This document shows positions 1-64,000 of a stretch of DNA of 64,000 bases, piece after piece. Under the pieces are notes generated by a model that was given only the letters and a program-made list of their open reading frames with translations, was not told where the DNA came from and did no database searches. A program made the position numbers and the translations under genes. Source of the DNA: Stratiformator vulcanicus (GTDB lineage Bacteria; Planctomycetota; Planctomycetia; Planctomycetales; Planctomycetaceae); the NCBI RefSeq assembly GCF_007744515.1, contig NZ_CP036268.1, forward strand, positions 2,829,712 through 2,893,711, read 5' to 3'. Positions within the stretch are counted from its first letter, which is position 1, and every line of letters begins with the position of its first letter.

Positions 1-2
1 TG

Positions 3-1301
3 ATCAAGCAGGCCGACAACATCGAACCGGGGGCGGAAGTCGTCCTTCGGGTCGGGCTTGCCGGGCCGATCAAGAAAGACTGGCACGCGCGACATACGAA
101 ATACGTGCCCTACGAAATGTTCGAGGACGTGCAGGAGTCGGGGCCGTTCGCCGAGTGGGTACATACGCATCGGATGGAACCCCGGTCGAGTGAGTCGAGC
201 ATGCTGGAGGATCGCATCTGGTATCGCTTGCCGTTCGGGCCGCTTGGTCGGATCGGCGGCGCGGCGTTGACGCGGTCAAAGCTGGAGGCAATGTTCGCCT
301 ATCGACACGAAGTGACGAAACAGGACTTGCTCGCACATCGACGTTTTTCAGATCAGGGACCTATGCGAATTCTCGTCAGCGGCTCATCCGGTCTGGTCGG
401 CTCCAATCTCGTTTCGTTTCTCACGACCGGCGGGCACGAAGTGACCCGGCTGACGCGGAAGAAGTCAGGCACACGCGAGCCGGAAGTCGAATGGGATGTT
501 CGGAACCAACAGCTCAGTGCAGCCGAACTGGAGGGGATGGATGCCGTCGTTCACCTTGCGGGTGAACCAATCATGGGGCGGTGGACCGAAGAAAAGAAGA
601 ACAAAATTCGGGACAGCCGCACCAAAGGTACCACGCTCTTGTGCGAAACTCTCGCCTCGCTTGAACAGAAGCCGAAAGTTCTTATCTGCGCTTCGGCGAT
701 CGGAATCTACGGGGAAGGCGGGCCGACAGAATTAAACGAAGACTCACCCTTGCCGCCGCTTGAGGCCTTGAAGAAATCAAATCCGGGCGCGGCATTTCTT
801 TCTGATGTCGCGCGCGACTGGGAAGCGGCTTGTGAACCGGCGCGACAGGCGGGAATTCGAGTCGTCAATATCCGGATCGGAATCGTCCTCTCGCCGAAGG
901 GCGGGGCGCTTGCCAAGATGCTTCCGCTGTTTAAGTACGGTATGGGCGGAAAACTCGGTAATGGACGACAGTGGTGGAGTTGGATCGCGCTCGATGATCT
1001 CATCGGCACGATCCATTACGCGATCTGCGATGAATCGATTTCCGGGCCGGTCAACGGAACCGCCCCTCAACCGGTCACGAACGAAGAATTCACCAAGACC
1101 TTGGGCAAAGTTCTGCACCGTCCGACGATCCTCCCGGTTCCGTCATTCGGGCCGAAAATATTGCTCGGCTCCGAAGAGGCTGACGCACTGCTCTTTGCGA
1201 GTACGCGTGTCCTACCGAAGCGATTGCTTGACGCGGGTTACAAATTCCGACATGACCGGCTCGACGGAGCACTGCAGCATCTGATCGGCAAGAATGGTTA
1301 A
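3..1301 (+). CDS. SRPBCC domain / TIGR01777 NAD(P)-dependent epimerase fusion (5' partial)
   Basis: The frame is open from the left edge, so the true start lies upstream; 432 residues are visible. Residues 1-120 look like the C-terminal part of an SRPBCC ligand-binding domain (GPFAEW, YRLPFGPLG, FAYRH). From about residue 121 (an internal ATG at 363) a Rossmann fold begins with GSSGLVG. The later blocks ICASAIGIYG and IRIGIVLSP are typical of the YfcH/TIGR01777 branch of extended short-chain dehydrogenases. The fused arrangement is known for this family. The physiological substrate is not known. Confidence is high for the family and low for the exact role. Confidence 0.88.
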   Translation: MKQADNIEPGAEVVLRVGLAGPIKKDWHARHTKYVPYEMFEDVQESGPFAEWVHTHRMEPRSSESSMLEDRIWYRLPFGPLGRIGGAALTRSKLEAMFAYRHEVTKQDLLAHRRFSDQGPMRILVSGSSGLVGSNLVSFLTTGGHEVTRLTRKKSGTREPEVEWDVRNQQLSAAELEGMDAVVHLAGEPIMGRWTEEKKNKIRDSRTKGTTLLCETLASLEQKPKVLICASAIGIYGEGGPTELNEDSPLPPLEALKKSNPGAAFLSDVARDWEAACEPARQAGIRVVNIRIGIVLSPKGGALAKMLPLFKYGMGGKLGNGRQWWSWIALDDLIGTIHYAICDESISGPVNGTAPQPVTNEEFTKTLGKVLHRPTILPVPSFGPKILLGSEEADALLFASTRVLPKRLLDAGYKFRHDRLDGALQHLIGKNG

Positions 1302-1350
1302 TCACTTGCCCAAGACAAGCCATTCGCACTGCTCTGCCGAGGGCACGACT

Positions 1351-2001
1351 TTAGATTTCGTCGGTCAAACGGAGCAGCAACCACAGTGTCGGGTCTCGGT
1401 CGATCGGAAATTCCGGACCAGCGGCGGGCGTCTGACGACCGGCCAGCGGGTCATCGATCAAATAGGTGAAGCCGAGTCGCGGGGATGACTCCGGATCGAA
1501 CCCGGGGATCGCTTCGGCATCAAGCCAGATGTCGATTCGGTCGCCGGCTTTCAACTTCGATATCTCAGCCCGAACCGAAGAGGGGTCGAACGCGGTCGGG
1601 CTTTCCCGATTTTGATCGATGGCGATCTCTTCGGTGGATACTTTGGCCGAACCGCCGGTGAACGTCAGTTGCAACTGTCGGCAAAAGCGGCCCGCCCGGC
1701 GCGACTTTCCATCGGGTCGTCCATCGAACCAGAGGGTAATTTGCCGCTCGGCCCCCTTCTTTAAGGCTGGCGTATTATCGAAGAGGAACCGCAAGCCGAA
1801 TCCGCGTTCATTCCAACCGATAAAGCAATCGGCGATCTTCGGCTCTTCATCGACCGACCCAAGAAACGGCAAACGTGCCGCTGCCGGCAGCGGACAGAGT
1901 CCTGGCTTCTTCCCGGGCAATGCGTCCGCCCTTACGGCGTTGACGACCGGCGAAAAAAGAAATGACGCAGGAACCGGAAGGGCGTCAGGGGCGGTAGACA
2001 T
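1351..2001 (-). CDS. hypothetical beta-sandwich protein, CBM9/DOMON-like
   Basis: About 216 residues from the ATG at 2001. The frame extends upstream to 2091, but this ATG gives a natural MSTAPDALP start and leaves room for a divergent promoter before the uvrA-like gene. No signal peptide is visible. The central IADCFIGWNERGFGLRF, DRIDIWLDAE and RAGRFCR stretches resemble the carbohydrate-binding family 9 / DOMON-like sandwich found in many planctomycete proteins of unknown function. That assignment is from pattern memory and is tentative. It is convergent with the epimerase gene. Confidence 0.62.
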   Translation of the reverse strand: MSTAPDALPVPASFLFSPVVNAVRADALPGKKPGLCPLPAAARLPFLGSVDEEPKIADCFIGWNERGFGLRFLFDNTPALKKGAERQITLWFDGRPDGKSRRAGRFCRQLQLTFTGGSAKVSTEEIAIDQNRESPTAFDPSSVRAEISKLKAGDRIDIWLDAEAIPGFDPESSPRLGFTYLIDDPLAGRQTPAAGPEFPIDRDPTLWLLLRLTDEI

Positions 2002-2108
2002 AGCAATGCTGGGGCGGAAAATGACGCGGTGATCAGCCGGCGGTTCAGTTGGAGTCGAGCCGCATTGTCGTGATGATAGCGCCGCAGACACTCAGCGTCA
2101 CCCGCACG

Positions 2109-4832
2109 ATGCGGTATTCGTCTCTTTCCACAATCGGGACTTCCGGCGACGTGACCAAAGGCAACGCGATAGCAGCCGGCGTCGATTTCTCGGACACGCT
2201 ATCGCTCCGTAACGTTTCGACGCACAACCTCCGCGGAATCGACATCGAATTCCCGCTGGGCAAGTTGGTCGTCGTGTGCGGGGTGAGCGGGAGCGGCAAG
2301 AGTTCTCTCGTGTTCGACACGGTGGTCGCGGAAGGAGCACGTCGTTACTGGGAGACGATCGCCACGGCATCGACGGCGCAACGGCCGCGAATGCCCAAAC
2401 CACGTGTCGATTTCGTTCGCGGGATTCCGCCGATCGTCGCGGTGGGACAGCAAACCCGACGCGAAGATCGCGGCAGCACCGTCGCGAGTCTTTCCGACAT
2501 TCTACCGCGATTGTCGCTCTTGTTCGGGCGTCTGGGCATCGCTCATGATCCTGATGGGGGACGGCCGCTCGTGACGCACTCCATCGACGAAATCGTCGAT
2601 GCACTCGGAGCATTCGAAGCACGGACGAAGTTTCTCATTCTGGGTCCGCTCAGGCGATCCGAAGATGAGACTTCGACCGAGTTGATTGAACGGGTTCGGC
2701 GTCTCGGATTTGCGCGGATTCGGATCGACGGCGAAGTCATCGACCTCGCGGAGGTCGAGCCGACAAATGTCGACGACCGACCCGCCGTGGAATTGGTTGT
2801 CGACCGCCTGATCTCCAAAGAAGGAATCGAACACCGGATTCGTGATGCCGTGCGGACGGCGACCGACCACGCAGGCGGAATTTGTATTGTCAGCCACCTT
2901 GATAGCGGTGAATTCAAAGACACCCGCTATTTGACGAGACCGGTGTGCGAACAAACGGGCCGCGCCTATCCGTCTTTGGAACCAAGAATGTTTCGGTTTG
3001 AAAGCCCGGCCGGTGCGTGTGCGATGTGCGGCGGCACCGGGACAATTGAAACAGAGACTATTGAATCCGAGACGACGCCAGACTTGATGGAAAAGGTTTG
3101 CCCGGACTGCGATGGGGCTCGCCTCGACGAGTTCAGCCGGCATGTTCGATTGGGCGGACTCACCTTTCATGAAGTCATGTCACGACCGATCGGGCAGGCT
3201 CTCGAATGGCTGCAGCAACTCGCTGATGATCTCGACAATCGTTTCCGCCCCGGTTCGATTGTGGCGGGGACGGCATCGCGGGCGATTCCGGAAATTGCCA
3301 TCCGCCTGAAAGGACTGCTGCGTCTGAGACTCGGCTATCTGTCGCTCGGTCGCGCGGTTAGCACGCTCTCCGGCGGCGAGATGCACCGGACAAGACTGGC
3401 CGGCGCGATCGGGGCGGGCTTCGTGGGCACGTGTTACGTGCTCGATGAGCCGACCTCAGGACTGCACCCGTCCGACGTCATCCAACTGATCGACGTGCTC
3501 AAAGAGCTGCGAGACCAAGGCAATTCGTTGATCGTGGTCGAACACGATCGACGGGTTGTTGAGGCGGCCGACTATGTGATCGAAGTCGGGCCGGGCGCCG
3601 GCGTGAACGGAGGTCGCATCGTCTTCAGCGGTGGGCCGGACGATCTGTCGCGATGCGCTGAGTCCGTTACTGCACGATTCCTCGGACTGCGACTGGACCA
3701 GAGCAGCAAAGCCGATCTCGATGCAATGGAACCCTCGTCAATCGCGAATGAGCCGAGTGATTTTGCGGCGACGCTGCGAAACTGCACGCGGAACAATTTG
3801 AAATCTGTTTCCGTCGAATTTCCCCGAGGGCTACTGACATGCGTGACCGGTGTGAGCGGATCGGGCAAGAGCACGCTCGTGATGGAGACGTTGGTGCCGG
3901 CGATCCGCGGCGCTCTCTCTAAAGACTTTGGCGGGCGAAAAGAGCGAGCCCCGAAATCGCCGTCGAAACCTCAAATTGGTTCCACTCCGGACGACGACGC
4001 CTTTCATGAATTTTCGGCGGACGTGCAGACCGAATCGATCACTCGTCTTGCCGTGGTCGACCGTCGTCCGGTCGGACGAAGTCCCCTTTCGGTCCCGGCG
4101 ACCTATTTGGGTATCTGGGATGAAATTCGCAAATTGTTCGCACGAACGCGGGAAGCGCGAACGGCAGGGTTTCGTCCCTCACGATTCGCGTTCACGTCGA
4201 AGTCGGGTCGCTGTCCGGCCTGCCGCGGTCGCGGGATTCGTCGGATGCGGGTGGGCGGGTTGCCTGATCAAATACGGAATTGCGAGACCTGTCACGGACG
4301 GCGTTTCAACCGCCAAACGCTTGCGGTCCGCTATAAAGGCTGCAGCGTTGGCGATGTCCTCGATATGCGGGTCGACGATGCTCAAGCATTCTTCGAGTCG
4401 GTCGAGCCGATTCACAAGGTTCTCGACGTCGTCGTCCGAATCGGGCTCGGCTATTTGCCGTTGGGGCAATCATCGACGAGCCTTTCCGGCGGGGAAGCGC
4501 AACGCCTGCGGCTGGCCCGCCATCTCACCAACGAGATGCAAGAGTCATTCATCGTGCTCGATGAACCCTCCGCGGGGCTGCATCCGGCGGACATCTGCCG
4601 CCTGACCGACGTATTGCTTGACCTCCGCTCAGCCGGCCATACGGTTGTGGCGATCGAGCATGACCTTGAGATGATTCGGCGGGCCGACTATGTCATTGAA
4701 GTCGGTCCCGGCGCGGGCGATCGGGGAGGATTAATCGTGGCCGCCGGGCCAATGGCGACGGTCGTCGGCAATCAAGATTCACTGACCGGCAAATTATTGC
4801 GGGACGTGCATCACCAAGCCGCCACGAGTTAG
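2109..4832 (+). CDS. uvrA: divergent UvrA-like excinuclease ABC subunit A (UvrA paralogue)
   Basis: About 907 residues, a tandem ABC ATPase of the UvrA family that recognises bulky DNA lesions and loads UvrB. Two Walker A motifs (GVSGSGKSS near residue 58, GVSGSGKST near residue 600) and two LSGGE signatures are present, each followed by a Walker B/D-loop such as VLDEPTSGLH and VLDEPSAGLH. CxxC pairs form zinc modules (CAMCGGTG/CPDCDGARL and CPACRGRG/CETCHGRRF). The UvrB-binding region (KPRVDFVRGIPP onward) is present. The segment between the two CxxC pairs of the first zinc module is only about 20 residues, against roughly 90 in E. coli. The start is uncertain: TTG 2049, ATG 2073, ATG 2109 and GTG 2151 are all in frame, and none has a clear ribosome site. 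Confidence 0.88.
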   Translation: MRYSSLSTIGTSGDVTKGNAIAAGVDFSDTLSLRNVSTHNLRGIDIEFPLGKLVVVCGVSGSGKSSLVFDTVVAEGARRYWETIATASTAQRPRMPKPRVDFVRGIPPIVAVGQQTRREDRGSTVASLSDILPRLSLLFGRLGIAHDPDGGRPLVTHSIDEIVDALGAFEARTKFLILGPLRRSEDETSTELIERVRRLGFARIRIDGEVIDLAEVEPTNVDDRPAVELVVDRLISKEGIEHRIRDAVRTATDHAGGICIVSHLDSGEFKDTRYLTRPVCEQTGRAYPSLEPRMFRFESPAGACAMCGGTGTIETETIESETTPDLMEKVCPDCDGARLDEFSRHVRLGGLTFHEVMSRPIGQALEWLQQLADDLDNRFRPGSIVAGTASRAIPEIAIRLKGLLRLRLGYLSLGRAVSTLSGGEMHRTRLAGAIGAGFVGTCYVLDEPTSGLHPSDVIQLIDVLKELRDQGNSLIVVEHDRRVVEAADYVIEVGPGAGVNGGRIVFSGGPDDLSRCAESVTARFLGLRLDQSSKADLDAMEPSSIANEPSDFAATLRNCTRNNLKSVSVEFPRGLLTCVTGVSGSGKSTLVMETLVPAIRGALSKDFGGRKERAPKSPSKPQIGSTPDDDAFHEFSADVQTESITRLAVVDRRPVGRSPLSVPATYLGIWDEIRKLFARTREARTAGFRPSRFAFTSKSGRCPACRGRGIRRMRVGGLPDQIRNCETCHGRRFNRQTLAVRYKGCSVGDVLDMRVDDAQAFFESVEPIHKVLDVVVRIGLGYLPLGQSSTSLSGGEAQRLRLARHLTNEMQESFIVLDEPSAGLHPADICRLTDVLLDLRSAGHTVVAIEHDLEMIRRADYVIEVGPGAGDRGGLIVAAGPMATVVGNQDSLTGKLLRDVHHQAATS

Positions 4833-4876
4833 TTCAATCGTAACACGTTTCAGCGTTTTTCTTTCGGATCGGTTTG

Positions 4877-5323
4877 ATGCAGGTTTACTCCGACGATCGC
4901 GTGCGGTTCGAATATCCGGCCGATTGGCAGATTGAAGTCACCAATACAGACGATGGCAAAGTCGTGACCGCGCAAAGCGAAACGACGGCGTTCTGGTCGC
5001 TGGCGTTGTTTCCACGCCGGCCCGATGTGAAGCGTGTCATGATGTCCGCACTCGAGGCCTACGAAGACGACTACGACGAGCTCGACGTGTACGACGCGGA
5101 TGCGGAAAACCCCCGCAGCAAGAAATGCGAAGTCGAGTTCGTCTGCCGGGAACTGATCGCCGCGGCCCGGTTACACGCGTTCGCCTCACCGGCAGGCACG
5201 GCTCTTGTGCTATTTCAATTTGCCGACGTGGAGCGCGACGATGTCGAACCGCTGCTCGAGCAGATATCGGAGTCCGTCGCGTTCATCGACGACGGATCGT
5301 CTCTCATCTTCGGTGATGCGTAG
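4877..5323 (+). CDS. hypothetical small protein, PsbP/DcrB-like fold possible
   Basis: 148 residues from ATG 4877 (a TTG lies directly before it). It begins with VRFEYPADWQIE, then has a basic/acidic middle and a strongly acidic C-terminus. The opening 'F.YP.DW.v' pattern followed by alternating strands resembles PsbP/DcrB-type lipoproteins, but there is no signal peptide. It lies 44 bp after uvrA on the same strand and could be co-transcribed. I do not recognise a specific function. Confidence 0.62.
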   Translation: MQVYSDDRVRFEYPADWQIEVTNTDDGKVVTAQSETTAFWSLALFPRRPDVKRVMMSALEAYEDDYDELDVYDADAENPRSKKCEVEFVCRELIAAARLHAFASPAGTALVLFQFADVERDDVEPLLEQISESVAFIDDGSSLIFGDA

Positions 5324-5542
5324 AGCCTACATCTATCATCGCAGCCAAACCATTGGCTCTTGGAAAGACGTCGCCGCATTGGCGGAATGTGACTGAGGTC
5401 GACTTCGAAATTGCCGCTATCGAGCAGCGTATGGAAAACGCTTGTATTGCAACCGTGACGGGGCCGGGGCTACTCTAATTGAGACGACGGTCATGCAGAT
5501 TCAAGTCGGATCTGTACTGAACCGGCCGCGACAGCTTCGGGA

Positions 5543-6583
5543 ATGCGCTCCGGCATGGCTGAAGACCCGACCAACGACGATCGTTTCAAACAGGCGCGCC
5601 GCCTGATTCGCAAAGGCAAATACGGCCCGGCGATCGAACTGGTCTGGTTACTCGTCGCGGAGTATCCACTCGACGCGGACCTGCAGGAATCGTTGGCGTC
5701 GGCGTACTTCATGGCCGGTGATTTTTCGGCGGCACTGAGGCACTTTGAACGTGTCACAAAGCTTGCCCCTCACGCTTCCGGCAAAGCGCTGGTGAATATG
5801 GGAGCGGTCTACAACCGCACCGGCGATCACCGCAAAGCGGTGGAAGTGCTCCGCCGAGGAATCGCGCGAGAGAAACGCTCGGCCGAAGGTTTTTATAACT
5901 TGGGCTTCGCACACCGCAAACTCGGCCAGAATGCGATGGCCATCAATGCCTACAAAGAGGCGGTGAAAGTCAATCCGGAGTTCGCCGAAGCATTTCAGAA
6001 TCTCGGCAATTTATATTTAGAGATGAAGAATTTTCAGCAGGCCCGAATGCAATTCGAGCGAGCCCTATCGATCCGTCCCGATTTCAAAAAGGCTAAGAAC
6101 GGGTTGGCCGAGTCGGAACGCGAGTCGAATGCCGCGCGGCGTGAATACAGCCCGTTCGGCCGACTCGTCGATCCTGCGAAGGCTAAAAAGACATCGAAGA
6201 AGAACGTCAAAGAAATGTCGTCGGCGCAGCGATGTCGCGACCGTGCTGACTTGCATGATCTGGCGAGCGAGCTGGAGGAGACGACCAGACGATTCACAAC
6301 AGCCCTCCGAGATGAATTGGAGCCGGCGCTTTACGGGCTCGAACGATTGATCGGCACCGGCCGCTCTGACGAGTCGCTGCTCAAAGGGATCGAAGAGTTT
6401 CATCAATCGGCGGTCGCGGCCCGCGAACGCCGAGGTGAAATGAAACGCAAGGTCTTGGAACTCTGGGCCCACGAAGAGTTGCAAAATACGCCGTCGACCC
6501 CGGCAAAGGCCGAAGACCCGGACACTGTTGATACCGAAGAAGAGTTCGGAGACGCCACGCCGATGATCATCGTTGATGATTAA
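5543..6583 (+). CDS. tetratricopeptide repeat protein
   Basis: 346 residues from ATG 5543 (or 342 from ATG 5555). At least four consecutive TPR units occupy roughly residues 10-190, for example AEGFYNLGFAHRKLGQNAMAI and AEAFQNLGNLYLEMKNFQQA. A basic linker with many lysines follows, then a helical charged region and an acidic tail ending in IIVDD. There is no signal peptide or membrane segment, so it is a probable cytoplasmic scaffold. The partner is unknown. The 219 bp upstream hold no other gene that I can see. Confidence 0.85.
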   Translation: MRSGMAEDPTNDDRFKQARRLIRKGKYGPAIELVWLLVAEYPLDADLQESLASAYFMAGDFSAALRHFERVTKLAPHASGKALVNMGAVYNRTGDHRKAVEVLRRGIAREKRSAEGFYNLGFAHRKLGQNAMAINAYKEAVKVNPEFAEAFQNLGNLYLEMKNFQQARMQFERALSIRPDFKKAKNGLAESERESNAARREYSPFGRLVDPAKAKKTSKKNVKEMSSAQRCRDRADLHDLASELEETTRRFTTALRDELEPALYGLERLIGTGRSDESLLKGIEEFHQSAVAARERRGEMKRKVLELWAHEELQNTPSTPAKAEDPDTVDTEEEFGDATPMIIVDD

Positions 6584-6635
6584 CGGGAGTCGCGAAATAG
6601 TTCGCTTCGGTGATTTCATCGAGAGGTCGAAACTC

Positions 6636-9257
6636 TCACGACTCGTCACTCTCAACCGATAGCAATTCACGGCCTTTCTGTTCGACGGTCATCTTTCCGG
6701 ATCGGTCGATGGCAATGCGAACCGCCCCTTGCGATGTGCCGATGCAGCGTGCATCGGGATAGTTCTGCTGAATCCGGACTAAGGGGTCGTCGCTTGCAGA
6801 ACTCATGACGACGACCGAAGGACGGACCGCCGTCGCAAGGTCAGGCACGTTGCTATCGCGTCCCCCATGATGCGGCGCCATCAGGACATCGCATCGGCTG
6901 GTCAAAGTTTTGTCGTCGGAAAGTTGCTCAATCAACCGGCGAAGTCCGTCGCCTTCAATGTCACCTGTGAGCAGGATTCGTCGGTCGGCATAGTCAATGC
7001 GGACGACGAGCGATGCTTCATTGTCGGTCTGAAATTGTTCCTCACCGAACGGAGCGAGGATCTGCAACCGACAGCCGTCACCGAGATCGATGCCGTCTCC
7101 CGCAGAGACCGCGTTGAGCGGAATGCGATCTTCAATGATTCGCGAAATCAGTTGAGTGGCCGCCGGTTGCTCCGACCGCAACATGTGCGGCGTCGTCGCG
7201 ATCGTCGCCGCACCGTAGCGACGAAGCAGCCGAGGGACACCGTTGAAGTGGTCGACATCCGCGTGTGAAACCATCAGGAGATCGAGCAGCGAGGCAGAGG
7301 ACTGACGGACCGCACGACCGGCGACTTCTGCGGCGCGGCGATCGCTGCTGAGGCAGCCGCAGTCATACAATGCCGTCGTTCCGCCCGGCGATTCGATTAA
7401 TATTGATGTCCCGTGTCCGACATCCAGAAATGTGACTCGAAGCCGCTGATCGACCGGCGCGAACAACGTCCCGATCGAGAGCAACGTCGCTGCTGTCACA
7501 CAGCCGAAGACGATCCGACGTCGTATGGCAACCCGTTCCCAGAGGAGCGCGCCTGACAGCAAACTCGCGTATAGCAAAACGAGGACCGGCGTCGGAGGAG
7601 CAGGCAATCGCAGTGCCCTTACGCCGGTCGCGCTAAATCCGTCGATGAGCATCAGAAATAGCGTGAGAGACTGATCGAGAAGAAATGCGATTGGTCCGGA
7701 CATTCCAGGAAGGGCGATGACGGAGACCATCAAGCAATAGCCCAGCCATAGCGGGACGACGACCAGCGGAACGACGATTAGATTCAGCAGCAGGGCGGCC
7801 GGCGCGAACATTCCGAATCGATAAACGACCAGCGGACCGGAGAATAACATCGCTCCCACTGTGGCCGACATCGCCTGCAGCGGCGCGTACGAGAATTTTC
7901 CTCCCGCGATGCGCCGCAAAGGCTCAATCGTGCTGACCGCACACCGAATTCCGATGACAGATAAGAACGACAATTGGGCACCGACGTCGAACAGGATCGA
8001 TGGACGCCACACCATCAGCGCACCGGCCGTTGTGAACAGCAGGTTCAATGTGTCGGGCCCCCGACCGCACAACCGCGTTGCCGAAAGTAAGCCCACGAAT
8101 AACGCGGCGCGGGCGAGCGACGGGGGAAACTCGGTGATCGCTGCGTAGCCGAACACCGCCACGACCGGCACGATGATCTTTAAGGGCGACGATAAACGAA
8201 GCAACCGGCAGATCAGCGCAACCCCGCCCCAGAATATACCGACATGCAGCCCCGAAATGGCCAACAGGTGCAGCACACCTGCTTCGATGAATTGGTCACG
8301 CAGGCCTTCATCCATGTTTTCGCGGCGGCCAAGAAACAGGGCATCCGCGACCATCGCGTTCCGAGGCGAAAGATCGGACCGAAATGCGGTCGAAATACGC
8401 TGACTGATCTCTCCGAATAGAGATCGAACCATTAACGAGATGTGATTTGCTGAGCTGAATCTGCCTGACGGTTTCACGAGATCGGGATGATCGACGAAGC
8501 AGAACCCGTCGATGCCTTCAAAGCGAAGATCACGCGCGAGGTCCCGATCGCCCGGATTGCTCCACTCCGGTGGCTTGGCCAGCCAACCGGAACACGTCAC
8601 GCGCCGACCGACCTCAATATCGGTGCAGTGGCCCGAGACATACAAACGAACGACCCCGGAGGTCGGTCGACGACGTTGCTGGTCCGAGAGTGACTCGATC
8701 CGGACCTCGAACAAGGTGCGATCGACTAGCGGCCATGCGGCTCGAATTCCCCGAGCGCGGCGACGATCTACGATCGGGCGCGAAACAACGACGCCTTCAA
8801 ATTTCATTAGCCGCGGTTCGTCACCCAATGCGGCCGCGATCGCCCCGGGGCCACGAATCGAACCATGCCAGTGGCTCAGCGCACCTCCGACCGTGACCAT
8901 CAATAATAGGACGCCAAGCGTCGCAGCCCGGCGAAACGAATTCAGTCGAAGAATCGACGCCATGACAACGAAAACGAAACCGGCGACGAGCCAAACTCGC
9001 AGTTCGGGCGAGACAAAGCGGTCGAACGCAATTCCGGTTGCGCAGGCAATGCAAATCGCAACAGCCGGTCGGCGGATCGGCGAGATCGCGACGTTCTCAA
9101 TGGATTGCTCTGACGTGGAACTCACGGAACGTGGCTGTTTGATATCCCGGAATGCGGTCGACGGGGGGTCCGTCGGTAACGCTACGGTAAACCGGGAGGC
9201 TTGGCGGCGTCCAACCTTAAGGTCCGTTTCCGAGCGGGCACGTTGGCCTGAAGCCAT
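6636..9257 (-). CDS. comEC: ComEC/Rec2 family DNA uptake channel
   Basis: About 873 residues. ATG 9257 is preferred over GTG 9260. The order is the full ComEC one: N-terminal membrane segments with a DUF4131 region (about 60-240), a polytopic Competence domain (about 290-560, containing LLAISGLHVGIFWGG), then a metallo-beta-lactamase-like domain (about 590-860) with FLDVGHGTSILIE, the SHADVDHFNG metal motif near residue 667 and APHHGGRDS. In naturally competent bacteria ComEC carries single-stranded DNA across the inner membrane, and the MBL domain is a proposed nuclease. The first 60 residues form an unusual polar cytoplasmic extension. Its end faces the TPR gene. Confidence 0.93.
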   Translation of the reverse strand: MASGQRARSETDLKVGRRQASRFTVALPTDPPSTAFRDIKQPRSVSSTSEQSIENVAISPIRRPAVAICIACATGIAFDRFVSPELRVWLVAGFVFVVMASILRLNSFRRAATLGVLLLMVTVGGALSHWHGSIRGPGAIAAALGDEPRLMKFEGVVVSRPIVDRRRARGIRAAWPLVDRTLFEVRIESLSDQQRRRPTSGVVRLYVSGHCTDIEVGRRVTCSGWLAKPPEWSNPGDRDLARDLRFEGIDGFCFVDHPDLVKPSGRFSSANHISLMVRSLFGEISQRISTAFRSDLSPRNAMVADALFLGRRENMDEGLRDQFIEAGVLHLLAISGLHVGIFWGGVALICRLLRLSSPLKIIVPVVAVFGYAAITEFPPSLARAALFVGLLSATRLCGRGPDTLNLLFTTAGALMVWRPSILFDVGAQLSFLSVIGIRCAVSTIEPLRRIAGGKFSYAPLQAMSATVGAMLFSGPLVVYRFGMFAPAALLLNLIVVPLVVVPLWLGYCLMVSVIALPGMSGPIAFLLDQSLTLFLMLIDGFSATGVRALRLPAPPTPVLVLLYASLLSGALLWERVAIRRRIVFGCVTAATLLSIGTLFAPVDQRLRVTFLDVGHGTSILIESPGGTTALYDCGCLSSDRRAAEVAGRAVRQSSASLLDLLMVSHADVDHFNGVPRLLRRYGAATIATTPHMLRSEQPAATQLISRIIEDRIPLNAVSAGDGIDLGDGCRLQILAPFGEEQFQTDNEASLVVRIDYADRRILLTGDIEGDGLRRLIEQLSDDKTLTSRCDVLMAPHHGGRDSNVPDLATAVRPSVVVMSSASDDPLVRIQQNYPDARCIGTSQGAVRIAIDRSGKMTVEQKGRELLSVESDES

Positions 9258-9340
9258 CACTCTTGGAAGCCGACCGAAAGATTAATGCGCTTGGAATGAT
9301 GCGTCGCGCGCTATTGGTTGACGCGGCAAGTAATGCTCAG

Positions 9341-9345
9341 GGAGG
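9341..9345 (+). promoter_or_regulatory. Shine-Dalgarno site deciding the GlsB-like start
   Basis: GGAGG lies 5 nt before ATG 9351. The two in-frame upstream starts (9318 and 9333) have nothing comparable, so this site selects the shorter protein. Confidence 0.6.
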
Positions 9346-9350
9346 ACGTC

Positions 9351-9728
9351 ATGCTCAGTCATGACATGCAGCTCGTGATCAACGAAGCGATCCAGGAACT
9401 GCTTGTGTGGGTCGGGTTCGGCACGCTCGTCGGCTTGGCCGCCAAGGCCATTATGCCGGGGCGAGATCCAGGCGGCTCCATTGCCACGTTCATGATGGGC
9501 ATCGCCGGATGCATCATCGGTTGCGGTATCCTGATGTTCTTCTTCAACGACGTTTCGGTGACGCCGATCAGTCCGCTCGGATTCGCCGTTGGAACCGGCG
9601 GGGCATTCCTGCTGCTATTTTTCTATCGCCTGCTCTCCGGGTCGCTGTTTGCCGAATCAGAAGATGGCGATCGTTTCATGTACTGGCGACATCGCTGGCG
9701 ACGGCGGCGACGGCTCATGAACGATTAA
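9351..9728 (+). CDS. GlsB/YeaQ/YmgE-family membrane protein
   Basis: 125 residues from ATG 9351. Three hydrophobic segments are visible (LLVWVGFGTLVGLAAKAI, FMMGIAGCIIGCGILMFFF, a third ending LLLFFYRLL). The GLAAKAIMPGRDPGG stretch is the typical signature of the transglycosylase-associated/stress-response YeaQ family. An arginine-rich C-terminal tail (WRHRWRRRRR) follows, longer than in the usual 80-residue members. It is an inner-membrane protein whose biochemical role is unknown. Confidence 0.8.
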   Translation: MLSHDMQLVINEAIQELLVWVGFGTLVGLAAKAIMPGRDPGGSIATFMMGIAGCIIGCGILMFFFNDVSVTPISPLGFAVGTGGAFLLLFFYRLLSGSLFAESEDGDRFMYWRHRWRRRRRLMND

Positions 9729-9843
9729 CGCCGAACCGGTTTAATCGAATTTGGGCTTTACCCGATTGCAGCCGCGTGCGTCTCGAATTCCTCTTGGGGT
9801 AGAATGGCGAGGTCGTTGAACTTCACCGCCCGAGGAATTTTCA

Positions 9844-10806
9844 GTGCGTCTCACATTACCTTCTCTTAAATTTTTCATCGCAGTTGGCATCCTGATATCA
9901 GGTTCGCTCGCCGGCGCTGAGCAGCCGCCGTTCCCTCCAGAACTGACGAAGTTCGTTCCCTACTCCGACAACCCTGTTTTCGAGGCGGCAGGCGAAGGGA
10001 ACTGGGACGTCAAAATTCGCGAGCGCGGCTGGATCCTCAAGCGCGACGGCCAGTGGCACATGTGGTTCACCGGGTACGACGGCGAACGTTCCGGGATGAA
10101 GAAACTGGGGTACGCGACATCTACCGACGGAATCGAGTGGAAGCGACACCCGAGCAACCCGATCTATCAGGAGCACTGGGTCGAAGACATGATGGTCGTC
10201 GATCAGGGCGGGCGGCTGTGGATGTTCGCGGAAGGCCTCCACGATCAGTCCCAACTGCTTGTTTCTGACAACGGAATTGACTGGAAACGCGTCGGAACGC
10301 TCGACGTCAGACTGACAGACGGCACGCCGATACCGGCGGGACCGTATGGCACGCCCACGGCTTGGTACGAGGACGGAATCTGGTATCTGTTTTATGAGCG
10401 TCGCGACGCCGGAGTCTGGCTCGCAACCTCCGAAGACATGCGGGTCTGGACCAACGTCAGCGACGATCCCGTTCTCTCCCCCGGGCCGGGCGAATATGAT
10501 CGAAAAATGATCGCGATGAATCAGATCGTGAAATTCGAAGATCGCTATTACGCCCTTTTTCACGGTACAGCCGCGAACTCGAGCCCCAGTCTTTGGAGCA
10601 GTGGGATCGCCGTTTCCGACGATCTAAAGAACTGGACGAAATACAAACACAACCCCCTTCGTCCGACCAAAGAGAATCGTTCGAGCAATATTCTTGTGCG
10701 CGACGGCTCGCAGTTCCGGCTCTACACCATGCACGACCGCGTTGATCTTTATGTGCGGCCGCATGATCCGAAGCTGAGACCGAAGCGAGGGAAGGACGGA
10801 CATTGA
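9844..10806 (+). CDS. secreted five-bladed beta-propeller glycosidase-like protein
   Basis: 320 residues from GTG 9844, preceded by GAGGAA about 8 nt upstream. Residues 1-24 form a Sec signal peptide ending LAGA. The rest shows repeated propeller blades (WHMWFTGYDG, GYATSTDGIEWKRHPSNP, IWYLFYERRD, LATSEDMRVWTN, YYALFHGTA) as in the GH43/GH32/GH130 superfamily. The repeated 'S.D...W....NPV' pattern is typical. I cannot assign the sugar. Its stop overlaps the start of the next gene, so the two are probably translated together. Confidence 0.75.
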   Translation: MRLTLPSLKFFIAVGILISGSLAGAEQPPFPPELTKFVPYSDNPVFEAAGEGNWDVKIRERGWILKRDGQWHMWFTGYDGERSGMKKLGYATSTDGIEWKRHPSNPIYQEHWVEDMMVVDQGGRLWMFAEGLHDQSQLLVSDNGIDWKRVGTLDVRLTDGTPIPAGPYGTPTAWYEDGIWYLFYERRDAGVWLATSEDMRVWTNVSDDPVLSPGPGEYDRKMIAMNQIVKFEDRYYALFHGTAANSSPSLWSSGIAVSDDLKNWTKYKHNPLRPTKENRSSNILVRDGSQFRLYTMHDRVDLYVRPHDPKLRPKRGKDGH

Positions 10807-11615
10807 GTCGGGTTGCGATCTTCGGGGCCAGCAATGTCGCGTTGGGCCTGAATACGATCTGTCGATTGCTCTCGGTCGAGAGTCCGTCGATCGAGCATCT
10901 CCTCGTCGCCTGCGGACATGGACGAGCCTACGGCCGTGCTTCAACCGTCGGGCCGCGGACGTTGGGCAGTCTGTCCGCTTCGGCAATCTGGGATCAATTG
11001 GAAGAGCAGCCGGCGGGCTCCGGGTCGTTGGCCGTGCTGACCGATATCGGGAACGACGCGCTCTACGGTGACTCGTTCGACGAAATGCTCGACCATGTCA
11101 CCCGGTGCATCGACCGACTCAACCCGATGTTTGATCACGTTGTCGTGACTCAAATGCCCCTCGAATCGATCCGAAGGCTTTCGCCGTGGGGCTATCACAC
11201 CGTCTCACGGCTTTTCTTTCCGGCCGTGCCTCCGCGACCCTACGAGACAATCTTCGACGAGTTGCAGGAAGCGGCCGCAAAATTAGAGGATATCGCGCGG
11301 CAGCACGGGGCCCTCCTCATCGAGCAGCCTCCCACGTGGTATGGCCTCGATCCGATTCACATCCGCCGTTCGATGCGGAAGACCGCTTGGCGAACGATCC
11401 TCCAACTCGATCCGACCAAGCAAGGTCACTCGGAGAGTGAACATCCTGCAGGCGACGGCAAGACAAAGGAATCCATCAACGGATTTCGGAACAGCGTCCC
11501 GGTGACGATGCCGTTTTGGCGCCGCTGGCCTGATCGCGTTGGGGTCCTGGGCTACACGTTGAAAACCGCACAACCGGTTGTGAGAAAAGATGGCTTTGCG
11601 ATTTCGCTGTACTGA
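10803..11615 (+). CDS. SGNH/GDSL-fold hydrolase-like protein
   Basis: 270 residues from TTG 10803, overlapping the previous stop by four bases. The SGNH blocks can be seen: GASN at residues 8-11 (block I), DIGND at 81-85 (block III) and DPIH at 183-186 (block V, Asp183/His186). The usual first-block GDS is replaced by GASN, so Ser10 would be the nucleophile. There is no signal peptide, so this is probably a cytoplasmic esterase or acylhydrolase. The coupling to a glycosidase-like gene suggests action on the same sugar-linked substrate, which is inference. Confidence 0.65.
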   Translation: MSRVAIFGASNVALGLNTICRLLSVESPSIEHLLVACGHGRAYGRASTVGPRTLGSLSASAIWDQLEEQPAGSGSLAVLTDIGNDALYGDSFDEMLDHVTRCIDRLNPMFDHVVVTQMPLESIRRLSPWGYHTVSRLFFPAVPPRPYETIFDELQEAAAKLEDIARQHGALLIEQPPTWYGLDPIHIRRSMRKTAWRTILQLDPTKQGHSESEHPAGDGKTKESINGFRNSVPVTMPFWRRWPDRVGVLGYTLKTAQPVVRKDGFAISLY

Positions 11616-11653
11616 ACTGCTTCGGTCACCTTCGGCGAGTGTTGTCGTGACGC

Positions 11654-12757
11654 TCAGGAATCGAGCAATTCCATATAGATGTCAACATAGGCATTGATCA
11701 TTCGTTCGCGCGTAAACTGTTCCTGCATTTTTTGCTTAGCCGCGGCACCGATCTGTTCGGCCATACCGGGGTCGTCGAACAAGCGCGCCATGAATTGAGC
11801 GAAGGCGACCGAGTCACCAAGCGGAACGAGATAGCCGTCGACGCCGTTATCGATGAGTTCCCGGTTTGGAGGAATATCGCTGGCGATCGCGGGCAAGCCC
11901 GTCGCCATCGCTTCCATCAAACTGTTTGATTGACCTTCGAATGCACTGGCGAACCAGAACACGTCAAAAGCGGGCAACAGAGAGCGGGCGTCCTCGCGGT
12001 GCCCGGTAAAGTGGATCAGGTCTTCGCACGAATAGTTGACGGCGAGTTCTTCGAGGCGGTTGCGTTCAGGACCGTCACCTATGATGAGAAACTTGAGGTT
12101 TTCCGTCAGTTGCTTACCGAGTTGAAGCGCCCACACGAGATCACCAACACGTTTTTGCTTCGCCAACCGGCCGACAAAACCCACGACTCGGTCATCCGGA
12201 TTAAGGCCGAGTGATTCTCGAATCTCCGAACGACGTTCTGTGGCCACGGGCGACACATCAACCCAATTTCGCACGACACGGGTACGCTCAGAGGGAAAGC
12301 CGCGTTGCTCGTAGAACTGTGCAACACTTTTCGAATTGGCGATCAGCAAATCGGTGCGATCCATGAGGCGGCGGTCAACGAAGTGCTGCCAGCCAGCCTT
12401 CCAACTGTCGACACACCGTTCGGAGACCACAACCTTCGGCCGATCGCTGCCAGAAGCCACCGCCATTCGACCGTAGCTGTTCGCAGTGAACATCCACGTG
12501 TGAATGAGATTCGGATTCAGTTTCCGAATGGTCGACCGCAAGCGATACCAAGCTGAAGGGTCGAATTTCAGCCGCTTGTTGAGCACCGTGAGCGGAATAC
12601 CGTGCTCTTGCAGCCGAGATGCGTAGGGGCCCCCACGCGACAATGCGACGACGTGCACATCGAAGTCGCGATCGGATAACCCGCACGCCAGTTCCGTGAA
12701 TTGCTTCTCCGCCCCGGAGGCGTCGAGCGTCGGGGTAATCAGCAGAATGCGCTTCAC
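11654..12757 (-). CDS. GT4 family glycosyltransferase
   Basis: 367 residues, a complete GT-B fold retaining glycosyltransferase. The N-terminal domain starts MKRILLITPTLDASGAEKQ, with the Gly-Ala-Glu acceptor-side loop. The C-terminal nucleotide-sugar domain shows VGFVGRLAKQKR, FLIIGDGPER and the EX7E-type FEGQSNSLMEAMATGLPAIAS. It probably transfers a sugar from an activated nucleotide donor to a polysaccharide or lipid precursor at the cytoplasmic face. It is a lone gene here, convergent with the SGNH gene and divergent from the macro-domain gene. Confidence 0.9.
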   Translation of the reverse strand: MKRILLITPTLDASGAEKQFTELACGLSDRDFDVHVVALSRGGPYASRLQEHGIPLTVLNKRLKFDPSAWYRLRSTIRKLNPNLIHTWMFTANSYGRMAVASGSDRPKVVVSERCVDSWKAGWQHFVDRRLMDRTDLLIANSKSVAQFYEQRGFPSERTRVVRNWVDVSPVATERRSEIRESLGLNPDDRVVGFVGRLAKQKRVGDLVWALQLGKQLTENLKFLIIGDGPERNRLEELAVNYSCEDLIHFTGHREDARSLLPAFDVFWFASAFEGQSNSLMEAMATGLPAIASDIPPNRELIDNGVDGYLVPLGDSVAFAQFMARLFDDPGMAEQIGAAAKQKMQEQFTRERMINAYVDIYMELLDS

Positions 12758-12906
12758 CGACTTCGAATCTCAAACGGAATTTGAAACACTCATGAATGAC
12801 CGGCGTCCTGTACATCGGCCGAAGGTGCGGAGATTATCGAAGGAATCCCGACCGTTTCCAACCAAGGGATTCGAGTGATTCCATTCCATTGACGATTTAC
12901 GTTGAA

Positions 12907-13443
12907 ATGCGGCGCACTATTTCCGGATGTGACCTTGAGTTGGTCCGCGGTGACATCACCGAACAGTTGGTCGATGCGATCGTCAACGCGGCAAACGCCC
13001 ATCTCGCAGGTGGCGGCGGTGTCGACGGGGCCATTCACAAAGCAGCCGGTCCGGAGATCATGGCCGAGACCGACCGTCGCTATCCCGAAGGCTGCCCCAC
13101 AGGCTCAGCAGTGGCGACGACGGCGGGCAAGCTGAATGCCAAATACGTTTTTCACGCTGTCGGGCCGCGCTGGCGTGGCGGCGGCGACGGCGAGGAGCAG
13201 AAATTGCGCTCGGCGATTCGTGTCTGTCTCGATCTCGCCGTAGAACACAATTGCGAAAGCATCGCGTTCCCCGCGATCAGCACCGGGGTCTACGGCTATC
13301 CGATTGATCTGGCCGCCGAGGCTACGATCGATGAAATCGGCTCTTGGATGAAGAACACAGATCGAAAGATTGTGGTCCGCATCGTCCTGTTTAGCGAAGG
13401 CGCCATCGGGCAGTTTTCACGCGTGTTGGAAAACTACAGTTGA
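12907..13443 (+). CDS. macro-domain protein (ADP-ribose / O-acetyl-ADP-ribose binding)
   Basis: 178 residues from ATG 12907, where the family normally begins. The longer frame to 12796 has no homology-like content. It has the YmdB/MacroD signature: VRGDITEQLVDAIVNAANAHL, GGGGVDGAIHKAAG, GSAVATTAGKLNAKYVFHAVGP and FPAISTGVYGYP. These proteins hydrolyse O-acetyl-ADP-ribose or remove ADP-ribose from targets. The stop overlaps the next start (TGATG), which indicates translational coupling to the alpha/beta hydrolase. Confidence 0.92.
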   Translation: MRRTISGCDLELVRGDITEQLVDAIVNAANAHLAGGGGVDGAIHKAAGPEIMAETDRRYPEGCPTGSAVATTAGKLNAKYVFHAVGPRWRGGGDGEEQKLRSAIRVCLDLAVEHNCESIAFPAISTGVYGYPIDLAAEATIDEIGSWMKNTDRKIVVRIVLFSEGAIGQFSRVLENYS

Positions 13444-14360
13444 TGACTCCCCAGCAACGCGACGACGCTCCATTTTTGGAAGGCTCTTGGAAGCCGCGTC
13501 CGGCTTGCCGTTCGCAGGTCGAAGTTTTCGAAGCCTCGGATGGCTATCAGTTTCACTACCGCCGTTTTGAGCCAGTCGAATCCCGAGGGACCGTGATTTT
13601 TCTGCACGGGATTCAAAGCCACGGCGGGTGGTACACGCAGACCGCGACGGCTCTTTCCATGGCCGGGTGGCGTGTCCTGCTTCTCGATCGGCGGGGCAGT
13701 GGCTTGAACGATGTCGATCGAGGGCACGCGTCATCCGCGGATCGTTTGCTCGCCGATCTCTTCGAATTTGCAGGCAGCACGGCGTCGCATGAATGCGGGT
13801 CGCGTCCCGCTCTGCTGTCAGTCAGTTGGGGGGGAAAGATCGCATTATCAGCCGCCGCGGCTCGACCCGACCTGTTCCAAGCAGTCGGGCTGCTCTATCC
13901 CGGCATCCGGACGCGGCTCCCCATTTCGACGGCGAAGCAAGTCCTACTGGCAGGCGCGGACCGACTGGGCGCGGGTCGGAAGTTGATCGAATTGCCGCTG
14001 CACGATTCGTCGCTATTCACAGCCGAACCTGCCGCAAGAAGATTTCTTGAGACAGACCCGTTAGCGCTTCATCATGTATCCGTCTCGTTCCTCCGGGCAG
14101 GTTTGGAGCTCGATCGACTTGCCAATTCGGCCGCCGCCGCTTTGCAAATTCCTTGTCTGTTGATGCTCGCCGGTGAAGACCGCATCGTCGATAATGCGGC
14201 CACTGAAGAACTGTTCGACGCGGCATCGCGTCACGAGCCAAAATTGATCACCTATCCTGGAGCCCGGCATACACTCGAATTCGAGCCGACCCGGGGCAAA
14301 GTCGTCGCGGACCTCTTAGACTGGCTCGACACGATCCTGAACGCTGAGGCTTCTCAATGA
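13443..14360 (+). CDS. alpha/beta hydrolase, monoacylglycerol-lipase-like
   Basis: 305 residues from ATG 13443. Typical alpha/beta hydrolase landmarks appear in order: oxyanion-hole HGIQSHGGWY, LDRRGSGLND, nucleophile elbow SVSWGGK, acid loop AGEDRIVDN and the histidine in GARHTLEFE. There is no signal peptide. It is the middle of three overlapping genes (macro domain - hydrolase - YdjY protein), with one- and four-base overlaps on either side. The substrate is unknown. An acyl ester is the best guess from the lysophospholipase-like elbow. Confidence 0.85.
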   Translation: MTPQQRDDAPFLEGSWKPRPACRSQVEVFEASDGYQFHYRRFEPVESRGTVIFLHGIQSHGGWYTQTATALSMAGWRVLLLDRRGSGLNDVDRGHASSADRLLADLFEFAGSTASHECGSRPALLSVSWGGKIALSAAAARPDLFQAVGLLYPGIRTRLPISTAKQVLLAGADRLGAGRKLIELPLHDSSLFTAEPAARRFLETDPLALHHVSVSFLRAGLELDRLANSAAAALQIPCLLMLAGEDRIVDNAATEELFDAASRHEPKLITYPGARHTLEFEPTRGKVVADLLDWLDTILNAEASQ

Positions 14361-15331
14361 ATACTGATAAAACGAATGCCGTGTTCGGTAATTTTTCCGA
14401 ATTGCCCTCTTGGCGACTTGCTCTCGCAATTTCCGTTTGCGCGACGGCGTTCCTCGTATTCGCCGCGGTCTCGCTGGCCGAGGATAAGGACGCACCGAAG
14501 CTAGAGCCAACGCCACTGAACCCGCAGAAAACGGTTTGGCTTGATCGGGAGGGAGGCAAGCTGCTGCTGAAATCCGAAGTCGTCCTGACTCGGGGGTCCC
14601 TTGAAATGCTGCTGTGCAAAAAGGGTACGAAGGAGCACGAATCAATCCTCGCGGTCGATTCGGACGCCGCCGTTATCCACGGCGGCTTGATCGTTTTGGG
14701 AGCGACCCCCGGAAGTCCGGTTCAATTCCAACCCGACTTCAAACCGCCGCAAGGGCAGCAGATCGAGATTTATCTCAATTGGAAGGATAAAGCGGGCAAG
14801 TCGCACCGATCCGCTGCGCGGCGCTGGGTCCGGACATCGACCGAACGATACTTCGCCGTTGAACTGAAGGCATTGCCGCCCGGCATCCAACTCACCCGCA
14901 AGGACAAACTGCGATTCGACGAGCGTAACGAAGAGCTGACCTGGTACGGGCCGATGAGCGATGAGCAGTTTGAACAGGAACTCGCCCGCAGCGCAAATGA
15001 GGTTTATCAAAAAGCGGTGCGCGAACTCCGAGCGGCTTCGCAGACCAAGCCGCTCGACGCCGATTTCGTCTTCGCCGGCAGCGGCATTTACGTCGACCCC
15101 AATACGAAGCAACGATTTTACGAAGCCGAAGGCGGAGACGTGATCTGCGTGGCGAATTTCCCCTCGGCGATGATCGACATCTCCGCTCGCAGCAGTTCCA
15201 CCGGGACGGAAAACCTCGTCTATGAGGCGTGGACGGAACGAGTCCCGCCCGAAGGCACCAAGGTGACCGTGGAACTCGTTCCGGTGAAATCGAAGGAAAA
15301 AGGGAAGGAATCGGACGAGTCAATTCGGTAA
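14357..15331 (+). CDS. YdjY-domain protein, membrane-anchored or exported
   Basis: 324 residues. ATG 14357 overlaps the hydrolase stop as ATGA. A hydrophobic segment at about residues 20-41 (LALAISVCATAFLVFAAVSLAE) acts as a signal or anchor. The rest matches the YdjY domain common in Planctomycetes: GGKLLLKSEVVLTRGSLEML, the CKKGTKEHESIL block with conserved Cys, and VIHGGLIVLGATPGSPV. The C-terminus is lysine/glutamate-rich. The function of the family is not established. Confidence 0.82.
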   Translation: MNTDKTNAVFGNFSELPSWRLALAISVCATAFLVFAAVSLAEDKDAPKLEPTPLNPQKTVWLDREGGKLLLKSEVVLTRGSLEMLLCKKGTKEHESILAVDSDAAVIHGGLIVLGATPGSPVQFQPDFKPPQGQQIEIYLNWKDKAGKSHRSAARRWVRTSTERYFAVELKALPPGIQLTRKDKLRFDERNEELTWYGPMSDEQFEQELARSANEVYQKAVRELRAASQTKPLDADFVFAGSGIYVDPNTKQRFYEAEGGDVICVANFPSAMIDISARSSSTGTENLVYEAWTERVPPEGTKVTVELVPVKSKEKGKESDESIR

Positions 15332-15576
15332 TATTGGAAAGCTCTGACAATTGGCGAGGCCGCGATCTTTGGACCGATTGTTTGCGCGCAGAGAATTCGG
15401 GAAAAGCCCTGCGGTATCGTCGTACGATCAACACATAATAGATCGAGTTCGACTCGGTCACGGAGGCCGCTGCGGAATCGGGCACCGACGCCCAAGACCG
15501 CGAGATCTGATGGAACAGGATGTCGAGCCTTGCGATTTCGAACCGCCCCTGAGCGATGATTTCGAGGCTTTGCGAC

Positions 15577-16587
15577 ATGCTCCGAATTTATGACAACGTG
15601 GAACGTCCCCGTTTTTCGATACGCCAGCGACTGTTGATCAGCAGCTCGGTCGCACTGACCGGCGGACTGGTCCTCTTCAGCGTTTCGGAACCGCCTCCGG
15701 AGGCGGCCGAGCGCCTGACACCGGTCCGCACTGCGTCACTCAGCCCGCAGGCGCCTTTCTCGGCGTCCAACGACTTTGTTCCGCTTGATCAGGCCCCGGA
15801 CGTTGCGCCGCCGGACGAAGAAGAACTTAAAACTGAGTCAGTCAGTGACTCCCCCGATCTTGACGGCCGAGCGGCGATCCAGAAGTCTGTGGAGCTGTTG
15901 TCGGTCGGCCTGGAGCGGATGAAATCGATTCCGACTTATACGGCAGAACTCGAGCGCCGGGAGGTCGTCGATGGTCGATTGCTCGATCCGCAGGAGATCT
16001 TTCTGAAGGTCCGGCAGCAACCGTTCGGCGTCTATTTGCAGTGGCTGGGCGAACAAGCCGGTCGCGAAGCGATCTATGCCGACGGCGAGAATGACGGCAA
16101 GCTGGTCGTCCAACTCGGCGGACTTCGGGGCAGACTACTCGGCCCGCTCCGTCTCGACCCCAAGGGCGGCGTCGCGATGAGCGAATCTCGTCATCCCGTC
16201 ACGGAGATCGGCCTCACAAATCTCGCCGAGCAGATTATTGAATATCGAAAGCGGGAATTGGATTGGAATGGCGGAATCATCGCCCACCTGACCGAAGGCG
16301 CCGAGCATGACGGACGGAAGTGCTTTCGCTTCGAATGCGAATACGCCTCTGCGGAGGTCTCACCCGAGTACCGCAAGTCGATCATTCACATCGATGAAGA
16401 GTGGTTATTGCCGGTCGCGGTGACGAATTATGGATGGCCAATTCGCGAGTACGAGACCCCGAAGCAATGTGATGCAGACACAATGCTTGAAGATTTCGCC
16501 TATCGCGACGTCAATCTCTCCGTCCGCCTCGTCTCAGCCGACTTCGATCAGGCGAACGCGGAGTACAACCTGACTCGGCGACGGTAA
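15577..16587 (+). CDS. DUF1571 family exported protein
   Basis: 336 residues from ATG 15577, which has GAGG about 9 nt upstream; ATG 15556 is an alternative. One membrane segment (LLISSSVALTGGLVLFSVS) follows a basic N-terminus. A Pro/Ala-rich linker comes next, and then a domain starting LLSVGLERMKSIPTYTAELERREVVDG, which is the DUF1571 opening. Later blocks (FLKVRQQPFGVYLQWLG, HIDEEWLLPVAVTNYGWP) fit the same family, found mainly in Planctomycetes. It is probably periplasmic with a lipoprotein-carrier-like fold; the role is unknown. Confidence 0.8.
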   Translation: MLRIYDNVERPRFSIRQRLLISSSVALTGGLVLFSVSEPPPEAAERLTPVRTASLSPQAPFSASNDFVPLDQAPDVAPPDEEELKTESVSDSPDLDGRAAIQKSVELLSVGLERMKSIPTYTAELERREVVDGRLLDPQEIFLKVRQQPFGVYLQWLGEQAGREAIYADGENDGKLVVQLGGLRGRLLGPLRLDPKGGVAMSESRHPVTEIGLTNLAEQIIEYRKRELDWNGGIIAHLTEGAEHDGRKCFRFECEYASAEVSPEYRKSIIHIDEEWLLPVAVTNYGWPIREYETPKQCDADTMLEDFAYRDVNLSVRLVSADFDQANAEYNLTRRR

Positions 16588-16817
16588 GCGAAATCCGTTA
16601 GAGGATGGCCGTGTGATGCGGTCCTAATATGCGTTCTTGCGAGAGTTCTCCCTAGGTAGATTGAATTCCGGCGGCGATTCTTTCGATTTCGCAGGTGTTG
16701 TTTGTCTGATGGTCGCTGCCGTGAGTAGAAATCTGCTCGGATTGCTCACAGCTAACGGCTCAAAAAATCGGACACGTGTCCGCAGCTTTGCCGCGGCAAC
16801 ATCCGCCGCATGGGAGC

Positions 16818-16907
16818 GGCCGTCTTTCAACGGCCCCCACCGGCAGGACGAACAGAGGCGGTGCGCACCGTGTGTTCCTCTATTCAAGCAAAGGCGGTTG
16901 CGCCGCC
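16818..16907. repeat. cluster of three short inverted repeats
   Basis: Three perfect palindromic units lie in 90 bp: a 6-bp stem at 16818-16835 (GGCCGT/ACGGCC), a 12-bp uninterrupted palindrome at 16859-16870, and a 5-bp stem at 16893-16907 (GGCGG/CCGCC). Confidence 0.5.
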
Positions 16908-16929
16908 CGTACGAGAACAGTTGAGAGAC

Positions 16930-16947
16930 GAGAGGTCAGTACCTCTC
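16930..16947. terminator. possible terminator hairpin
   Basis: A 7-bp perfect stem (GAGAGGT/ACCTCTC) with a CAGT loop is followed on the + strand by a pyrimidine-rich stretch. It sits in a convergent spacer, 343 bp after the DUF1571 stop. Weak evidence. Confidence 0.3.
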
Positions 16948-17422
16948 TCGACCGCATTTCTTTTCTCTCACCTCTAAACACTCAACCGCGAGCGCAGCTC
17001 GCCCGCACGTAGCGTGGCTGATATATCCGGCGTGCCCAATCTGCACCGTCCAGCCGTAAACGTCGCAAAGTTCTCCCCCGAGATTGGCCGCGCCGCAACA
17101 ACACTCGATGCCCGCCAGGACGACCGTGCCGAACTTCTCGGCGTATCGAACGATCCGAAATCTATTGGCGCCCGCCCTCCCAGCGCGCCCGTCCCCAGCC
17201 ACCCACTTTGGGGTGCCGGGGTGCGTGTCGCCCTCGCATCTGGACGCTCATTTCGTCCTTGCAAGGCTCACTTACGCGGCAGCCGAAAGCGTTTCCGAAC
17301 ATGGAGTCGATGCAAGAACGCACGAGCCGCGTCCTGCGGGGGCACGCTGCTCCCGGCACCCGGCGTTTGCCCAATCAATCCCGGCGATTGCCGCGTGGTC
17401 TCAAGAGCCAACATCACCGAAA

Positions 17423-18265
17423 TCAGCCGATACGAAGGTGCTTCATCGCATCGGACGCGCTCATGACATAGCTGATGTAGAACGGCCCGAATTCAGCGTA
17501 GCGGGCCGAGGCTTCATCGAACCGCATCGTGTAGACAATTTCCTTGATGTCCTCGGGCGTGCGTGACCAGAGCGTGACACCCCATTCCCAGTCATCGAAA
17601 CCGGTCGACGCCGTAATCAATTGGGACACGCGACCGGCGAACTTGATGCCTGATGTCGCGTGCTCAGCCATCAGTTGCGATCGCTTACTAAAGGGCGCCT
17701 GATACCAATTCGCGTGCGGGTGCCTGATCTTATTCATCGGGTAGAAGCACGCGACCGGGAAGTTCGGTATTTCCGGGTAGAGTCGCTGCTGGTTCATAAT
17801 CGGCAGACGCTTTTCGTAGGCGTTCACTTTCGCCCGATAGGACGGATCGTCCGGCGTCGTGCCTTCGCGAACGAGCCGTTCTGAATACTGCTCGACCGTC
17901 GGAACGTACTCGGAAATTTCTGTGATCGAGACGAACGACCAAGCCGGAATCAGCACCGGGCCCAACGGCGTTGACCGAATTCCTTGCACGACCGCGTCGA
18001 TCTTGAGCGGGTCCGGGTCCATCATGGTCACGGCTAGATCGGCCTTGTGACCGGAGACGACAGAGGTTTGCAGCCGTTCAGGCGCATCGTCTCGTGTGGG
18101 ATCGAGTAACACTTCGATCTCGCCGATCCCCCAACGAATTTCGTCGGGAGTCAAACCCTGAAGTGCCGACTGGTCGACTTGGTAGAATATGTGCAGGCAG
18201 TGCCAACCTTCCGTCAAGTGAATGTTCGGCTCGGGGAGTTTGATGGCGGGACGTGCGGGGTTCAA
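17423..18265 (-). CDS. hemQ: coproheme decarboxylase HemQ (chlorite dismutase family)
   Basis: 280 residues from TTG 18265. The frame stays open to 18508, but the extra N-terminus is not family-like, and TTG 18265 has GGAG 8 nt upstream. Family landmarks are ITEISEYVPT, the FYPMNKIRH block, whose tyrosine is the radical residue of HemQ, the following NWYQAPF, and FDDWEWGVTLW. HemQ uses H2O2 to decarboxylate two propionates of coproheme III to protoheme in the coproporphyrin-dependent pathway. Other heme genes are not in the window. Confidence 0.9.
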   Translation of the reverse strand: MNPARPAIKLPEPNIHLTEGWHCLHIFYQVDQSALQGLTPDEIRWGIGEIEVLLDPTRDDAPERLQTSVVSGHKADLAVTMMDPDPLKIDAVVQGIRSTPLGPVLIPAWSFVSITEISEYVPTVEQYSERLVREGTTPDDPSYRAKVNAYEKRLPIMNQQRLYPEIPNFPVACFYPMNKIRHPHANWYQAPFSKRSQLMAEHATSGIKFAGRVSQLITASTGFDDWEWGVTLWSRTPEDIKEIVYTMRFDEASARYAEFGPFYISYVMSASDAMKHLRIG

Positions 18266-18273
18266 AAGTAAAT

Positions 18274-18277
18274 CTCC
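18274..18277 (-). promoter_or_regulatory. Shine-Dalgarno site deciding the HemQ start
   Basis: GGAG on the minus strand lies 8 nt before TTG 18265. This supports the short, family-length HemQ and leaves a 208-bp divergent promoter region toward the M50 protease gene. Confidence 0.55.
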
Positions 18278-18473
18278 GTGATGTCGTTCTGAGCGAAAGA
18301 GTCGAGACAACCCGGCGTCGACGAACCATAGTGACGCGGCGGCGAAACGTAGTCCGCTGACGCGTTCGAAAGCCGACTCGGATTGACCTTCGGCATTGTA
18401 GCTGCGAAGACCGGCGCCTGGCGATGCTGGGGAAAACCGGGGTTCACCGAAGAGCTGCGGACTTGATTCTCGC

Positions 18474-19565
18474 TTGCTTCCGGCAACGATTGCACACGAA
18501 TCTGACAATCAGTGGAAAAAGGCGTTGAGTAACTTCTCCGATCCCGATGAACATGAATCGGACGAGGCGGTCGAGATTTTATTCTCGAGCCGCCCGACTC
18601 CCGTCGTTGTGTCGTCACAAGCGGCGACGGTCGAAGAGGTGCCCCGACCGCGGCGACGCTCGTCGCGTTGGCCACTGCATCTGACGTTATTCCTGCTCAC
18701 CTGCGGCACAGTGTTCCTTGCCGGCGTGCAACCCGGCCATATCAACGGACCGCTCAATGGCGCATTTTGCTTGCTGGCGCTTGTGCTGCAAGACGGTTGG
18801 AACGCGTTTTCGACTCCGTTGATGATAACGTTCCTGAGCGATGCGTTCGTCTTCACGACCTGCCTCATGACAATTTTGCTCTGCCATGAGTTCGGTCACT
18901 TTTTCGCGGCAAAGTTTCACGGCGTGCCGGCATCTTTGCCGTACTTCATCCCGTTCCCGCTTGGTCCATTCGGGACGATGGGAGCCGTGATCGTTCAAAA
19001 CGGGCGGCGGGCCGACCGAGTTCAAGCATTCGATATCGGCATCGCCGGACCACTATGCGGACTTGTGCCCGCGCTGGGGGTCCTCATCTACGGCATCGTC
19101 AGTTCCGAGGCGATTCCGCGGGTCGAGTCGGGCATCGCCTATGGCGATCCACTGCTGGTCAAAGCGCTTTGCGGGTGGTTGCTGCCTGCTTACGAGTGGG
19201 GCACTTCGGACGTGCTGATTAACGCACCACTGTTCGCCGGTTGGATCGGAATCTTCATCACGGCGCTGAACTTGATGCCGGTCGGCCAGCTTGACGGCGG
19301 ACATATCCTCTACGGCTTGATTCGCCGCCGACAGCATGTCGTCTCGGCAGCGGTGATCGGGGCGGCCTTGGGGGCAATGTTCATCGCCGGAAAGTACTCG
19401 TATATGCCGATTCTGGTCCTCGTACTGCTGACCGGTTTTCGACATCCGCCGACGGCTAATGACCGCATCCCGTTGGGCACGGTGCGGCACGTACTGGGAT
19501 GGCTAACGCTCGGATTTCTCTTGATCGGGTTCACGCCTCAACCGTTGATCGCGGTCGGCAACTGA
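18474..19565 (+). CDS. M50 family site-2-type membrane metalloprotease
   Basis: 363 residues if TTG 18474 is used; TTG 18525 is an alternative. An acidic cytoplasmic N-terminus of about 60 residues and a basic RPRRRSSRW patch precede several membrane helices. The zinc-binding HEFGH (near residue 141) and the third ligand in NLMPVGQLDGGH (near residue 275) are both present, so the protein should be active. Members cleave within membranes, for example anti-sigma factors, or are orphan proteases. There is no PDZ domain. It is divergent from hemQ. Confidence 0.87.
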   Translation: MLPATIAHESDNQWKKALSNFSDPDEHESDEAVEILFSSRPTPVVVSSQAATVEEVPRPRRRSSRWPLHLTLFLLTCGTVFLAGVQPGHINGPLNGAFCLLALVLQDGWNAFSTPLMITFLSDAFVFTTCLMTILLCHEFGHFFAAKFHGVPASLPYFIPFPLGPFGTMGAVIVQNGRRADRVQAFDIGIAGPLCGLVPALGVLIYGIVSSEAIPRVESGIAYGDPLLVKALCGWLLPAYEWGTSDVLINAPLFAGWIGIFITALNLMPVGQLDGGHILYGLIRRRQHVVSAAVIGAALGAMFIAGKYSYMPILVLVLLTGFRHPPTANDRIPLGTVRHVLGWLTLGFLLIGFTPQPLIAVGN

Positions 19566-19587
19566 CGGCAACTGAGCTGTTTCGACC

Positions 19588-20433
19588 TCACTCGCCTTCC
19601 GTATTTGCTTTCATGAAGGCGAGTCCTTCTCGGGCGAGTTGCTCCTCGGTTTCGTACATGCGTCGCCAGATCCGGGTCGCCGCCGCGAGCTCCGGCAGGG
19701 CCAGACCGAAGGCCTCGATGGTCAGCCACCCGTCGTAATTCGATTCTTTCAGCGCGTCGAACGTTTCGTCCCAACGGACCTGACCATGGCCGGGAGTCGA
19801 GCGGTCATTCTCTGAAATATGGACATGGGCCATTTCGTCGGAACAGGCGTGGATCGCATCGGCGGGCGACTTCTCTTCGATGTTCGCGTGAAATGTGTCG
19901 TACATCATTTTGACACTCGGATGCCCCAACTCCCGACAGAACCGCGCTGCGTCGGCGTGGCTGTTCAGGAAATAGCATTCAAAGCGATTGAGCGCCTCAA
20001 CGACGAGTGTGACGTTGGACTCCGCCGCATAATCGCCGACATCGCTGAGTACCTCTTTCGCTCGCTCCCACTCGTCTTCGGTCCGACCGGTGCCGCTGAA
20101 CTCGCCCAGCGCCGAGTGCAGCGGACCGCACAGCAGTGTCGCTCCCGAGGCGACACACATATCGATCGTTCGCTTGAGATACTCGACTGCCGCGGCCCTG
20201 ACCTTTGGGTCGGCATCGATCGGATTTGTTTCCGGTCCGCAAACCGAGACGGCGGTCGCACCCAGATCGAGTTCAATCAGCCTTTCGCCCACCGTGGCGA
20301 AATTTTCTTCATCGTGCGAGAAGATCGGCAACTCGACGCCATCGTAGCCCCAATCTTTGAGTTGCCCCAAGAGTTCGAAATGCTCCGGCCGAACTTCACT
20401 GGTCCAAAGCAACATGTTGAAGCCATATTTCAT
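19588..20433 (-). CDS. sugar phosphate isomerase/epimerase-like TIM barrel
   Basis: 281 residues, Xylose-isomerase-like AP-endonuclease-2 fold. It begins MKYGFNMLLW and has GYDGVELP, the glutamate motif VVEALNRFE, MMYDTFHANIEE and MAHVHISENDRSTPGHG. It ends with a strand containing a glutamate (WLTIEAFG). This pattern fits D-tagatose/D-psicose 3-epimerase-type or hydroxypyruvate-isomerase-type enzymes with a divalent metal bound by Glu, Asp, His and Glu. The exact sugar is not predictable. It is convergent with the M50 gene. Confidence 0.87.
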   Translation of the reverse strand: MKYGFNMLLWTSEVRPEHFELLGQLKDWGYDGVELPIFSHDEENFATVGERLIELDLGATAVSVCGPETNPIDADPKVRAAAVEYLKRTIDMCVASGATLLCGPLHSALGEFSGTGRTEDEWERAKEVLSDVGDYAAESNVTLVVEALNRFECYFLNSHADAARFCRELGHPSVKMMYDTFHANIEEKSPADAIHACSDEMAHVHISENDRSTPGHGQVRWDETFDALKESNYDGWLTIEAFGLALPELAAATRIWRRMYETEEQLAREGLAFMKANTEGE

Positions 20434-20535
20434 GAGCGACTCGCGTGTGGAAGAAAAATTTCGTGAGCAAAACGGCGGTGGCAGTTGGTGAAATTGTCGT
20501 GAATCGTGTTGGAAGGCACCGTCTCGATAGATCGA

Positions 20536-21231
20536 TCAGGCTGCTTCGACGAGAGCTTTGCTGAAGCGGTCGGGCGGCAACAACAATGCCGACTGCGATT
20601 CGACAATCGGGAGTGCGGCTTCAAATACCGCCGTCGCGCCCTGATCCAATACAGGAAGACCGACCCGCTTCAACACCTGATTGACACGATACATCAGTCG
20701 CTCCGGATGGACATAGTCCGCAAGAAATCGCACTTCGACGAATTTGGGAATCAGCTTGCTGAGGTTTTCCGTCGATCGCGGGCACATCGCGTTGACAGCC
20801 GATTCCACGATGTCCGGTTCGACCGACGAGACGGCTTCGTAATACCGATCGAGCAGACCCGGATTCCGTGAGATTAATACGGCATCGAGCAGTAACTCCA
20901 TCGCGATATGCCCGAGAAATCCGGGGCGGAAGCCGTCGTCCGGACCGAGATGTTTGCGAAACAGGACCGCAATATGTCCGGTCGTTTCTGCGAAGGCGCG
21001 TGACCCGTGAAACCAGTCATCGTCCTCAAGATGGCGGGACACGCCGGCGGCAATCTCCGATCGCAGTTCGTCCGGTCCCTCAATGAACGGACCGACGTTG
21101 CGAGCCCGGAGCCGAACCTTACGGTCGACGGCGCTGAGCCAGTCGGGGCAAGCCGTGCCCGCGAGGAAATAGGGGCGATCGACATACCGGCATCCGTGGG
21201 CAAAATAATTCACGAAGATACGATCCGTCAC
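20536..21231 (-). CDS. hypothetical all-alpha protein, ACP-phosphodiesterase-like pattern
   Basis: 231 residues from GTG 21231. The N-terminus (VNYFAHGCRY, then LAGTACPDWL) and the histidine/aspartate runs HLEDDDWFHGSRAF and GHIAMELLLDAVL recall the metal-dependent, HD-like AcpH family ('NYLAH...GN...', 'H..ID.F...H', 'HVL.D'). The order of motifs fits but the residues are only partly conserved, so this is tentative. It is divergent from nadK, with 118 bp between start codons. Confidence 0.6.
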   Translation of the reverse strand: MTDRIFVNYFAHGCRYVDRPYFLAGTACPDWLSAVDRKVRLRARNVGPFIEGPDELRSEIAAGVSRHLEDDDWFHGSRAFAETTGHIAVLFRKHLGPDDGFRPGFLGHIAMELLLDAVLISRNPGLLDRYYEAVSSVEPDIVESAVNAMCPRSTENLSKLIPKFVEVRFLADYVHPERLMYRVNQVLKRVGLPVLDQGATAVFEAALPIVESQSALLLPPDRFSKALVEAA

Positions 21232-21349
21232 TAGCTTGAAGAGGAGGGCGACGACTCAATTGATACGGCGTTCATTGTCGCTCACCTGCAGATTGTGGAA
21301 AACTGACGTACGATCCGAAACCTCATCCGATCCCGTTGCGGAAATTCTG

Positions 21350-22219
21350 ATGACTCAGCCCCCGCTTCGACTGATCCTTCTGACGAGGGACTCGACCCCG
21401 CGTATCGCCAAAGCGCAGGCTTGGATCAGCGACTTTCTCAAGTCCCAAGCCGACGTCGAAATTGTCGCCGAAGGAATCATCGAAGACACCAAACCGAACG
21501 GCTACGATGCCGATTTGGCTGTCGTCTTGGGTGGGGACGGTGCGATCCTGCGGGCTTGTCGGCTGTTCGGCAGCGATCAGATTCCCTTGATCGGCGTCAA
21601 CCTCGGTCGGCTCGGCTTTCTAGCCGACCTTCAGCCGGAGGAGTTGAAAGAGCGGTTCAGCAGTCTCCGCAATCGCGAATACACGATCGTTGAAAACCTG
21701 ATGTATCGGTCCGTCCTGATCCGGGCTACGGGCGAACGTGAAGACTTTCTCGGGCTGAATGAAGTCGCGGTGATTTCCCAGTGCATGGGAATTTGCGATA
21801 CGTCGCTGACCATCGACGGGAATGCAGTCGCCGACTACAGCGCGGATGGATTGATCATCAGCACGCCCGTCGGCTCAACGGCGCACTCGCTCTCGGCGGG
21901 CGGACCGATCCTGCGGCAAAATCTTCCGGCATTCGTCGTCACGCCGATTTGCCCGCACACGTTGACAAACCGACCGCTCGTCGATTCTGCGGACAGCCTC
22001 TATGAAATGACGCTCGAGCGATCAACCGGCGGAGCCGTGCTGGTCATCGACGGTCAGATTCGACGCGACCTCGAACCGGGCGATCGCATTGAGGTCCGCC
22101 GGGCGGAAGTGACGTTCAAACTCGCGAAACTACCCGGACACAGTTACTACGCCACACTGCACCGGAAGCTCGGGTGGGCCGGTCAGCCGCATTATCGCGT
22201 CGATCCGGAAGCCGGATAG
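21350..22219 (+). CDS. nadK: NAD kinase
   Basis: 289 residues from ATG 21350. The upstream extension to 21236 lacks family similarity. The catalytic GGDG lies at residues 61-64, followed by NLGRLGFL, NEVAV, DGLIISTPVGSTAH and a C-terminal VLVIDGQ strand. It phosphorylates NAD+ to NADP+ with ATP or polyphosphate. Length and motif order are normal and it should be essential. Confidence 0.95.
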   Translation: MTQPPLRLILLTRDSTPRIAKAQAWISDFLKSQADVEIVAEGIIEDTKPNGYDADLAVVLGGDGAILRACRLFGSDQIPLIGVNLGRLGFLADLQPEELKERFSSLRNREYTIVENLMYRSVLIRATGEREDFLGLNEVAVISQCMGICDTSLTIDGNAVADYSADGLIISTPVGSTAHSLSAGGPILRQNLPAFVVTPICPHTLTNRPLVDSADSLYEMTLERSTGGAVLVIDGQIRRDLEPGDRIEVRRAEVTFKLAKLPGHSYYATLHRKLGWAGQPHYRVDPEAG

Positions 22220-22337
22220 TTTTGCTGCGAGCACCGGCGAGCGTTCTGATTGTCAGAAAATCAGCCTGTCGGTGACGGGACGAAATCGGTATCCTGCCGC
22301 CGATTCCAATTCGTTTCGGCACGGAAGGATCCGTCCC

Positions 22338-23258
22338 ATGCTGCGACTCACGACGTTCTGCATTCTTGTCGCCGGCCTCGTTCCCGCCACTTCAATGGCG
22401 ACGGAACCTGCGGTCGAAGCTGTGAAGCCCGAAGAGACGTATTTGCTGCGGTTCCAGTTTTCCGCTGGCGAAACGGTCTCCTATCACGCGGTGCATCAAG
22501 CAGTCGTTGAGACACGCAAAGGCGATTATAAAGAAAAGTCGCACCACACCTCGATAATGGAAAAGCACTACGAAGTCCGCGCGATCCGCCGCGGCGGTGC
22601 CGCGAAGCTCGTGCTGACCGTCGATCGCGCCGTGATGCGGGCGATGTTCAATGACGGTAAGCCGATCCAGTGGGACAGTGCTTCAGGAGATATCGCTCCC
22701 GCGGCTTTCGAGCGGCATGAGAACGTGATCGGCAAACCGTTGGCCGAGATCGTCGTCTCTCCGACGGGAGAATTCGTCGCCGGACGGCCTCTGTTGACTG
22801 CAGAAGAACTCAAAGGTGTCGGAACCGGGGCCGGCGACGACACCGCGAGCCGCAATTTCCTCATTCCGCTTCCCGAGAACGCCGTGAAACCCGGTGACGA
22901 GTGGAACGACAAGTTTGAAGCGAAGGTCACGGTCGACCGTAAGCTCGAGCGGACCGTCAAGTACATTCGTAAGTTTCGATTGGTGTCGGTCGAAGCCGGC
23001 GTCGCCAAGATCGAAACTTCGACATCGCTTATTACACCGGTCCGCGACCCGCAAATTCTAGTGCAGCTCGTTCAGCGTTCACCAAAAGGTGTGATCAAAT
23101 TCGACATCGAGTCGGGCCGAATCGTCAGCCGCACGACCTCGTCGAATAAGTCAGAGTACGGTTGGGCCGGCAGCGATAGCGTGATCCAAGCGGTAACGCG
23201 AGGCGAAGAACGGCTCGTCACCCCGACGGAACAAGGCGATCTCGTCGGCCGAAATTGA
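22338..23258 (+). CDS. exported hypothetical protein, DUF6263-like
   Basis: 306 residues from ATG 22338, with GGAAGGA about 8 nt upstream. Sec signal peptide MLRLTTFCILVAGLVPATSMA. The mature part is strand-rich: an opening YLLRFQFSAGETVSYH, a DSASGDIAP block and a PENAVKPGDEW block. This layout is like the DUF6263 group of secreted planctomycete and Bacteroidetes proteins. No catalytic residues are visible. It sits 118 bp after nadK. Confidence 0.7.
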   Translation: MLRLTTFCILVAGLVPATSMATEPAVEAVKPEETYLLRFQFSAGETVSYHAVHQAVVETRKGDYKEKSHHTSIMEKHYEVRAIRRGGAAKLVLTVDRAVMRAMFNDGKPIQWDSASGDIAPAAFERHENVIGKPLAEIVVSPTGEFVAGRPLLTAEELKGVGTGAGDDTASRNFLIPLPENAVKPGDEWNDKFEAKVTVDRKLERTVKYIRKFRLVSVEAGVAKIETSTSLITPVRDPQILVQLVQRSPKGVIKFDIESGRIVSRTTSSNKSEYGWAGSDSVIQAVTRGEERLVTPTEQGDLVGRN

Positions 23259-23466
23259 TCAGACAGGGCTACGCAATGGCCGGTCGGTCGTAATTGCCAC
23301 GGCAGCTATTTAAGGAAGTTCGCCGGGCAAAACGACTTCGCTTGAAACGTTTCCGCGACCGCCTAGACTCATCGTCAACGCTCTTCAATCGCGCCGAAAC
23401 CGGAAGGACGAAGGGCGTTTGCAACGCATAAGCTGACCGCGGCGCCTCGGGAGAAATACTTCGTCC

Positions 23467-24402
23467 ATGAAACGTGTCTCCCCTTCCGACGTCATTCGCA
23501 GTCTGATTGCGTCGGCCAAGAGAGTCGCGGACGAGTGCGATGCCGAGGCGGTGCTGCTGCTGGCTGACGTGCCGTTCGAATTTTCAGAGATGACGCAAAT
23601 CCTGAAGAAGTCGCGTCTCGTCGTCGCCAGTGACAAGCCCGACGTGCAAAGAGCCGCGCACGAGGACGGAATTGATTCCGTCCCGCTGCTGCATGAGCCA
23701 CAGACCAGAAGCTTACAGGTCACGCAGGCGCTGCTCGAAGCGATCGCCGATGACCTGCTGCAGCCGGGCGGAAAGGTCGTTTGCGTTTATAGCCTCTTCG
23801 AACGCGATGTTCTGGACACGGTCAGCATTGTCAACCTGGCCGATCAACTCTCTCGACTGACCGCCCGCGACTTGCGGCGCCTCGAGACGACGGTGCCGCT
23901 CGAAACCTTGCGACTGGTCGTTGACCTCGCCGTCGAGGTCGGTCGCGAAGGACGCGAAGGCAAGTCGGTCGGAACGATGTTCGTCGTCGGCGACCACCGG
24001 AAGGTTCTGCCGATGACGCACGAGCAAGTGCATGACCCGTTCAAAGGCTACGGAGCGAAGGATCGCATGATCCGCAGCCCTCGTGTGCAGGAGAGCATGA
24101 AGGAAATCGCACAGCTCGACGGCGCCTTCATTATTTCATCGGACGGGCAGGTTCGTGCGGCGGGCCGCAATATCGACGCGCCGGCAACCGGACTGACGCT
24201 CTCCAAGGGACTCGGCTCGCGCCATTGGGCGGCGGCTGCCATTTCGAAACAGACGAAAGCGGTCGCCATTGCGGTTTCGGAATCGACCGGGACAGTGCGC
24301 ATCTTCCAAAATGGATTTGTCGTGCTGCGGATCGAACCCATGGAACGTGGCCTGAAGTGGTCATCGTTCGAGACGGAGCCACCGCCGTCGGATGACAAAT
24401 AA
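23467..24402 (+). CDS. diadenylate cyclase (DisA_N/DAC domain), DacZ-like architecture
   Basis: 311 residues. Residues 1-170 form an alpha/beta domain resembling the pyruvate-kinase-like N-domain of archaeal DacZ. Residues 180-300 are the DAC domain that joins two ATP into cyclic di-AMP. The DGA motif is at 218-220 and the partner motif reads RHW at 252-254 in place of the usual RHR; the following VSESTG strand is intact. There is no membrane segment (unlike CdaA) and no helix-hairpin-helix DNA-binding part (unlike DisA). It is probably cytoplasmic. The start has only a distant GGGAG. Confidence 0.82.
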   Translation: MKRVSPSDVIRSLIASAKRVADECDAEAVLLLADVPFEFSEMTQILKKSRLVVASDKPDVQRAAHEDGIDSVPLLHEPQTRSLQVTQALLEAIADDLLQPGGKVVCVYSLFERDVLDTVSIVNLADQLSRLTARDLRRLETTVPLETLRLVVDLAVEVGREGREGKSVGTMFVVGDHRKVLPMTHEQVHDPFKGYGAKDRMIRSPRVQESMKEIAQLDGAFIISSDGQVRAAGRNIDAPATGLTLSKGLGSRHWAAAAISKQTKAVAIAVSESTGTVRIFQNGFVVLRIEPMERGLKWSSFETEPPPSDDK

Positions 24403-24628
24403 GCTGACTGGTGACCTCTTCCCGCGTCATCGATCGAAGATTCAAGGCCAACCCACGGGTGCCGCTCGTCGGTCGCTCAAGTCGTAATGATCTTTGCGGT
24501 TGTGGCGCAATCTGCTAAAGCCTGATTGCAGCGGCGTGATTCCTTTTGAGGATCGCGCTCGAAATCCAAACGGGCGGCCCGATTCGGCCGAACGTGTGAT
24601 TCCGACGACCACACCGGAAGGGACTCCG

Positions 24629-27103
24629 ATGGGCCACTGGATCTGGCGAACGATTGCGATGGCCGGCGTGACGAGCCTCGGCTTGTTGATCTTGGCGCAC
24701 ACCCAGCAAAACCTGACGGCTGCCCCTTCGGCTGCTGAGGCGATCACGACCGTTGATTGGAATGCCGTTGGCGATCCCGATTCGCCGGGCGAAACCCCGT
24801 CTGACGCGACCGCCTTCGCATCGATCGAGGACGAGATTCACCCCGTGCCCGATGCCGCACAAGCGGAACCGGATGTGGAGTTGGCTCAGAATGATGCTCC
24901 GCCGCAGGAGTCGACGTGGGGCCTCGATTTTCGGGCTTCGCCGTTGGCCGATGCTGCATTCGAAACTTCGGCCGCCGAACAACCTTCGACACCTTCGGAG
25001 CGAAATCGCCGGTTCGTGCGGAATTCCGATTTCGACGTCACGGCCGACGCACCGACCGGGTCGAACATCGAACAAACGCAGTTCCGGGCTGTCGAGGACC
25101 CATTCGATGGATTTGAGCCGGTCGCGCAAGACCCGGCACCGGTGCAGCCTGTCGCGACCGAAACGTCATTCGGATTTTCGCCCGAGCCGATCCCCACAAA
25201 CGAATACGCACCTGCCGCCGAGTCCGAGAGCAATTGGCCGGCCTTCGATCCTGTCGAGCAGGCTCCAACGCCGGCGTTCGATGGGAACCCATCGCCGGCA
25301 CCAAATCAGTGGGACAACACGCCACCCGAACAACCGACGCAGGGCAATCTGCACACCAATTTCGAATTGGAATATGACACCAAATCGCCTCCCACGGCTG
25401 CGCCCGAACCGATCGACGACTTTTTGATCCCGCCGGGCGACAACGCGTCTCAGGCGGCACCGCGACAGACCAATCTCGACCAGCCATTTAATAGCGGCAC
25501 CAAGAACGAATTCGGTAACGAGTTCGACAGAGACTTCGATCGCGGGTTCGAACCGCGCCGTCGCGATCGTGATCCCTTTGGCGAAGAGAGTGATTCGGCG
25601 GCAAATTCGCGAGAAGCCGTTCCGGCGTTCGATGAGCGTGAGCCCACCGATCGGCCGCGACTGCTTCCCGCTTCCGATTTCGAACTGCGTGGCGTCGGCA
25701 CCGTCGGCGAAAACGCTTCCGTGACTCCGCAGCAACCGACGCTCAAGATCGAAAAGTCGGCTCCCGAGACCGCTGTGATCGGCCAACCGTACGTCTATGA
25801 AATTCAGGTCCGCAATACGGGTAAGGCGGACGCCTATCAGGTCCGCGTCGAAGATCTTGTCCCGCGCGGAACGACCCTTTCAGGCACGATCCCGCAGGCG
25901 GAAATGCGCGGCAAAACACTCGTTTGGGACCTTGGAACCCTGAAGTCCGGGGCCGAGGAAGCGATTAAGGTTCGGGTCGTCCCGAATACCTCCGGCCGAA
26001 TCGGCAGCGTCGCTACGGTTAGTTTCGCTTCCGAAGTCGCCGCGCGAACCCGGATCGTCTCGCCAAAGCTCTCACTCTCTGTTGAGGCACCGGCCACGGT
26101 GAATCTCGGCGAGTTCTGCGAATTCCACTTCGAAATGGAGAACTCGGGCGAAGCCGATGCCACCGGGGTGATCCTCGGGCAAACTCTTCCCGAAGGATTC
26201 AAACATCAGGACGGCCGCGATCTCGAATATGAAGTCGGCACGCTCAAAGCCGGTGAACGCCGATCGGTGCGGCTGAAAGTCGCCACGGTCGGTACCGGAC
26301 AGTTCCTCAGCCGGGCCGCCCTTTCGGCACAGGGCGGACTGCAGGTCGAAGGCAAAGCGGTTGTGACGATCGAAGATCGCCGACTGCTCTTAACGCGGAC
26401 TGGTCCGGAGGCTCGCGTCATCGGTCAGCCGGGCAAGTACGTCAATCAGGTTGAAAACCCGGGTAATGCTTCGCTTCAAAGCGTCTCACTCGTCGAGACT
26501 CTGCCGGAGGGACTGAGATTCCTCCGCGCCTCCGACGGCGGCACGTTCGATCCAAGATCGCGTCAAGTCATATGGAACCTTGCGTCGCTCGCTCCGGGTC
26601 AAACCTTGGAAACAACAGTCTGGCTCACCCCCGAAAAAATCGGTTCTTTCAAATCGAACGTGACGGTCAGCGAAGTCGGCGGACGCGAAGCGTCGGTTCA
26701 ATCGATGACCAGTGTGGCCGGGTACGCGAAGATCAGCCCGAATATTACCGGCACGGAAATCCCCATCACCGTCGGCGAACGCTGCTCGGTCGAAGTGGCG
26801 ATTGAGAATCGAGGTTCCGGAGCGGCGGACGATGTGGAGTTGACCGTCGACCTGTCACCGCAACTGCGACTTCTTGATGTCCGTGGCGACTTAAAACCGG
26901 CTGCGGATCAGTTCGCGGCGGTCAAAGCCACAAGCTACCGTCTCGGGCGGCCGCTTGATCCGGCTGAAACGAAGTTTGTGACGTTGGTCGTCGAGGGCGT
27001 TTCCGCCGGCGACGGAAGAATTCGATGCCGCATCTCCGACAAAGACGGCAAGACCCCCATCACGACGGATGACCTGATTCGAGTCTTCGACGCGGCAAGA
27101 TAA
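24629..27103 (+). CDS. DUF11-repeat exported surface protein
   Basis: 824 residues from ATG 24629, with GGAAGGG about 8 nt upstream. An N-terminal membrane segment ([19 protein letters not shown]) is followed by roughly 350 residues of low-complexity Pro/Ala/Glu/Asn sequence and then about four Ig-like DUF11 (TIGR01451) repeats, for example [38 protein letters not shown] and [16 protein letters not shown]. Such repeats build cell-surface or periplasmic stalks. It lies 71 bp before queF on the same strand. Confidence 0.83.
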
Positions 27104-27174
27104 CCGGTCTGAGAAAGTGGCCTCCAACGGCTTCGCCCGATAGAGTTCGTGCGACACTCACGAGGAGACCACTG

Positions 27175-27540
27175 ATGGACCCGTCGAAGCTGGAGCAGAT
27201 TGCCCTGCTCGAAACCTTTGAGAACCCGCACCCGGCTCGCGATTATCAGATCGAGACGGTCGTGCCGGAGTTCACGAGCCTGTGCCCGAAGACCGGTCAG
27301 CCCGACTTCGGCACGCTGACGATCACCTACACGCCGGCCGATGTCTGCGTGGAGCTGAAGTCACTGAAGATGTACCTGCAGAGCTTCCGGAACGTGGGCG
27401 CCTTCTACGAGGATGTCACCAACCGGATTCTCGATGACCTCGTCTCGGTGACCCACCCGAAGCACATGAAGCTGATCGCTGCGTTTACGCCGCGCGGGGG
27501 AATTCGGACCAACGTGATCGTCGAGCATCGTTCCGAATAA
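27175..27540 (+). CDS. queF: NADPH-dependent 7-cyano-7-deazaguanine reductase QueF (type I)
   Basis: 121 residues with a strong GAGGAG ribosome site. The nitrile-reductase Cys is Cys37 in [10 protein letters not shown], with the partner Asp44. The QueF motif [14 protein letters not shown] is at residues 60-73. The enzyme reduces preQ0 to preQ1 for queuosine tRNA modification. It is a single-domain member with a slightly shorter N-terminus than the B. subtilis enzyme. Confidence 0.95.
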
Positions 27541-27663
27541 ATAGGCGCGTCATCGACCGTCAGCCCGCGTCTCGAACGATCAATCTCTTACCGCAACGCG
27601 AGGCACCGATTCTTCGGTCGCGGGTCAGTTTCGAAAGAGAGTTGTGCTATTTCCTTGGGTGGT

Positions 27664-27689
27664 CGGGGACGGCGCTTTCGCCGCCCCCG
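27664..27689. repeat. 11-bp-stem hairpin (one mismatch, CTTT loop)
   Basis: The left arm 27664-27674 pairs with 27679-27689 apart from one A-C mismatch. No T-tract follows on either strand, so it is either a repeat-type palindrome or an inefficient terminator between convergent genes. Confidence 0.55.
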
Positions 27690-27745
27690 GAACGCGTCCT
27701 CTCAAATTCGGACTGCTTCACGAAGGCATACCAGAGACAAGTCCC

Positions 27746-27775
27746 CTGTGGGCGTCGTAAAAACGCCGTCCACAG
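27746..27775. repeat. 13-bp-stem hairpin (AAAA loop, two wobble pairs)
   Basis: Arms 27746-27758 and 27763-27775 pair over 13 positions with two G-T wobbles. The core is like that of the hairpin 57 bp upstream. It could stop transcription from either side. Confidence 0.55.
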
Positions 27776-27842
27776 CCACCCTCCCGAACTTCTGATCCCT
27801 GCGAACTGACCCACGACCGATTTTGGGACGTCGATCAAGACT

Positions 27843-29060
27843 TCAAGCCGAGCTTAATTTGATCGGCGCTTCCAATTCTTCGCCGATCATCTCGACCTCT
27901 CGCACGATTCGTGCAATTCGAGAGACATGCCGCGCCCGGACCGCCGGATGCAGTGGGAGAAAGACGAGTCGGGAGAGCCAGGCGGCGGTCCGACTTTCCC
28001 CGCTTTGATCGCCGCTGTCAGGCTCCGTGACCACGGCAAGTCTCGAAGCTTTTTGAGTGGCGTCGATTCCAACGACTCGCAAACGGCGAACGAGTTCGGT
28101 CGGATCGGAGGAACAAATCGGGAAGACCCATCGCGTTGGGAACTCGACATTGGTTCCGACAAGCACATCCGGCGGAAGCGCTTCGAGATAAAGAGCTGCA
28201 ATTCTCTCCCGCGACTTCAGCGAGTCCGTGTTGATTTCATTCACGCGACGATGCAACAAGTCCAGTTGTGCTCGACTCGGCCGATGTCGCAGCTTCGTTA
28301 TCAACTCGGCGTCAGGGTAACCACGCGTGAGCTTGCTGAGCAGAGCGTCGTAATTGATTCCCAGCAGACCGGCAATTCCCGTCGCCGCGGTGAATAGCAG
28401 AGGCGTTTCGAAAGCCTTCAACAGCAGCGCGCGTCGAATCTTTCTCCGAAAATCTCGCTCAGACGCCATCGGCCAGCGTTCTTGAACGCTCGATGTCTCA
28501 ACACTTCGGGCGGAATCCTCAAATGAAACGAGACCGCCTCCCAAAGCGGTTCGCGTCTTAATTGTGCCAAAGCTGAAGAAGCTGATATCTGCGAATTCGC
28601 TTGAGTGCCGCAGATCACCCGCGAAGCCCTGAGCAACGTCTTCCCACAGTTCGATCCGGTGGCGACGGGCAATCTCGGAAAACGGCTCGAGGTCGATGCG
28701 AGACCCGAGCAAATGTGCGACCAAAATCGCGCGGGTCCGTTCCGAGATGCGACTCTCAAACTCGGTCGGCAAGGGAGCGAGCGTCTCGCGGTCGACATCG
28801 AGCGGGACCGGAACGTATCCGTGGGCGCGGATGATTTGCGACATGTGCGGCACATTGACCGCACTCATCAATACTTCTGACTGAGTCGGCCACGACGAAG
28901 CCTGTAGCACTGCGTCGAGCCCGCTGCGAACCGAAGCGAACGCGACAGTCGGGCATTCTGTCGGCCATGCCCGATACAGTCCAAGGCGGTGCGACCGCCT
29001 TCGCGCAAGTGCTGCGAGCAGCGTTTGGGTTGGGATGTCCAACGTGCCGCGGGGGATCAT
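27843..29060 (-). CDS. DegT/DnrJ/EryC1/StrS-type PLP aminotransferase
   Basis: 406 residues from ATG 29060, which has a GGA 10 nt upstream; the frame continues to 29255 but runs into the preceding gene. PLP features: FASVRSGLDAVLQA (phosphate loop), the aspartate region WEDVAQGFAGDL at 139-150, and the probable Schiff-base Lys168 in FGTIKTRTALGGG. Typical members transaminate nucleotide keto-sugars for surface glycans. The sequence is divergent in the middle, so a non-sugar substrate is possible. It lies 55 bp after the small exported protein on the same strand. Confidence 0.75.
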   Translation of the reverse strand: MIPRGTLDIPTQTLLAALARRRSHRLGLYRAWPTECPTVAFASVRSGLDAVLQASSWPTQSEVLMSAVNVPHMSQIIRAHGYVPVPLDVDRETLAPLPTEFESRISERTRAILVAHLLGSRIDLEPFSEIARRHRIELWEDVAQGFAGDLRHSSEFADISFFSFGTIKTRTALGGGLVSFEDSARSVETSSVQERWPMASERDFRRKIRRALLLKAFETPLLFTAATGIAGLLGINYDALLSKLTRGYPDAELITKLRHRPSRAQLDLLHRRVNEINTDSLKSRERIAALYLEALPPDVLVGTNVEFPTRWVFPICSSDPTELVRRLRVVGIDATQKASRLAVVTEPDSGDQSGESRTAAWLSRLVFLPLHPAVRARHVSRIARIVREVEMIGEELEAPIKLSSA

Positions 29061-29115
29061 CGCGGTTTCCGTATCCTGATTGGCCGCGATGATTCCGTCC
29101 GGCCAGCAAACGATC

Positions 29116-29661
29116 TTATTCCTTCTCTTTATGCTCGGCGCGAAGTCGACTGTAAACTTTGAGCAACTTAAGGCGGACGGCGTCGAAGTTCTGATAACCT
29201 TCGATTTTGGGATACTGCCGTGCGAGCATCGACGGCGCATAGAGTTTGACCGCATTCTTGTCGTCGGCGGTGGTCACCTCAACGGTGACGGTCGCGGCAT
29301 CGGAAACGAACAGGCCCAGTCCGCCCGACTTCTTCTTTTCCGCTTCTAGCTCCGCCGCGTCGATATCAAAGAATTTCTTTTCGTTGACGATGAACGTCAG
29401 GAGTTCTTGCAACTCTTTCTTCTCGATTTCCGCCTTGAGAGCAGGGCCTCCCGTGCGATCATCGAACTCGACGGAGCCGTCGGCGTGAATGACGAGGTCC
29501 TGAATCGGCGGACCTTTCGGGGGAAGACCGTAGCCGCCGGTGAAATCGAGTACGATTACGGTTGCTTTCGGATCGTCCGGCAGGGCGATCTCGTCGCCGG
29601 CGACACCGATCGATGTGAGGCAAAACAGGGCCGTGGCGAAACAGAGACAGGCAAATCTCAC
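29116..29661 (-). CDS. exported hypothetical protein
   Basis: 181 residues from GTG 29661 with GGAGA 8 nt upstream. Sec signal peptide MRFACLCFATALFCLTSIGVAG. The mature protein has a strand-rich start (TVIVLDFTGGYGL), an acidic/lysine helix and a C-terminal helix ending in KEKE. No known family is recognised. The short spacing to the aminotransferase gene suggests one transcript. Confidence 0.68.
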   Translation of the reverse strand: MRFACLCFATALFCLTSIGVAGDEIALPDDPKATVIVLDFTGGYGLPPKGPPIQDLVIHADGSVEFDDRTGGPALKAEIEKKELQELLTFIVNEKKFFDIDAAELEAEKKKSGGLGLFVSDAATVTVEVTTADDKNAVKLYAPSMLARQYPKIEGYQNFDAVRLKLLKVYSRLRAEHKEKE

Positions 29662-29866
29662 AGTTGATTCTCCAAATTGTGTTATTCAAGGTATGGACGC
29701 TGGAGGTGACGCAATAGTTCCTGTGAAACTCTTATCGCGGCAATAATCGTTGAGAAACTTCGACGGACATTTGCTAACAGTATTCTCAGAAAAAGTTTCG
29801 GCGCGATCATCCAGTCTCATCCTCGGTGCAGCGCGCTACTCGCACTTCAATTTTCCAGAGAACTCC

Positions 29867-30565
29867 ATGCGAAACTGTCTTCTCGTCCTGCTGTCGATCT
29901 CGGCTTCATCGGCCGCATTTGCCGACGAAGAGCTGCCGCGCGTCTTGATTCTTGGCGATTCGATTTCGATCGGCTACACGCCGGTCGTTCAGGAATTGCT
30001 CGCAGGAAAAGCAATCGTGGTCCGCCCTATGCGAACGGAAAAGAAAGCGGAGAACTGTGCCGGCACGACGAACGGCGTCGAACAAATTGACCGTTGGCTC
30101 AGAATCGGAGGAGGAAATTGGGAAGTGATCCACTTCAACTTCGGGCTGCATGACATGAAGCGAGTCGATCCGGACACGGGGAAACCATCGAGTAATATCG
30201 ACGACCCGCGTCAGGCTGATGTCGACAAGTACGCCAAACAGTTGGAATCGATCGTCGCCAAACTGCAAGACAGCAATGCCGATTTGATCTTTGCGACGAC
30301 GACCCCGGTGCCTGCGGGAGGAGTGAAGCCGCACCGAGACGTTGATGATCCCGCGAAGTACAACGCTGCGGCGAAGAGGATCATGGAGCGAGGAGAAGTC
30401 GCGGTGAACGATCTCTACAAATTTGTCGAGGATCGCCAGTCAGAAATTCAAATTCCTGTGAACGTGCACTTCACTCAAAAAGGCTCTCGGATGCTGGGTC
30501 GACAGGTCGCCGAAGCCATCGAAAACGCGTTGGACGGGAAGCCGCGGCAGCCGGGAAGTGAATAG
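29867..30565 (+). CDS. secreted SGNH/GDSL hydrolase
   Basis: 232 residues from ATG 29867, where a Sec signal peptide starts (MRNCLLVLLSISASSAAFA); the longer frame to 29750 is not convincing. Block I is LILGDSISIGYT with the nucleophile Ser. Block III reads NFGLHD in place of the usual GxND. Block V is NVHFTQKG with the catalytic His. This variant recurs in planctomycete sulfatase and polysaccharide contexts. It is a probable carbohydrate or acyl esterase acting outside the cytoplasm. Confidence 0.85.
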   Translation: MRNCLLVLLSISASSAAFADEELPRVLILGDSISIGYTPVVQELLAGKAIVVRPMRTEKKAENCAGTTNGVEQIDRWLRIGGGNWEVIHFNFGLHDMKRVDPDTGKPSSNIDDPRQADVDKYAKQLESIVAKLQDSNADLIFATTTPVPAGGVKPHRDVDDPAKYNAAAKRIMERGEVAVNDLYKFVEDRQSEIQIPVNVHFTQKGSRMLGRQVAEAIENALDGKPRQPGSE

Positions 30566-30816
30566 AACCGCCCTTCGAATGAAGCGATTCACGTTCGCAG
30601 CTCGCGTTGTCCCGTGAATCACACAACCACGATCTGCAGCGGATGGCAGGGCTGCGGGGAGATTGCGATCGGCCACAGTGAGCTCGCGCTCCATTCGCAC
30701 GTCGAGTTCCGATTGCCCAGCGAAAAAGAAGCCGAATCTATGACTGGTTTTTCGTTGGGACCATTTTCATAATCGCCGCCGCGCCGCGTGAGAGTGCTTC
30801 AACGGGATGATGGCTG

Positions 30817-31791
30817 ATGGAGTTGTCGCTAATCGCCGAGAATCTTCTGGCGGCGCCGGTCCTGTTTTTTCTGCTCGGAATGGCCGCAACGTGGCTGGGG
30901 TCAGACTTGGACGTGCCGCAGTCGATCGCGCGCGGGTTGTCGCTTTACCTTCTGTTCTCGATCGGCATCCACGGCGGTTACGAACTGGCCGAGTCGGGCT
31001 GGACGGCCGGGATGCTTTCGATTCTCGGTGTCGCGGTACTGTCGGCGATCATCGTCCCGATCTGGTCGTTCTATATTCTCAGACAATTTCTCGGACCGAA
31101 CGATGCGGGGGCGATCGCAGCAACTTACGGCTCGATTAGCGCTGTCACATTCGTCACCGCAGTCGACTTCTTGCGGAGTAACGAGGTCGAGTTCGGCGGC
31201 TACATGGTGGCAGCGATGGCTCTGATGGAGTCACCCTCGATCGTGGTCGGCGTGCTGCTGGCCCGACTGTCGTCAGAAGACGGGAACGGTCGGCCGAAAG
31301 GCGAGCTCTGGCGGCGGCTCTTTCAGGAAGCTTTTTTGAATGGGGCAGTAGTTATTCTGCTCGGCAGCCTGCTGATCGGTCTGGTCACCGGCGACAAAGG
31401 TTGGCCGTCGGTAGAACCCTTCGCAGGGGCACCATTTAAGGGTGTGCTTTGCCTGTTCCTGTTGGAGATGGGGCTTGGGGCGGCTCGCCAGGTGAAAGCG
31501 CTGGCGAAGTGCGGACCGTTTCTGCTGACGTTCGGCATTGTCGCACCGATTGTACATGGAACCGGAGCAGTGCTCATCGCCCGGTTGATCGGGGCGTCCG
31601 CCGGCGATGCGACGCTTTTGGCCGTTTTGTGCGGCAGTGCCAGCTACATCGCAGTGCCCGCCGCCGTGCGGTTCGCGCTCCCGAAGGCGAAGCCGGGTCT
31701 GTACCTGCCGCTGTCGCTGGGCGTCACATTTCCGTTTAATGTGTCGATCGGGATTCCGCTGTATTACGCTCTGGTCACACTGCTGTGGTGA
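30817..31791 (+). CDS. sbtA: sodium-dependent bicarbonate transporter SbtA
   Basis: 324 residues, about ten membrane helices. The opening ENLLAAPVLFFLLGMAATWLG with SDLDVPQSI and the internal repeat (GLSLYLLFSIGIHGGYEL, VAPIVHGTGAVLIARLIG, LLAVLCGSASYIAVPAAVR) are characteristic of SbtA. It imports HCO3- with Na+. It is followed after 12 bp by its PII-like partner. Its presence in a planctomycete suggests inorganic-carbon supply for anaplerosis, not carbon fixation; there are no carboxysome genes in the window. Confidence 0.93.
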   Translation: MELSLIAENLLAAPVLFFLLGMAATWLGSDLDVPQSIARGLSLYLLFSIGIHGGYELAESGWTAGMLSILGVAVLSAIIVPIWSFYILRQFLGPNDAGAIAATYGSISAVTFVTAVDFLRSNEVEFGGYMVAAMALMESPSIVVGVLLARLSSEDGNGRPKGELWRRLFQEAFLNGAVVILLGSLLIGLVTGDKGWPSVEPFAGAPFKGVLCLFLLEMGLGAARQVKALAKCGPFLLTFGIVAPIVHGTGAVLIARLIGASAGDATLLAVLCGSASYIAVPAAVRFALPKAKPGLYLPLSLGVTFPFNVSIGIPLYYALVTLLW

Positions 31792-31803
31792 GGAGTCTGT
31801 GCG

Positions 31804-32097
31804 ATGTCGCCGGTACATAAGCTCGAAATCGTTGTCGATAAAGTTCACTTGAGAGAGGTCACGCGCTTGCTCGACGACGCCGGCGTCTCCGGCTGGACGA
31901 TGATCCCCGACGTCCCCGGCAAAGGAGGTCGCGGTGAACGCACCGGCGACGAACTCACCGGCGTGATGAGCAACTGCTACGTCTTCAGCGCCTGCGAGCC
32001 GGAAAAGACCGAAGGTCTGATCGAACCACTGCGGGCCCTTTTAAGACGTTCCGGTGGAATCTGTCTGGTGACGGAATGTAAATCGGTGATTCATTAA
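31804..32097 (+). CDS. sbtB: PII-like regulator SbtB
   Basis: 97 residues with a GAGGAG ribosome site. PII-like fold: LEIVVDKVHLREVTRLLDDAGVSGWTMI, a short T-loop region rich in Gly (GKGGRGER) and a C-terminal strand (GGICLVTECKS). In cyanobacteria SbtB trimers bind SbtA and sense adenine nucleotides including cAMP and c-di-AMP. The position directly after sbtA supports the same role. The cyanobacterial C-terminal cysteine hairpin is not obvious. Confidence 0.88.
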   Translation: MSPVHKLEIVVDKVHLREVTRLLDDAGVSGWTMIPDVPGKGGRGERTGDELTGVMSNCYVFSACEPEKTEGLIEPLRALLRRSGGICLVTECKSVIH

Positions 32098-32199
32098 ATT
32101 AATCTCAATCGTCGGTCCGCGGCGACCGTAAATCCGTAAAACGGCGTGCATTGTGCGCTCATAACAAGACCCAAATAGAGAGCACTTGGTCTTTGCTAA

Positions 32200-33408
32200 T
32201 TAAGAGTTGGGTCGCGCGATCGCATTCTCCCGCAGCGACTTATTCGCCAGGTGTGCCCCCTTTGCTGAGCGTACTCCCGCTTCGGCCGGGCAGTTGGGGG
32301 TCTCGCGGCTTCTCATGCAGTCGACCCAGTTCTGCAGGTGATATTGAGCACCATCAACCTTGTTATAAAAGTCCGCCCCCTTGGCTCCGTCGCCGTCGAC
32401 CCGGCTGCGGGCCTCGGCCTTGCTCTTGTGTTCCGGAATGACCTCATAGCGACCGCGATCACAATAGAGAGTTGCTTCTGAACCCATAAATTCGATCATC
32501 GCCCGATCGCGCCAATTTACAAATGTCCCTTCAAAATGAGCTTGCAACTTATCGTCAGGATAATGCAGCAGCGTCTGCACGGTGTCGGGTGTCTCCCATA
32601 GGCCTTTCGACGCAAATTGATCGCCAATCGACGCGGCCGTGGAGGGATCCTGCATGTCGAGGAACCAGTAGGCGGTATCAAGCCAGTGGACCATGAGGTC
32701 GGTGAAGATGCCGCCTCCGAAATCCCAGAAGAACCGCCAGTTCTCCATCTTATATTGATCGAACGGCTGGTCGGGCGCGCTGCCGAGAAACGCTTTCCAA
32801 TCAACATCCGACGACTGAATGCCATAATCCCATCGCTTCCACCTGCGACTGCCGCGGTTCCAGGTCATGCGAACCTTATAGACCTCACCAATGCCGCCGG
32901 AGCGCACGATGTCGCGGGCCTCATTCAGGTGCGGCATACTGCGATGTTGCGTACCGACTTGAACGATCCGACTGTTGTCGTTTTGCGCCGCGATAACCCG
33001 CTCACCTTCTTTGATCGAATGCGTGAGCGGCTTCTCGACATAGACATCTTTGCCGGCGTTGCAGGCATCGACCGTCATCGGCACATGCCAATGATCGGGG
33101 GATCCGATCAGGACGGCATCAACGTCTGATCGGTCTAATAACTTTTGATAGTCGGACTCCTGCAGCGCTTTCGCATCGGCCAACTTCGCTCCTTGAGCGA
33201 GGGCCTCGTTATAGACATCGCAGACGGCGACCAATCGCGTGCCTTCGATCTTGGCGAGCCGCTCCATGAGCCAGCGGCAACGCCCGCCCGTGCCGAGACA
33301 GGCGATCGCGATTTCGTCGTTGGCGAGTCGTCCCGCCCGTGCCGAAGCACCGCTGACAAATAGAGCCGACGACAGAGCGCCCACTTCCAGAAACGTACGT
33401 CGGTTCAT
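32200..33408 (-). CDS. TAT-exported Gfo/Idh/MocA family oxidoreductase
   Basis: 402 residues. A twin-arginine signal (NRRTFLEVGALSSALFVSGASA) precedes a Rossmann domain (IAIACLGTGGRCRWL, SPDHWHVP) and the conserved EKPLT motif. The C-terminal substrate domain (GGGIFTDLMVHWLDTAYW, FVNWRDRAMIEFMG) fits the planctomycete-type Gfo/Idh/MocA group. It probably oxidises or reduces a sugar derivative with bound NAD(P) in the periplasm. It is a lone gene, transcribed away from the cytochrome fusion. Confidence 0.92.
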   Translation of the reverse strand: MNRRTFLEVGALSSALFVSGASARAGRLANDEIAIACLGTGGRCRWLMERLAKIEGTRLVAVCDVYNEALAQGAKLADAKALQESDYQKLLDRSDVDAVLIGSPDHWHVPMTVDACNAGKDVYVEKPLTHSIKEGERVIAAQNDNSRIVQVGTQHRSMPHLNEARDIVRSGGIGEVYKVRMTWNRGSRRWKRWDYGIQSSDVDWKAFLGSAPDQPFDQYKMENWRFFWDFGGGIFTDLMVHWLDTAYWFLDMQDPSTAASIGDQFASKGLWETPDTVQTLLHYPDDKLQAHFEGTFVNWRDRAMIEFMGSEATLYCDRGRYEVIPEHKSKAEARSRVDGDGAKGADFYNKVDGAQYHLQNWVDCMRSRETPNCPAEAGVRSAKGAHLANKSLRENAIARPNS

Positions 33409-33806
33409 CGAGTTGCCTCTTCCATCTGAAAAAAGTCAGTCGCGACGTTGGCGATCTCAAAGCCGATTCGTCGTCGCGAACTGGAAGCCGTTTGTCGGTT
33501 ACTTGAACCGATCGTCTCCCGAGTTCCGGGCTTTTACAAGGGCGCGTTGATACGTGAATGCGATCGTTGAGCAACGCCGAACTGTTGTGCGGCCCCTGAG
33601 GCAAAACCTTCAACTCGAATTGATCCGAACATGGATCGCAGGGGACACGAATTCGGGATGTATGACATCGCTGCGTCAAAAGAACGCACATCTCTCGGGC
33701 CGCGTGCGGGGGCGCACGACTCCAGATCGGCTACACTTCTCGTGGACCGAGCGACGGATGCGGTTCATTGAGATAACGATCGCAGTACAAGCACGCGGAC
33801 AGCTTT
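33409..33806. other. 398-bp divergent intergenic region
   Basis: This is the start-to-start gap between the Gfo/Idh/MocA gene and the oxidase-cytochrome fusion. It must hold both promoters. I see no gene, repeat or clear operator. Confidence 0.5.
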
Positions 33807-34667
33807 ATGGACCACGCCGATAGCCACGGGGAGCATAACCCGATCGCCCACGTGATGCCGACGCCGATCCTGTTCGGCACGTTCGCGATCTTAGTCGCGC
33901 TGACCTTTCTGACGGTTTATCTGGGAACGCAGGTCACGCTCGGGCCTTGGGAAATCTACGTTTCGCTGGCAATCGCGTCGTTCAAAGCGTTTCTTGTCGC
34001 CGCCTTCTTCATGCACTTGCGGTACGACAAGCCACTGAACGGGTTGATGTTCGTGTTTTCGATCGTGTTCCTCGCCATCTTTTTGGGCGCGGTCATGGTC
34101 GACTTCTCGGCCAACCAAGACGAAATTCAGGCACTGGATGCGGCGAAAGAAGCCGAAGCGATCTCCACGGCCTCCGGAGGCGGCACGGTCGACGAAGAAG
34201 ACATGGTGCGAAACACTCCCGAAGAGGAAGTGCTCAGCATCGTCGCCTCATCCAAAGGCAGCGCTGCCGTCGGTGAAGCGTTGTTCGTGACAAAGACGTG
34301 CGTCGGTTGCCACCGCCAGATCGGCAACATGCCCCCGGTCGGACCGGCGCTCGGCGGCATCGCCAAGCGGATGTCCCGTCGCGAAATCGCAGAATCGATC
34401 CTGTATCCGTCGAAGAAAATCTCGAAAGGTTACGAGGCCTACACGGTTCTCACGATCGATGGAGTGCAGCACCTCGGGATTCTGGTCGAGGGCAAAGAAT
34501 CGGGCGATGCGAAGGTCCGTAAAGCGGACGGTACGCTGGTCACGATCCCCGAAGACGAGATCGACGACCTGTTCGAGTCCGAAAAATCGCAAATGCCCGA
34601 AAAGCTGGTCGACACGATCACGCCTGAGCAGTTCGCCGGGTTAGTGACTTATCTCGAATCGCTCTAG
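33807..34667 (+). CDS. cytochrome c oxidase subunit IV fused to cytochrome c
   Basis: 286 residues. Residues 1-100 are a three-helix caa3-type oxidase subunit IV: His-rich start, TPILFGTFAILVALTFLTVYLG, IASFKAFLVAAFFMHLRY and a third helix. After a Glu/Ala-rich linker, residues 150-286 form a cytochrome c domain with CVGCH at 165-169. Its block ILYPSKKISKGYEAYTVLTIDG is like the heme-binding domains of large planctomycete cytochromes (TIGR02603-type). The heme would face the periplasm. No other oxidase subunit gene lies next to it. Confidence 0.82.
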   Translation: MDHADSHGEHNPIAHVMPTPILFGTFAILVALTFLTVYLGTQVTLGPWEIYVSLAIASFKAFLVAAFFMHLRYDKPLNGLMFVFSIVFLAIFLGAVMVDFSANQDEIQALDAAKEAEAISTASGGGTVDEEDMVRNTPEEEVLSIVASSKGSAAVGEALFVTKTCVGCHRQIGNMPPVGPALGGIAKRMSRREIAESILYPSKKISKGYEAYTVLTIDGVQHLGILVEGKESGDAKVRKADGTLVTIPEDEIDDLFESEKSQMPEKLVDTITPEQFAGLVTYLESL

Positions 34668-35021
34668 TCGGTTTCGGCGAGATAACTACTGCGTCAGATG
34701 CTTTCCGACGTCATCATGCGGTCGGTCTGCGCTTTCGTCAGCAAAACGCGACTAACGAACTTAAGCGATTGAGGTTGAATCTCAGGTCGTCGTCCTGAGA
34801 GCTGACTTGCTGTCTCAATTCGCTTGAACAGCAGATCAAGCGTGTCGGCATCATGGAATGTCGCATCGACGTTCGATTATCTTAGGTGGTGCCACCATGG
34901 CGTCACTATCGAATGCGCTATCGGAAATCGTCCGGTGCGGCGTTTGACGATTCGGCTGACCAGACGCCGTGGTGCGGGACGTACTGAATCATCCCCAGCC
35001 AATCGCCACGGGAACTAAAGT
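34668..35021. other. 354-bp intergenic region before the flavin/Fe-S module
   Basis: It lies between the cytochrome fusion and the first FMN lipoprotein. A short frame at 34824-35018 has no convincing start or family. It probably holds the promoter of the redox module. I see no strong terminator. Confidence 0.45.
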
Positions 35022-36362
35022 ATGAACGCTTCTTTCGGGTCCACCCTCTCTTTTCGGGCCATCTTGCTGACGTGTGGAGCGGCCCTTTTCGGTCTTGCCA
35101 GTTGCAGTCGGCCGATTGACCCAGAGCCAGTCGCCGTCGCAGACCCGGTCACCGCTCAGACTGATGTCATCGACCTGGATGAAGGATCAACGCCCCCCAG
35201 CAATGCGAGCCCTGCTCCGAATCCTTACCGGCAAGACGTGAATCGTCCGAGCGGGACGGTGGCAGCGACGATCACGAACCCGGCACCGCCGACGAGTTCA
35301 GCGTTACCTTCGAATCGAACGAATCCGACACCGCCCGTAACGACGCAATTGCCGTCGCCCCCGATTTCGTCTGCCCTTCCGGCAAACTCGAATCCTCCGA
35401 CATCAGACCCTGCTGGCGATACGGTCGCTGCGCTGGACAACACTCCGCCCGCGACAGGCGGGCAGAATCACGGCAGCGACAAAAGTCTCGATGAGCAGCT
35501 TGCGGAATTTCAGCTTCCTCCCGCATGGATCAATTCCGTAAGGCCGAACTACGACACGTCCCGCCCGTGGAAGGAAGCCCGGCTTGAAATCCGTAGACTG
35601 CTGGCTAATGACGATCGTCAGTCAGTCGAACAAGCATTAAAAATCAATTGGATTTACTATAAAAAAAAGGCCGCTGGAGCAGGGGTTGAGTATCCGGAAT
35701 ACGTCCACTTAGGCGGCGAGCACCTTTGGGCCGTCCACGCCCATGAATGGCTGCTCAAACAGAACCTGCCACAGCCACCGATTCACGCCGAGATTCAATT
35801 GGCATCGCTCTACACGTCATTTGGCGATTATCAAAAAGCCGAACGGCTCTTAGGAATGACGATGCGCCGGATCCCCAGCGGCCCTTGGCTGACCTATCGT
35901 CAAGCCGATGTCCAGCAGGCCTTGGGAGACCTCTATGCGGCATGGGGCAAAGACCGGCTGGCCCAACAACATTACGCAGAGGCCGCCCGACTCTACCCTC
36001 TGGCCAACAAAATTCCCTATGGAAAACACTTACTGAAGCGACGCTCTGAGAAAGTGCAATCCAAACTGCGAATGCTTGCCTCATCGGCTCTATCGTCAGC
36101 CAGCCTGCGCGACGGCACCTACCGCCATCGCACGTTGGGGTACAGCGGCGATATTAATGTCACCGTGAAAGTTGCTGGCGGACAAATCTCGGACATTAGC
36201 CTAAAGCACAAGGAAAAAATCGAACAGGGATCGACCAAAATCGTGCCCGATCGCATTATGAAACAACAGAAGTTGCAGGTCGATGGCGTGACAGGAGCGA
36301 CGGTCACATCGGATGCGATTAAGACCGGAGTTTTTGAGGCTCTCAAACGTGCAGGCCTTTAA
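35022..36362 (+). CDS. lipoprotein with helical repeat region and C-terminal FMN-binding domain (copy 1)
   Basis: 446 residues. A lipoprotein signal with lipobox LASC (Cys28) is followed by about 110 residues of Pro/Ser/Thr/Asn-rich linker. Next is a TPR-like helical part (about 155-350; RPWKEARLEIRRLL, LGDLYAAWGKDRLAQQHYAEAARLYP). Residues 365-446 are an FMN_bind domain like RnfG/NqrC, with DGVTGATVTS at 421-430; Thr429 is the predicted FMN attachment site for ApbE. It should carry covalent FMN outside the cytoplasmic membrane. It is a paralogue of the next gene. Confidence 0.83.
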   Translation: MNASFGSTLSFRAILLTCGAALFGLASCSRPIDPEPVAVADPVTAQTDVIDLDEGSTPPSNASPAPNPYRQDVNRPSGTVAATITNPAPPTSSALPSNRTNPTPPVTTQLPSPPISSALPANSNPPTSDPAGDTVAALDNTPPATGGQNHGSDKSLDEQLAEFQLPPAWINSVRPNYDTSRPWKEARLEIRRLLANDDRQSVEQALKINWIYYKKKAAGAGVEYPEYVHLGGEHLWAVHAHEWLLKQNLPQPPIHAEIQLASLYTSFGDYQKAERLLGMTMRRIPSGPWLTYRQADVQQALGDLYAAWGKDRLAQQHYAEAARLYPLANKIPYGKHLLKRRSEKVQSKLRMLASSALSSASLRDGTYRHRTLGYSGDINVTVKVAGGQISDISLKHKEKIEQGSTKIVPDRIMKQQKLQVDGVTGATVTSDAIKTGVFEALKRAGL

Positions 36363-36530
36363 GCCTTTGCACAAAGCCGCTTGATAATCCCGACCTTATT
36401 CGAACGAGTGAATTTCATGCCGGCCCTTGGAGATTTCTCTTTGACAACCAGTCTCCTGTTGAAAACTAAATTCCGTCCGGGCGATCTGGCATCGAAAAAT
36501 CGCCGGGGGAAGTTGTTTACTTCCGCCTAT

Positions 36531-37700
36531 ATGAGGCGGTTGGCCCTGTTGATCTGTGGCGGAGTATTGCTGTGCCTCGCTGGTTGCGGTCAGTCAGACG
36601 AAGCCGAGGAGTCCATAGTAGCGACCCCGCCGGCCGCAGAGCTTGAGATGATCCGCATCGATTCAGGTCGGGGCGACGAGACAAGCCCTTCGGAAAACAC
36701 GGCTTTGACGCAACGTGACACTCCCCCGGTGCGGGAGAAGAGCGGGAGCATCAACGAGCCACGCATCCAAACGGCATCCGTGCCGAATACGCCGTCTTCC
36801 CCACGCACAAGCGGCAGATCACTTGACGAGAAACTCGCGAACCTGCAGGTGCCTCCCCCCTGGCTTGCTTCTGTGTCGACAAACTACAATACCTCGAAGC
36901 CGTGGAAAGAAGCCCGGCTGGAGGTTCGCCGATTGCTGGGCGTCGAAACTCTTCGGGCAAAGAGAGAAGCGATCAAGCTCTCGTGGATCTATTTCAATAA
37001 GACCCCGCAGGAGAAAGGAGTCGCCGGCGAATTCCCGCATTACCTTCAAATGGGGAATGAGAACGTGTGGGCGATTCAAGCCTACGAAGACTACCTCTCG
37101 ACTAAGAGAAACCCGACTCCCATCCACTCGCACATGATGGTGGCCTCGCTGCTGCATCAACAAGGTGAATTTGATAAAGCCAAGGCACACCTCGATTTTG
37201 CAATGAACAATCTCCCCGGAAAACCGTGGCGAGAGATGCGACAGGCTACTCTATATGATCACTTTGGCGACCTTTACGCCGCTTGGGGAAAGTATGACGA
37301 AGCTCGCCAGTCTTATTCCGCCTCGGCCCGAATCTTCCCGATTGCCAAGCCACCTTATGGTCGACACGAACTCAAGAAACGGTCACTGAAGGTGCAGTCG
37401 AAACTGGAATTGCTCGCGACTCGGGCGTTGAGCAACGCTTCTTTGCGGGACGGAACCTATCGTGAATCGGCAATCGGTTATAGTGGTGACGTACACCTCA
37501 CGGTCAAAATCTCCGGTGGACGCATTGCTGATATCGCCATCAAGCACAAAGAAAAGATCGAGCAGAACGCAACGAAAATCCTGCCGCAGCGAATTATTGA
37601 TAAGCAAAGCCTTCAGGTCGATGCGGTCAGCGGCGCAACGGTCACATGCGACGCGATCCGGACTGGGGTATATCGCGCCCTTAAAAAGGCAGGGCTTTAA
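36531..37700 (+). CDS. lipoprotein with helical repeat region and C-terminal FMN-binding domain (copy 2)
   Basis: 389 residues from ATG 36531, which yields an ideal lipoprotein signal (Cys19 in LAGC). The frame is open upstream to 36381, with ATG 36417 as the main alternative. The order is the same as in copy 1: low-complexity linker, helical repeats (RPWKEAR counterpart KPWKEARLEVRRLL, FGDLYAAWGKYDEARQSY) and FMN_bind with DAVSGATVTC; Thr372 is the predicted flavin site. It is clearly a tandem duplicate of the preceding gene. Its stop overlaps the start of the polyferredoxin gene, which implies coupled expression. Confidence 0.82.
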   Translation: MRRLALLICGGVLLCLAGCGQSDEAEESIVATPPAAELEMIRIDSGRGDETSPSENTALTQRDTPPVREKSGSINEPRIQTASVPNTPSSPRTSGRSLDEKLANLQVPPPWLASVSTNYNTSKPWKEARLEVRRLLGVETLRAKREAIKLSWIYFNKTPQEKGVAGEFPHYLQMGNENVWAIQAYEDYLSTKRNPTPIHSHMMVASLLHQQGEFDKAKAHLDFAMNNLPGKPWREMRQATLYDHFGDLYAAWGKYDEARQSYSASARIFPIAKPPYGRHELKKRSLKVQSKLELLATRALSNASLRDGTYRESAIGYSGDVHLTVKISGGRIADIAIKHKEKIEQNATKILPQRIIDKQSLQVDAVSGATVTCDAIRTGVYRALKKAGL

Positions 37701-39475
37701 TGGCTAAATCCGCCGTTGACGTCTTCTTCCCGTATCTGAAAAAGAGCAAGCGGAAGGGCTGGATCGGTGTTGCCCACCGCACGCTCAATCGGATCGGCCC
37801 GACGTGGCTCACGTCACCGTTACGTCGAGTGGTGCAGGTCGTTTGCCTCGCACTGTTTCTCTATGCGTTCTTTTACGTCTGCTGGCCTTATTCCTCTTCC
37901 TCCGAATTTTCGGCGGGACTATTCGACAGTAAAGAGTTGAACCCGGCAGAGTTATTCTTGCTGATTGACCCGCTGGTCGGCGTTTCAACCGCATTGGCCG
38001 GCAAGGTCTTTAATTGGGCGACCTTCGCGTGGACCCTCGGCATTCTGACTTTTTGCATTCTGATTCCCCGCGCATTCTGCGGCTGGTTCTGCCCGCTGGG
38101 CACTCTCATCGATTTCTTTGACTGGGCCGTCGGCAAGCGAGTGCCGAAGCTGCACGTCGAACCGCGTGGTTGGTGGGTGCATACCAAGTATTACATCCTG
38201 ACAGGCGTATTAGTTTCAGCGCTGTTCGGTGTGATGACGGCAGGCTTCTTCTCGGCGATTCCCGTACTCACCCGAGGACTCTTATTCACCGGAGGTCGCG
38301 CGCAGATTGCAGTCTTAAAAGACAGCAGTCACCTCCGAGCAGTCGAAGTCACGTTCTATATTTCGATCGCCATGTTCTGCGGGGTGTTCCTGCTGAGCTT
38401 AATGGGCAAGCGATTCTGGTGCCGGTACGTCTGCCCGAGCGGGGCGCTTTTGTCGGTCTTCAATACATTTCGTGTCGGCGAGCGGAAGGTCGAATCGAGC
38501 TGCGTGAAATGTAATAAGTGTGTCGAAATCTGCCCGTTTGATGCGATCAAAGAGGATTTCACGACCCGCACGGCCGACTGCACCTATTGCCAAACCTGCG
38601 GGGGCGTTTGCCCGGTGCATTCGATTAAGTTCGTCACACGATTTAATGATGACGAATTAAAGGTGGAAAACGATCCTCCGAATGTCGAGCGACCCATGTC
38701 GCGTCGCGGTTTCGTGGCAGCAACAGTCGTCGCCGGGGCAGCCGCCGCTTTTGCGCGGGTATCGTCGGCGAAGGCGGCGACCGCACCACCCGGTGAGGGT
38801 CCGCTTCGACCTCCGGGGAGCGTACCCGAGCCTGACTTCTTAAATCTGTGTATTCGATGTGGCGAGTGTTTTAAGGTTTGCCCCGGGCCAGTCTTGCATC
38901 CGGCAGGATTGGAATTCGGTCTCGATGCGATGTGGACTCCGATCGCCGTACCGTCTCACGCCGGATGTCATCAAGACTGTAACTTCTGTACAGAGGTCTG
39001 CCCGACCGGGGCGATCCAACCGCTCGATTTGCTGGTTAAACGCAAGACCCACATGGGGCTGGCTTGGCTTAATCCCGATACATGCCTGCCCTTGCGAGAA
39101 GAGAATCGTGAGCCGTGTGACCTTTGCTACGTCGAATGCGCCGCTGCCGGATACGATGCGATCACCTTAGAAACGATCCGCATTGAACTCGACCCTCCGC
39201 CTCCCGACGGCATGTTTTCGGTCGACGAACTGGACGCGATGAGCCGGGTCGAAATCCCCGTCGTCGATCGTGACCTGTGTGTTGGTTGCGGTATCTGCGA
39301 GTACCGGTGCAACGAGCGATACGTCAAACAGACCGGCGTATTGAGCGAACCGGCCATCGTGGTAACGGCTGAGAACGAACACCGATTGTTCGAGTATCCG
39401 GAGTCTCCCTCCGAGTTACCAATGCCGAACACACGCGTGCGAGATCCCGAAGGCCAAGAAATCAGTAACATTTAA
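37700..39475 (+). CDS. NapH/NosR-type membrane polyferredoxin fused to NapG-like ferredoxin domain
   Basis: 591 residues; ATG 37700 overlaps the previous stop. The N-half has about five membrane helices with the paired CxxxCP motifs CGWFCP (127-132) and CRYVCP (241-246), then two ferredoxin clusters (Cys268/271/274/278 and Cys294/297/300/304). At residues 333-358 a twin-arginine-like segment (SRRGFVAATVVAG) leads into a C-half with four more cysteine sets (384-395, 423-434, 462-480, 527-537). NapH and NapG are separate quinol-to-nitrate-reductase subunits elsewhere; here they are joined. It is the likely electron conduit to the two FMN lipoproteins. Confidence 0.85.
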   Translation: MAKSAVDVFFPYLKKSKRKGWIGVAHRTLNRIGPTWLTSPLRRVVQVVCLALFLYAFFYVCWPYSSSSEFSAGLFDSKELNPAELFLLIDPLVGVSTALAGKVFNWATFAWTLGILTFCILIPRAFCGWFCPLGTLIDFFDWAVGKRVPKLHVEPRGWWVHTKYYILTGVLVSALFGVMTAGFFSAIPVLTRGLLFTGGRAQIAVLKDSSHLRAVEVTFYISIAMFCGVFLLSLMGKRFWCRYVCPSGALLSVFNTFRVGERKVESSCVKCNKCVEICPFDAIKEDFTTRTADCTYCQTCGGVCPVHSIKFVTRFNDDELKVENDPPNVERPMSRRGFVAATVVAGAAAAFARVSSAKAATAPPGEGPLRPPGSVPEPDFLNLCIRCGECFKVCPGPVLHPAGLEFGLDAMWTPIAVPSHAGCHQDCNFCTEVCPTGAIQPLDLLVKRKTHMGLAWLNPDTCLPLREENREPCDLCYVECAAAGYDAITLETIRIELDPPPPDGMFSVDELDAMSRVEIPVVDRDLCVGCGICEYRCNERYVKQTGVLSEPAIVVTAENEHRLFEYPESPSELPMPNTRVRDPEGQEISNI

Positions 39476-39536
39476 GAGTGACACAGGGCGTCTGCAATAG
39501 TTTCACGACGGCGGACTGGCGATATCCGCGACAGCT

Positions 39537-39986
39537 CTATGGAAGCAGTGGGTCACCCTCATCGAAGCCGTAAGGGCTTGGCGCGACGCCGTACGACTGT
39601 TGCTGCCCCCCTAATTGATGAGGGAGGTAGTACGACTGAGTCGGTGCCCAGCGTTCGAAGACGTAACTCGTGCCGGAAAATCGGGGTTCGTACGGCGGGC
39701 ACTTATCCTTCGGCTTAAACGGCAAGTGCCAGTGGTGCAAATAGCCGTTGTGAAGCCCTGCTTGAAACACCATGTCACGATGGTGATAGTTTCGAATCAG
39801 GCCGTGCATTTGATTGCCCGACTGATAACGCTCCGCCTTCGGCTTGATAGCAGGATCACCGGTAAATTTCTCGGTCCCGGGAGAGAAAGGTTCTTGTCGC
39901 AACCAAGGAACGCCTGCCATCGCAATGCCTTCCACCGCGGCAATCGCGCTGCATAGAGCAACGGCAATGATCAATTTCTGAGCCAT
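39537..39986 (-). CDS. exported hypothetical protein
   Basis: 149 residues. Sec signal peptide (LIIAVALCSAIAAVEGIAMA). The mature protein is rich in His, Tyr, Pro and Gly (NYHHRDMVFQAGLHNGYLHHWHLPF), with no membrane segment. No family is recognised. The histidine clusters might bind metal, but that is speculation. It is convergent with the polyferredoxin gene. Confidence 0.65.
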   Translation of the reverse strand: MAQKLIIAVALCSAIAAVEGIAMAGVPWLRQEPFSPGTEKFTGDPAIKPKAERYQSGNQMHGLIRNYHHRDMVFQAGLHNGYLHHWHLPFKPKDKCPPYEPRFSGTSYVFERWAPTQSYYLPHQLGGQQQSYGVAPSPYGFDEGDPLLP

Positions 39987-40187
39987 GAAGTGTCTCTCGG
40001 CAACGTCGAAGGCAACGGACGGTCCATGGCGCGCGGCCTCTCATTTCATCGACGGTTTCAAGCCCGGTCGGCGACTGCCGTTACCGCGCGACAACGTAAG
40101 ACGCGTAGTGGGTTCGCGTCAGGTAAGCAACGAAGTCTGGAGGAAGCGCCGCGGGAACTCGATTACCATCGCGCGCTAAGCAGAACT

Positions 40188-40883
40188 CTACGGGTCGACC
40201 CTCAATTCATTGACCACGCGACCAACACCGGGCTCCATCCGGAGCAGCGTTTCCGCCAAGAGTCGCTCCCGTTCTGACGACACCGTGCCACGGAGGACAA
40301 TTCGACCTTCCGCTTCAGCCGCGATTTCAATGGAAGCGGCTTCTCCGAGGCTGTCTTCAAATCGGCGGATCGTGACATCGGCACTGGCAATCACGTCGGC
40401 TTGAGTCCGCTTTGGGTAGTCGAAGCCGATCCGTTGAACCGGGCGCGGTAGCGGGATCGAGCGATTTGCTCCGGAAGCCGGCCCGGAGTTGCGATCGACA
40501 CCCGCCCCTCGCTGATTCCCACGATTGCCGAGGGCGGAGAGATCGCGTCCGCCGCTGCCGCCGGCTCGACCGACCTGCTGAGTGCCCGCCTGTTGCTCGC
40601 CGACGAACCGACCGACATTGTCACTTCGGCCGACAAAGCCACCGGAGAATCCGGTGACATTTCCAACGGTCGGTGCAGCAGCCGCGCCTCCAGTGCCTGT
40701 CTGCCCGACAGCCGATCCGGTCCCGAAGGCCCCGGCGCCTCCCGCAGTACCAGTCCCCGACAGGGCGGCGTTTCGCTGTCCGATCGGGCCGCTGGAGCCG
40801 AACAGGCTCGACGACTGGCCGCAAGCGACGCTGGCACAAAGCAGAAAGACGAGGCCAACGGTAAGTCTATTGAAATGGCTCAT
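40188..40883 (-). CDS. exported BON-domain-like protein
   Basis: 231 residues from ATG 40883. A Sec signal peptide (LTVGLVFLLCASVACG) precedes about 100 residues of Gly/Ala/Ser-rich sequence. The C-terminal part (about 155-231) resembles a BON domain: IAAEAEGRIVLRGTVSSERERLLAETLLRMEPGV ending NELRVDP. BON domains occur in outer-membrane or periplasmic proteins, and secretin-associated ones exist. It is divergent from the secretion locus, so a link is possible. Confidence 0.75.
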   Translation of the reverse strand: MSHFNRLTVGLVFLLCASVACGQSSSLFGSSGPIGQRNAALSGTGTAGGAGAFGTGSAVGQTGTGGAAAAPTVGNVTGFSGGFVGRSDNVGRFVGEQQAGTQQVGRAGGSGGRDLSALGNRGNQRGAGVDRNSGPASGANRSIPLPRPVQRIGFDYPKRTQADVIASADVTIRRFEDSLGEAASIEIAAEAEGRIVLRGTVSSERERLLAETLLRMEPGVGRVVNELRVDP

Positions 40884-41212
40884 GATACTAATTCTGTTCG
40901 ACCCGGAGAGCATGTGCGTCTCTAAGATAATCTGACCGATTCGTTGCGATTCGTCGATCACCAATTCGTTTATGAGGAATCGAAGAGCAAAACTGCATCG
41001 GCTTTGCCGATATGGTCGAAAATTTTCGAGACTTCAGGAGCAAAGTGGTGTTCCAGTTACGACCCACTGTGCGCTCTACCGGAAAAGCTCTTCCGCAAGT
41101 TTCATTGCGGTAGTGGTTTAAGTACAGCAATATCACTGTGAGCTTTGCCATTTCTGAAGGTTGCGTTTCTCTTCACTTCGAACAGCTCTTCACTTCGAAC
41201 AGGTTGACTTTC
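40884..41212. other. 329-bp divergent region upstream of the T2SS locus
   Basis: This is the start-to-start gap between the BON-domain gene and the secretin-N protein. The in-frame GTG 41138 lies inside it, but a 17-bp tandem duplication there (41169-41202) argues that it is not coding. It presumably holds the main promoter of the secretion locus. Confidence 0.45.
41169..41202 (+). repeat. perfect 17-bp tandem duplication
   Basis: A 17-bp unit, CTCTTCACTTCGAACAG, occurs twice without a gap. The length is not a multiple of three, which fits a leader region better than coding sequence. It ends 10 bp before GTG 41213. Confidence 0.7.
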
Positions 41213-44200
41213 GTGGCTGCCCATCGAAATTCGCTCCGCTGGATCGTGTCCGCATGCTTTTTGGGCGTGCTGACGATTCTCCCCGTCAGCGCTCAAGCGC
41301 AGCGCGGTGGCGGATTCGGTCGACCGCAAACGCCACTGATGTACTTGCGCGATGAGGATGTCCAGCAGGAACTCGGCATCACCGAGGAGCAGCGATCCGA
41401 GCTGATGGACATCGTCTCGCGAACGTTTTCCCAAAGCGGGAACATGTTCGAGAATTTCCGCCGGATGCGATCGGCCGAGACTGATGAAGAGCGAAACCGC
41501 ATTCGCGAAGAGATTCGCTCCCAAATGCAGGAGCGGATCAAGGAGATCGAAGTTGACGCCCAGCGTGTGATTTCCGGCGGGCAGTTTTCTCGTTTGAAGC
41601 AGATCGCGCTGCAGGCGCAGGGATCGCGAGCGATCGCGCAGGAAGAATTACAGCAAGAACTCGGGCTGAGCGAAGACCAACGGTCAAAGGTCTCGGAACT
41701 GAACGATCAGCGGTCCGAGGCACTCCGCGCGTTGGGACGCGATGCCGACCCCGAGGAGTCGCAGAGGATCCGCGATGATTTCGACGGCAAGATTCAGGAA
41801 GTGCTGACCGACGATCAGAAGTCCCAATGGAAACAAAAGATGGGTGAGCCTTCGGAAGCCGCTCAGAAGATGGTGCAGAATCGCGGCGGAGGCGACCGCA
41901 ATCGCACTCGACGCGGCGGAAGAGATGAAGACAACGACTCTGAACGACGCGGCCCGCCGGGAAGTCGCCAAGACGTCGAGAACAAACCTGAAAGTCGTTC
42001 CGCTTCGCGTGGAGAGGACAACGCACAGCAAGACGACTCCGCCGACGATCTACCGACAGGAGATGAGACGCCGGTTGTTGTCAATACCCCGGAAACGCAA
42101 GTGCCCGACGGCGCCGAAGTCACAGCTTCATTCGGGTCCGACGCCGGGACGACCGGGCAAGCAACTGAAGAAACCGGGAAGATCTCATTCAACTTTCGCT
42201 ACGCCCCGTGGCCCGACGTGTTGCGGCTGTTCGCGGAAGTCGGGGGGCTAACGCTCGATCTGAACGAAGTCCCGCAAGGCACGTTCAGCTACTACGACCC
42301 GAACAGCTACACCCCGACCGAGGCGATCGACGTCATCAATGGCTATCTGCTGCCCAAGGGATTCATTCTCGTCCGCCGGGATAACTTCCTCGTATCAGTC
42401 GACGTGAGTGAAGGCATTGCTCCGAATCTTGTGCCCGATGTCTCTCTCGAAGAACTCGACAACCGAGGTAAGAACGAGTTATTGAGCGTGGTGATTCCCC
42501 TCTCGGGCATCGACGCCGAGAAAGCGGCGGAGGAAGCGCAAGCTCTACTTGGTCCTCAAGGAACAGTCGCGTCGCTGAGCGCATCGAATGCGATCGCGGT
42601 CACTGACATCGGAGCCAATCTGCGTCGCATCCGCGATCTACTGGAAAAGGCGACGCTGCGAGAAGGGCCGACCGATATGGCATTTCGCAGCTTTAAAGTT
42701 CGAAATATCCCGGTATCGGAGGCGGAGCGAACGATTCGCAACCTGTTCGGTATCGGAAGCGGTGTTCCAAACGTGAGTGCAGCGGCCTCGGGGGAGCGAG
42801 ATCGCGACCGACGCAGATCGTCTTGGGATCGGCGTCGCGAGGATGACGGACGCCGTGATCAGTCCGGCCAGGCTCAGGCGAGCGATCCGACGATTCAGAT
42901 CGCGTCCGACTCGCGCACCAACACGCTGCTGGTCTCGGCTACGATTGCGAAACTGACGATGATCGAGCAGGTGCTTCAAACGGTCGATGTCGGCGGTGAG
43001 GGCAGCGACTTCGTGGACGAGGTCAAAGACAACAAACCGTTTCTGCGAGTCTATGAACTTGAGGAAGCAGATGCTTTCGAGGTGTCGAAGACGCTCAATG
43101 CGCTAATGCCCGGTGTCGTCGTCAACGAAGACGCTCGCAATGACCTGTTGCACATCTTCGCCTCGCCAGCCGACCAGAAAGAGGCCGAGCAGTTAATCCG
43201 GCAACTCGACGGACTCGGCGGCGGCCAGTCGGTCGCGGTGATGCCGCTCTCGACGGCTGATCCGGCTTCAACCGCTTTAGTACTTCGCTCGCTGTTCGCC
43301 GGTGATGAGGATCGAGCCCCAAAGATCGAAGCCGATAACTTCGGCCGACGGATCATGGTCCGTGGCACTCCCGATCAGATCACTCAGGTCCGGTCGCTTC
43401 TTACTCAATTGGGCGAGAACGGGCAGGCCGGTCAGCAGTCGTTGGTTTCCGGCAAAGGTCCGATCCGCATGATTCCACTGGGCGGGCGTGATCCGTCCGA
43501 CCTGTTGCCGTTGATCGAACGGCTGTGGAACGCGTCGGGCCGGGCCAACATCCGCGTTGTCGTCCCGTCGGATGAAGGGGAAAGTCGACGTCCCTCAAGC
43601 CGCCTCGAAGCGACTGATATCGGATCCGATCGCGGACCGACGATTCGCTCCGCGACGTTGCTTCAGTCGACCGCAAACGAGACCGATGAGCCGGATGCGA
43701 GCGATGGTGACGCCGACTTCGAAGACTGGGCCCGCGAAATCTTCGGCGAGAGCCCTGACGACGGCGCGGCCCCGAAATCGCAAAGCGGCGGCGAATCGAC
43801 GCGGCCCATGACCTCGTCGCCCAATTCAACCGGCAACGATGAAGCCGACCGCAGGTCGCAAGCATCGGCGCCGCCGGAGGTCACCGTCACCGTGCGAGGT
43901 GGCCAATTGATGCTGCTTTCCGAGGACGAAGATATCCTCGATCAGTTAGAGCAACTCGTTCAGTCGCTGATGCTCACTTCCAAGCCACAGACGCAGTGGA
44001 CCGTTTTTTATCTGCGGACCGCCGACGCGACGACCTCCGCGTCGATGCTGCAACAGCTCTTTCCCGATGCGACGATTGGCGGCGGACTGCTGCTCGGGTC
44101 ATCGTCATCAGCGGATGGACTATCGCCGCTCGGTTCGGACCCGACAGTCGAGATCATTCCGGAAACACGATTGAACGCACTCTTCGTTCGCGGCCCAAAG

Positions 44201-44932
44201 CAAACGGTCGACCGCATGGAAGAGGTCCTGAAACTGCTCGACTCGGCCGAACTCCCCGAATCGCTGAGGGACCGGGTCCCGCGGACGATTCCGGTCGCGT
44301 ACGCCGATGTCAGCGAAGTCGCTGCGATCTTAAAAGACGTGTATGCGGATCAGATGGGTGACAATGACCGCGGCAGAGACGCGAATCGCGGGCGCGGGCA
44401 GCGTGGCGGCAACGGTTCGAATCCGTTCGAAGCAATGCTGGGCGGAATGCAGGCGGCTTCGCGGCCCACGGAAGTCCGCGTCTCAATCGGCGTCGATACG
44501 CAGACGAGCCAGATCGTCGTCTCAGCAAACGAAGCGACCTTCAACGAGATCAGTCGCTTGGTCGAAACACTCGATGATTCGGCCCGCGCGGCAAATCGGA
44601 CCGTCCGGGTCATGTCGGTCAACAAAGAGAACTCGCTGCTGATTCAACAGGCACTCGGCTCGGTGATCCCGAAGGTCCGCGTCAGCACGACCGGGACGCC
44701 GCAATCAGGTCGCTCAGCGTCACCGAGCAGCTCGTCATCAGCGCGGTCGGGCGACGATGCGGCCGCCGCGCAGGCTCGTGACGCAATCCGGCAGCAAATG
44801 CTGGAGCGCTTCCGCCAGACGCAGGGCGGCGGCGGGCGGCCTGCGGGTGCAGAGGCCCAAAACCGTGGCGGCAATCAACGGGGAAGTGGCGGCGGTGATC
44901 GCGGAAATCGGGGGCAACGCGGTCGCCGTTAG
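41213..44932 (+). CDS. secretin N-domain repeat protein without a barrel (T2SS-associated)
   Basis: 1239 residues from GTG 41213, giving a Sec signal peptide ([23 protein letters not shown]); GTG 41138 is possible. The first 240 residues contain LTXXQ/Spy-like helical repeats ([40 protein letters not shown]). After a low-complexity linker come about seven secretin N-type (NolW/GspD N1-N2) units, for example [22 protein letters not shown] and [22 protein letters not shown]. There is no secretin barrel; the protein ends in an Arg/Gly-rich tail. As first gene of the locus it may act as a periplasmic adaptor to the GspD ring. Confidence 0.8.
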
Positions 44933-45016
44933 GAAAATCGATCTCCCCGATTGCGGCCCTTTTAAATTCTCCCTTCGAACGGTTTAGCGTCTTCGCGATT
45001 CTACAGCAGTATCTTA

Positions 45017-46702
45017 ATGGATATCGGCGACCTACTTGTTCAACGCGGGTTGATCACCGCCGACCAGCGCACCTCCGCTGTCGCGCTCGGTAACGGTTCT
45101 GCCGCGCGGCTCGATAGGGCCGTCGTCGAGTTGGGGTACGCCGCTGAAGAAGACGTGTTGGAACAACTGGCCGACGAGCTCGGCATGAGATACGTCGACC
45201 TCACGCAGTTGGACGTCTCACCCGAGTTGCTCGCGAAGTTCCCGACATCGCCGCTCTACAAGCACGTTCTGCTGCCGCTCGAAGAAAAAGCGGGCAAAGT
45301 GTACGTCGCCGTCAGCGATCCGTTCGATGTCGAAGCGTTGCAGGAATTGGCCACGCTGACTGGCCTTAAACTGCGTGCGGTACTGGCTCCACGCGAGCAG
45401 ATTTTGCGGCAGATTAAAGAGCACCTCGGCGTCGGCGGCGACACGATCAATGAACTGATCCGTGCCCGAGGTGACGACGGTGTCGAACTCCTTGAGGAGC
45501 TTTCGGCCGAGTCCGGGGAACTCGCCGAGCAGGCACAATCCGCTTCCGTCATTCGGCTCGTCAACGAACTGCTCGTCGAAGCGCTCAATTTAGGGGCAAG
45601 CGACGTGCATATCGAACCGGCCGAACGCGGATTGACGGTTCGATTTCGTGTCGACGGCCTCCTCCGAGTCCAGTCGGTGCCGGCGGAAATTAATCATTTC
45701 TTCGCCGCGATCGTGACCCGCCTGAAGATCATGGCGCATCTTAATATTGCGGAGAAGCGACTGCCGCAGGACGGACGGATTCAACTCCGCGTGTCGGGTC
45801 GAGAAATCGACGTCCGTGTTTCGATTATCCCCATGATTCACGGCGAAGGCATCGTGCTGCGCCTGCTCGATAAACAGCGGATGAAGTTCGACCTCGAGTC
45901 GGCCGGGATGCAGGAAAAGGATTACAAGACATTTCGCGAACTGATCACGATGCCGCACGGAATTGTGCTCGTGACCGGCCCGACCGGTAGCGGTAAGACG
46001 ACGACGCTTTACTCGGCGCTCAATGCGATTAAAACACCCGAGACGAAAATTATCACGGTCGAAGATCCGGTCGAATATCACACGCAGGGCATCAGCCAGA
46101 TTCAGGTTCACAGCCGGATCGGCCTGACGTTCGCCGCGGGACTGCGGAGCATTCTCCGACACGACCCGGATGTCGTGCTGATTGGCGAAGTCCGAGACAG
46201 CGAGACCGCCCAGAGCGCGATCCAAGCGTCGCTGACCGGACACCTCGTCTTCAGCACGCTCCACACAAATGATGCACCGGGATCTTTTACACGGCTCATC
46301 GACATGGGTGTCGAACCCTATCTCGTGGCCAGCACGGTTGAAGGCATCCTCGCTCAACGGCTGCTCCGAACATTGTGCAAGCACTGCAAGCAGCCATATG
46401 TGCCGAAAGAGGACGACATTCCGCCCGAGTTCCCCGAACCTCGGCCCGAAGTGCTTTATCGCGCGGCCGGTTGCCGAGAATGCAGCAACACCGGCTACCG
46501 GGGCCGGACGGGAATCCATGAACTGCTTAAGACTGATGCAGTCGTCCGGCGGCTCTGTATCGAACGGGCCGACGCCGGACAGATTCGCGAATACTGTCTC
46601 CGACAGGGTATGACGACCTTGCGACAGTCGGGGTTTTATAAAGTCGCCGACGGAATCACCAGCATCGACGAAGTCATGAGAGTCACACGCGGCGATGCCT
46701 GA
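45017..46702 (+). CDS. gspE: type II secretion assembly ATPase GspE
   Basis: 561 residues. The N-terminal MshEN-type domain ([22 protein letters not shown]) precedes the GspII_E core: [19 protein letters not shown], Walker [14 protein letters not shown] near residue 321, [20 protein letters not shown], Walker [18 protein letters not shown] and [15 protein letters not shown] four-cysteine zinc site (CKHC and CREC) follows at about 455-500. It powers pseudopilus growth at the cytoplasmic face. It ends 8 bp inside gspF. Confidence 0.96.
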
Positions 46703-47903
46703 CTTTTCCTATATCGCAAGAGAACGCACCGGCTCACGCGTCTCCGGCGTGATCGCCGCCGGAAGCAAACAGGAAGCACTCAGCCTGCTTGCCGGGCGCA
46801 CGCTGTTCCCACTTAAGGTCGAACCGGCGGCGGAAAAGCAGTCGCTATTTCCGCAGTTGAAGTCGAGAGTCCGGCCGAGCCATCTCGCGACGTTTTACGC
46901 CCAACTCGCCGACCTCTTAAAAGCAGGCGTGCCGCTGCTGAGGTCCCTCGAATTACTGCAGCGAAAGTCAACCAACGCCGCACTCGGAAAAGTGCTTAAA
47001 GAAATCCACGCAGAAGTCGCCGACGGCACGAAACTTTCCGACGCGATGCGGCAGCATTCCAATGTCTTCGGCGACCTCGGGGTCAGCATGGTTCGCGCCG
47101 GCGAGGAAGGCAGCTTTCTCGAAGACGTTCTTAAACGAATCGCCGCGTTTACCGAACACCAGCAATCCTTAAAAAGTCGCGTGCAGGGGGCCTTAATTTA
47201 TCCGCTGTTTCTGATCGGCATGTTGACGGCGGTGGTGATCGGGATGCTCGTCTTCTTCGTGCCGAAGTTCGCACCGATCTTCGAACGCATGAGTGCAAAG
47301 GGTGAGCTTCCTATACCCACGCAAATCCTGATGGCGTTCAGCGATACCGTGAACAGTTACTGGCCACTGATTGTCATTGGGATCGGAATCGCGATCTACT
47401 TCGGCCTCCGAGCGATGAGAGACCCTCGCCAACTGGAGCGGATCGACGGTTTCAAACTGCGGGCCTACGGCATTGGTCCCATCGTAAAAAGCCTTGCAAT
47501 CTCCCGGTTCTGCCGCATTCTGGGAACATTGCTTAACAACGGCGTGCCGATCCTGCGTTCGCTGCAGATCGCGAAGGACGCCACCGGCAACCGGGTGCTG
47601 ACAAAAGCGATCGGCGATGCTTCGGAAAGCGTCTCCGCCGGCAAGTCGCTCGCGGGCCCGCTCGGCTCATCGGGTGAGTTTCCGGACGAAGTCATTGAAA
47701 TGATTGCCGTCGGCGAAGAGGCGAACAACCTTGAAGAAGTGTTGGTCGGGATCGCCGAAACGACGGAACGTAATACAAATCGCCAACTCGACATCTTCGT
47801 ACGAATGCTCGAACCATTGTTGCTGACCGTCATGGCGGGCATCGTGCTGTTCGTCGTGGCGGCGCTGCTGTTGCCTATTCTACAAAGCAGCGGAGCCTTC
47901 TAA
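46695..47903 (+). CDS. gspF: type II secretion inner-membrane platform protein GspF
   Basis: 402 residues, two T2SSF domains ([25 protein letters not shown] and [25 protein letters not shown]) and three membrane helices (about 168-190, 220-240 and 370-398). Length and order match classical GspF. It overlaps gspE by 8 bp. A 133-bp gap with no visible gene separates it from gspG. Confidence 0.96.
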
Positions 47904-48036
47904 TTCGCACAACGATCGAGCCGACGGCTTTCTTCTGCCGTGCCCGTCCGCAAAATAGAACGTTCTCTGAGTGCGAAAATACCAAAACAAGACAGCCCAC
48001 CCCCACCGCATATCGCAATTGAAAGGAAGACTGAGA

Positions 48037-48483
48037 ATGAAGAGTCATAACATTCGAATCCGCCGCGCCGGCTTCACGCTGCTCGAAGTGCTGCTCGTGC
48101 TCGCCATCCTGGGCGTCATCGCGGCGATGGTCGTGCCGCAGTTATTGGGGCGGCAGAAGAAGGCCATGATCGACACAACTAAGAACAGCATCTCGGCGAT
48201 GGAGCAGGCGGCGAAGCTCTACGCGATCGACCATGATGGCGAGTACCCACAGGGTGGGCAGGACGCAGTCGCGCTGCTGCTTGAGCCGGTCGATGACGAT
48301 GGCAAAGCGATCGAGCCCTATCTTGAAAAAACACCCGCGGACGCGTGGGAGACGCCTCTGCTCTACGAATACCCGAACTCCAAGGGCGGCCGCGCGACAA
48401 AGCCCGCCATCTGGTCGGCCGGACCGAACAAGCGAAATGAAGACGGGGGCGGTGACGACATCAATAATTGGAGCGAGACGTGA
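48037..48483 (+). CDS. gspG: type II secretion major pseudopilin GspG
   Basis: 148 residues from ATG 48037 with AGGAAG upstream; the frame continues to 47971. Class III leader RRAG then FTLLEVLLVLAILGVIAAMVVP, with Glu5 conserved. The C-terminal part has the GspG features DGEYPQGGQDAVALLLEP and DAWETPLLYEYP, a calcium-loop region in the family. It forms the pseudopilus shaft. The stop overlaps the gspH start by 4 bp. Confidence 0.94.
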   Translation: MKSHNIRIRRAGFTLLEVLLVLAILGVIAAMVVPQLLGRQKKAMIDTTKNSISAMEQAAKLYAIDHDGEYPQGGQDAVALLLEPVDDDGKAIEPYLEKTPADAWETPLLYEYPNSKGGRATKPAIWSAGPNKRNEDGGGDDINNWSET

Positions 48484-49049
48484 GTTCGGCCGGCCGCACA
48501 TCACCGCATTCGCGAGGGAAACAGACGCAGCGCCGGGCATTTACGCTGTTCGAGCTGCTGCTGGTTCTCGCGGTCTTGGCAGTGATTGCCGGCATGGTCG
48601 TGCCGACGCTCTCCGGCGCAATGTCGACGCGACCGCTTCGCGGCGCAGCAGATCAAATCAGGCAGGTACTTACAACAGCAAGGCGGGACGCGATCGATGC
48701 GGGCGTCCCCATGCGATTCGAATTCGAAACGGGAACGAACATATTTCGTGTCGCACTGTTGTTCGACGTGAGTGCTGGGGCGGTCGAATCAACCGCTATA
48801 GAAACGCCCCCCGGAGTGACATTTATTGGAGAGGACAGGCTCGACGGCGATATCGTATTTGCGGAATCCGAGGGTCTCAGTTTGACTGCTCAGAGCGACG
48901 CCGCTGCCGTCTTCTTTTATCCCGACGGCACTTCCGACTCAGCGCAGATCAGACTCGTCGATGACGCGAATCACTCGATCGTGATCAAACTTCGCGGGTT
49001 GACCGGCGCGGTCACCGTAGGCTCGATCGGTCGCGGAGGCGGGCCATGA
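48480..49049 (+). CDS. gspH: type II secretion minor pseudopilin GspH
   Basis: 189 residues from GTG 48480, within GTGA and preceded by GGAG at 7 nt. The leader ends RRA before FTLFELLLVLAVLAVIAGMVVP, so the residue before the cleavage site is Ala, not the usual Gly. The rest (ALRGAADQIRQVLTTARRDAIDAGVPM-type helix and strand-rich C-terminus) fits GspH. The order in the operon (G-H-I-J-K) supports the name. Confidence 0.88.
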   Translation: MSSAGRTSPHSRGKQTQRRAFTLFELLLVLAVLAVIAGMVVPTLSGAMSTRPLRGAADQIRQVLTTARRDAIDAGVPMRFEFETGTNIFRVALLFDVSAGAVESTAIETPPGVTFIGEDRLDGDIVFAESEGLSLTAQSDAAAVFFYPDGTSDSAQIRLVDDANHSIVIKLRGLTGAVTVGSIGRGGGP

Positions 49050-49462
49050 CGACCAGCCGCAACGGGCTGACGCTGTACGAGGTCGTCCTTGCGCTCGCAA
49101 TCTTTATCGCGGCGCTGGCAGCGATCTCTCAGATATTAAATGTCGGGGCCCGGTCCGCTTCGGTCTCTCGCCTAAGGTCGGAGGCGATCGTCCGCTGCGA
49201 TTCAAAGATTGCCGAAGTCGTCGCGGGAGTCGTTCCCATGCAGTCCGTTTCGAGCATTCCTTTCGAAGACGACCTGGAAGGCCGTTGGACCTGGAGCCTC
49301 GAATTGCTCGCCGGCCCGCATCCTGGTCTGCAGGAAGCGGTCGTCACAGTCGAATACGGAGGTGGCGAACGCGACTTCGACGTCGATTGCGAATTGCGCC
49401 GTTGGATTCCGATTGTCGATACCGCAATCGTCGCGGCAATCGCCTCGGAGGCGGGACGATGA
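49046..49462 (+). CDS. gspI: type II secretion minor pseudopilin GspI
   Basis: 138 residues. ATG 49046 overlaps gspH by four bases. The leader TTSRNG precedes LTLYEVVLALAIFIAALAAI, a pseudopilin helix with Glu5. The short mature domain is typical of GspI. GspI, J and K form the tip complex of the pseudopilus. Identity rests on order and helix, because the globular part is divergent. Confidence 0.85.
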   Translation: MTTSRNGLTLYEVVLALAIFIAALAAISQILNVGARSASVSRLRSEAIVRCDSKIAEVVAGVVPMQSVSSIPFEDDLEGRWTWSLELLAGPHPGLQEAVVTVEYGGGERDFDVDCELRRWIPIVDTAIVAAIASEAGR

Positions 49463-50382
49463 GGATGCAATCTCACCCCCAATTAACTCATCGATCACCC
49501 GGCGGCTTCACGCTGATCGAAGTCGTGCTGGCTCTCGCCCTGACCGTCGTTTTAATGGCGGCGATTCTTTCGGCCTTGGAACTGAATCGGCGGCTCGTCA
49601 TGACGGGGCGCGAGGAGATTGAACGGGCTCGCATTGCCCGGGCCGTATTCCAACGCATTTCTCGCGATCTGCGATCGGTCACGTTCCGCGTCGATACGAT
49701 TGCCGCCGAGGAGGATGGGGCGGTCGTCGACTCCGCCGACCCCGCTGCTGCGGCGGGAGAGGACTCTGAATCGACGACTGAAGAGGAGCCCGAGGAGGAC
49801 GAGGCAACGGTGATCGGCGCCGTCGATCCGGAATCATCACTGCTCGCCGCATCGGGAGGTTTGACCGGCAGTACCGATGCGCTGGTGATGCAAATCTGCC
49901 GGCCGCCGCGGCTTAACTACCGACTGTCCGGAGCCAATGGCGGCACTTCGCAGGTCAGTGAATTGCAGTCGGTCTCCTATTTTGTTGCCTCGCCCGGCGC
50001 TGGTGGACTGGCGGGAGCCGTGGGCGATGCCCGCGCGGAAGTCGGCCTTTCGCGGCTATCAGGAGATCGGCTCGCCATTGAACAAGCCGATGTTGAAGGC
50101 AATCTCGGACTGCTGGCCAACGCTACGGAAGTCCTCGCACCTGAGATCACCGCGGTTTACTTTCGCTATTTCGATGGCGCCGGCTGGGTCGAAGCGTGGG
50201 ACTCCTCTGTCACCCGCAACCTGCCCGCGGCAGTCGAAGTCACGTTTGTATTCGAGGCCGAGGACCAGTCTATTGAAACGACAGGGTTCTCACTCGATAC
50301 GGACGAGTCTTGGCGCGGCGTGATCGCGCTGCCTCTCGCGGGCGCCTACGCGGCGGAAGCGGTAACGGAGGTGACGCCGTGA
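49459..50382 (+). CDS. gspJ: type II secretion minor pseudopilin GspJ
   Basis: 307 residues. ATG 49459 overlaps gspI by four bases, with a purine-rich GGAGGCGGG stretch just upstream. Leader SPGG then FTLIEVVLALALTVVLMAAIL. It is longer than the usual 200 residues because of an acidic insert (about 80-115, many Glu/Asp) in the globular domain. The later GVIALPL and VEVTFVFEAED strands resemble GspJ. Confidence 0.86.
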   Translation: MRMQSHPQLTHRSPGGFTLIEVVLALALTVVLMAAILSALELNRRLVMTGREEIERARIARAVFQRISRDLRSVTFRVDTIAAEEDGAVVDSADPAAAAGEDSESTTEEEPEEDEATVIGAVDPESSLLAASGGLTGSTDALVMQICRPPRLNYRLSGANGGTSQVSELQSVSYFVASPGAGGLAGAVGDARAEVGLSRLSGDRLAIEQADVEGNLGLLANATEVLAPEITAVYFRYFDGAGWVEAWDSSVTRNLPAAVEVTFVFEAEDQSIETTGFSLDTDESWRGVIALPLAGAYAAEAVTEVTP

Positions 50383-51959
50383 AAGCTATCGCCCTTTGCA
50401 AAACTTCCGATCGCTCGGGCATCGTGTTGCCGATTGTGCTGATCGTCATCGTGATGTTGTCACTGGCGGCTTACACCTTCACAGACACATCGGTCAGCGA
50501 ACGCGAAGCGACCGAGATGTACCGGCGAAGCGTCGAGGCCAGCCTCGCGGCTGAGTCGGGTGTGGAACTCGCACGGGCCTGGCTCGCCGACCCACAAGAT
50601 CTGCGAATCGAAGAACTCGCCTCGAATGACTCACTCTTTCACGCTGTCCTAACCAAGCCCGCCGCAACGGCCAGCGGAACAGGACGGACGAGTGTGCTGT
50701 CGCTGGTGCCGCAGCAGTACGAAGACCCGCTGATTCAATTTGGAGTCGCCAATGAGTCGGGCAAAATTAATTTAAACGCCCTACTCGACCTGCGGCTTAA
50801 CGAGGAAGAACGCCGCAACATGCTGCTCCCGATCCCGGGCATGACGATCGAGATCGCCGATGCCATTCTTGACTGGCTCGACCCCGATGCGACACTCCGC
50901 GAGTTTGGGGCAGAGGGCGAATACTACTCTACACTCAGTCCCCCTTATTCACCGAAAGACGGTCCCGTCGACGTGCTCGACGAACTGCTGCTCGTGCGCG
51001 GCGTGACACCGGAATTGCTATATGGTGAAGACCTTAATTTGAACGGCGTGTTAGATCCTAATGAGGACGACGGGGCGGAAACGCTTCCACTCGATAATGC
51101 CGACGGCATTCTCGAAACCGGTTGGCGCTTCTATCTGACGGTCCATTCACGCGAGACGAATCTCCGCGCCGACGGGTCGACCAAAATCGATGTCAACGGC
51201 AGCGATCTCGCAGCGCTCTACGACGAACTCGAAATCGAGTTGGGTGAAGAGATTGCGAAGTTTGTTCTCGCGTTTCGGATCAGTGGTCCGCGGGTGGAGG
51301 GCGGATCGCCTTTCGGTCGCCGTCGACGTGGCGGCAATTCAAACACGCAAGGTGAGACGCGTGGTGGAATCCGCATCCCCTCCCGGGCGAGGTTCCGCAT
51401 CCGCTCGCTTTACGAACTTGTCGCCGTACAGGTCGAAGCTGAAATCGACGGCGCGCGAACAACGCTCGACAGTCCATGGCCGGCCGAACCTTCGACATGG
51501 GAGTCAGCCTTTCCGATTCTCCTCGACGCCGTGGGCCTCAGCGCGGAACCCTATATCGAGGGGCGAATCAACATTAATCACGCCCAACGCGAAGCACTGC
51601 TCGGCATCCCCGAAATGACCGAAGAACTGGCCGATTCGATCGTCGGTACCCGACTCACCGCCGGGCAAGGATGGACCAGCGGCGACGCCACGCCGACAAC
51701 CGCGTGGATGGTAGAGCAGGAACTGGTGAACCTCGAGCAAATGCGGGAGCTGGATCAATACATCACGGCTGGCGGCGGAGTCTTTCGACTGCAAAGCGTC
51801 GGTACCTTTGATGCAGGCGGACCCGCGGCCCGGCTCGAAGCGTTGATTGACACAACGCAATATCCACCACAATTAATATTCGTGCGAGACCTGAGTGATT
51901 TAGGGCGAGGGTATCCCCCCGAGTTCTTTCGGCCCGTCGCCGAACCGGTGATGCGGTAA
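50379..51959 (+). CDS. gspK: type II secretion minor pseudopilin GspK
   Basis: 526 residues from GTG 50379, overlapping gspJ by four bases; the family is usually 320-350. The N-terminal helix GIVLPIVLIVIVMLSLAAYTFTD lacks the usual Glu5, as is common in GspK. Two helix-hairpin-type units are visible (INLNALLDLRLNEEERRNMLL and ININHAQREALLGIPEMTEELADSI). An EF-hand-like loop DLNLNGVLDPNE lies at 51030-51065. It caps the pseudopilus. Confidence 0.88.
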   Translation: MKAIALCKTSDRSGIVLPIVLIVIVMLSLAAYTFTDTSVSEREATEMYRRSVEASLAAESGVELARAWLADPQDLRIEELASNDSLFHAVLTKPAATASGTGRTSVLSLVPQQYEDPLIQFGVANESGKINLNALLDLRLNEEERRNMLLPIPGMTIEIADAILDWLDPDATLREFGAEGEYYSTLSPPYSPKDGPVDVLDELLLVRGVTPELLYGEDLNLNGVLDPNEDDGAETLPLDNADGILETGWRFYLTVHSRETNLRADGSTKIDVNGSDLAALYDELEIELGEEIAKFVLAFRISGPRVEGGSPFGRRRRGGNSNTQGETRGGIRIPSRARFRIRSLYELVAVQVEAEIDGARTTLDSPWPAEPSTWESAFPILLDAVGLSAEPYIEGRININHAQREALLGIPEMTEELADSIVGTRLTAGQGWTSGDATPTTAWMVEQELVNLEQMRELDQYITAGGGVFRLQSVGTFDAGGPAARLEALIDTTQYPPQLIFVRDLSDLGRGYPPEFFRPVAEPVMR

Positions 51960-52013
51960 GGCAGAGTATTAAATCCCATTTGAGTCTTCTGACTTCAAAG
52001 CGTTTAACGACAC

Positions 52014-53495
52014 ATGGTTCACCCACTTGGTATTGAATGGCATTCGAACCGCCTCGTCTGCATTGATCGCGATGCGGAGGGTGGACCGATTCACGTGCGG
52101 CACACATTCCATGCGGAAGTCCCATCGCAAGAGGGAGAAGAAGCGTTCGTTCTATTACTAAGTAGGGAACTTAAAGAACGAGGCATGTCGCCGCGCGACG
52201 CCGTCGTCACCGTCCCGAGAGAAGATGTCGTCGTCCGGAGATTAGAACTCCCCAATGTCCCGGACGAAGACCTTTATGCACTCGTCGAGATGCAGCTTGC
52301 GACGGTCTCAGCGATGCCGGTCGATCAGATTGTCTTTGACTACATCCCCTGCGGGTCTTCGCAAGATGGCGAAAGTCGATACGTGCTTTCGGCCGCCATC
52401 ACACATACAACATTGGCGGCAATCTGCGTGGTGCTGTCGAAGGCCGGGCTCACTGTTCAAAGCATCGGTGTCAGTACGCTTGATCTTCTGACAGGTTGCC
52501 TCGGTAAAGGCGTTTTTAATTCAGCCACAGTTCCAGCCCTTCTGGCGTGGCACCGCAGCGGTCGATTCGAAGCCGTGGCGTATGACCATTCGGGGCCTCT
52601 ATTAATTCATGCCGCCGAGTTGTGGGACCCAGACGAAGCCCCGAACGACCGGCTCCTGTCGGCCGAACTCAATCGCACATTCGTATTGTGCCAACAATCG
52701 TTGCACGAACAGCCCATCGCAACCGTCCATTTGATTGGCGATTTTGATGAGGCGGTGCGAGGGATTTTAACAACTCACTCGGATATTGCTCTCAATTTCA
52801 TCGCGATCGAAGACCTCGTTGACTGCGAATCTGAAGACCATGAACGCGCCCTTAATAATCTGCCGGCTGTGCTTGCCGGCATAGAGACGGCTGACAAATT
52901 CAACCGCTTTGATTTCCTTCACCCACGAAAACCGAAGCCGAAGCCCGATCGAAGGCGGCTCTATCTCGCCTCTGCCGCGGCAGGCCTCCTATTGATGTGT
53001 GTTGGGCTCTACGCGTATGTCGCGGTTAGCAGCGGGGATTTGCAGGCTGAGATTGATCGTCTGAACTTGGATATTTCAGATGTCGACGCCGTCCTGAAGC
53101 GGGGCGAGCCGACTATCACTTCGGTCGAAACGATCGATGTCTGGAGAGAGGACGAAGTCAATTGGCTGTTCGAACTATCAAGGCTGGCGGAGCGGTTACC
53201 GGGGACCGACCGTGTTTATTTGCTTGATTTAAGGATCAATCCCGTCGGCGGCGATGCGCTCGCAACAATTCAAGGGTCGGGCCGGGCGAAGAATCGACGG
53301 GATGTCGAAGAGACGTACCAAAGTCTTTCCGATGCCGGTTATCGCGTGCGTCCCAAACAAATCGACCTGACGCGTAGCGACCCAGATTACCCTTATCGAT
53401 TCGAAATTGATGTCCAGGTTCTCGAGTCGGACACCGGTGCGGACGAAGCCGTCGTTCCCGGCGAGCCGGCAACGCAATCGGTCACACAGAGTTAA
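52014..53495 (+). CDS. gspL: GspL-position protein with PilM-like actin-fold and PilN-like membrane part
   Basis: 493 residues. Residues 1-300 have an actin-like fold as in PilM/GspL-cyto (LGIEWHSNRLVCIDRD, DAVVTVPREDVVVRRLELPNVPDEDL, VEMQLATV). A single membrane helix lies at about 320-340 (LASAAAGLLLMCVGLYAYVAV). A coiled and ferredoxin-like periplasmic part (about 345-480) resembles PilN. It is therefore equivalent to full GspL. It should link GspE to the periplasmic platform. 54 bp separate it from gspK. Confidence 0.8.
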   Translation: MVHPLGIEWHSNRLVCIDRDAEGGPIHVRHTFHAEVPSQEGEEAFVLLLSRELKERGMSPRDAVVTVPREDVVVRRLELPNVPDEDLYALVEMQLATVSAMPVDQIVFDYIPCGSSQDGESRYVLSAAITHTTLAAICVVLSKAGLTVQSIGVSTLDLLTGCLGKGVFNSATVPALLAWHRSGRFEAVAYDHSGPLLIHAAELWDPDEAPNDRLLSAELNRTFVLCQQSLHEQPIATVHLIGDFDEAVRGILTTHSDIALNFIAIEDLVDCESEDHERALNNLPAVLAGIETADKFNRFDFLHPRKPKPKPDRRRLYLASAAAGLLLMCVGLYAYVAVSSGDLQAEIDRLNLDISDVDAVLKRGEPTITSVETIDVWREDEVNWLFELSRLAERLPGTDRVYLLDLRINPVGGDALATIQGSGRAKNRRDVEETYQSLSDAGYRVRPKQIDLTRSDPDYPYRFEIDVQVLESDTGADEAVVPGEPATQSVTQS

Positions 53496-53510
53496 CGATT
53501 GAATTATTAA

Positions 53511-54908
53511 ATGCAAACTCGCGAAAAGATCCTCGGCATCGTCTTTCTGCTTGGCCTTCTGGCCTGGCAGGGCTGGCCGATGTTCTATCGCAATATCTTC
53601 GGCCCGCTCGATGAACTTCGAAGTACACGCAGTGCCCTGAAGTCGGAATATGAGCGCAAGGAAGATCGGCAACTCGCGCTGCTTCGCATGACGAAGGAAC
53701 TTAAAGATTTGAAAGGTCGGAGCCTGCCGCCGGAGCCGCTTGATGCCCAGAGGTTGTATCAACAGTGGTTGACGGACCTCGCGCAATCGAAAGGCTTTAA
53801 GCAACTCAAGGTCACCCCTGAAAACCGTATCTCTCGCGGGACGGTCTATGTCGCCGTGCAAGTCTCGATCAGCGGGCAGGCAACGACGGAGGAGCTAACC
53901 GATTTTCTCGTTAGCTTTTATCGGGTCGGCCTATTGCAACGGATCGCGCGACTCGAATTAGGCGGCAGCGGACGGACGAGTTCATCGCCGTTGATCGTCA
54001 CGCTGCTCGCCGAGGGGGTTTGTCTGACCGATACGCCCGACCGCGTTGCTCTTTTCCCGCAGACGACACTGGTTTCGGAAGTCGATACCGAATCGAAGCA
54101 ATTAAATTTGGCAAGCACCGACCTGCTGCCGGATGAACTGCCCGCATTGATTCAGATCGCTGAAGAGCGACTCGATGTCATATCGGCCGAAGGCTCAGTG
54201 GTCGAAGTGACGCGCGGAGTCGATGGTACAGAACCGTCCGCCCACGCCGCGGAAACGGCCGTGCAAATTTTGCCAGCCGGTTCGATCGATGCAGAAGCGG
54301 CAATTATGGCCGCCAGGGATATTCGTGAGGCCCATCCGTTCGCGCTCCCGACAGTTTTTGACCCGCGATTCCGGGTTACCGGTAAGGTTGCCGTTCTTCG
54401 TACTGACGACGAATGGTCACTCGACGTTTCACTTTCGGGTGACGATCCTTCGCTGCCCGAGCCGGACTACAGTCTCGAGTTCCCCGGTGCATCGCAGCCA
54501 GCTGGTCTATCGATTGGGGAAAGCGGTGTCCTGAGATGGACCGGACGCACCGAGGTCGATCCGGGGCGGTACGAGGTCGAGATCATTGCTCTTCGGGCCG
54601 GTGAGGAACCATTACGCAACCGCCTCTCCGTCGAACTTACCGATCCGCCCCCGGCGGCACCGCAGGGCGACCCGGCCAGGGACATTATCCTCGTCGGAGT
54701 CGTCGATCGGGACGGAACCCGCGAGGCTTGGTTCTTGAACCGCAAATCTGGCCAACGCTTACGACTGAAATCGAGCGAGGAACTGCCGGTCGGCTCCGAA
54801 AAATGGACAGTCGTCGATGTTCGCGCGAGAGAGGTCGACCTTGCGTTGGACCAAACGAAGCGATCAATTCGGCTCGGCCAATCGCTTGCCGAAGCCAATT
54901 CTCAGTGA
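53511..54908 (+). CDS. GspM/PilO-like platform protein with GspC-like C-terminal domain
   Basis: 465 residues. An N-terminal membrane helix (ILGIVFLLGLLAWQGWP) and a coiled coil (about 35-70) lead to a PilO/GspM ferredoxin-like domain (about 90-170; VAVQVSISGQATTEELTDFL). A cadherin/Ig-like stretch at about 270-380 (PTVFDPRFRVTG, GASQPAGLSIGESGVLRWTG) follows. The last 80 residues (IILVGVVDRDGTREAWFLNRKSG, then SIRLGQSLAE) look like a GspC/PilP homology region. No separate gspC is seen, so this gene may serve for both. Confidence 0.7.
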   Translation: MQTREKILGIVFLLGLLAWQGWPMFYRNIFGPLDELRSTRSALKSEYERKEDRQLALLRMTKELKDLKGRSLPPEPLDAQRLYQQWLTDLAQSKGFKQLKVTPENRISRGTVYVAVQVSISGQATTEELTDFLVSFYRVGLLQRIARLELGGSGRTSSSPLIVTLLAEGVCLTDTPDRVALFPQTTLVSEVDTESKQLNLASTDLLPDELPALIQIAEERLDVISAEGSVVEVTRGVDGTEPSAHAAETAVQILPAGSIDAEAAIMAARDIREAHPFALPTVFDPRFRVTGKVAVLRTDDEWSLDVSLSGDDPSLPEPDYSLEFPGASQPAGLSIGESGVLRWTGRTEVDPGRYEVEIIALRAGEEPLRNRLSVELTDPPPAAPQGDPARDIILVGVVDRDGTREAWFLNRKSGQRLRLKSSEELPVGSEKWTVVDVRAREVDLALDQTKRSIRLGQSLAEANSQ

Positions 54909-55122
54909 CCGCTGGTCAAAACGTATCAAACGTTTTCGCACGCCTCGCTCCCCATGCGTCGAGCGCCGCAAAGTGCTTCCCGTGCTGCCGGCGACTTAAC
55001 ATGCTACGAGACAATGGCTTGTGTCACGTTTGGCGCGCGGGGAATCTTCGAAAAAAACCTTCGCATTGAAAGGAGTTTTGTGGACTGACGGGTCCGGTTG
55101 TGACGATCAGGAAAGATAGGTC

Positions 55123-58100
55123 ATGCGCCGCTCTCATCGGAGTGCGCTCAGGCTTCCTAAGAGAATCGCAATGGATCGCCATCAATACGGATCGTCGCAA
55201 CAGTCGCGAAGAGACTCCGGGATGCCTCTCCTTCGACATCCCGATTGCATAATGGGATTAGTCGCAGCCGCGCTATTTCTTTGCTCGTCAGCAGTGTTGG
55301 CCGAAGACTGGGAGCCGCTGAAGACGACCTCGCCGCCGCGAGAAGAGCCGTCCGAGCCGATCGTGAGAATGACGTTCGCCAACCAAGGGTGGCCGTCGGT
55401 TCTCAGAAGCATTGCGGCGCAAAGCGACTCACATTTGGTAATGGACCGAGCCCCCGGTGGACGCTGGTCGCGCACTGACCTGCACGAATACTCACGCGGC
55501 GAAGCGGTTCGCATCATCAACCGCGAGCTCGAAGAGCAGAACTTCCGGGTGATCGAGCAGGGTTCGTATCTCGTCGTCCTCGATCTCACTAGTCTGCGGG
55601 CCCGTTACCGTCGGCCTCAATTGTTGGGAGAATCGAAGGCGGCCGCCGATCGATTGCCGCCGGCAGGGGAAGCAGGGCAATACGACGTCAAACGCAAAAG
55701 CAATCGACCGATGCAACGCCGAACGACGGTGTCGCCGATTCGGCCGGTGGGAACGACAAACGAGTTCGAGTCGAACGCGGTTAAAAATGCGGCTGTCGAG
55801 ACCGAAACATCGGGCAACGACATCGGTAATTCGGAACTAGTCACAATCGCGGTCGAACCAAACTCCGATCCGGTTCGATTGGCAAAGAAAACACATCGAA
55901 TTTTCGAGTCGCGTGCCAAACTGGTCAACACTGGTGTCGCCGGGCTGCCCTCGTTCGAGGTCTACCGAACGGCTCAAGAGACGCAATCGTCTGAAGCGGC
56001 ATCTTCAAAGCCGCTGTTCGAGGTCGGCATCGACGAATCAGGCGGTCGGCTCGTAATTAGAGGACAACGGGCGGAGACCGATTCTCTCTTGCGGTTGCTC
56101 GAAGGACTTGACGCTCCGTCGACGCCAGGCGGCGAGGTCTTTCGCGCCACGAGTTCCGAAACCGGTGGCCGGAAATTGGCGACCCGAGTCGGAACGCTCG
56201 TCGCACAATTGCAGCAGCAGGGCGAACCCGCTCGACCGGGCACAGCGCCAGGAAACGATCGCGGGAACAATCCGTTCGAACCGGAGCCGTTCTTCGAAAC
56301 GCAGCAAAATTCGCAGCAACAGCCAGACGCTTCTCCGTCGCGACCGAACGAAGACACGACGGCAATTCCCGCCGATACCGACGACCCCAAATTAAAGTCT
56401 TTAATTGAATCGCTGCGGGGCGACGTCTCGGTTGAGGCGGTGCCTGATCTGGGCGTTTTGGTTCTTCGTGGTAACGAAGCCGATGTCGAAGCGGTCATGG
56501 AAGTCGTACGCACGCTGGAGCAGGTCAGCCAGGGTGCGGTCCCCAGTATTCATCTATTAAATCTAAGGCATGTCGACTCTCGAGCGATGGCTGAACTGCT
56601 CACAGCGGTCTATGAACAACTCTCGACGTTGCGGGCCAGAGGCGGAGATGTCCGTCAGACCGTAGCTGCGATCCCAGTGGTTAAGCCGAACGCCGTCATC
56701 CTGATGGCGAACGAAGACGACATGCCCCCATTGCTGGAACTGGCAAACGAACTCGATCAACCGGTCCGACCCGAAACTGAATTCGAAGTCTTCTATTTAA
56801 AGAATGCGGTCCCCGCGCAGGTCGAGGCATTGCTGGAAGACTTTTATGCAGAGCGGGGCGGCCTTGGCACTCGCGTAACAATCACTCCACACATTCGAAC
56901 CAACTCGGTGATCGTGCAGGCTCGACCTCGTGACCTCGATGAGATCGCCGCACTTATTAAGAAGATCGACCGCGGCGAGTCCGAAGCGGTCAGCCGAATG
57001 ACTGTATTTCCGCTGAAGCACGCCGTAGCGATCGAACTCGTCGATGTCGTCAACGCCACGCTTCAAAACGCGATCGGCCCGCCGACGCAACCAACCGGAG
57101 GATTTGGGGGAGCGGGTGGCGGAGCCGCCGGGGCGACCCAGTTAGATCAGCAGTTCCGCGACGCCCGTGCGACAGTGCTGGAGTTCCTGTCGCAGGACGG
57201 CGAATCGGGGCGGCTCGTGCGATCAGGCATTCTGGCGGATATACGCATCACCGCCGACCCGCGGACCAATAGTTTGCTCGTGACAGCACCGGAAAATAGC
57301 CTGGACCTCATCGGAGCAATCATCCGGCAACTCGATCGCCCATCGGAAATGGTCGCTGAAATTAAAGTCTTTACGCTGGTCAATAGCGATGCCGCAGCCA
57401 TGTCGGAACTGCTATTAGATTTGTTTAATGCAGAGACGCAGGCGGGCAGCCAGCAGGGCGGACTCGGCGTGCAAGTGGCCGGCGCATCAGATGCAGGCAG
57501 CGGACTGATTCCACTCCGCTTTTCAGTCGATACCCGCACGAACAGCATCCTCGCAATTGGAGGACTCGACGCGCTGCGCATCGTCGAGGCCATCATTTTA
57601 CGACTTGACCAGTCGGATGTCCGCCAGCGGAAGACGACCGTCGTTAAACTTCGCAACAGCCCGGCCCTCGAAGTCGCGACCGCCATTAATGAGTTCCTTC
57701 AAGGACAGCGTGATCTTGCAACCGTTGACCCAGAACTGATCAGCACCGTCGAGCTCTTAGAGCGCGAAGTCATCGTCGTGCCCGAGATTGTGAGCAACAG
57801 CCTTCTGATCAGCTCGACGCCACGATATTACGAAGACATCTTAAATCTGATCGCGCGACTCGACGAAGCCCCGGCTCAAGTCAATATCCAAGCCCTGCTC
57901 GTTGAGGTCGAACTTCAAAACACCGATGAATTCGGCGTCGAACTCGGACTTCAAGACTCAGTCCTGTTCAATCGCAGCGTGATCCCGGCTGACGGGATCA
58001 CAACCATTGCCGAGACCTTTACCTCTCCGAACGGCGTTCAGACGACGACGCAACGGGTCGTCACGCTCGATGCTCAGCCGGGGTTTCTGTTTAACAATCA

Positions 58101-59211
58101 GCAAGTCGGAACGAACGTCACCAACAACACTTCGTCGGTCGGAACGCAGGGATTAACAAACTTCTCTCTCGGTCGAATTAATGGCGATCTGGGGTTTGGC
58201 GGGCTGGTTCTCGCCGCGAGTTCCGAATCAGTCAGCATTTTGCTGAGGGCCCTGGCATCCAAACGTAAGGTCCACATCCTGAGCCGACCGCAGATCCGAA
58301 CGCTCGATAACCAATTGGCCGAAATTCAGGTCGGCCAACAGGTGCCGGTCGTTCGCGGAGTCACCGTCAGTGCTGTCGGGCTCGCCAATCCGGTCGTCAA
58401 TATTGAAGACGTCGGGATTATCTTGTCGGTCACGCCGCGGATCAGCCCCGACGGCACGATCGTCATGGAGACGATTGCCACGAAGAGCGCGGTCAGCGGA
58501 AACGGAATCCCGATCTTCACCGATGTGAATACGGGCAATGTCGTCGAATCACCGATTATTGACATCTCGACGGCCCGCGCGACGGTCAGCGTCGGCAACG
58601 GTCAAACCGTCGTGCTCGGCGGAATGATCACAAAACGTGATGAATCGCTCGAACGCAAAGTACCGTGGCTCGGCGACATCCCGATCTTAGGAATTCCTTT
58701 TCGGTATGACGGCGTCGATACGCGGCGGACCGAATTGCTGATCTTTCTGACTCCACGCGTGATCCGCGACGAATTCGACTCAGAACTGATTAAACGGGTC
58801 GAGTCGGAGCGGGTTCACTTTATTGAACGCGAGGCCGAAGAAATTCATGGCCCGCTCTATGCGGTGCCGCCGGAGGAAAGCGTCTACGACTACTGTCCGC
58901 CTGAAGCGGCGGAATTGCCGGGATCGGGAGAATATGCCCCGATTGTCGAGTATCCCGACATTCCCACAACGCGAATTGAATCGCCACTGGCTCCTCAATT
59001 TCCGCAGATGATTCCGCAGCGATCACCGACGCGAATTGACGAGTCAACGGTGCCTGCACCGGCGCCGGTACTCTCACCAGAGCCCAGGCTCGTTGAGCCT
59101 TCGCCCAATGAATCCACCGTGTTCCCCCATGCAAGCCAAGATGGGGCCGGGAGTGGAGTTGAACCGTTCGCTACAGAGTCAGGAGCAGGTCGCACGACGC
59201 TTGACGATTGA
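55123..59211 (+). CDS. gspD: type II secretion outer-membrane secretin GspD (extended)
   Basis: 1362 residues from ATG 55123, with AGGAAAG upstream; ATG 55171, 55222 or 55252 would give a shorter leader. A Sec signal helix is at about 44-60 (GLVAAALFLCSSAVLA). It is about twice the usual GspD length: several secretin N-units occupy about 430-900 (SIHLLNLRHVDSRAMAELLTAVYEQL, FEVFYLKNAVPAQVEALLEDFY), then the secretin barrel at 920-1240 with VEVELQNTDEFGVELGL, VPVVRGVTVSA and VVLGGMITKRDES plus VPWLGDIPILG. A Pro/Glu-rich tail follows. It forms the outer-membrane gate. Confidence 0.92.
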   Translation: MRRSHRSALRLPKRIAMDRHQYGSSQQSRRDSGMPLLRHPDCIMGLVAAALFLCSSAVLAEDWEPLKTTSPPREEPSEPIVRMTFANQGWPSVLRSIAAQSDSHLVMDRAPGGRWSRTDLHEYSRGEAVRIINRELEEQNFRVIEQGSYLVVLDLTSLRARYRRPQLLGESKAAADRLPPAGEAGQYDVKRKSNRPMQRRTTVSPIRPVGTTNEFESNAVKNAAVETETSGNDIGNSELVTIAVEPNSDPVRLAKKTHRIFESRAKLVNTGVAGLPSFEVYRTAQETQSSEAASSKPLFEVGIDESGGRLVIRGQRAETDSLLRLLEGLDAPSTPGGEVFRATSSETGGRKLATRVGTLVAQLQQQGEPARPGTAPGNDRGNNPFEPEPFFETQQNSQQQPDASPSRPNEDTTAIPADTDDPKLKSLIESLRGDVSVEAVPDLGVLVLRGNEADVEAVMEVVRTLEQVSQGAVPSIHLLNLRHVDSRAMAELLTAVYEQLSTLRARGGDVRQTVAAIPVVKPNAVILMANEDDMPPLLELANELDQPVRPETEFEVFYLKNAVPAQVEALLEDFYAERGGLGTRVTITPHIRTNSVIVQARPRDLDEIAALIKKIDRGESEAVSRMTVFPLKHAVAIELVDVVNATLQNAIGPPTQPTGGFGGAGGGAAGATQLDQQFRDARATVLEFLSQDGESGRLVRSGILADIRITADPRTNSLLVTAPENSLDLIGAIIRQLDRPSEMVAEIKVFTLVNSDAAAMSELLLDLFNAETQAGSQQGGLGVQVAGASDAGSGLIPLRFSVDTRTNSILAIGGLDALRIVEAIILRLDQSDVRQRKTTVVKLRNSPALEVATAINEFLQGQRDLATVDPELISTVELLEREVIVVPEIVSNSLLISSTPRYYEDILNLIARLDEAPAQVNIQALLVEVELQNTDEFGVELGLQDSVLFNRSVIPADGITTIAETFTSPNGVQTTTQRVVTLDAQPGFLFNNQQVGTNVTNNTSSVGTQGLTNFSLGRINGDLGFGGLVLAASSESVSILLRALASKRKVHILSRPQIRTLDNQLAEIQVGQQVPVVRGVTVSAVGLANPVVNIEDVGIILSVTPRISPDGTIVMETIATKSAVSGNGIPIFTDVNTGNVVESPIIDISTARATVSVGNGQTVVLGGMITKRDESLERKVPWLGDIPILGIPFRYDGVDTRRTELLIFLTPRVIRDEFDSELIKRVESERVHFIEREAEEIHGPLYAVPPEESVYDYCPPEAAELPGSGEYAPIVEYPDIPTTRIESPLAPQFPQMIPQRSPTRIDESTVPAPAPVLSPEPRLVEPSPNESTVFPHASQDGAGSGVEPFATESGAGRTTLDD

Positions 59212-59267
59212 GAAGTACGTTGGGCTTCGATGGCAGATCAATTATCGTTTCGATAGAGCGCGAAAAG

Positions 59268-60302
59268 ATGCCGAATCATAAGTTGAACACACGGCCTCAA
59301 ACGCCCACGCGTGTCGAGCGATTCAACAAGCAGCCGCTCTTAATCGTTGCTGCGCTCTGCGTAATGAGCCTATGCAGTTGTGCCGAGCTCAGTTTCTTAA
59401 GACTCTCCAAACAGAAGGTCCCGCACGAAGCCACTGCCGCCGACCCGGCGGTCGAGTGCCTGTGTGTCTGGCAACCTGCCGAGGGAAAAGGAGTGAACGG
59501 ACTTCCCACCCGGGGATTCGCCGGGCAAATTTTATTCTTCACGCGATCAAATAATACACCGGTATCGGTCAACGGGCAGTCACGGATTTATGTGTTCGAT
59601 GATGGCGGTACCCCGGACGAACAGGTGAAACCGCTTCATCAATTCGACTTTGAACCTGGTGTTTGGGACGCGCACCTGCACTACGGAATGCTCGGTCCCA
59701 CTTATAATGTCTTCGTCCCTTATACCCGCGAGGGAGACCGTACGGCGAAGTGCCAGCTTCAAGTCCGATTCACTCCGTCCGATGGCAGCCAGCCATTGTT
59801 CTCCGAGAAAGCGACGATCACGTTGCCGAGCAAGCATCTGACAAAAGATGATTGGGAAGGGGCCACTACGCCCAAGCCCGAACTCTCTGGAGAAAACGGA
59901 GAAACGGGGGAGATTGCCACCGGAGTTAAGACAGTCTCTCTTCGGGCCGGAAGCGGAACGATCGAACCGGATCTGACACTTTCAGAACAGCCGAACGACC
60001 AGAGCACACAGACACTGGCCCATCCCAGAAAAGAGCCGCACACGTCTGCTTCTCCCATTCAACAGACGGGATTTAAGCATGTACCGGCGGCAACCGTCAC
60101 GCGGCATCCCGCGAAGTCATCAGTGCCAACCGCTCGGCGACGTATGCGAATACCCGCGACAATGGACAACGCGCACGACTTTACTCGCTCGTCTCATTCT
60201 TTAGACGACGACTCCGAAAGGCCGGTTCTCCCAACGGTGCGATTGGGACAGAACACCAGCCAGCATCCGCTTTTGCGTACTCAGAATGTAGATCGAAAGT
60301 GA
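59268..60302 (+). CDS. lipoprotein at the end of the T2SS locus
   Basis: 344 residues from ATG 59268; a TTG at 59208 overlaps the gspD stop. The lipobox MSLCSC puts the lipid on the second Cys. A basic N-terminus precedes it. Mature residues 45-180 form a strand-rich domain (RGFAGQILFFTR, RIYVFDDGGTPDEQ, YNVFVPYTREGDRTAKCQ). The remainder is disordered Thr/Ser/Pro-rich sequence. No known family. The position suggests a pilotin-like or accessory role, which is inference. Confidence 0.68.
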   Translation: MPNHKLNTRPQTPTRVERFNKQPLLIVAALCVMSLCSCAELSFLRLSKQKVPHEATAADPAVECLCVWQPAEGKGVNGLPTRGFAGQILFFTRSNNTPVSVNGQSRIYVFDDGGTPDEQVKPLHQFDFEPGVWDAHLHYGMLGPTYNVFVPYTREGDRTAKCQLQVRFTPSDGSQPLFSEKATITLPSKHLTKDDWEGATTPKPELSGENGETGEIATGVKTVSLRAGSGTIEPDLTLSEQPNDQSTQTLAHPRKEPHTSASPIQQTGFKHVPAATVTRHPAKSSVPTARRRMRIPATMDNAHDFTRSSHSLDDDSERPVLPTVRLGQNTSQHPLLRTQNVDRK

Positions 60303-60431
60303 GGAGATGATCTACAAACAGCGATGATTGCCGCGCAGCCTGTCATGGTTCTACAATGCAACAAATTGAACCATGTCGAGAATTCCGCACAGTTTGGTAA
60401 TTCTCTCCTAGCGTGACCGAAGGCAATCAGA

Positions 60432-60851
60432 TTGAACTCCATCGCAATAGCGTCCCTGAGATGCCGACTTGAGCAAAACGCGATTCGATCGATCGCGTTC
60501 ATTACAATCATAATGCTCTACGCGACGGTCCTGCCTGCCGGGCCGGTTGAAGAATGGGCGGACGAAAATCTGACAGACGTCGTCAAGCTGTATGTCGAAC
60601 TCCACAAGTCGCCCGAACTCTCCTTCCACGAAGAGCAAACCGCGGCCCGGCTCGCCGATGAATGGCGATCGCTTGGGTTTGAGGTGACCACCGGTATCGG
60701 CGGGCACGGCGTCGTCGCTCTGATGAAGAATGGCAGCGGCCCGACTGTGATGCTGCGTTGCGACATGGACGCACTTCCGGTCACGGAGCGAACCGGGCTG
60801 CCGTACGCTTCGGAACGGACTCTCAGCCCGGCTGATGAAAGAAGAATGTGA
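60432..60851 (+). pseudogene. truncated M20D amidohydrolase (N-terminal fragment)
   Basis: 139 residues from TTG 60432; ATG 60513 is another start. Residues 50-125 match the start of M20D (IAA-amino-acid hydrolase-like) peptidases: VELHKSPELSFHEEQTA, LGFEV, GVVALMKNGSGPTVMLRCDMDALPV and TGLPYAS. Family members are about 400 residues, so nearly three quarters are missing, including most metal ligands and the dimer domain. After YAS it ends in an unrelated stretch. It overlaps the next gene by four bases, as if a deletion joined them. Confidence 0.7.
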
Positions 60852-62260
60852 CCACAGCATCGCCTGAAAAATCAGACGCCTTTAGTAAAGCGGAGTTTGT
60901 TGATACCCGAGGCAACCTCCCGCCATTGTGGTCTCGGAAAGTCATCTTCTTCGCGAACCTGCTCGGCCTGTTCTACGGCAACGAAGCAGAGACTGCCGCG
61001 CTGCGTGACGAGGTCGGAGAGATCGACTCTTACGGGGGACGATTAATTCCGATCCTCAATCTCCTGTTCCGCGGCGATGATAACCTGCTGCTATTAGAGC
61101 GCGAGGCGAGCGAGGAACACTGTCGGTACCTGCGCGACGACCTCGGGCTTTCGCTTCCCCGGCTGCATGTGATGCCGCACGATCAATACTTGGAGCTGAA
61201 CCGCCATCTCAAAGAGCAGCACTCCGCTAATATTGCGGCATTGCTCGATGTCACCGGCCGACACAACACCGACTGGATTGACGGCTACGTAACCGATGAA
61301 ACCCTGACACGTGTGGCGGAGCACTTAAATTGCCGCACGATCAGCACGATGGCCGCCAGCCGCGACGGCAACAATAAATTACTGCTTCATCGTTATCTTA
61401 AAGAAGCCGGGTTGCCGACGATTGAAACGTTGGAGGCGAATTCTCGCGACAACGCCATTCAAGCGGCCAAGCAATTGCAGCAGCGCGGGTTCGGGTCCGC
61501 GGTAATTCGATCCCAGATCGGAGCCTCCGGCATCGGGACTTTACATGTCCGTCCGCCTTATGATCAGAGTTCGTTTCCGCCTATTCCGGAATATTATTTC
61601 TATGAGGGCCCGTGCATGGTTCAGGGCTGGCTCGGGAAGGGGACTATGGATGTCCGGCACGTCCACAGTCCCAGCACGCAGATTTTTCTCGACGAGTCAC
61701 GAGTTTACGCGTTTGATTTGACAGAACAGATCCTAAGCGACGAGTCGGTCCACCAGGGGAATGAGTCGCCGCCGACCTATCTTGCAAGGTTCCCCGCCCT
61801 GCGTGAAGAAATGATGCGACAAGCAGAGTCAGCCGGTGGTTGGCTGCATCAAACCGGCTACCGCGGGACGGCGAGTATCGATTGGCTGGTTGTCGAAAAA
61901 GAGGGTCGATCGACACCTGAAGTCTATGTGTGCGAGATCAATGCCCGAGTTACTGGAGCGACCTATCCGTCGCTGTTGGGTCGACACTTCAATCCGAGCG
62001 GAGCGTGGTTATTGCAGAACCTTCGACTCGGGGTGCCGGCGACGGCGGAAGACCTGCTTAAGATGTTGGAGCAGCCCGGCCACCTGTATCATCCCGGTAA
62101 AAATGCCGGCGTACTCCCACTCAATCTTAATTTCGGGAAGGACAATCTGGTGCATAAGGGCCAGTTTCTCTGCCTCGGCCGCACTGTCGAAGAGTGTCAT
62201 CAATTTCTCTCCCTGGCAGAACAGGACATGCCGGTCACGTGGAACCGTGATCGTGATTAA
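60848..62260 (+). CDS. ATP-grasp ligase with pre-ATP-grasp (PGM1-like) N-domain
   Basis: 470 residues from GTG 60848, preceded by AAAGAAG. Residues 25-150 resemble the pre-ATP-grasp domain (SRKVIFFANLLGLFYG). The ATP-grasp part follows: KLLLHRYLKEAGLPTIET, FGSAVIRSQIGASGIG, and the metal/phosphate block VYVCEINARVTGATYPSLLGRHF. It should form an acyl-phosphate and then a peptide or amide bond. It lies 55 bp before an M20 peptidase gene. The substrates are unknown. Confidence 0.75.
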   Translation: MTTASPEKSDAFSKAEFVDTRGNLPPLWSRKVIFFANLLGLFYGNEAETAALRDEVGEIDSYGGRLIPILNLLFRGDDNLLLLEREASEEHCRYLRDDLGLSLPRLHVMPHDQYLELNRHLKEQHSANIAALLDVTGRHNTDWIDGYVTDETLTRVAEHLNCRTISTMAASRDGNNKLLLHRYLKEAGLPTIETLEANSRDNAIQAAKQLQQRGFGSAVIRSQIGASGIGTLHVRPPYDQSSFPPIPEYYFYEGPCMVQGWLGKGTMDVRHVHSPSTQIFLDESRVYAFDLTEQILSDESVHQGNESPPTYLARFPALREEMMRQAESAGGWLHQTGYRGTASIDWLVVEKEGRSTPEVYVCEINARVTGATYPSLLGRHFNPSGAWLLQNLRLGVPATAEDLLKMLEQPGHLYHPGKNAGVLPLNLNFGKDNLVHKGQFLCLGRTVEECHQFLSLAEQDMPVTWNRDRD

Positions 62261-62315
62261 TCACGAACTCTTCTCGTGAGCAGCCTTGGTTAAGGACAGC
62301 TTGAATAAGGACAAT

Positions 62316-63464
62316 ATGAGCAGCAGCGACAACGAACTTCGATCCCGATTAACCGCGCTGACACGGGACCTCGTCTTAATTCCCAGTACTGACAGTCGAC
62401 CGCGAGAGCGGAAGCGATGTTTCGAGTTCCTGCAAAATCACTTGGAGCAAGGCGAGGGAATCCGCACCGACTACTTCGAAAGTCGCGGATACCACTCCAT
62501 GGTCGTTAGGCCCGACGGTGTCGATGAACCCGACGTGCTCCTTTGCGGACATATCGACGTTATCGAGCACTCCGATCCCGACTGTTATCACTCGAAACTT
62601 AACGAGGGGAGAATTTACGGGCCCGGCACGGGAGATATGAAGGGCCAGATCGCGATTCTGGTCGAATTGCACCGCGCCCTGCACACGGCGCACCCGGGGT
62701 TATCGTTAGGATTGGCATTAACATCTGATGAGGAGCGGGGAGGCTTCGACGGTATCCGCTACCTCATCGATGAAGTCGGACTGCGGTGCGGCGTCGCCAT
62801 CATCCCCGATGGCGGATCGCTGAATGATGTGACAACTGAGGAAAAAGGTGTTCTCCATGCCCAAGTGATGCGAAGCGGGCATGAAGCCCATGCGGCGCGC
62901 CCTTGGCTGGGTGACAATGCGCTGGAATCGCTGATTCAAAGTCTTTCTCGATTAAGAGACCATTTCGATCAGTATTGGCCTTCGGAATCGATCGAGGAAC
63001 AGGTCAATCACTGGTTCCCGACCTGTTCGATCACCATCTGCTCGACCGAAAACACAACGCCGAATCGCATCCCGGAAAAAGCGACTGCCGTGCTCGATAT
63101 TCGCTTCCCACCGCCATATTCGGTAGAGAGCGTCATTTCGCAGGTGAGAGACGTGCTCGGTCCGGAATGTCTGTTGCAGCCGCTCATGACTGCGGAGCCG
63201 ACACACCTCGACCCCGACCCATTGTTTTGCAAAGCGACGGAAGAAATGACCGGCAATTCTGTGCGGCTCGTCCGCGCTTCGGGAGGAAGTGACGGCCGGT
63301 TCTTTCGACAGCAGGGCATTCCCGTCAATCTTTCGCGACCACTGGTTGGCAACCTGCACGCCGTCGATGAATGGATCGAGATCGACTCAATGGTCCGCTA
63401 CTACCGCGTCTGCGAATCTTATATTCGGCAAAGGCTTGCCATTTCAATTAATGGGATGGGCTGA
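62316..63464 (+). CDS. M20 family metallopeptidase (ArgE/DapE/CPG2-like)
   Basis: 382 residues from ATG 62316 with AAGGA upstream; the frame is open to 62286. The M20 landmarks are complete: GHID with His79 and Asp81, [10 protein letters not shown] with Asp107, the catalytic Glu in SDEERGG (139-140), IPDGG with Asp165, the dimer-domain [17 protein letters not shown], and [11 protein letters not shown] with the last His. It hydrolyses an amide, such as an N-acyl amino acid or dipeptide. There is no signal peptide. With the ATP-grasp ligase it makes a make/break pair. Confidence 0.87.
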
Positions 63465-63693
63465 CGGGAAGCATGCTTAGTGCGGGTGACCATCGATTTT
63501 TGGCACCGTTGCCTGCAACTGGAAATCTGCAAGTGGCTGTCATTGCAACGGGTTAGGGTACGAGCCAAAACAAAGAGGAGAAGTTGGCCGGTCGATTGAT
63601 TGCCGGCTATCGTACTTGGCTGGGATTGTTTATTCGAGTAATTCGCGGTAAAGCCCAAATCTGTGCCATCAGACTACGAAAAGAGTGACGAAA

Positions 63694-64000
63694 ATGAAAA
63701 TGCCAGAGAGTACAATTACAACAATTCCACAATTCCTTTCTGGAATAGCTGACTATCCAAATCTTGCTTGGATTTACCGAGGGCAGGGAGATGCGTCGTG
63801 GCCGCTGATTCCGAAAGCGGGACGACCGAAGTATTATTTAAGAGAAACCGGAAAACCTGCGCTCGCTGGGTTACCTCCTCGGGATTTCGGCAGATTCAAT
63901 CACTGGCGGAACTTGGCAGTTGCTTACACGAAATCAATGCCGGAAAACGATTACGAGTGCTTGGCGTTTGCGCAACACTATGGGCTTGCAACCCGATTAT
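63694..64000 (+). CDS. FRG-domain protein (3' partial)
   Basis: The frame from ATG 63694 (or ATG 63700) is open to the window edge, with 102 residues visible. The FRG-domain pattern is clear: IYRGQGDASWPLIPKAGR at about 27-44 and EC..FAQHYGLATRL at the end, corresponding to the domain's 'FRGQ...W.L.P..GR' and 'E.L..AQHYG..TRLLD'. The name follows the family's Phe-Arg-Gly signature, here Tyr-Arg-Gly. The gene is AT-richer than its neighbours. FRG-domain proteins are often found in mobile and defence regions; their activity is unresolved. Confidence 0.8.
   Translation, partial: MKMPESTITTIPQFLSGIADYPNLAWIYRGQGDASWPLIPKAGRPKYYLRETGKPALAGLPPRDFGRFNHWRNLAVAYTKSMPENDYECLAFAQHYGLATRL

Follow-up and report, generated by a model that had tools for sequence, protein, structure and literature searches.

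The stretch of DNA that we analysed (the window, 64,000 nucleotides) carries three genes on the + strand at positions 35022-39475, where the sequence-only reading of this DNA had also placed them. They encode two predicted lipoproteins, LP1 and LP2, followed by a polyferredoxin. The features of the locus are as follows.

35022-36362, + strand: LP1, lipoprotein of 446 aa with a linker, a TPR-like helical repeat and a C-terminal FMN_bind domain (PF04205, AlphaFold2)
35103-35105, + strand: LP1 predicted lipobox cysteine C28 (LASC; motif)
35106-35483, + strand: LP1 linker, rich in Pro, Ser, Thr and Asn, about 126 aa, predicted to be disordered (pLDDT <50)
35487-36080, + strand: LP1 TPR-like helical repeat, residues 156-353 (AlphaFold2, Foldseek, profile matches)
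36111-36359, + strand: LP1 FMN_bind domain, residues 364-446 (PF04205, AlphaFold2, Foldseek match to 8p2b)
36306-36308, + strand: LP1 predicted flavin-bearing Thr429 (VDGVTGATVT; motif, homologue alignment)
36531-37700, + strand: LP2, lipoprotein of 389 aa paralogous to LP1, start ATG 36531 (the mechanical ORF runs from TTG 36381)
36585-36587, + strand: LP2 predicted lipobox cysteine C19 (LAGC; motif)
37644-37646, + strand: LP2 predicted flavin-bearing Thr372 (VDAVSGATVT; motif, homologue alignment)
37700-39475, + strand: polyferredoxin of 591 aa, NapH-NapG fusion, start overlapping the LP2 stop (TAATG)
37820-38635, + strand: NapH-like part, residues 41-312, with four predicted TM helices, two CxxxCP motifs and two [4Fe-4S] motifs predicted to be cytoplasmic
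38702-38707, + strand: twin arginine R335-R336 ahead of TMD5, kept in all 28 aligned homologues
38837-39319, + strand: NapG-like part, residues 380-540, with four [4Fe-4S] motifs predicted to be extracytoplasmic

The three genes had been described as one tight unit. This description fits LP2 and the polyferredoxin gene, which overlap, whereas the arrangement of LP1 and LP2 is looser, with 168 bp between the LP1 stop codon and the LP2 ATG. We took ATG 36531 as the best predicted start of LP2 in preference to TTG 36381 because the latter would add 50 residues ahead of a good signal peptide. The LAGC lipobox falls at the signal-peptide position only with the ATG start. A convincing ribosome-binding site was not established for either codon.

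Both LP1 and LP2 are predicted lipoproteins in which a lipobox closes the signal peptide, and the two proteins are 44% identical, in agreement with the earlier view of two tandem paralogues. PF04205 (FMN_bind) matched the C-termini of LP1 and LP2 at 45.6 and 44.8 bits, respectively (cut-off 22), and the curated model of Rnf subunit G was not reached (17.8 versus a cut-off of 102). In an AlphaFold2 model of LP1 built on 24 homologues, residues 1-149 were disordered, residues 156-353 formed paired helices with a pLDDT that was mostly over 90, and from about residue 364 the chain folded into an alpha/beta domain. Foldseek searches with this model retrieved many TPR proteins; the best E value of 9.4e-3 falls short of strict significance but is consistent with such a fold. 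Because of these matches, and because Pfam TPR_8 reached its cut-off in LP2, we assign the helical segment of both lipoproteins to a TPR-like repeat on profile and model evidence. The paired helices and the TPR_8 match thus substantiate the proposal that a helical repeat lies between the lipid anchor and the flavin. The FMN domain of LP1 resembled that of CbFMN4 (8p2b), with a Foldseek TM-score of 0.80 over the target, and CbFMN4 was also retrieved by phmmer (E 8.4e-4). A search of plasmids with LP1 gave no match. LolA also gave no match in the source genome despite the predicted lipoproteins, and lipoprotein sorting may therefore differ in this organism.

The predicted attachment motif ends in TGATVT at LP1 Thr429 and in SGATVT at LP2 Thr372 (Thr422 if translation began at TTG 36381). 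With the PF04205 matches and the ATG start, both positions hold as first proposed. The sequence-only reading had reasoned that homologues lacking the terminal Thr, or a genome lacking ApbE, would argue against covalent flavin. The acceptor was retained in all 61 homologues (Thr in 59, Ser in 2), as were the Ala and Thr ahead of it (Ala-Thr-x-Thr/Ser), while the Gly position of the motif varied (33 Gly, 14 Ser and others). The source genome contains three apbE genes scoring far above the cut-off, none of which adjoins the triplet. Elsewhere, apbE adjoins the pair formed by the FMN protein and polyferredoxin genes in 15 loci, 12 of which have it on the same strand upstream of the FMN gene; it is absent beside the triplet and beside its closest relatives. 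In a tree with long branches, no ApbE of the source genome grouped clearly with the main operonic set. The only FMN_bind proteins of the genome are LP1, LP2 and NqrC, the last encoded with NqrB and NqrD in a Na+-NQR locus (L004) that we read from translated sequences, and service to Na+-NQR can also explain the three apbE genes. Covalent FMN on LP1 and LP2 is strongly predicted nonetheless, because the acceptor Thr or Ser is universal among the homologues, apbE is linked to the pair and the genome encodes three ApbE proteins.

The third gene had been called a membrane polyferredoxin, and profile searches upheld this: PF12801 (Fer4_5) matched in two stretches (55.4 bits, cut-off 22), together with many Fer4 matches. 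Residues 41-205 matched NapH and residues 333-537 matched NapG. Because both scores were below the cut-offs of the curated NCBIfam equivalogs (94.2 versus 234 for NapH and 84.4 versus 269 for NapG), we classify the protein by its profile matches as a fusion that resembles NapH and NapG and is an orthologue of neither; the sequence-only reading had not remarked on this fusion. A Foldseek search with the polyferredoxin model returned nothing, and hence no NapH or NapG structure. Conserved cysteines account for two [4Fe-4S] motifs downstream of TM4 and a further four (384-537) beyond TMD5. Between the two cluster sets the sequence reads SRRGF and continues into a helix of weak hydrophobicity with positive charges behind it; all 28 aligned homologues have at least one positive charge downstream of the twin arginine. 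TatC is present in the source genome. Using reporter fusions, Tooke et al. (2017; PMC5449189) showed for a NapH-NapG fusion polyferredoxin that insertion of the first helices is Sec-dependent and that of the last is Tat-dependent. By its sequence, our protein matches this dual Sec/Tat type, with RR335-336 before a weakly hydrophobic TMD5 and four [4Fe-4S] motifs after it. It shares with the MLMS-1 protein of that study (Q1NSB0) the NapH-NapG fusion, the RR before TMD5, the positive charges that follow and the four extracytoplasmic clusters; however, three cytoplasmic clusters are predicted in Q1NSB0 and only two canonical motifs are present here. Since no other Fer4_5 protein was detected in the source genome, and NqrC is the only FMN_bind protein apart from LP1 and LP2, the polyferredoxin is the likely redox partner of the two lipoproteins. 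Second-subtype polyferredoxins at two other loci (L033 6055-8580 and L050 7686-10070) are about 800 aa long, with an N-terminal extension and about 90-110 extra residues after TM1.

With the polyferredoxin as the sole query, a search yielded 18 named loci, and whole-genome searches found the protein in 38 of 150 sampled genomes of the host's family, about a quarter, and in 15 of 294 genomes of a phylum sample. We counted as informative the 55 loci whose polyferredoxin gene has enough DNA ahead of it; in all but one of these (54/55) it is preceded by an FMN_bind gene in the same orientation. As 11 of these loci had first been chosen by their FMN protein, the pairing among the remaining 44 is 43/44. 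For the lone exception (L100), related FMN proteins are encoded on different contigs of the same genome (G145). The two genes mostly overlap or are separated by less than 60 bp, with a few longer gaps of up to 2.9 kb. Recurrence of the triplet, which the sequence-only reading had asked about, is therefore true of the pair; the triplet itself is the form taken in the host's lineage, and in general the polyferredoxin is paired with a single FMN protein, often accompanied by apbE. The pair is further present in metagenome bins assigned to Verrucomicrobia (L049) and Sumerlaeota (L051), although such bins can be misassigned. One locus (L026, 5446-12534) holds two complete cassettes of different subtypes arranged head to tail with one apbE.

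When neighbouring genes were clustered across non-duplicate loci, no reductase, oxidase or dehydrogenase was conserved beside the pair, and apbE (15 loci) was the only functionally telling recurrent neighbour. Genes for DUF1501, sulfatase, EAL/FHA, ThiG, DUF1552/PSD, MoxR ATPase and CBM9 proteins recurred in 3-8 loci each. Because several came from closely related genomes and their positions were mostly variable, we rejected these as partners and attribute them to local synteny or to genes that are common in Planctomycetes. The product of a gene at window positions 33807-34667 (+) joins subunit IV of a caa3-type oxidase to a c-type haem domain (TIGR02603). This orphan gene was also rejected as a part of the module, as it lies about 350 bp upstream of LP1 and its conservation beside the pair was not found.

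A tree of 56 FMN proteins placed LP1 and LP2 as sisters (100/98) within a clade of single-copy relatives. Because the rest of the clade is single-copy, we assign the duplication, from the tree, to the host's lineage. The two copies are 67% identical in their FMN domains, 48% in their TPR regions and 26% in their linkers. Tandem FMN genes of a distant subtype occur at two further loci (L034 and L036). In the host's clade the lipobox is found together with a linker of about 65-127 residues, whereas in most of the related secreted proteins that belong to the same subtype the signal peptide runs directly into the repeat. This association and the predicted disorder of the linker suggested the idea of a long, flexible, lipid-anchored tether. 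Lipobox-like motifs were also seen in three second-subtype members. L024 has a different N-terminal insert. At L024 (9019-10314), L033 (8661-9986) and L050 (6379-7689), the FMN proteins have a small additional domain (LExLNGxxLxGE...) near the N-terminus, inserted between the signal peptide and the TPR region.

Domain content, conservation of the motif and the cysteines, gene coupling and apbE linkage are read directly from the sequences. From these we infer, with somewhat better than even confidence, that the triplet encodes a NapH-like, flavinylation-based transmembrane conduit in which electrons pass from quinol to the polyferredoxin, to FMN and on to a TPR-docked partner. The route of the electrons very probably leads from the quinone pool in the membrane to the outer side of the inner membrane. 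The N-terminal TM part of the polyferredoxin would oxidise quinol, as the likeness to NapGH and the proposal made for related systems (PMC8238504) suggest, and the iron-sulfur clusters would pass the electrons on to the C-terminal domain, predicted to be brought to the outside of the inner membrane by the Tat pathway. This domain would reduce the covalent FMN that ApbE is predicted to attach to Thr429 and Thr372. The lipid and the long flexible linker would hold LP1 and LP2 at the membrane, and the TPR domain would dock an extracytoplasmic partner, the recipient of the electrons from the FMN. As no reductase or oxidase is conserved beside the pair, gene context sets neither the direction nor the partner, and it is on outward flow that we place most weight. 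A more elaborate form of this reading, in which the triplet is a self-contained outward electron-export module with tethered, swinging flavins, the TPR domains pick among partner enzymes and LP1 and LP2 serve different ones, is offered only as an unlikely possibility.

The same components could work inward, with an extracytoplasmic dehydrogenase as electron donor to the lipoprotein FMN and with quinone accepting the electrons from the polyferredoxin. The authors of PMC8238504 note that the direction could be reversed and that oxidases such as ExaA are among the enzymes that NapH-like systems can serve, and carbohydrate-active genes adjoin the pair in L024, L026 and L040. However, those genes are confined to the three loci, no dehydrogenase is conserved with the pair, and the C-terminal part of the polyferredoxin resembles NapG of the quinol-oxidising NapGH; we regard inward flow as unlikely. 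Somewhat less probable still is that the module dispenses with a dedicated partner enzyme and either maintains or repairs the redox state of envelope proteins or reduces extracellular acceptors directly as a terminal module. The self-contained pair, with apbE as its one telling neighbour, and the long disordered tether of one clade would suit such a role, but no thiol or Met-sulfoxide reductase is conserved beside the pair, nothing tested pointed to surface exposure, and LolA was not detected. TPR lipoproteins commonly have assembly roles, and LP1 and LP2 could be structural or assembly lipoproteins for the polyferredoxin with no covalent flavin, but the Ala-Thr and acceptor residues kept in 61/61 homologues and the apbE linkage in 15 loci make this very improbable.

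The favoured reading, an outward flavin-based conduit, places the cassette in a category that already exists. NapH-like flavinylation systems were defined by Méheust et al. (2021; PMC8238504), whose main text counts 539 gene clusters with a separate FMN_bind gene. As in those systems, a PF12801 membrane FeS protein is combined here with a secreted or lipidated FMN_bind protein, with the FMN_bind gene in the locus, the Thr/Ser motif and ApbE in the genome; many of the published loci also contain apbE. Unlike the systems described in that main text, from which the terms TPR, tetratricopeptide and planctomycet are absent, the present one has a TPR region on the FMN protein, a NapH-NapG partner and a duplicated lipoprotein. 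FMN is in turn unmentioned in PMC5449189. The halves of the polyferredoxin match the models of the NapGH quinol dehydrogenase, but they are fused, score far under the curated cut-offs and have no adjoining Nap reductase. PceC, NosR, RnfG and NqrC likewise combine an FMN_bind domain bearing a Thr-linked flavin motif with an FeS or membrane partner; however, their flavin domain is in or tied to a TM protein, whereas LP1 and LP2 are predicted lipoproteins with a TPR region and a linker. The sequence-only interpretation is supported, with an amendment to the suggestion that the lipoprotein form is not a standard type: the TPR region and the lineage-specific lipidation and duplication set it apart within a category that had been described. 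Among open-access papers, we found nothing closer that joins the TPR, lipid tether and duplicated flavin protein. The basic kind of system is thus known, and the version with these three features is undescribed in the searchable open-access literature; what sets it apart is the TPR domain, the NapH-NapG partner, the duplication and, in one clade, lipidation combined with a long linker.

These findings join two separate lines of work, on NapH-like flavinylation systems and on dual Sec/Tat NapH-NapG polyferredoxins, and point to a compact two- or three-gene conduit for Planctomycetes in which the flavin carrier has a domain that is likely to dock proteins. Flavinylated electron carriers have so far largely been catalogued by their membrane partner. 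Given the presence of the polyferredoxin in 38/150 family genomes, the extracytoplasmic partner could be fished out by means of the TPR domain. The wider surroundings of the triplet in the window include an SbtA/SbtB-like pair (30817-32097, +), in which the gene for an Sbt-type Na+-dependent bicarbonate transporter precedes one for a small PII-like protein, and a run of type II secretion genes (41138-51959, +) that encode a protein with six Secretin_N stretches, GspE, GspF, and GspJ-like and GspK-like proteins.

Follow-up and report, generated by a model that had tools for sequence, protein, structure and literature searches.

An ATP-grasp ligase gene and an M20 hydrolase gene side by side in planctomycetes: a possible cassette for making and recycling a small amide

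Introduction

Near the end of the window, a stretch of 64,000 nucleotides of planctomycete DNA, a gene for an ATP-grasp ligase is followed on the same strand by a gene for a metallo-hydrolase of the M20 family. This arrangement raises the question of whether the two enzymes act on one compound, the ligase forming an amide bond that the hydrolase cleaves, or whether each has a task of its own. An earlier, sequence-only reading of the window had proposed a possible make-and-break pair of this kind and had stated that it knew of no described pathway with this exact pair in Planctomycetes. Literature searches for such a gene pair or for relatives of the ligase agreed with this, in that the pair was described in none of the titles and abstract openings listed. 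The enzyme-class pair itself, in contrast, is known: according to passages of PMC6271292, an ATP-grasp enzyme (carnosine synthase ATPGD1) synthesises the dipeptide carnosine and an M20 enzyme (carnosinase) cleaves it. The same passages describe this system, in which the same two classes make and break one dipeptide, for vertebrates.

Results

The genome that contains the window (G000) is a single contig of 5.23 Mb. The ligase gene (positions 60848 to 62260, forward strand) starts with GTG, is open throughout and encodes 470 amino acids with a predicted fold like that of PGM1 and BesA. The M20 gene (62316 to 63464, forward strand) encodes 382 amino acids from an ATG at 62316, and its open frame extends back to a TTG at 62286. 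Measured to this ATG, the intergenic gap (62261 to 62315, same strand) is 55 bp. The two codirectional genes and their spacing are as the sequence-only reading had stated. A consensus scan detected no terminator-like hairpin within the gap; it placed one at 62147 to 62164, inside the ligase gene, with a total of seven sites versus 3.2 expected.

Positions 60432 to 60851 of the forward strand hold a truncated NH2-terminal fragment of an M20-type amidohydrolase (CpsA/TIGR01891 type), corresponding to positions 12 to 96 of the 391 positions of model NF040868. The fragment differs from the M20 of the cassette and is probably a relic that lies beside it and forms no part of it. Inspection by eye placed a lipoprotein-like gene before the fragment, itself behind a secretin-like gene. 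In 11 loci of relatives that carry this preceding lipoprotein-like gene, searched at E 0.001 with flanks of about 1.5 kb, no such amidohydrolase fragment was found. An FRG-domain gene lies downstream of the pair. No transporter or carrier gene was seen adjoining the pair, in agreement with the sequence-only reading. By eye, no other neighbour was common to the window and the stretches of six relatives; a thioredoxin-reductase-like gene lies downstream in some members of family f98 (described below).

For the window ligase, none of the Pfam or NCBIfam matches listed reached its cut-off, the weak matches being PF18604 PreAtp-grasp (17.8 of 27.5 bits), NF005096 (26.1 of 684 bits) and TIGR00768 (20 of 143.4 bits). 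The PreAtp-grasp domain was weakly detected (E up to 0.1) in five of seven members of the ligase group. A search of solved structures with the single sequence returned nothing at E 0.001, and a profile of seven relatives matched a Streptomyces ATP-grasp peptide ligase (8ynd, E 3.6e-4) and PGM1 (E 0.14). The window protein and its relatives form a ligase subfamily that curated families do not cover and that is genetically tied to a hydrolase.

A structure model built from 16 sequences was of middling confidence (mean pLDDT 70.2, with stretches below 50 that include residues 222 to 236 and 240 to 260), an earlier model from seven sequences having been poor (mean pLDDT 59.0). The top structural match was PGM1 (3wvq; Z 22.8, rmsd 3.7 Å over 354 residues), followed by 8ynd (Z 22.3), BesA (8yi6, Z 21.3) and SAOUHSC_02373 (7r8p, Z 20.5), with PurK and GAR synthetase behind them at Z 17.3 or lower; PGM1 (3wvq and 3wvr) is the pheganomycin ligase. 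Foldseek ranked 8ynd first (E 2.3e-12). The predicted model thus has the same overall fold as the PGM1/BesA-like amino-acid and peptide ligases, with an identity to PGM1, 8ynd and BesA of only 16–17% in the structural alignments. Given that the predicted fold ranks PGM1 first, the earlier label "PGM1-like" is apt at the level of fold. In contrast to the setting of these three best matches (Z 21–23), the window ligase has no further recognised biosynthetic gene beside it, only the M20 gene.

The residues E363, N365 and R367 (E-x-N-x-R), which we take to be the metal motif, were invariant in all 16 aligned ligases, two of them clearly partial sequences. Position 221, presumably the usual site of the ATP- or nucleotide-binding lysine, is occupied by arginine in three rows (the window, L003 and L033) and by lysine in the other 13. 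From its modelled fold, the window ligase probably forms an amide with ATP.

The M20 protein exceeded the cut-offs of both Pfam domains, Peptidase_M20 (PF01546; 80.2 of 24.6 bits, E 2.5e-22) and M20_dimer (PF07687; 57.4 of 21 bits, E 1.6e-15). An alignment of 23 M20 sequences, without the broken genes of G455 and G457, showed H79, D81, D107, E139, E140 and D165 to be invariant in every row and H348 to be kept in all 22 rows that extend to that position. The metal ligands and the catalytic Glu of the family are thus present. The contrast of bond-forming and bond-cleaving chemistry drawn in the sequence-only reading is supported by the classes of the two enzymes. R263 is likewise invariant across all 23 rows; its counterpart in the alignment with DapE (5vo3) is an arginine with a role in binding a substrate carboxylate. 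The nearest solved relative was 2RB7, an M20/M25/M40 family peptidase presumably from Desulfovibrio (E 4e-34 with the sequence alone, 5.5e-56 with a profile), with which the window M20 has the stretches SRP...RC..F and ARPW.G.NA in common. The metal ligands and catalytic Glu given for carnosinase CN2 in passages of PMC6271292 have counterparts in the window M20, and no chain named carnosinase was among the 19 solved sequences that it matched at E 0.001.

The distribution of both genes was determined within the phylum Planctomycetota. The ligase was detected in two of 59 genomes related to that of the window (G000 and G011) and in three of 397 Planctomycetia (these two and G782; E 1e-20). It matched seven of 392 genomes in a phylum sample at E 0.001; one of these, G386, was dropped before counting as a partial or chance match (82 residues, 35%, E 3.5e-5). 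Among 75 genomes of the class of G418, 13 had the ligase, all of them in family f98, where they make up 13 of 17 genomes, one (G456) with a remnant of only 67 positions; none of the 33 genomes of family f49 had it. With the L003 locus and G011 taken as one genome and counted once, 16 unique genomes contained a full-length match (G000, G011, G782, G114 and 12 of f98), and in two of these, G418 and G415, the ligase contains an internal stop. The ligase had no match in a plasmid collection and none in viral contigs, and a peptide-pattern search of genome contigs, which missed the relatives under 65% identity that other searches detected, returned the L003 locus only. The ligase and M20 of L003 are 65% and 70% identical to those of the window. 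The window M20 matched eight of the 392 phylum-sample genomes at E 1e-60 (G000, G114 and six of f98). An M20 profile matched 15 of the 75 genomes of the class of G418, all in f98 (15/17), and eight of the 397 Planctomycetia, the other 389 having no match at E 1e-60.

In each of the 16 genomes whose ligase match is full-length, namely the four scattered planctomycetes and 12 of the 17 f98 genomes, the ligase is immediately followed by M20 sequence on its own strand; the count includes the decayed M20 of G457. With the nearest plausible starts, the gap is 15 bp at its shortest and about 125 bp at its longest. The distance from the ligase to the first M20 residue in the alignment is 260 bp in G782 and 13 bp in G114, where the start is uncertain and the genes may overlap. 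Trees of 15 ligases and 15 M20 proteins (leaving out G457, with its decayed M20, and G456, with its ligase remnant) agreed on the three Planctomycetia, on f98 and on the pairs G448+G415 and G453+G449; they differed on G451, G418 and weak inner branches, and the ligase tree carries long-branch warnings and a composition warning for G011. The matching groups make it probable that ligase and M20 share a long history of joint inheritance and that the pair is old.

The reverse dependence does not hold: in nine genomes, four of f98 and five Planctomycetia, the M20 occurs but a full-length ligase does not. In f98, no ligase match is listed for G405, G347 and G455; a histidine-kinase-like gene precedes the M20 in G405, the M20 of G347 begins 60 bp from a contig end, and that of G455 has a frame break and no full-length ligase accompanies it. 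G456 has the M20 and the ligase remnant. Given that these four drafts are 86–95% complete, a ligase could sit in a missing piece of each of them. The five Planctomycetia (G530, G006, G736, G775 and G030) are the majority of the eight with this M20, and their M20 proteins are 61–69% identical to that of the window. The search of the 59 genomes related to that of the window gave no ligase in G006 and G030, and for G530, G736 and G775 no ligase was among the matches listed for the 397 Planctomycetia. A ligase profile run over 14–19 kb around these five M20 genes and the G405, G347 and G455 loci found none, and it found the ligase of the paired control L073.

The opposite case is G457, which has the ligase together with a broken M20: the start and the last third are still there, spread over several frames, and the middle is gone. 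This genome is probably that of Scalindua rubra, whose draft, according to passages of PMC5486813, was corrected for IonTorrent errors. Sequencing faults may account for some of the frame breaks but less probably for the loss of the middle.

On the M20 tree, presence of the ligase requires four changes, at least three of which are forced by well-supported branches. The dN/dS values (Nei-Gojobori) were 0.095–0.153 for paired M20 genes (three pairs), 0.107–0.148 for ligases (three pairs) and 0.093–0.219 for M20 genes without a full-length ligase (five pairs from six genomes, with G530, G006 and G455 left out). The catalytic residues persist in all eight aligned M20 rows from genomes without a full-length ligase. 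Given that purifying selection is apparent in the six genomes measured, the lone M20 looks, from its sequence, like a working gene there. Of the two genes, that of the hydrolase persists better and is often kept when the ligase is missing.

The sequence-only reading had named two observations that would speak against a functional pair: relatives with only one of the genes, and spacing that is not conserved. Each was found in part. Adjacency, order and common tree groups bear out a conserved pairing, but it is not obligatory for the M20, and the gap varies, with one possible overlap. The make-and-break interpretation as a whole is accordingly supported in part, by the enzyme classes, the adjacency and the trees, whereas the asymmetry of the pairing counts against it.

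Discussion

The explanation that we prefer, which we consider about as likely to be right as wrong, is a two-gene cassette in which the ligase makes a small amide and the M20 cuts the same bond and may also draw on other sources of substrate. The ligase would use ATP and, as in ATP-grasp ligases, an acyl-phosphate to form this amide; a dipeptide or an acyl-amino-acid is the likeliest product. The M20 would then return the building blocks, its DapE-like arginine possibly binding a carboxylate of the substrate, and would also act on substrate that comes from outside or is made by other means. We propose that this ability to use substrate from elsewhere is why the M20 survives alone. The reading builds on the observed gene content, order and adjacency, on the predicted ligase fold, on the catalytic residues, on the main groups common to the two trees, on the repeated lone M20 genes, on purifying selection where it was measured and on the carnosine precedent. 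Genomic linkage is what suggests that both enzymes act on one compound; this product would be a dipeptide-like amide and may serve as a reserve, protectant or osmolyte. Making and recycling fits the pattern because the ligase is nearly always followed by the M20 while the M20 does well alone. Against it count the nine genomes without a full-length ligase, the middling confidence of the ligase model, the arginine at position 221, the differing positions of G451 and G418 in the two trees and the warnings on the ligase tree.

That same durability sustains the main rival. Here the M20 would scavenge on its own as an aminoacylase or dipeptidase, the ligase would have an unrelated product, and the two would be neighbours because both serve the recycling of nitrogen or amino acids from a shared promoter. 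A separate role for the M20 is suggested by the nine genomes that contain it without a full-length ligase, among them five of the eight M20-bearing Planctomycetia, and these lone genes keep their catalytic residues (eight aligned rows) and show purifying selection (six genomes measured). Yet the M20 is next to the ligase in 16 of 16 genomes and decayed in only one, a one-way dependence that would not be expected of unrelated jobs, and we regard independent scavenging as rather unlikely. Protection and deprotection would follow LysX and LysK on the carrier LysW: the ligase would attach a protecting or carrier group, and the M20 would take it off after the action of other enzymes. The LysW route likewise pairs an ATP-grasp ligase with an M20 enzyme, and L003 has, by eye, an acetylglutamate kinase-like (ArgB-like) gene directly upstream of the pair. 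The pair-bearing genomes differ from LysW-LysX-LysK, however, in that the LysW model TIGR01206 matched none of the nine tested at E 0.001, which also bears out the earlier remark that no carrier is visible. Among the 14 genomes tested overall, one gave a weak match below cut-off, and it lacks the pair; four of 14 control genomes matched, three of them over the cut-off. The window ligase scored 13.8 of 275.6 bits against LysX (LysX_arch) and the window M20 51.7 of 363 bits against the [LysW]-lysine hydrolase, and inspection by eye showed no amino-acid kinase-like gene adjoining the pair in the remaining stretches listed. Protection and deprotection also fits less well because in genomes with a lone M20 there would be no protected compound for it to act on. 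With LysW not found and LysX and LysK far below their cut-offs, a LysW carrier role was rejected, and we judge sequential biosynthesis of this general type to be unlikely.

It is highly improbable that the M20 simply serves the cell as its ArgE or DapE, with the ligase a bystander. DapE and ArgE models are the top NCBIfam matches of the M20, and the ArgB-like neighbour in L003 points the same way, but the best 25 of 44 NCBIfam matches were all under their cut-offs (DapE, 160.8 of 381 bits; the ArgE/DapE subfamily, 131.7 of 217.6; ArgE, 94.9 of 297.7). ArgJ exceeded its cut-off in all 14 genomes tested, so that an acetylornithine deacetylase is not needed, and absence of the M20 from nearly all Planctomycetia would be unexpected for a housekeeping step. 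A link to the arginine pathway was also rejected, given ArgJ in 14 of 14 genomes tested and, among the stretches listed, an ArgB-like neighbour recognised by eye in L003 only.

The make-and-recycle cassette is directly testable, with a natural set of genomes that contain both genes, the hydrolase alone or the ligase alone. Identification of its product could yield a new small molecule from bacteria of environmental importance.

The boldest reading extends the cassette to the lifestyle of f98. Hydrazine-synthase alpha (PF18582) was over its cut-off in 11 of 14 f98 genomes (the exceptions being G452, G450 and G454), and it was also matched in three of four f49 genomes and in G114 but not in G000, G011 or G782. 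On account of these matches, f98 is an anammox family; with G457 probably Scalindua rubra, f98 is probably Scalinduaceae and f49 probably Brocadiaceae. The pair might then make and recycle a peptide-like solute or nitrogen store, not yet described, that would be characteristic of marine anammox bacteria (f98) and absent from the other large anammox family, f49; we hold this to be decidedly unlikely. This reading rests on distribution, which is confounded with ancestry; the contrast between f98 and f49 is no test of a link to salinity because it may reflect a single phylogenetic event. The name of the L003 isolate contains HKST, from which we infer that it comes from the saline Sha Tin plant; the string is absent from the passages of PMC8495973 consulted. 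If true, the solute reading would bear on the organic solute used by Scalindua, and Scalindua rubra would be the species in which the hydrolase was lost and the ligase retained. Passages of PMC5486813 report that Scalindua genomes are unable to make glycine betaine or ectoine and that Scalindua rubra is thought to rely on compatible solutes, the compound being left open there. The same passages weaken the reading, in that a betaine transporter is present in all three Scalindua genomes and the two other species likely follow a salt-in strategy (PMC5486813). A dipeptide-type osmolyte is described in passages of PMC1224877 for halophiles, namely N-acetylglutaminylglutamine amide.

Genes flanking the ligase/M20 pair

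On the left side of the pair, the interval at 60432–60851 was identified by family-model similarity as the truncated NH2-terminal part of a CpsA/TIGR01891-type amidohydrolase, with the similarity stopping shortly before the start of the ATP-grasp gene. This fragment, at the left edge of the cassette, is probably the relic of a second M20-type gene. Directly downstream of the pair lies an FRG-domain gene (63685–64449), which runs beyond the end of the window.

In the nearest relative (locus L003), the genes directly upstream of the pair were named by eye from their translations as a divergent class V aminotransferase-like gene (L003:3557–5014) and an acetylglutamate-kinase-like gene (L003:4945–5847). 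Among Planctomycetia with an M20 gene but no full-length ligase match, a PLP aminotransferase-like gene (L068:10013–11290) follows the lone M20 gene in G530, and sulfatase-like genes precede it in G736 and G775; these names were also given by eye.

Side observations on two pair-bearing genomes

The M20 gene of G457, a genome that is probably Scalindua rubra, is decayed (L024, about 1800–2500, reverse complement): a large internal part is gone and the remainder is spread over several frames, whereas the reading frame of the ligase is still open. Outside the class of G418, in which the ligase was sought, the genome G114 carries both the ligase/M20 pair and a match to the hydrazine-synthase-alpha domain (C2:111083–111379; 71.5 bits, over the cut-off) in an open frame of 778 amino acids.
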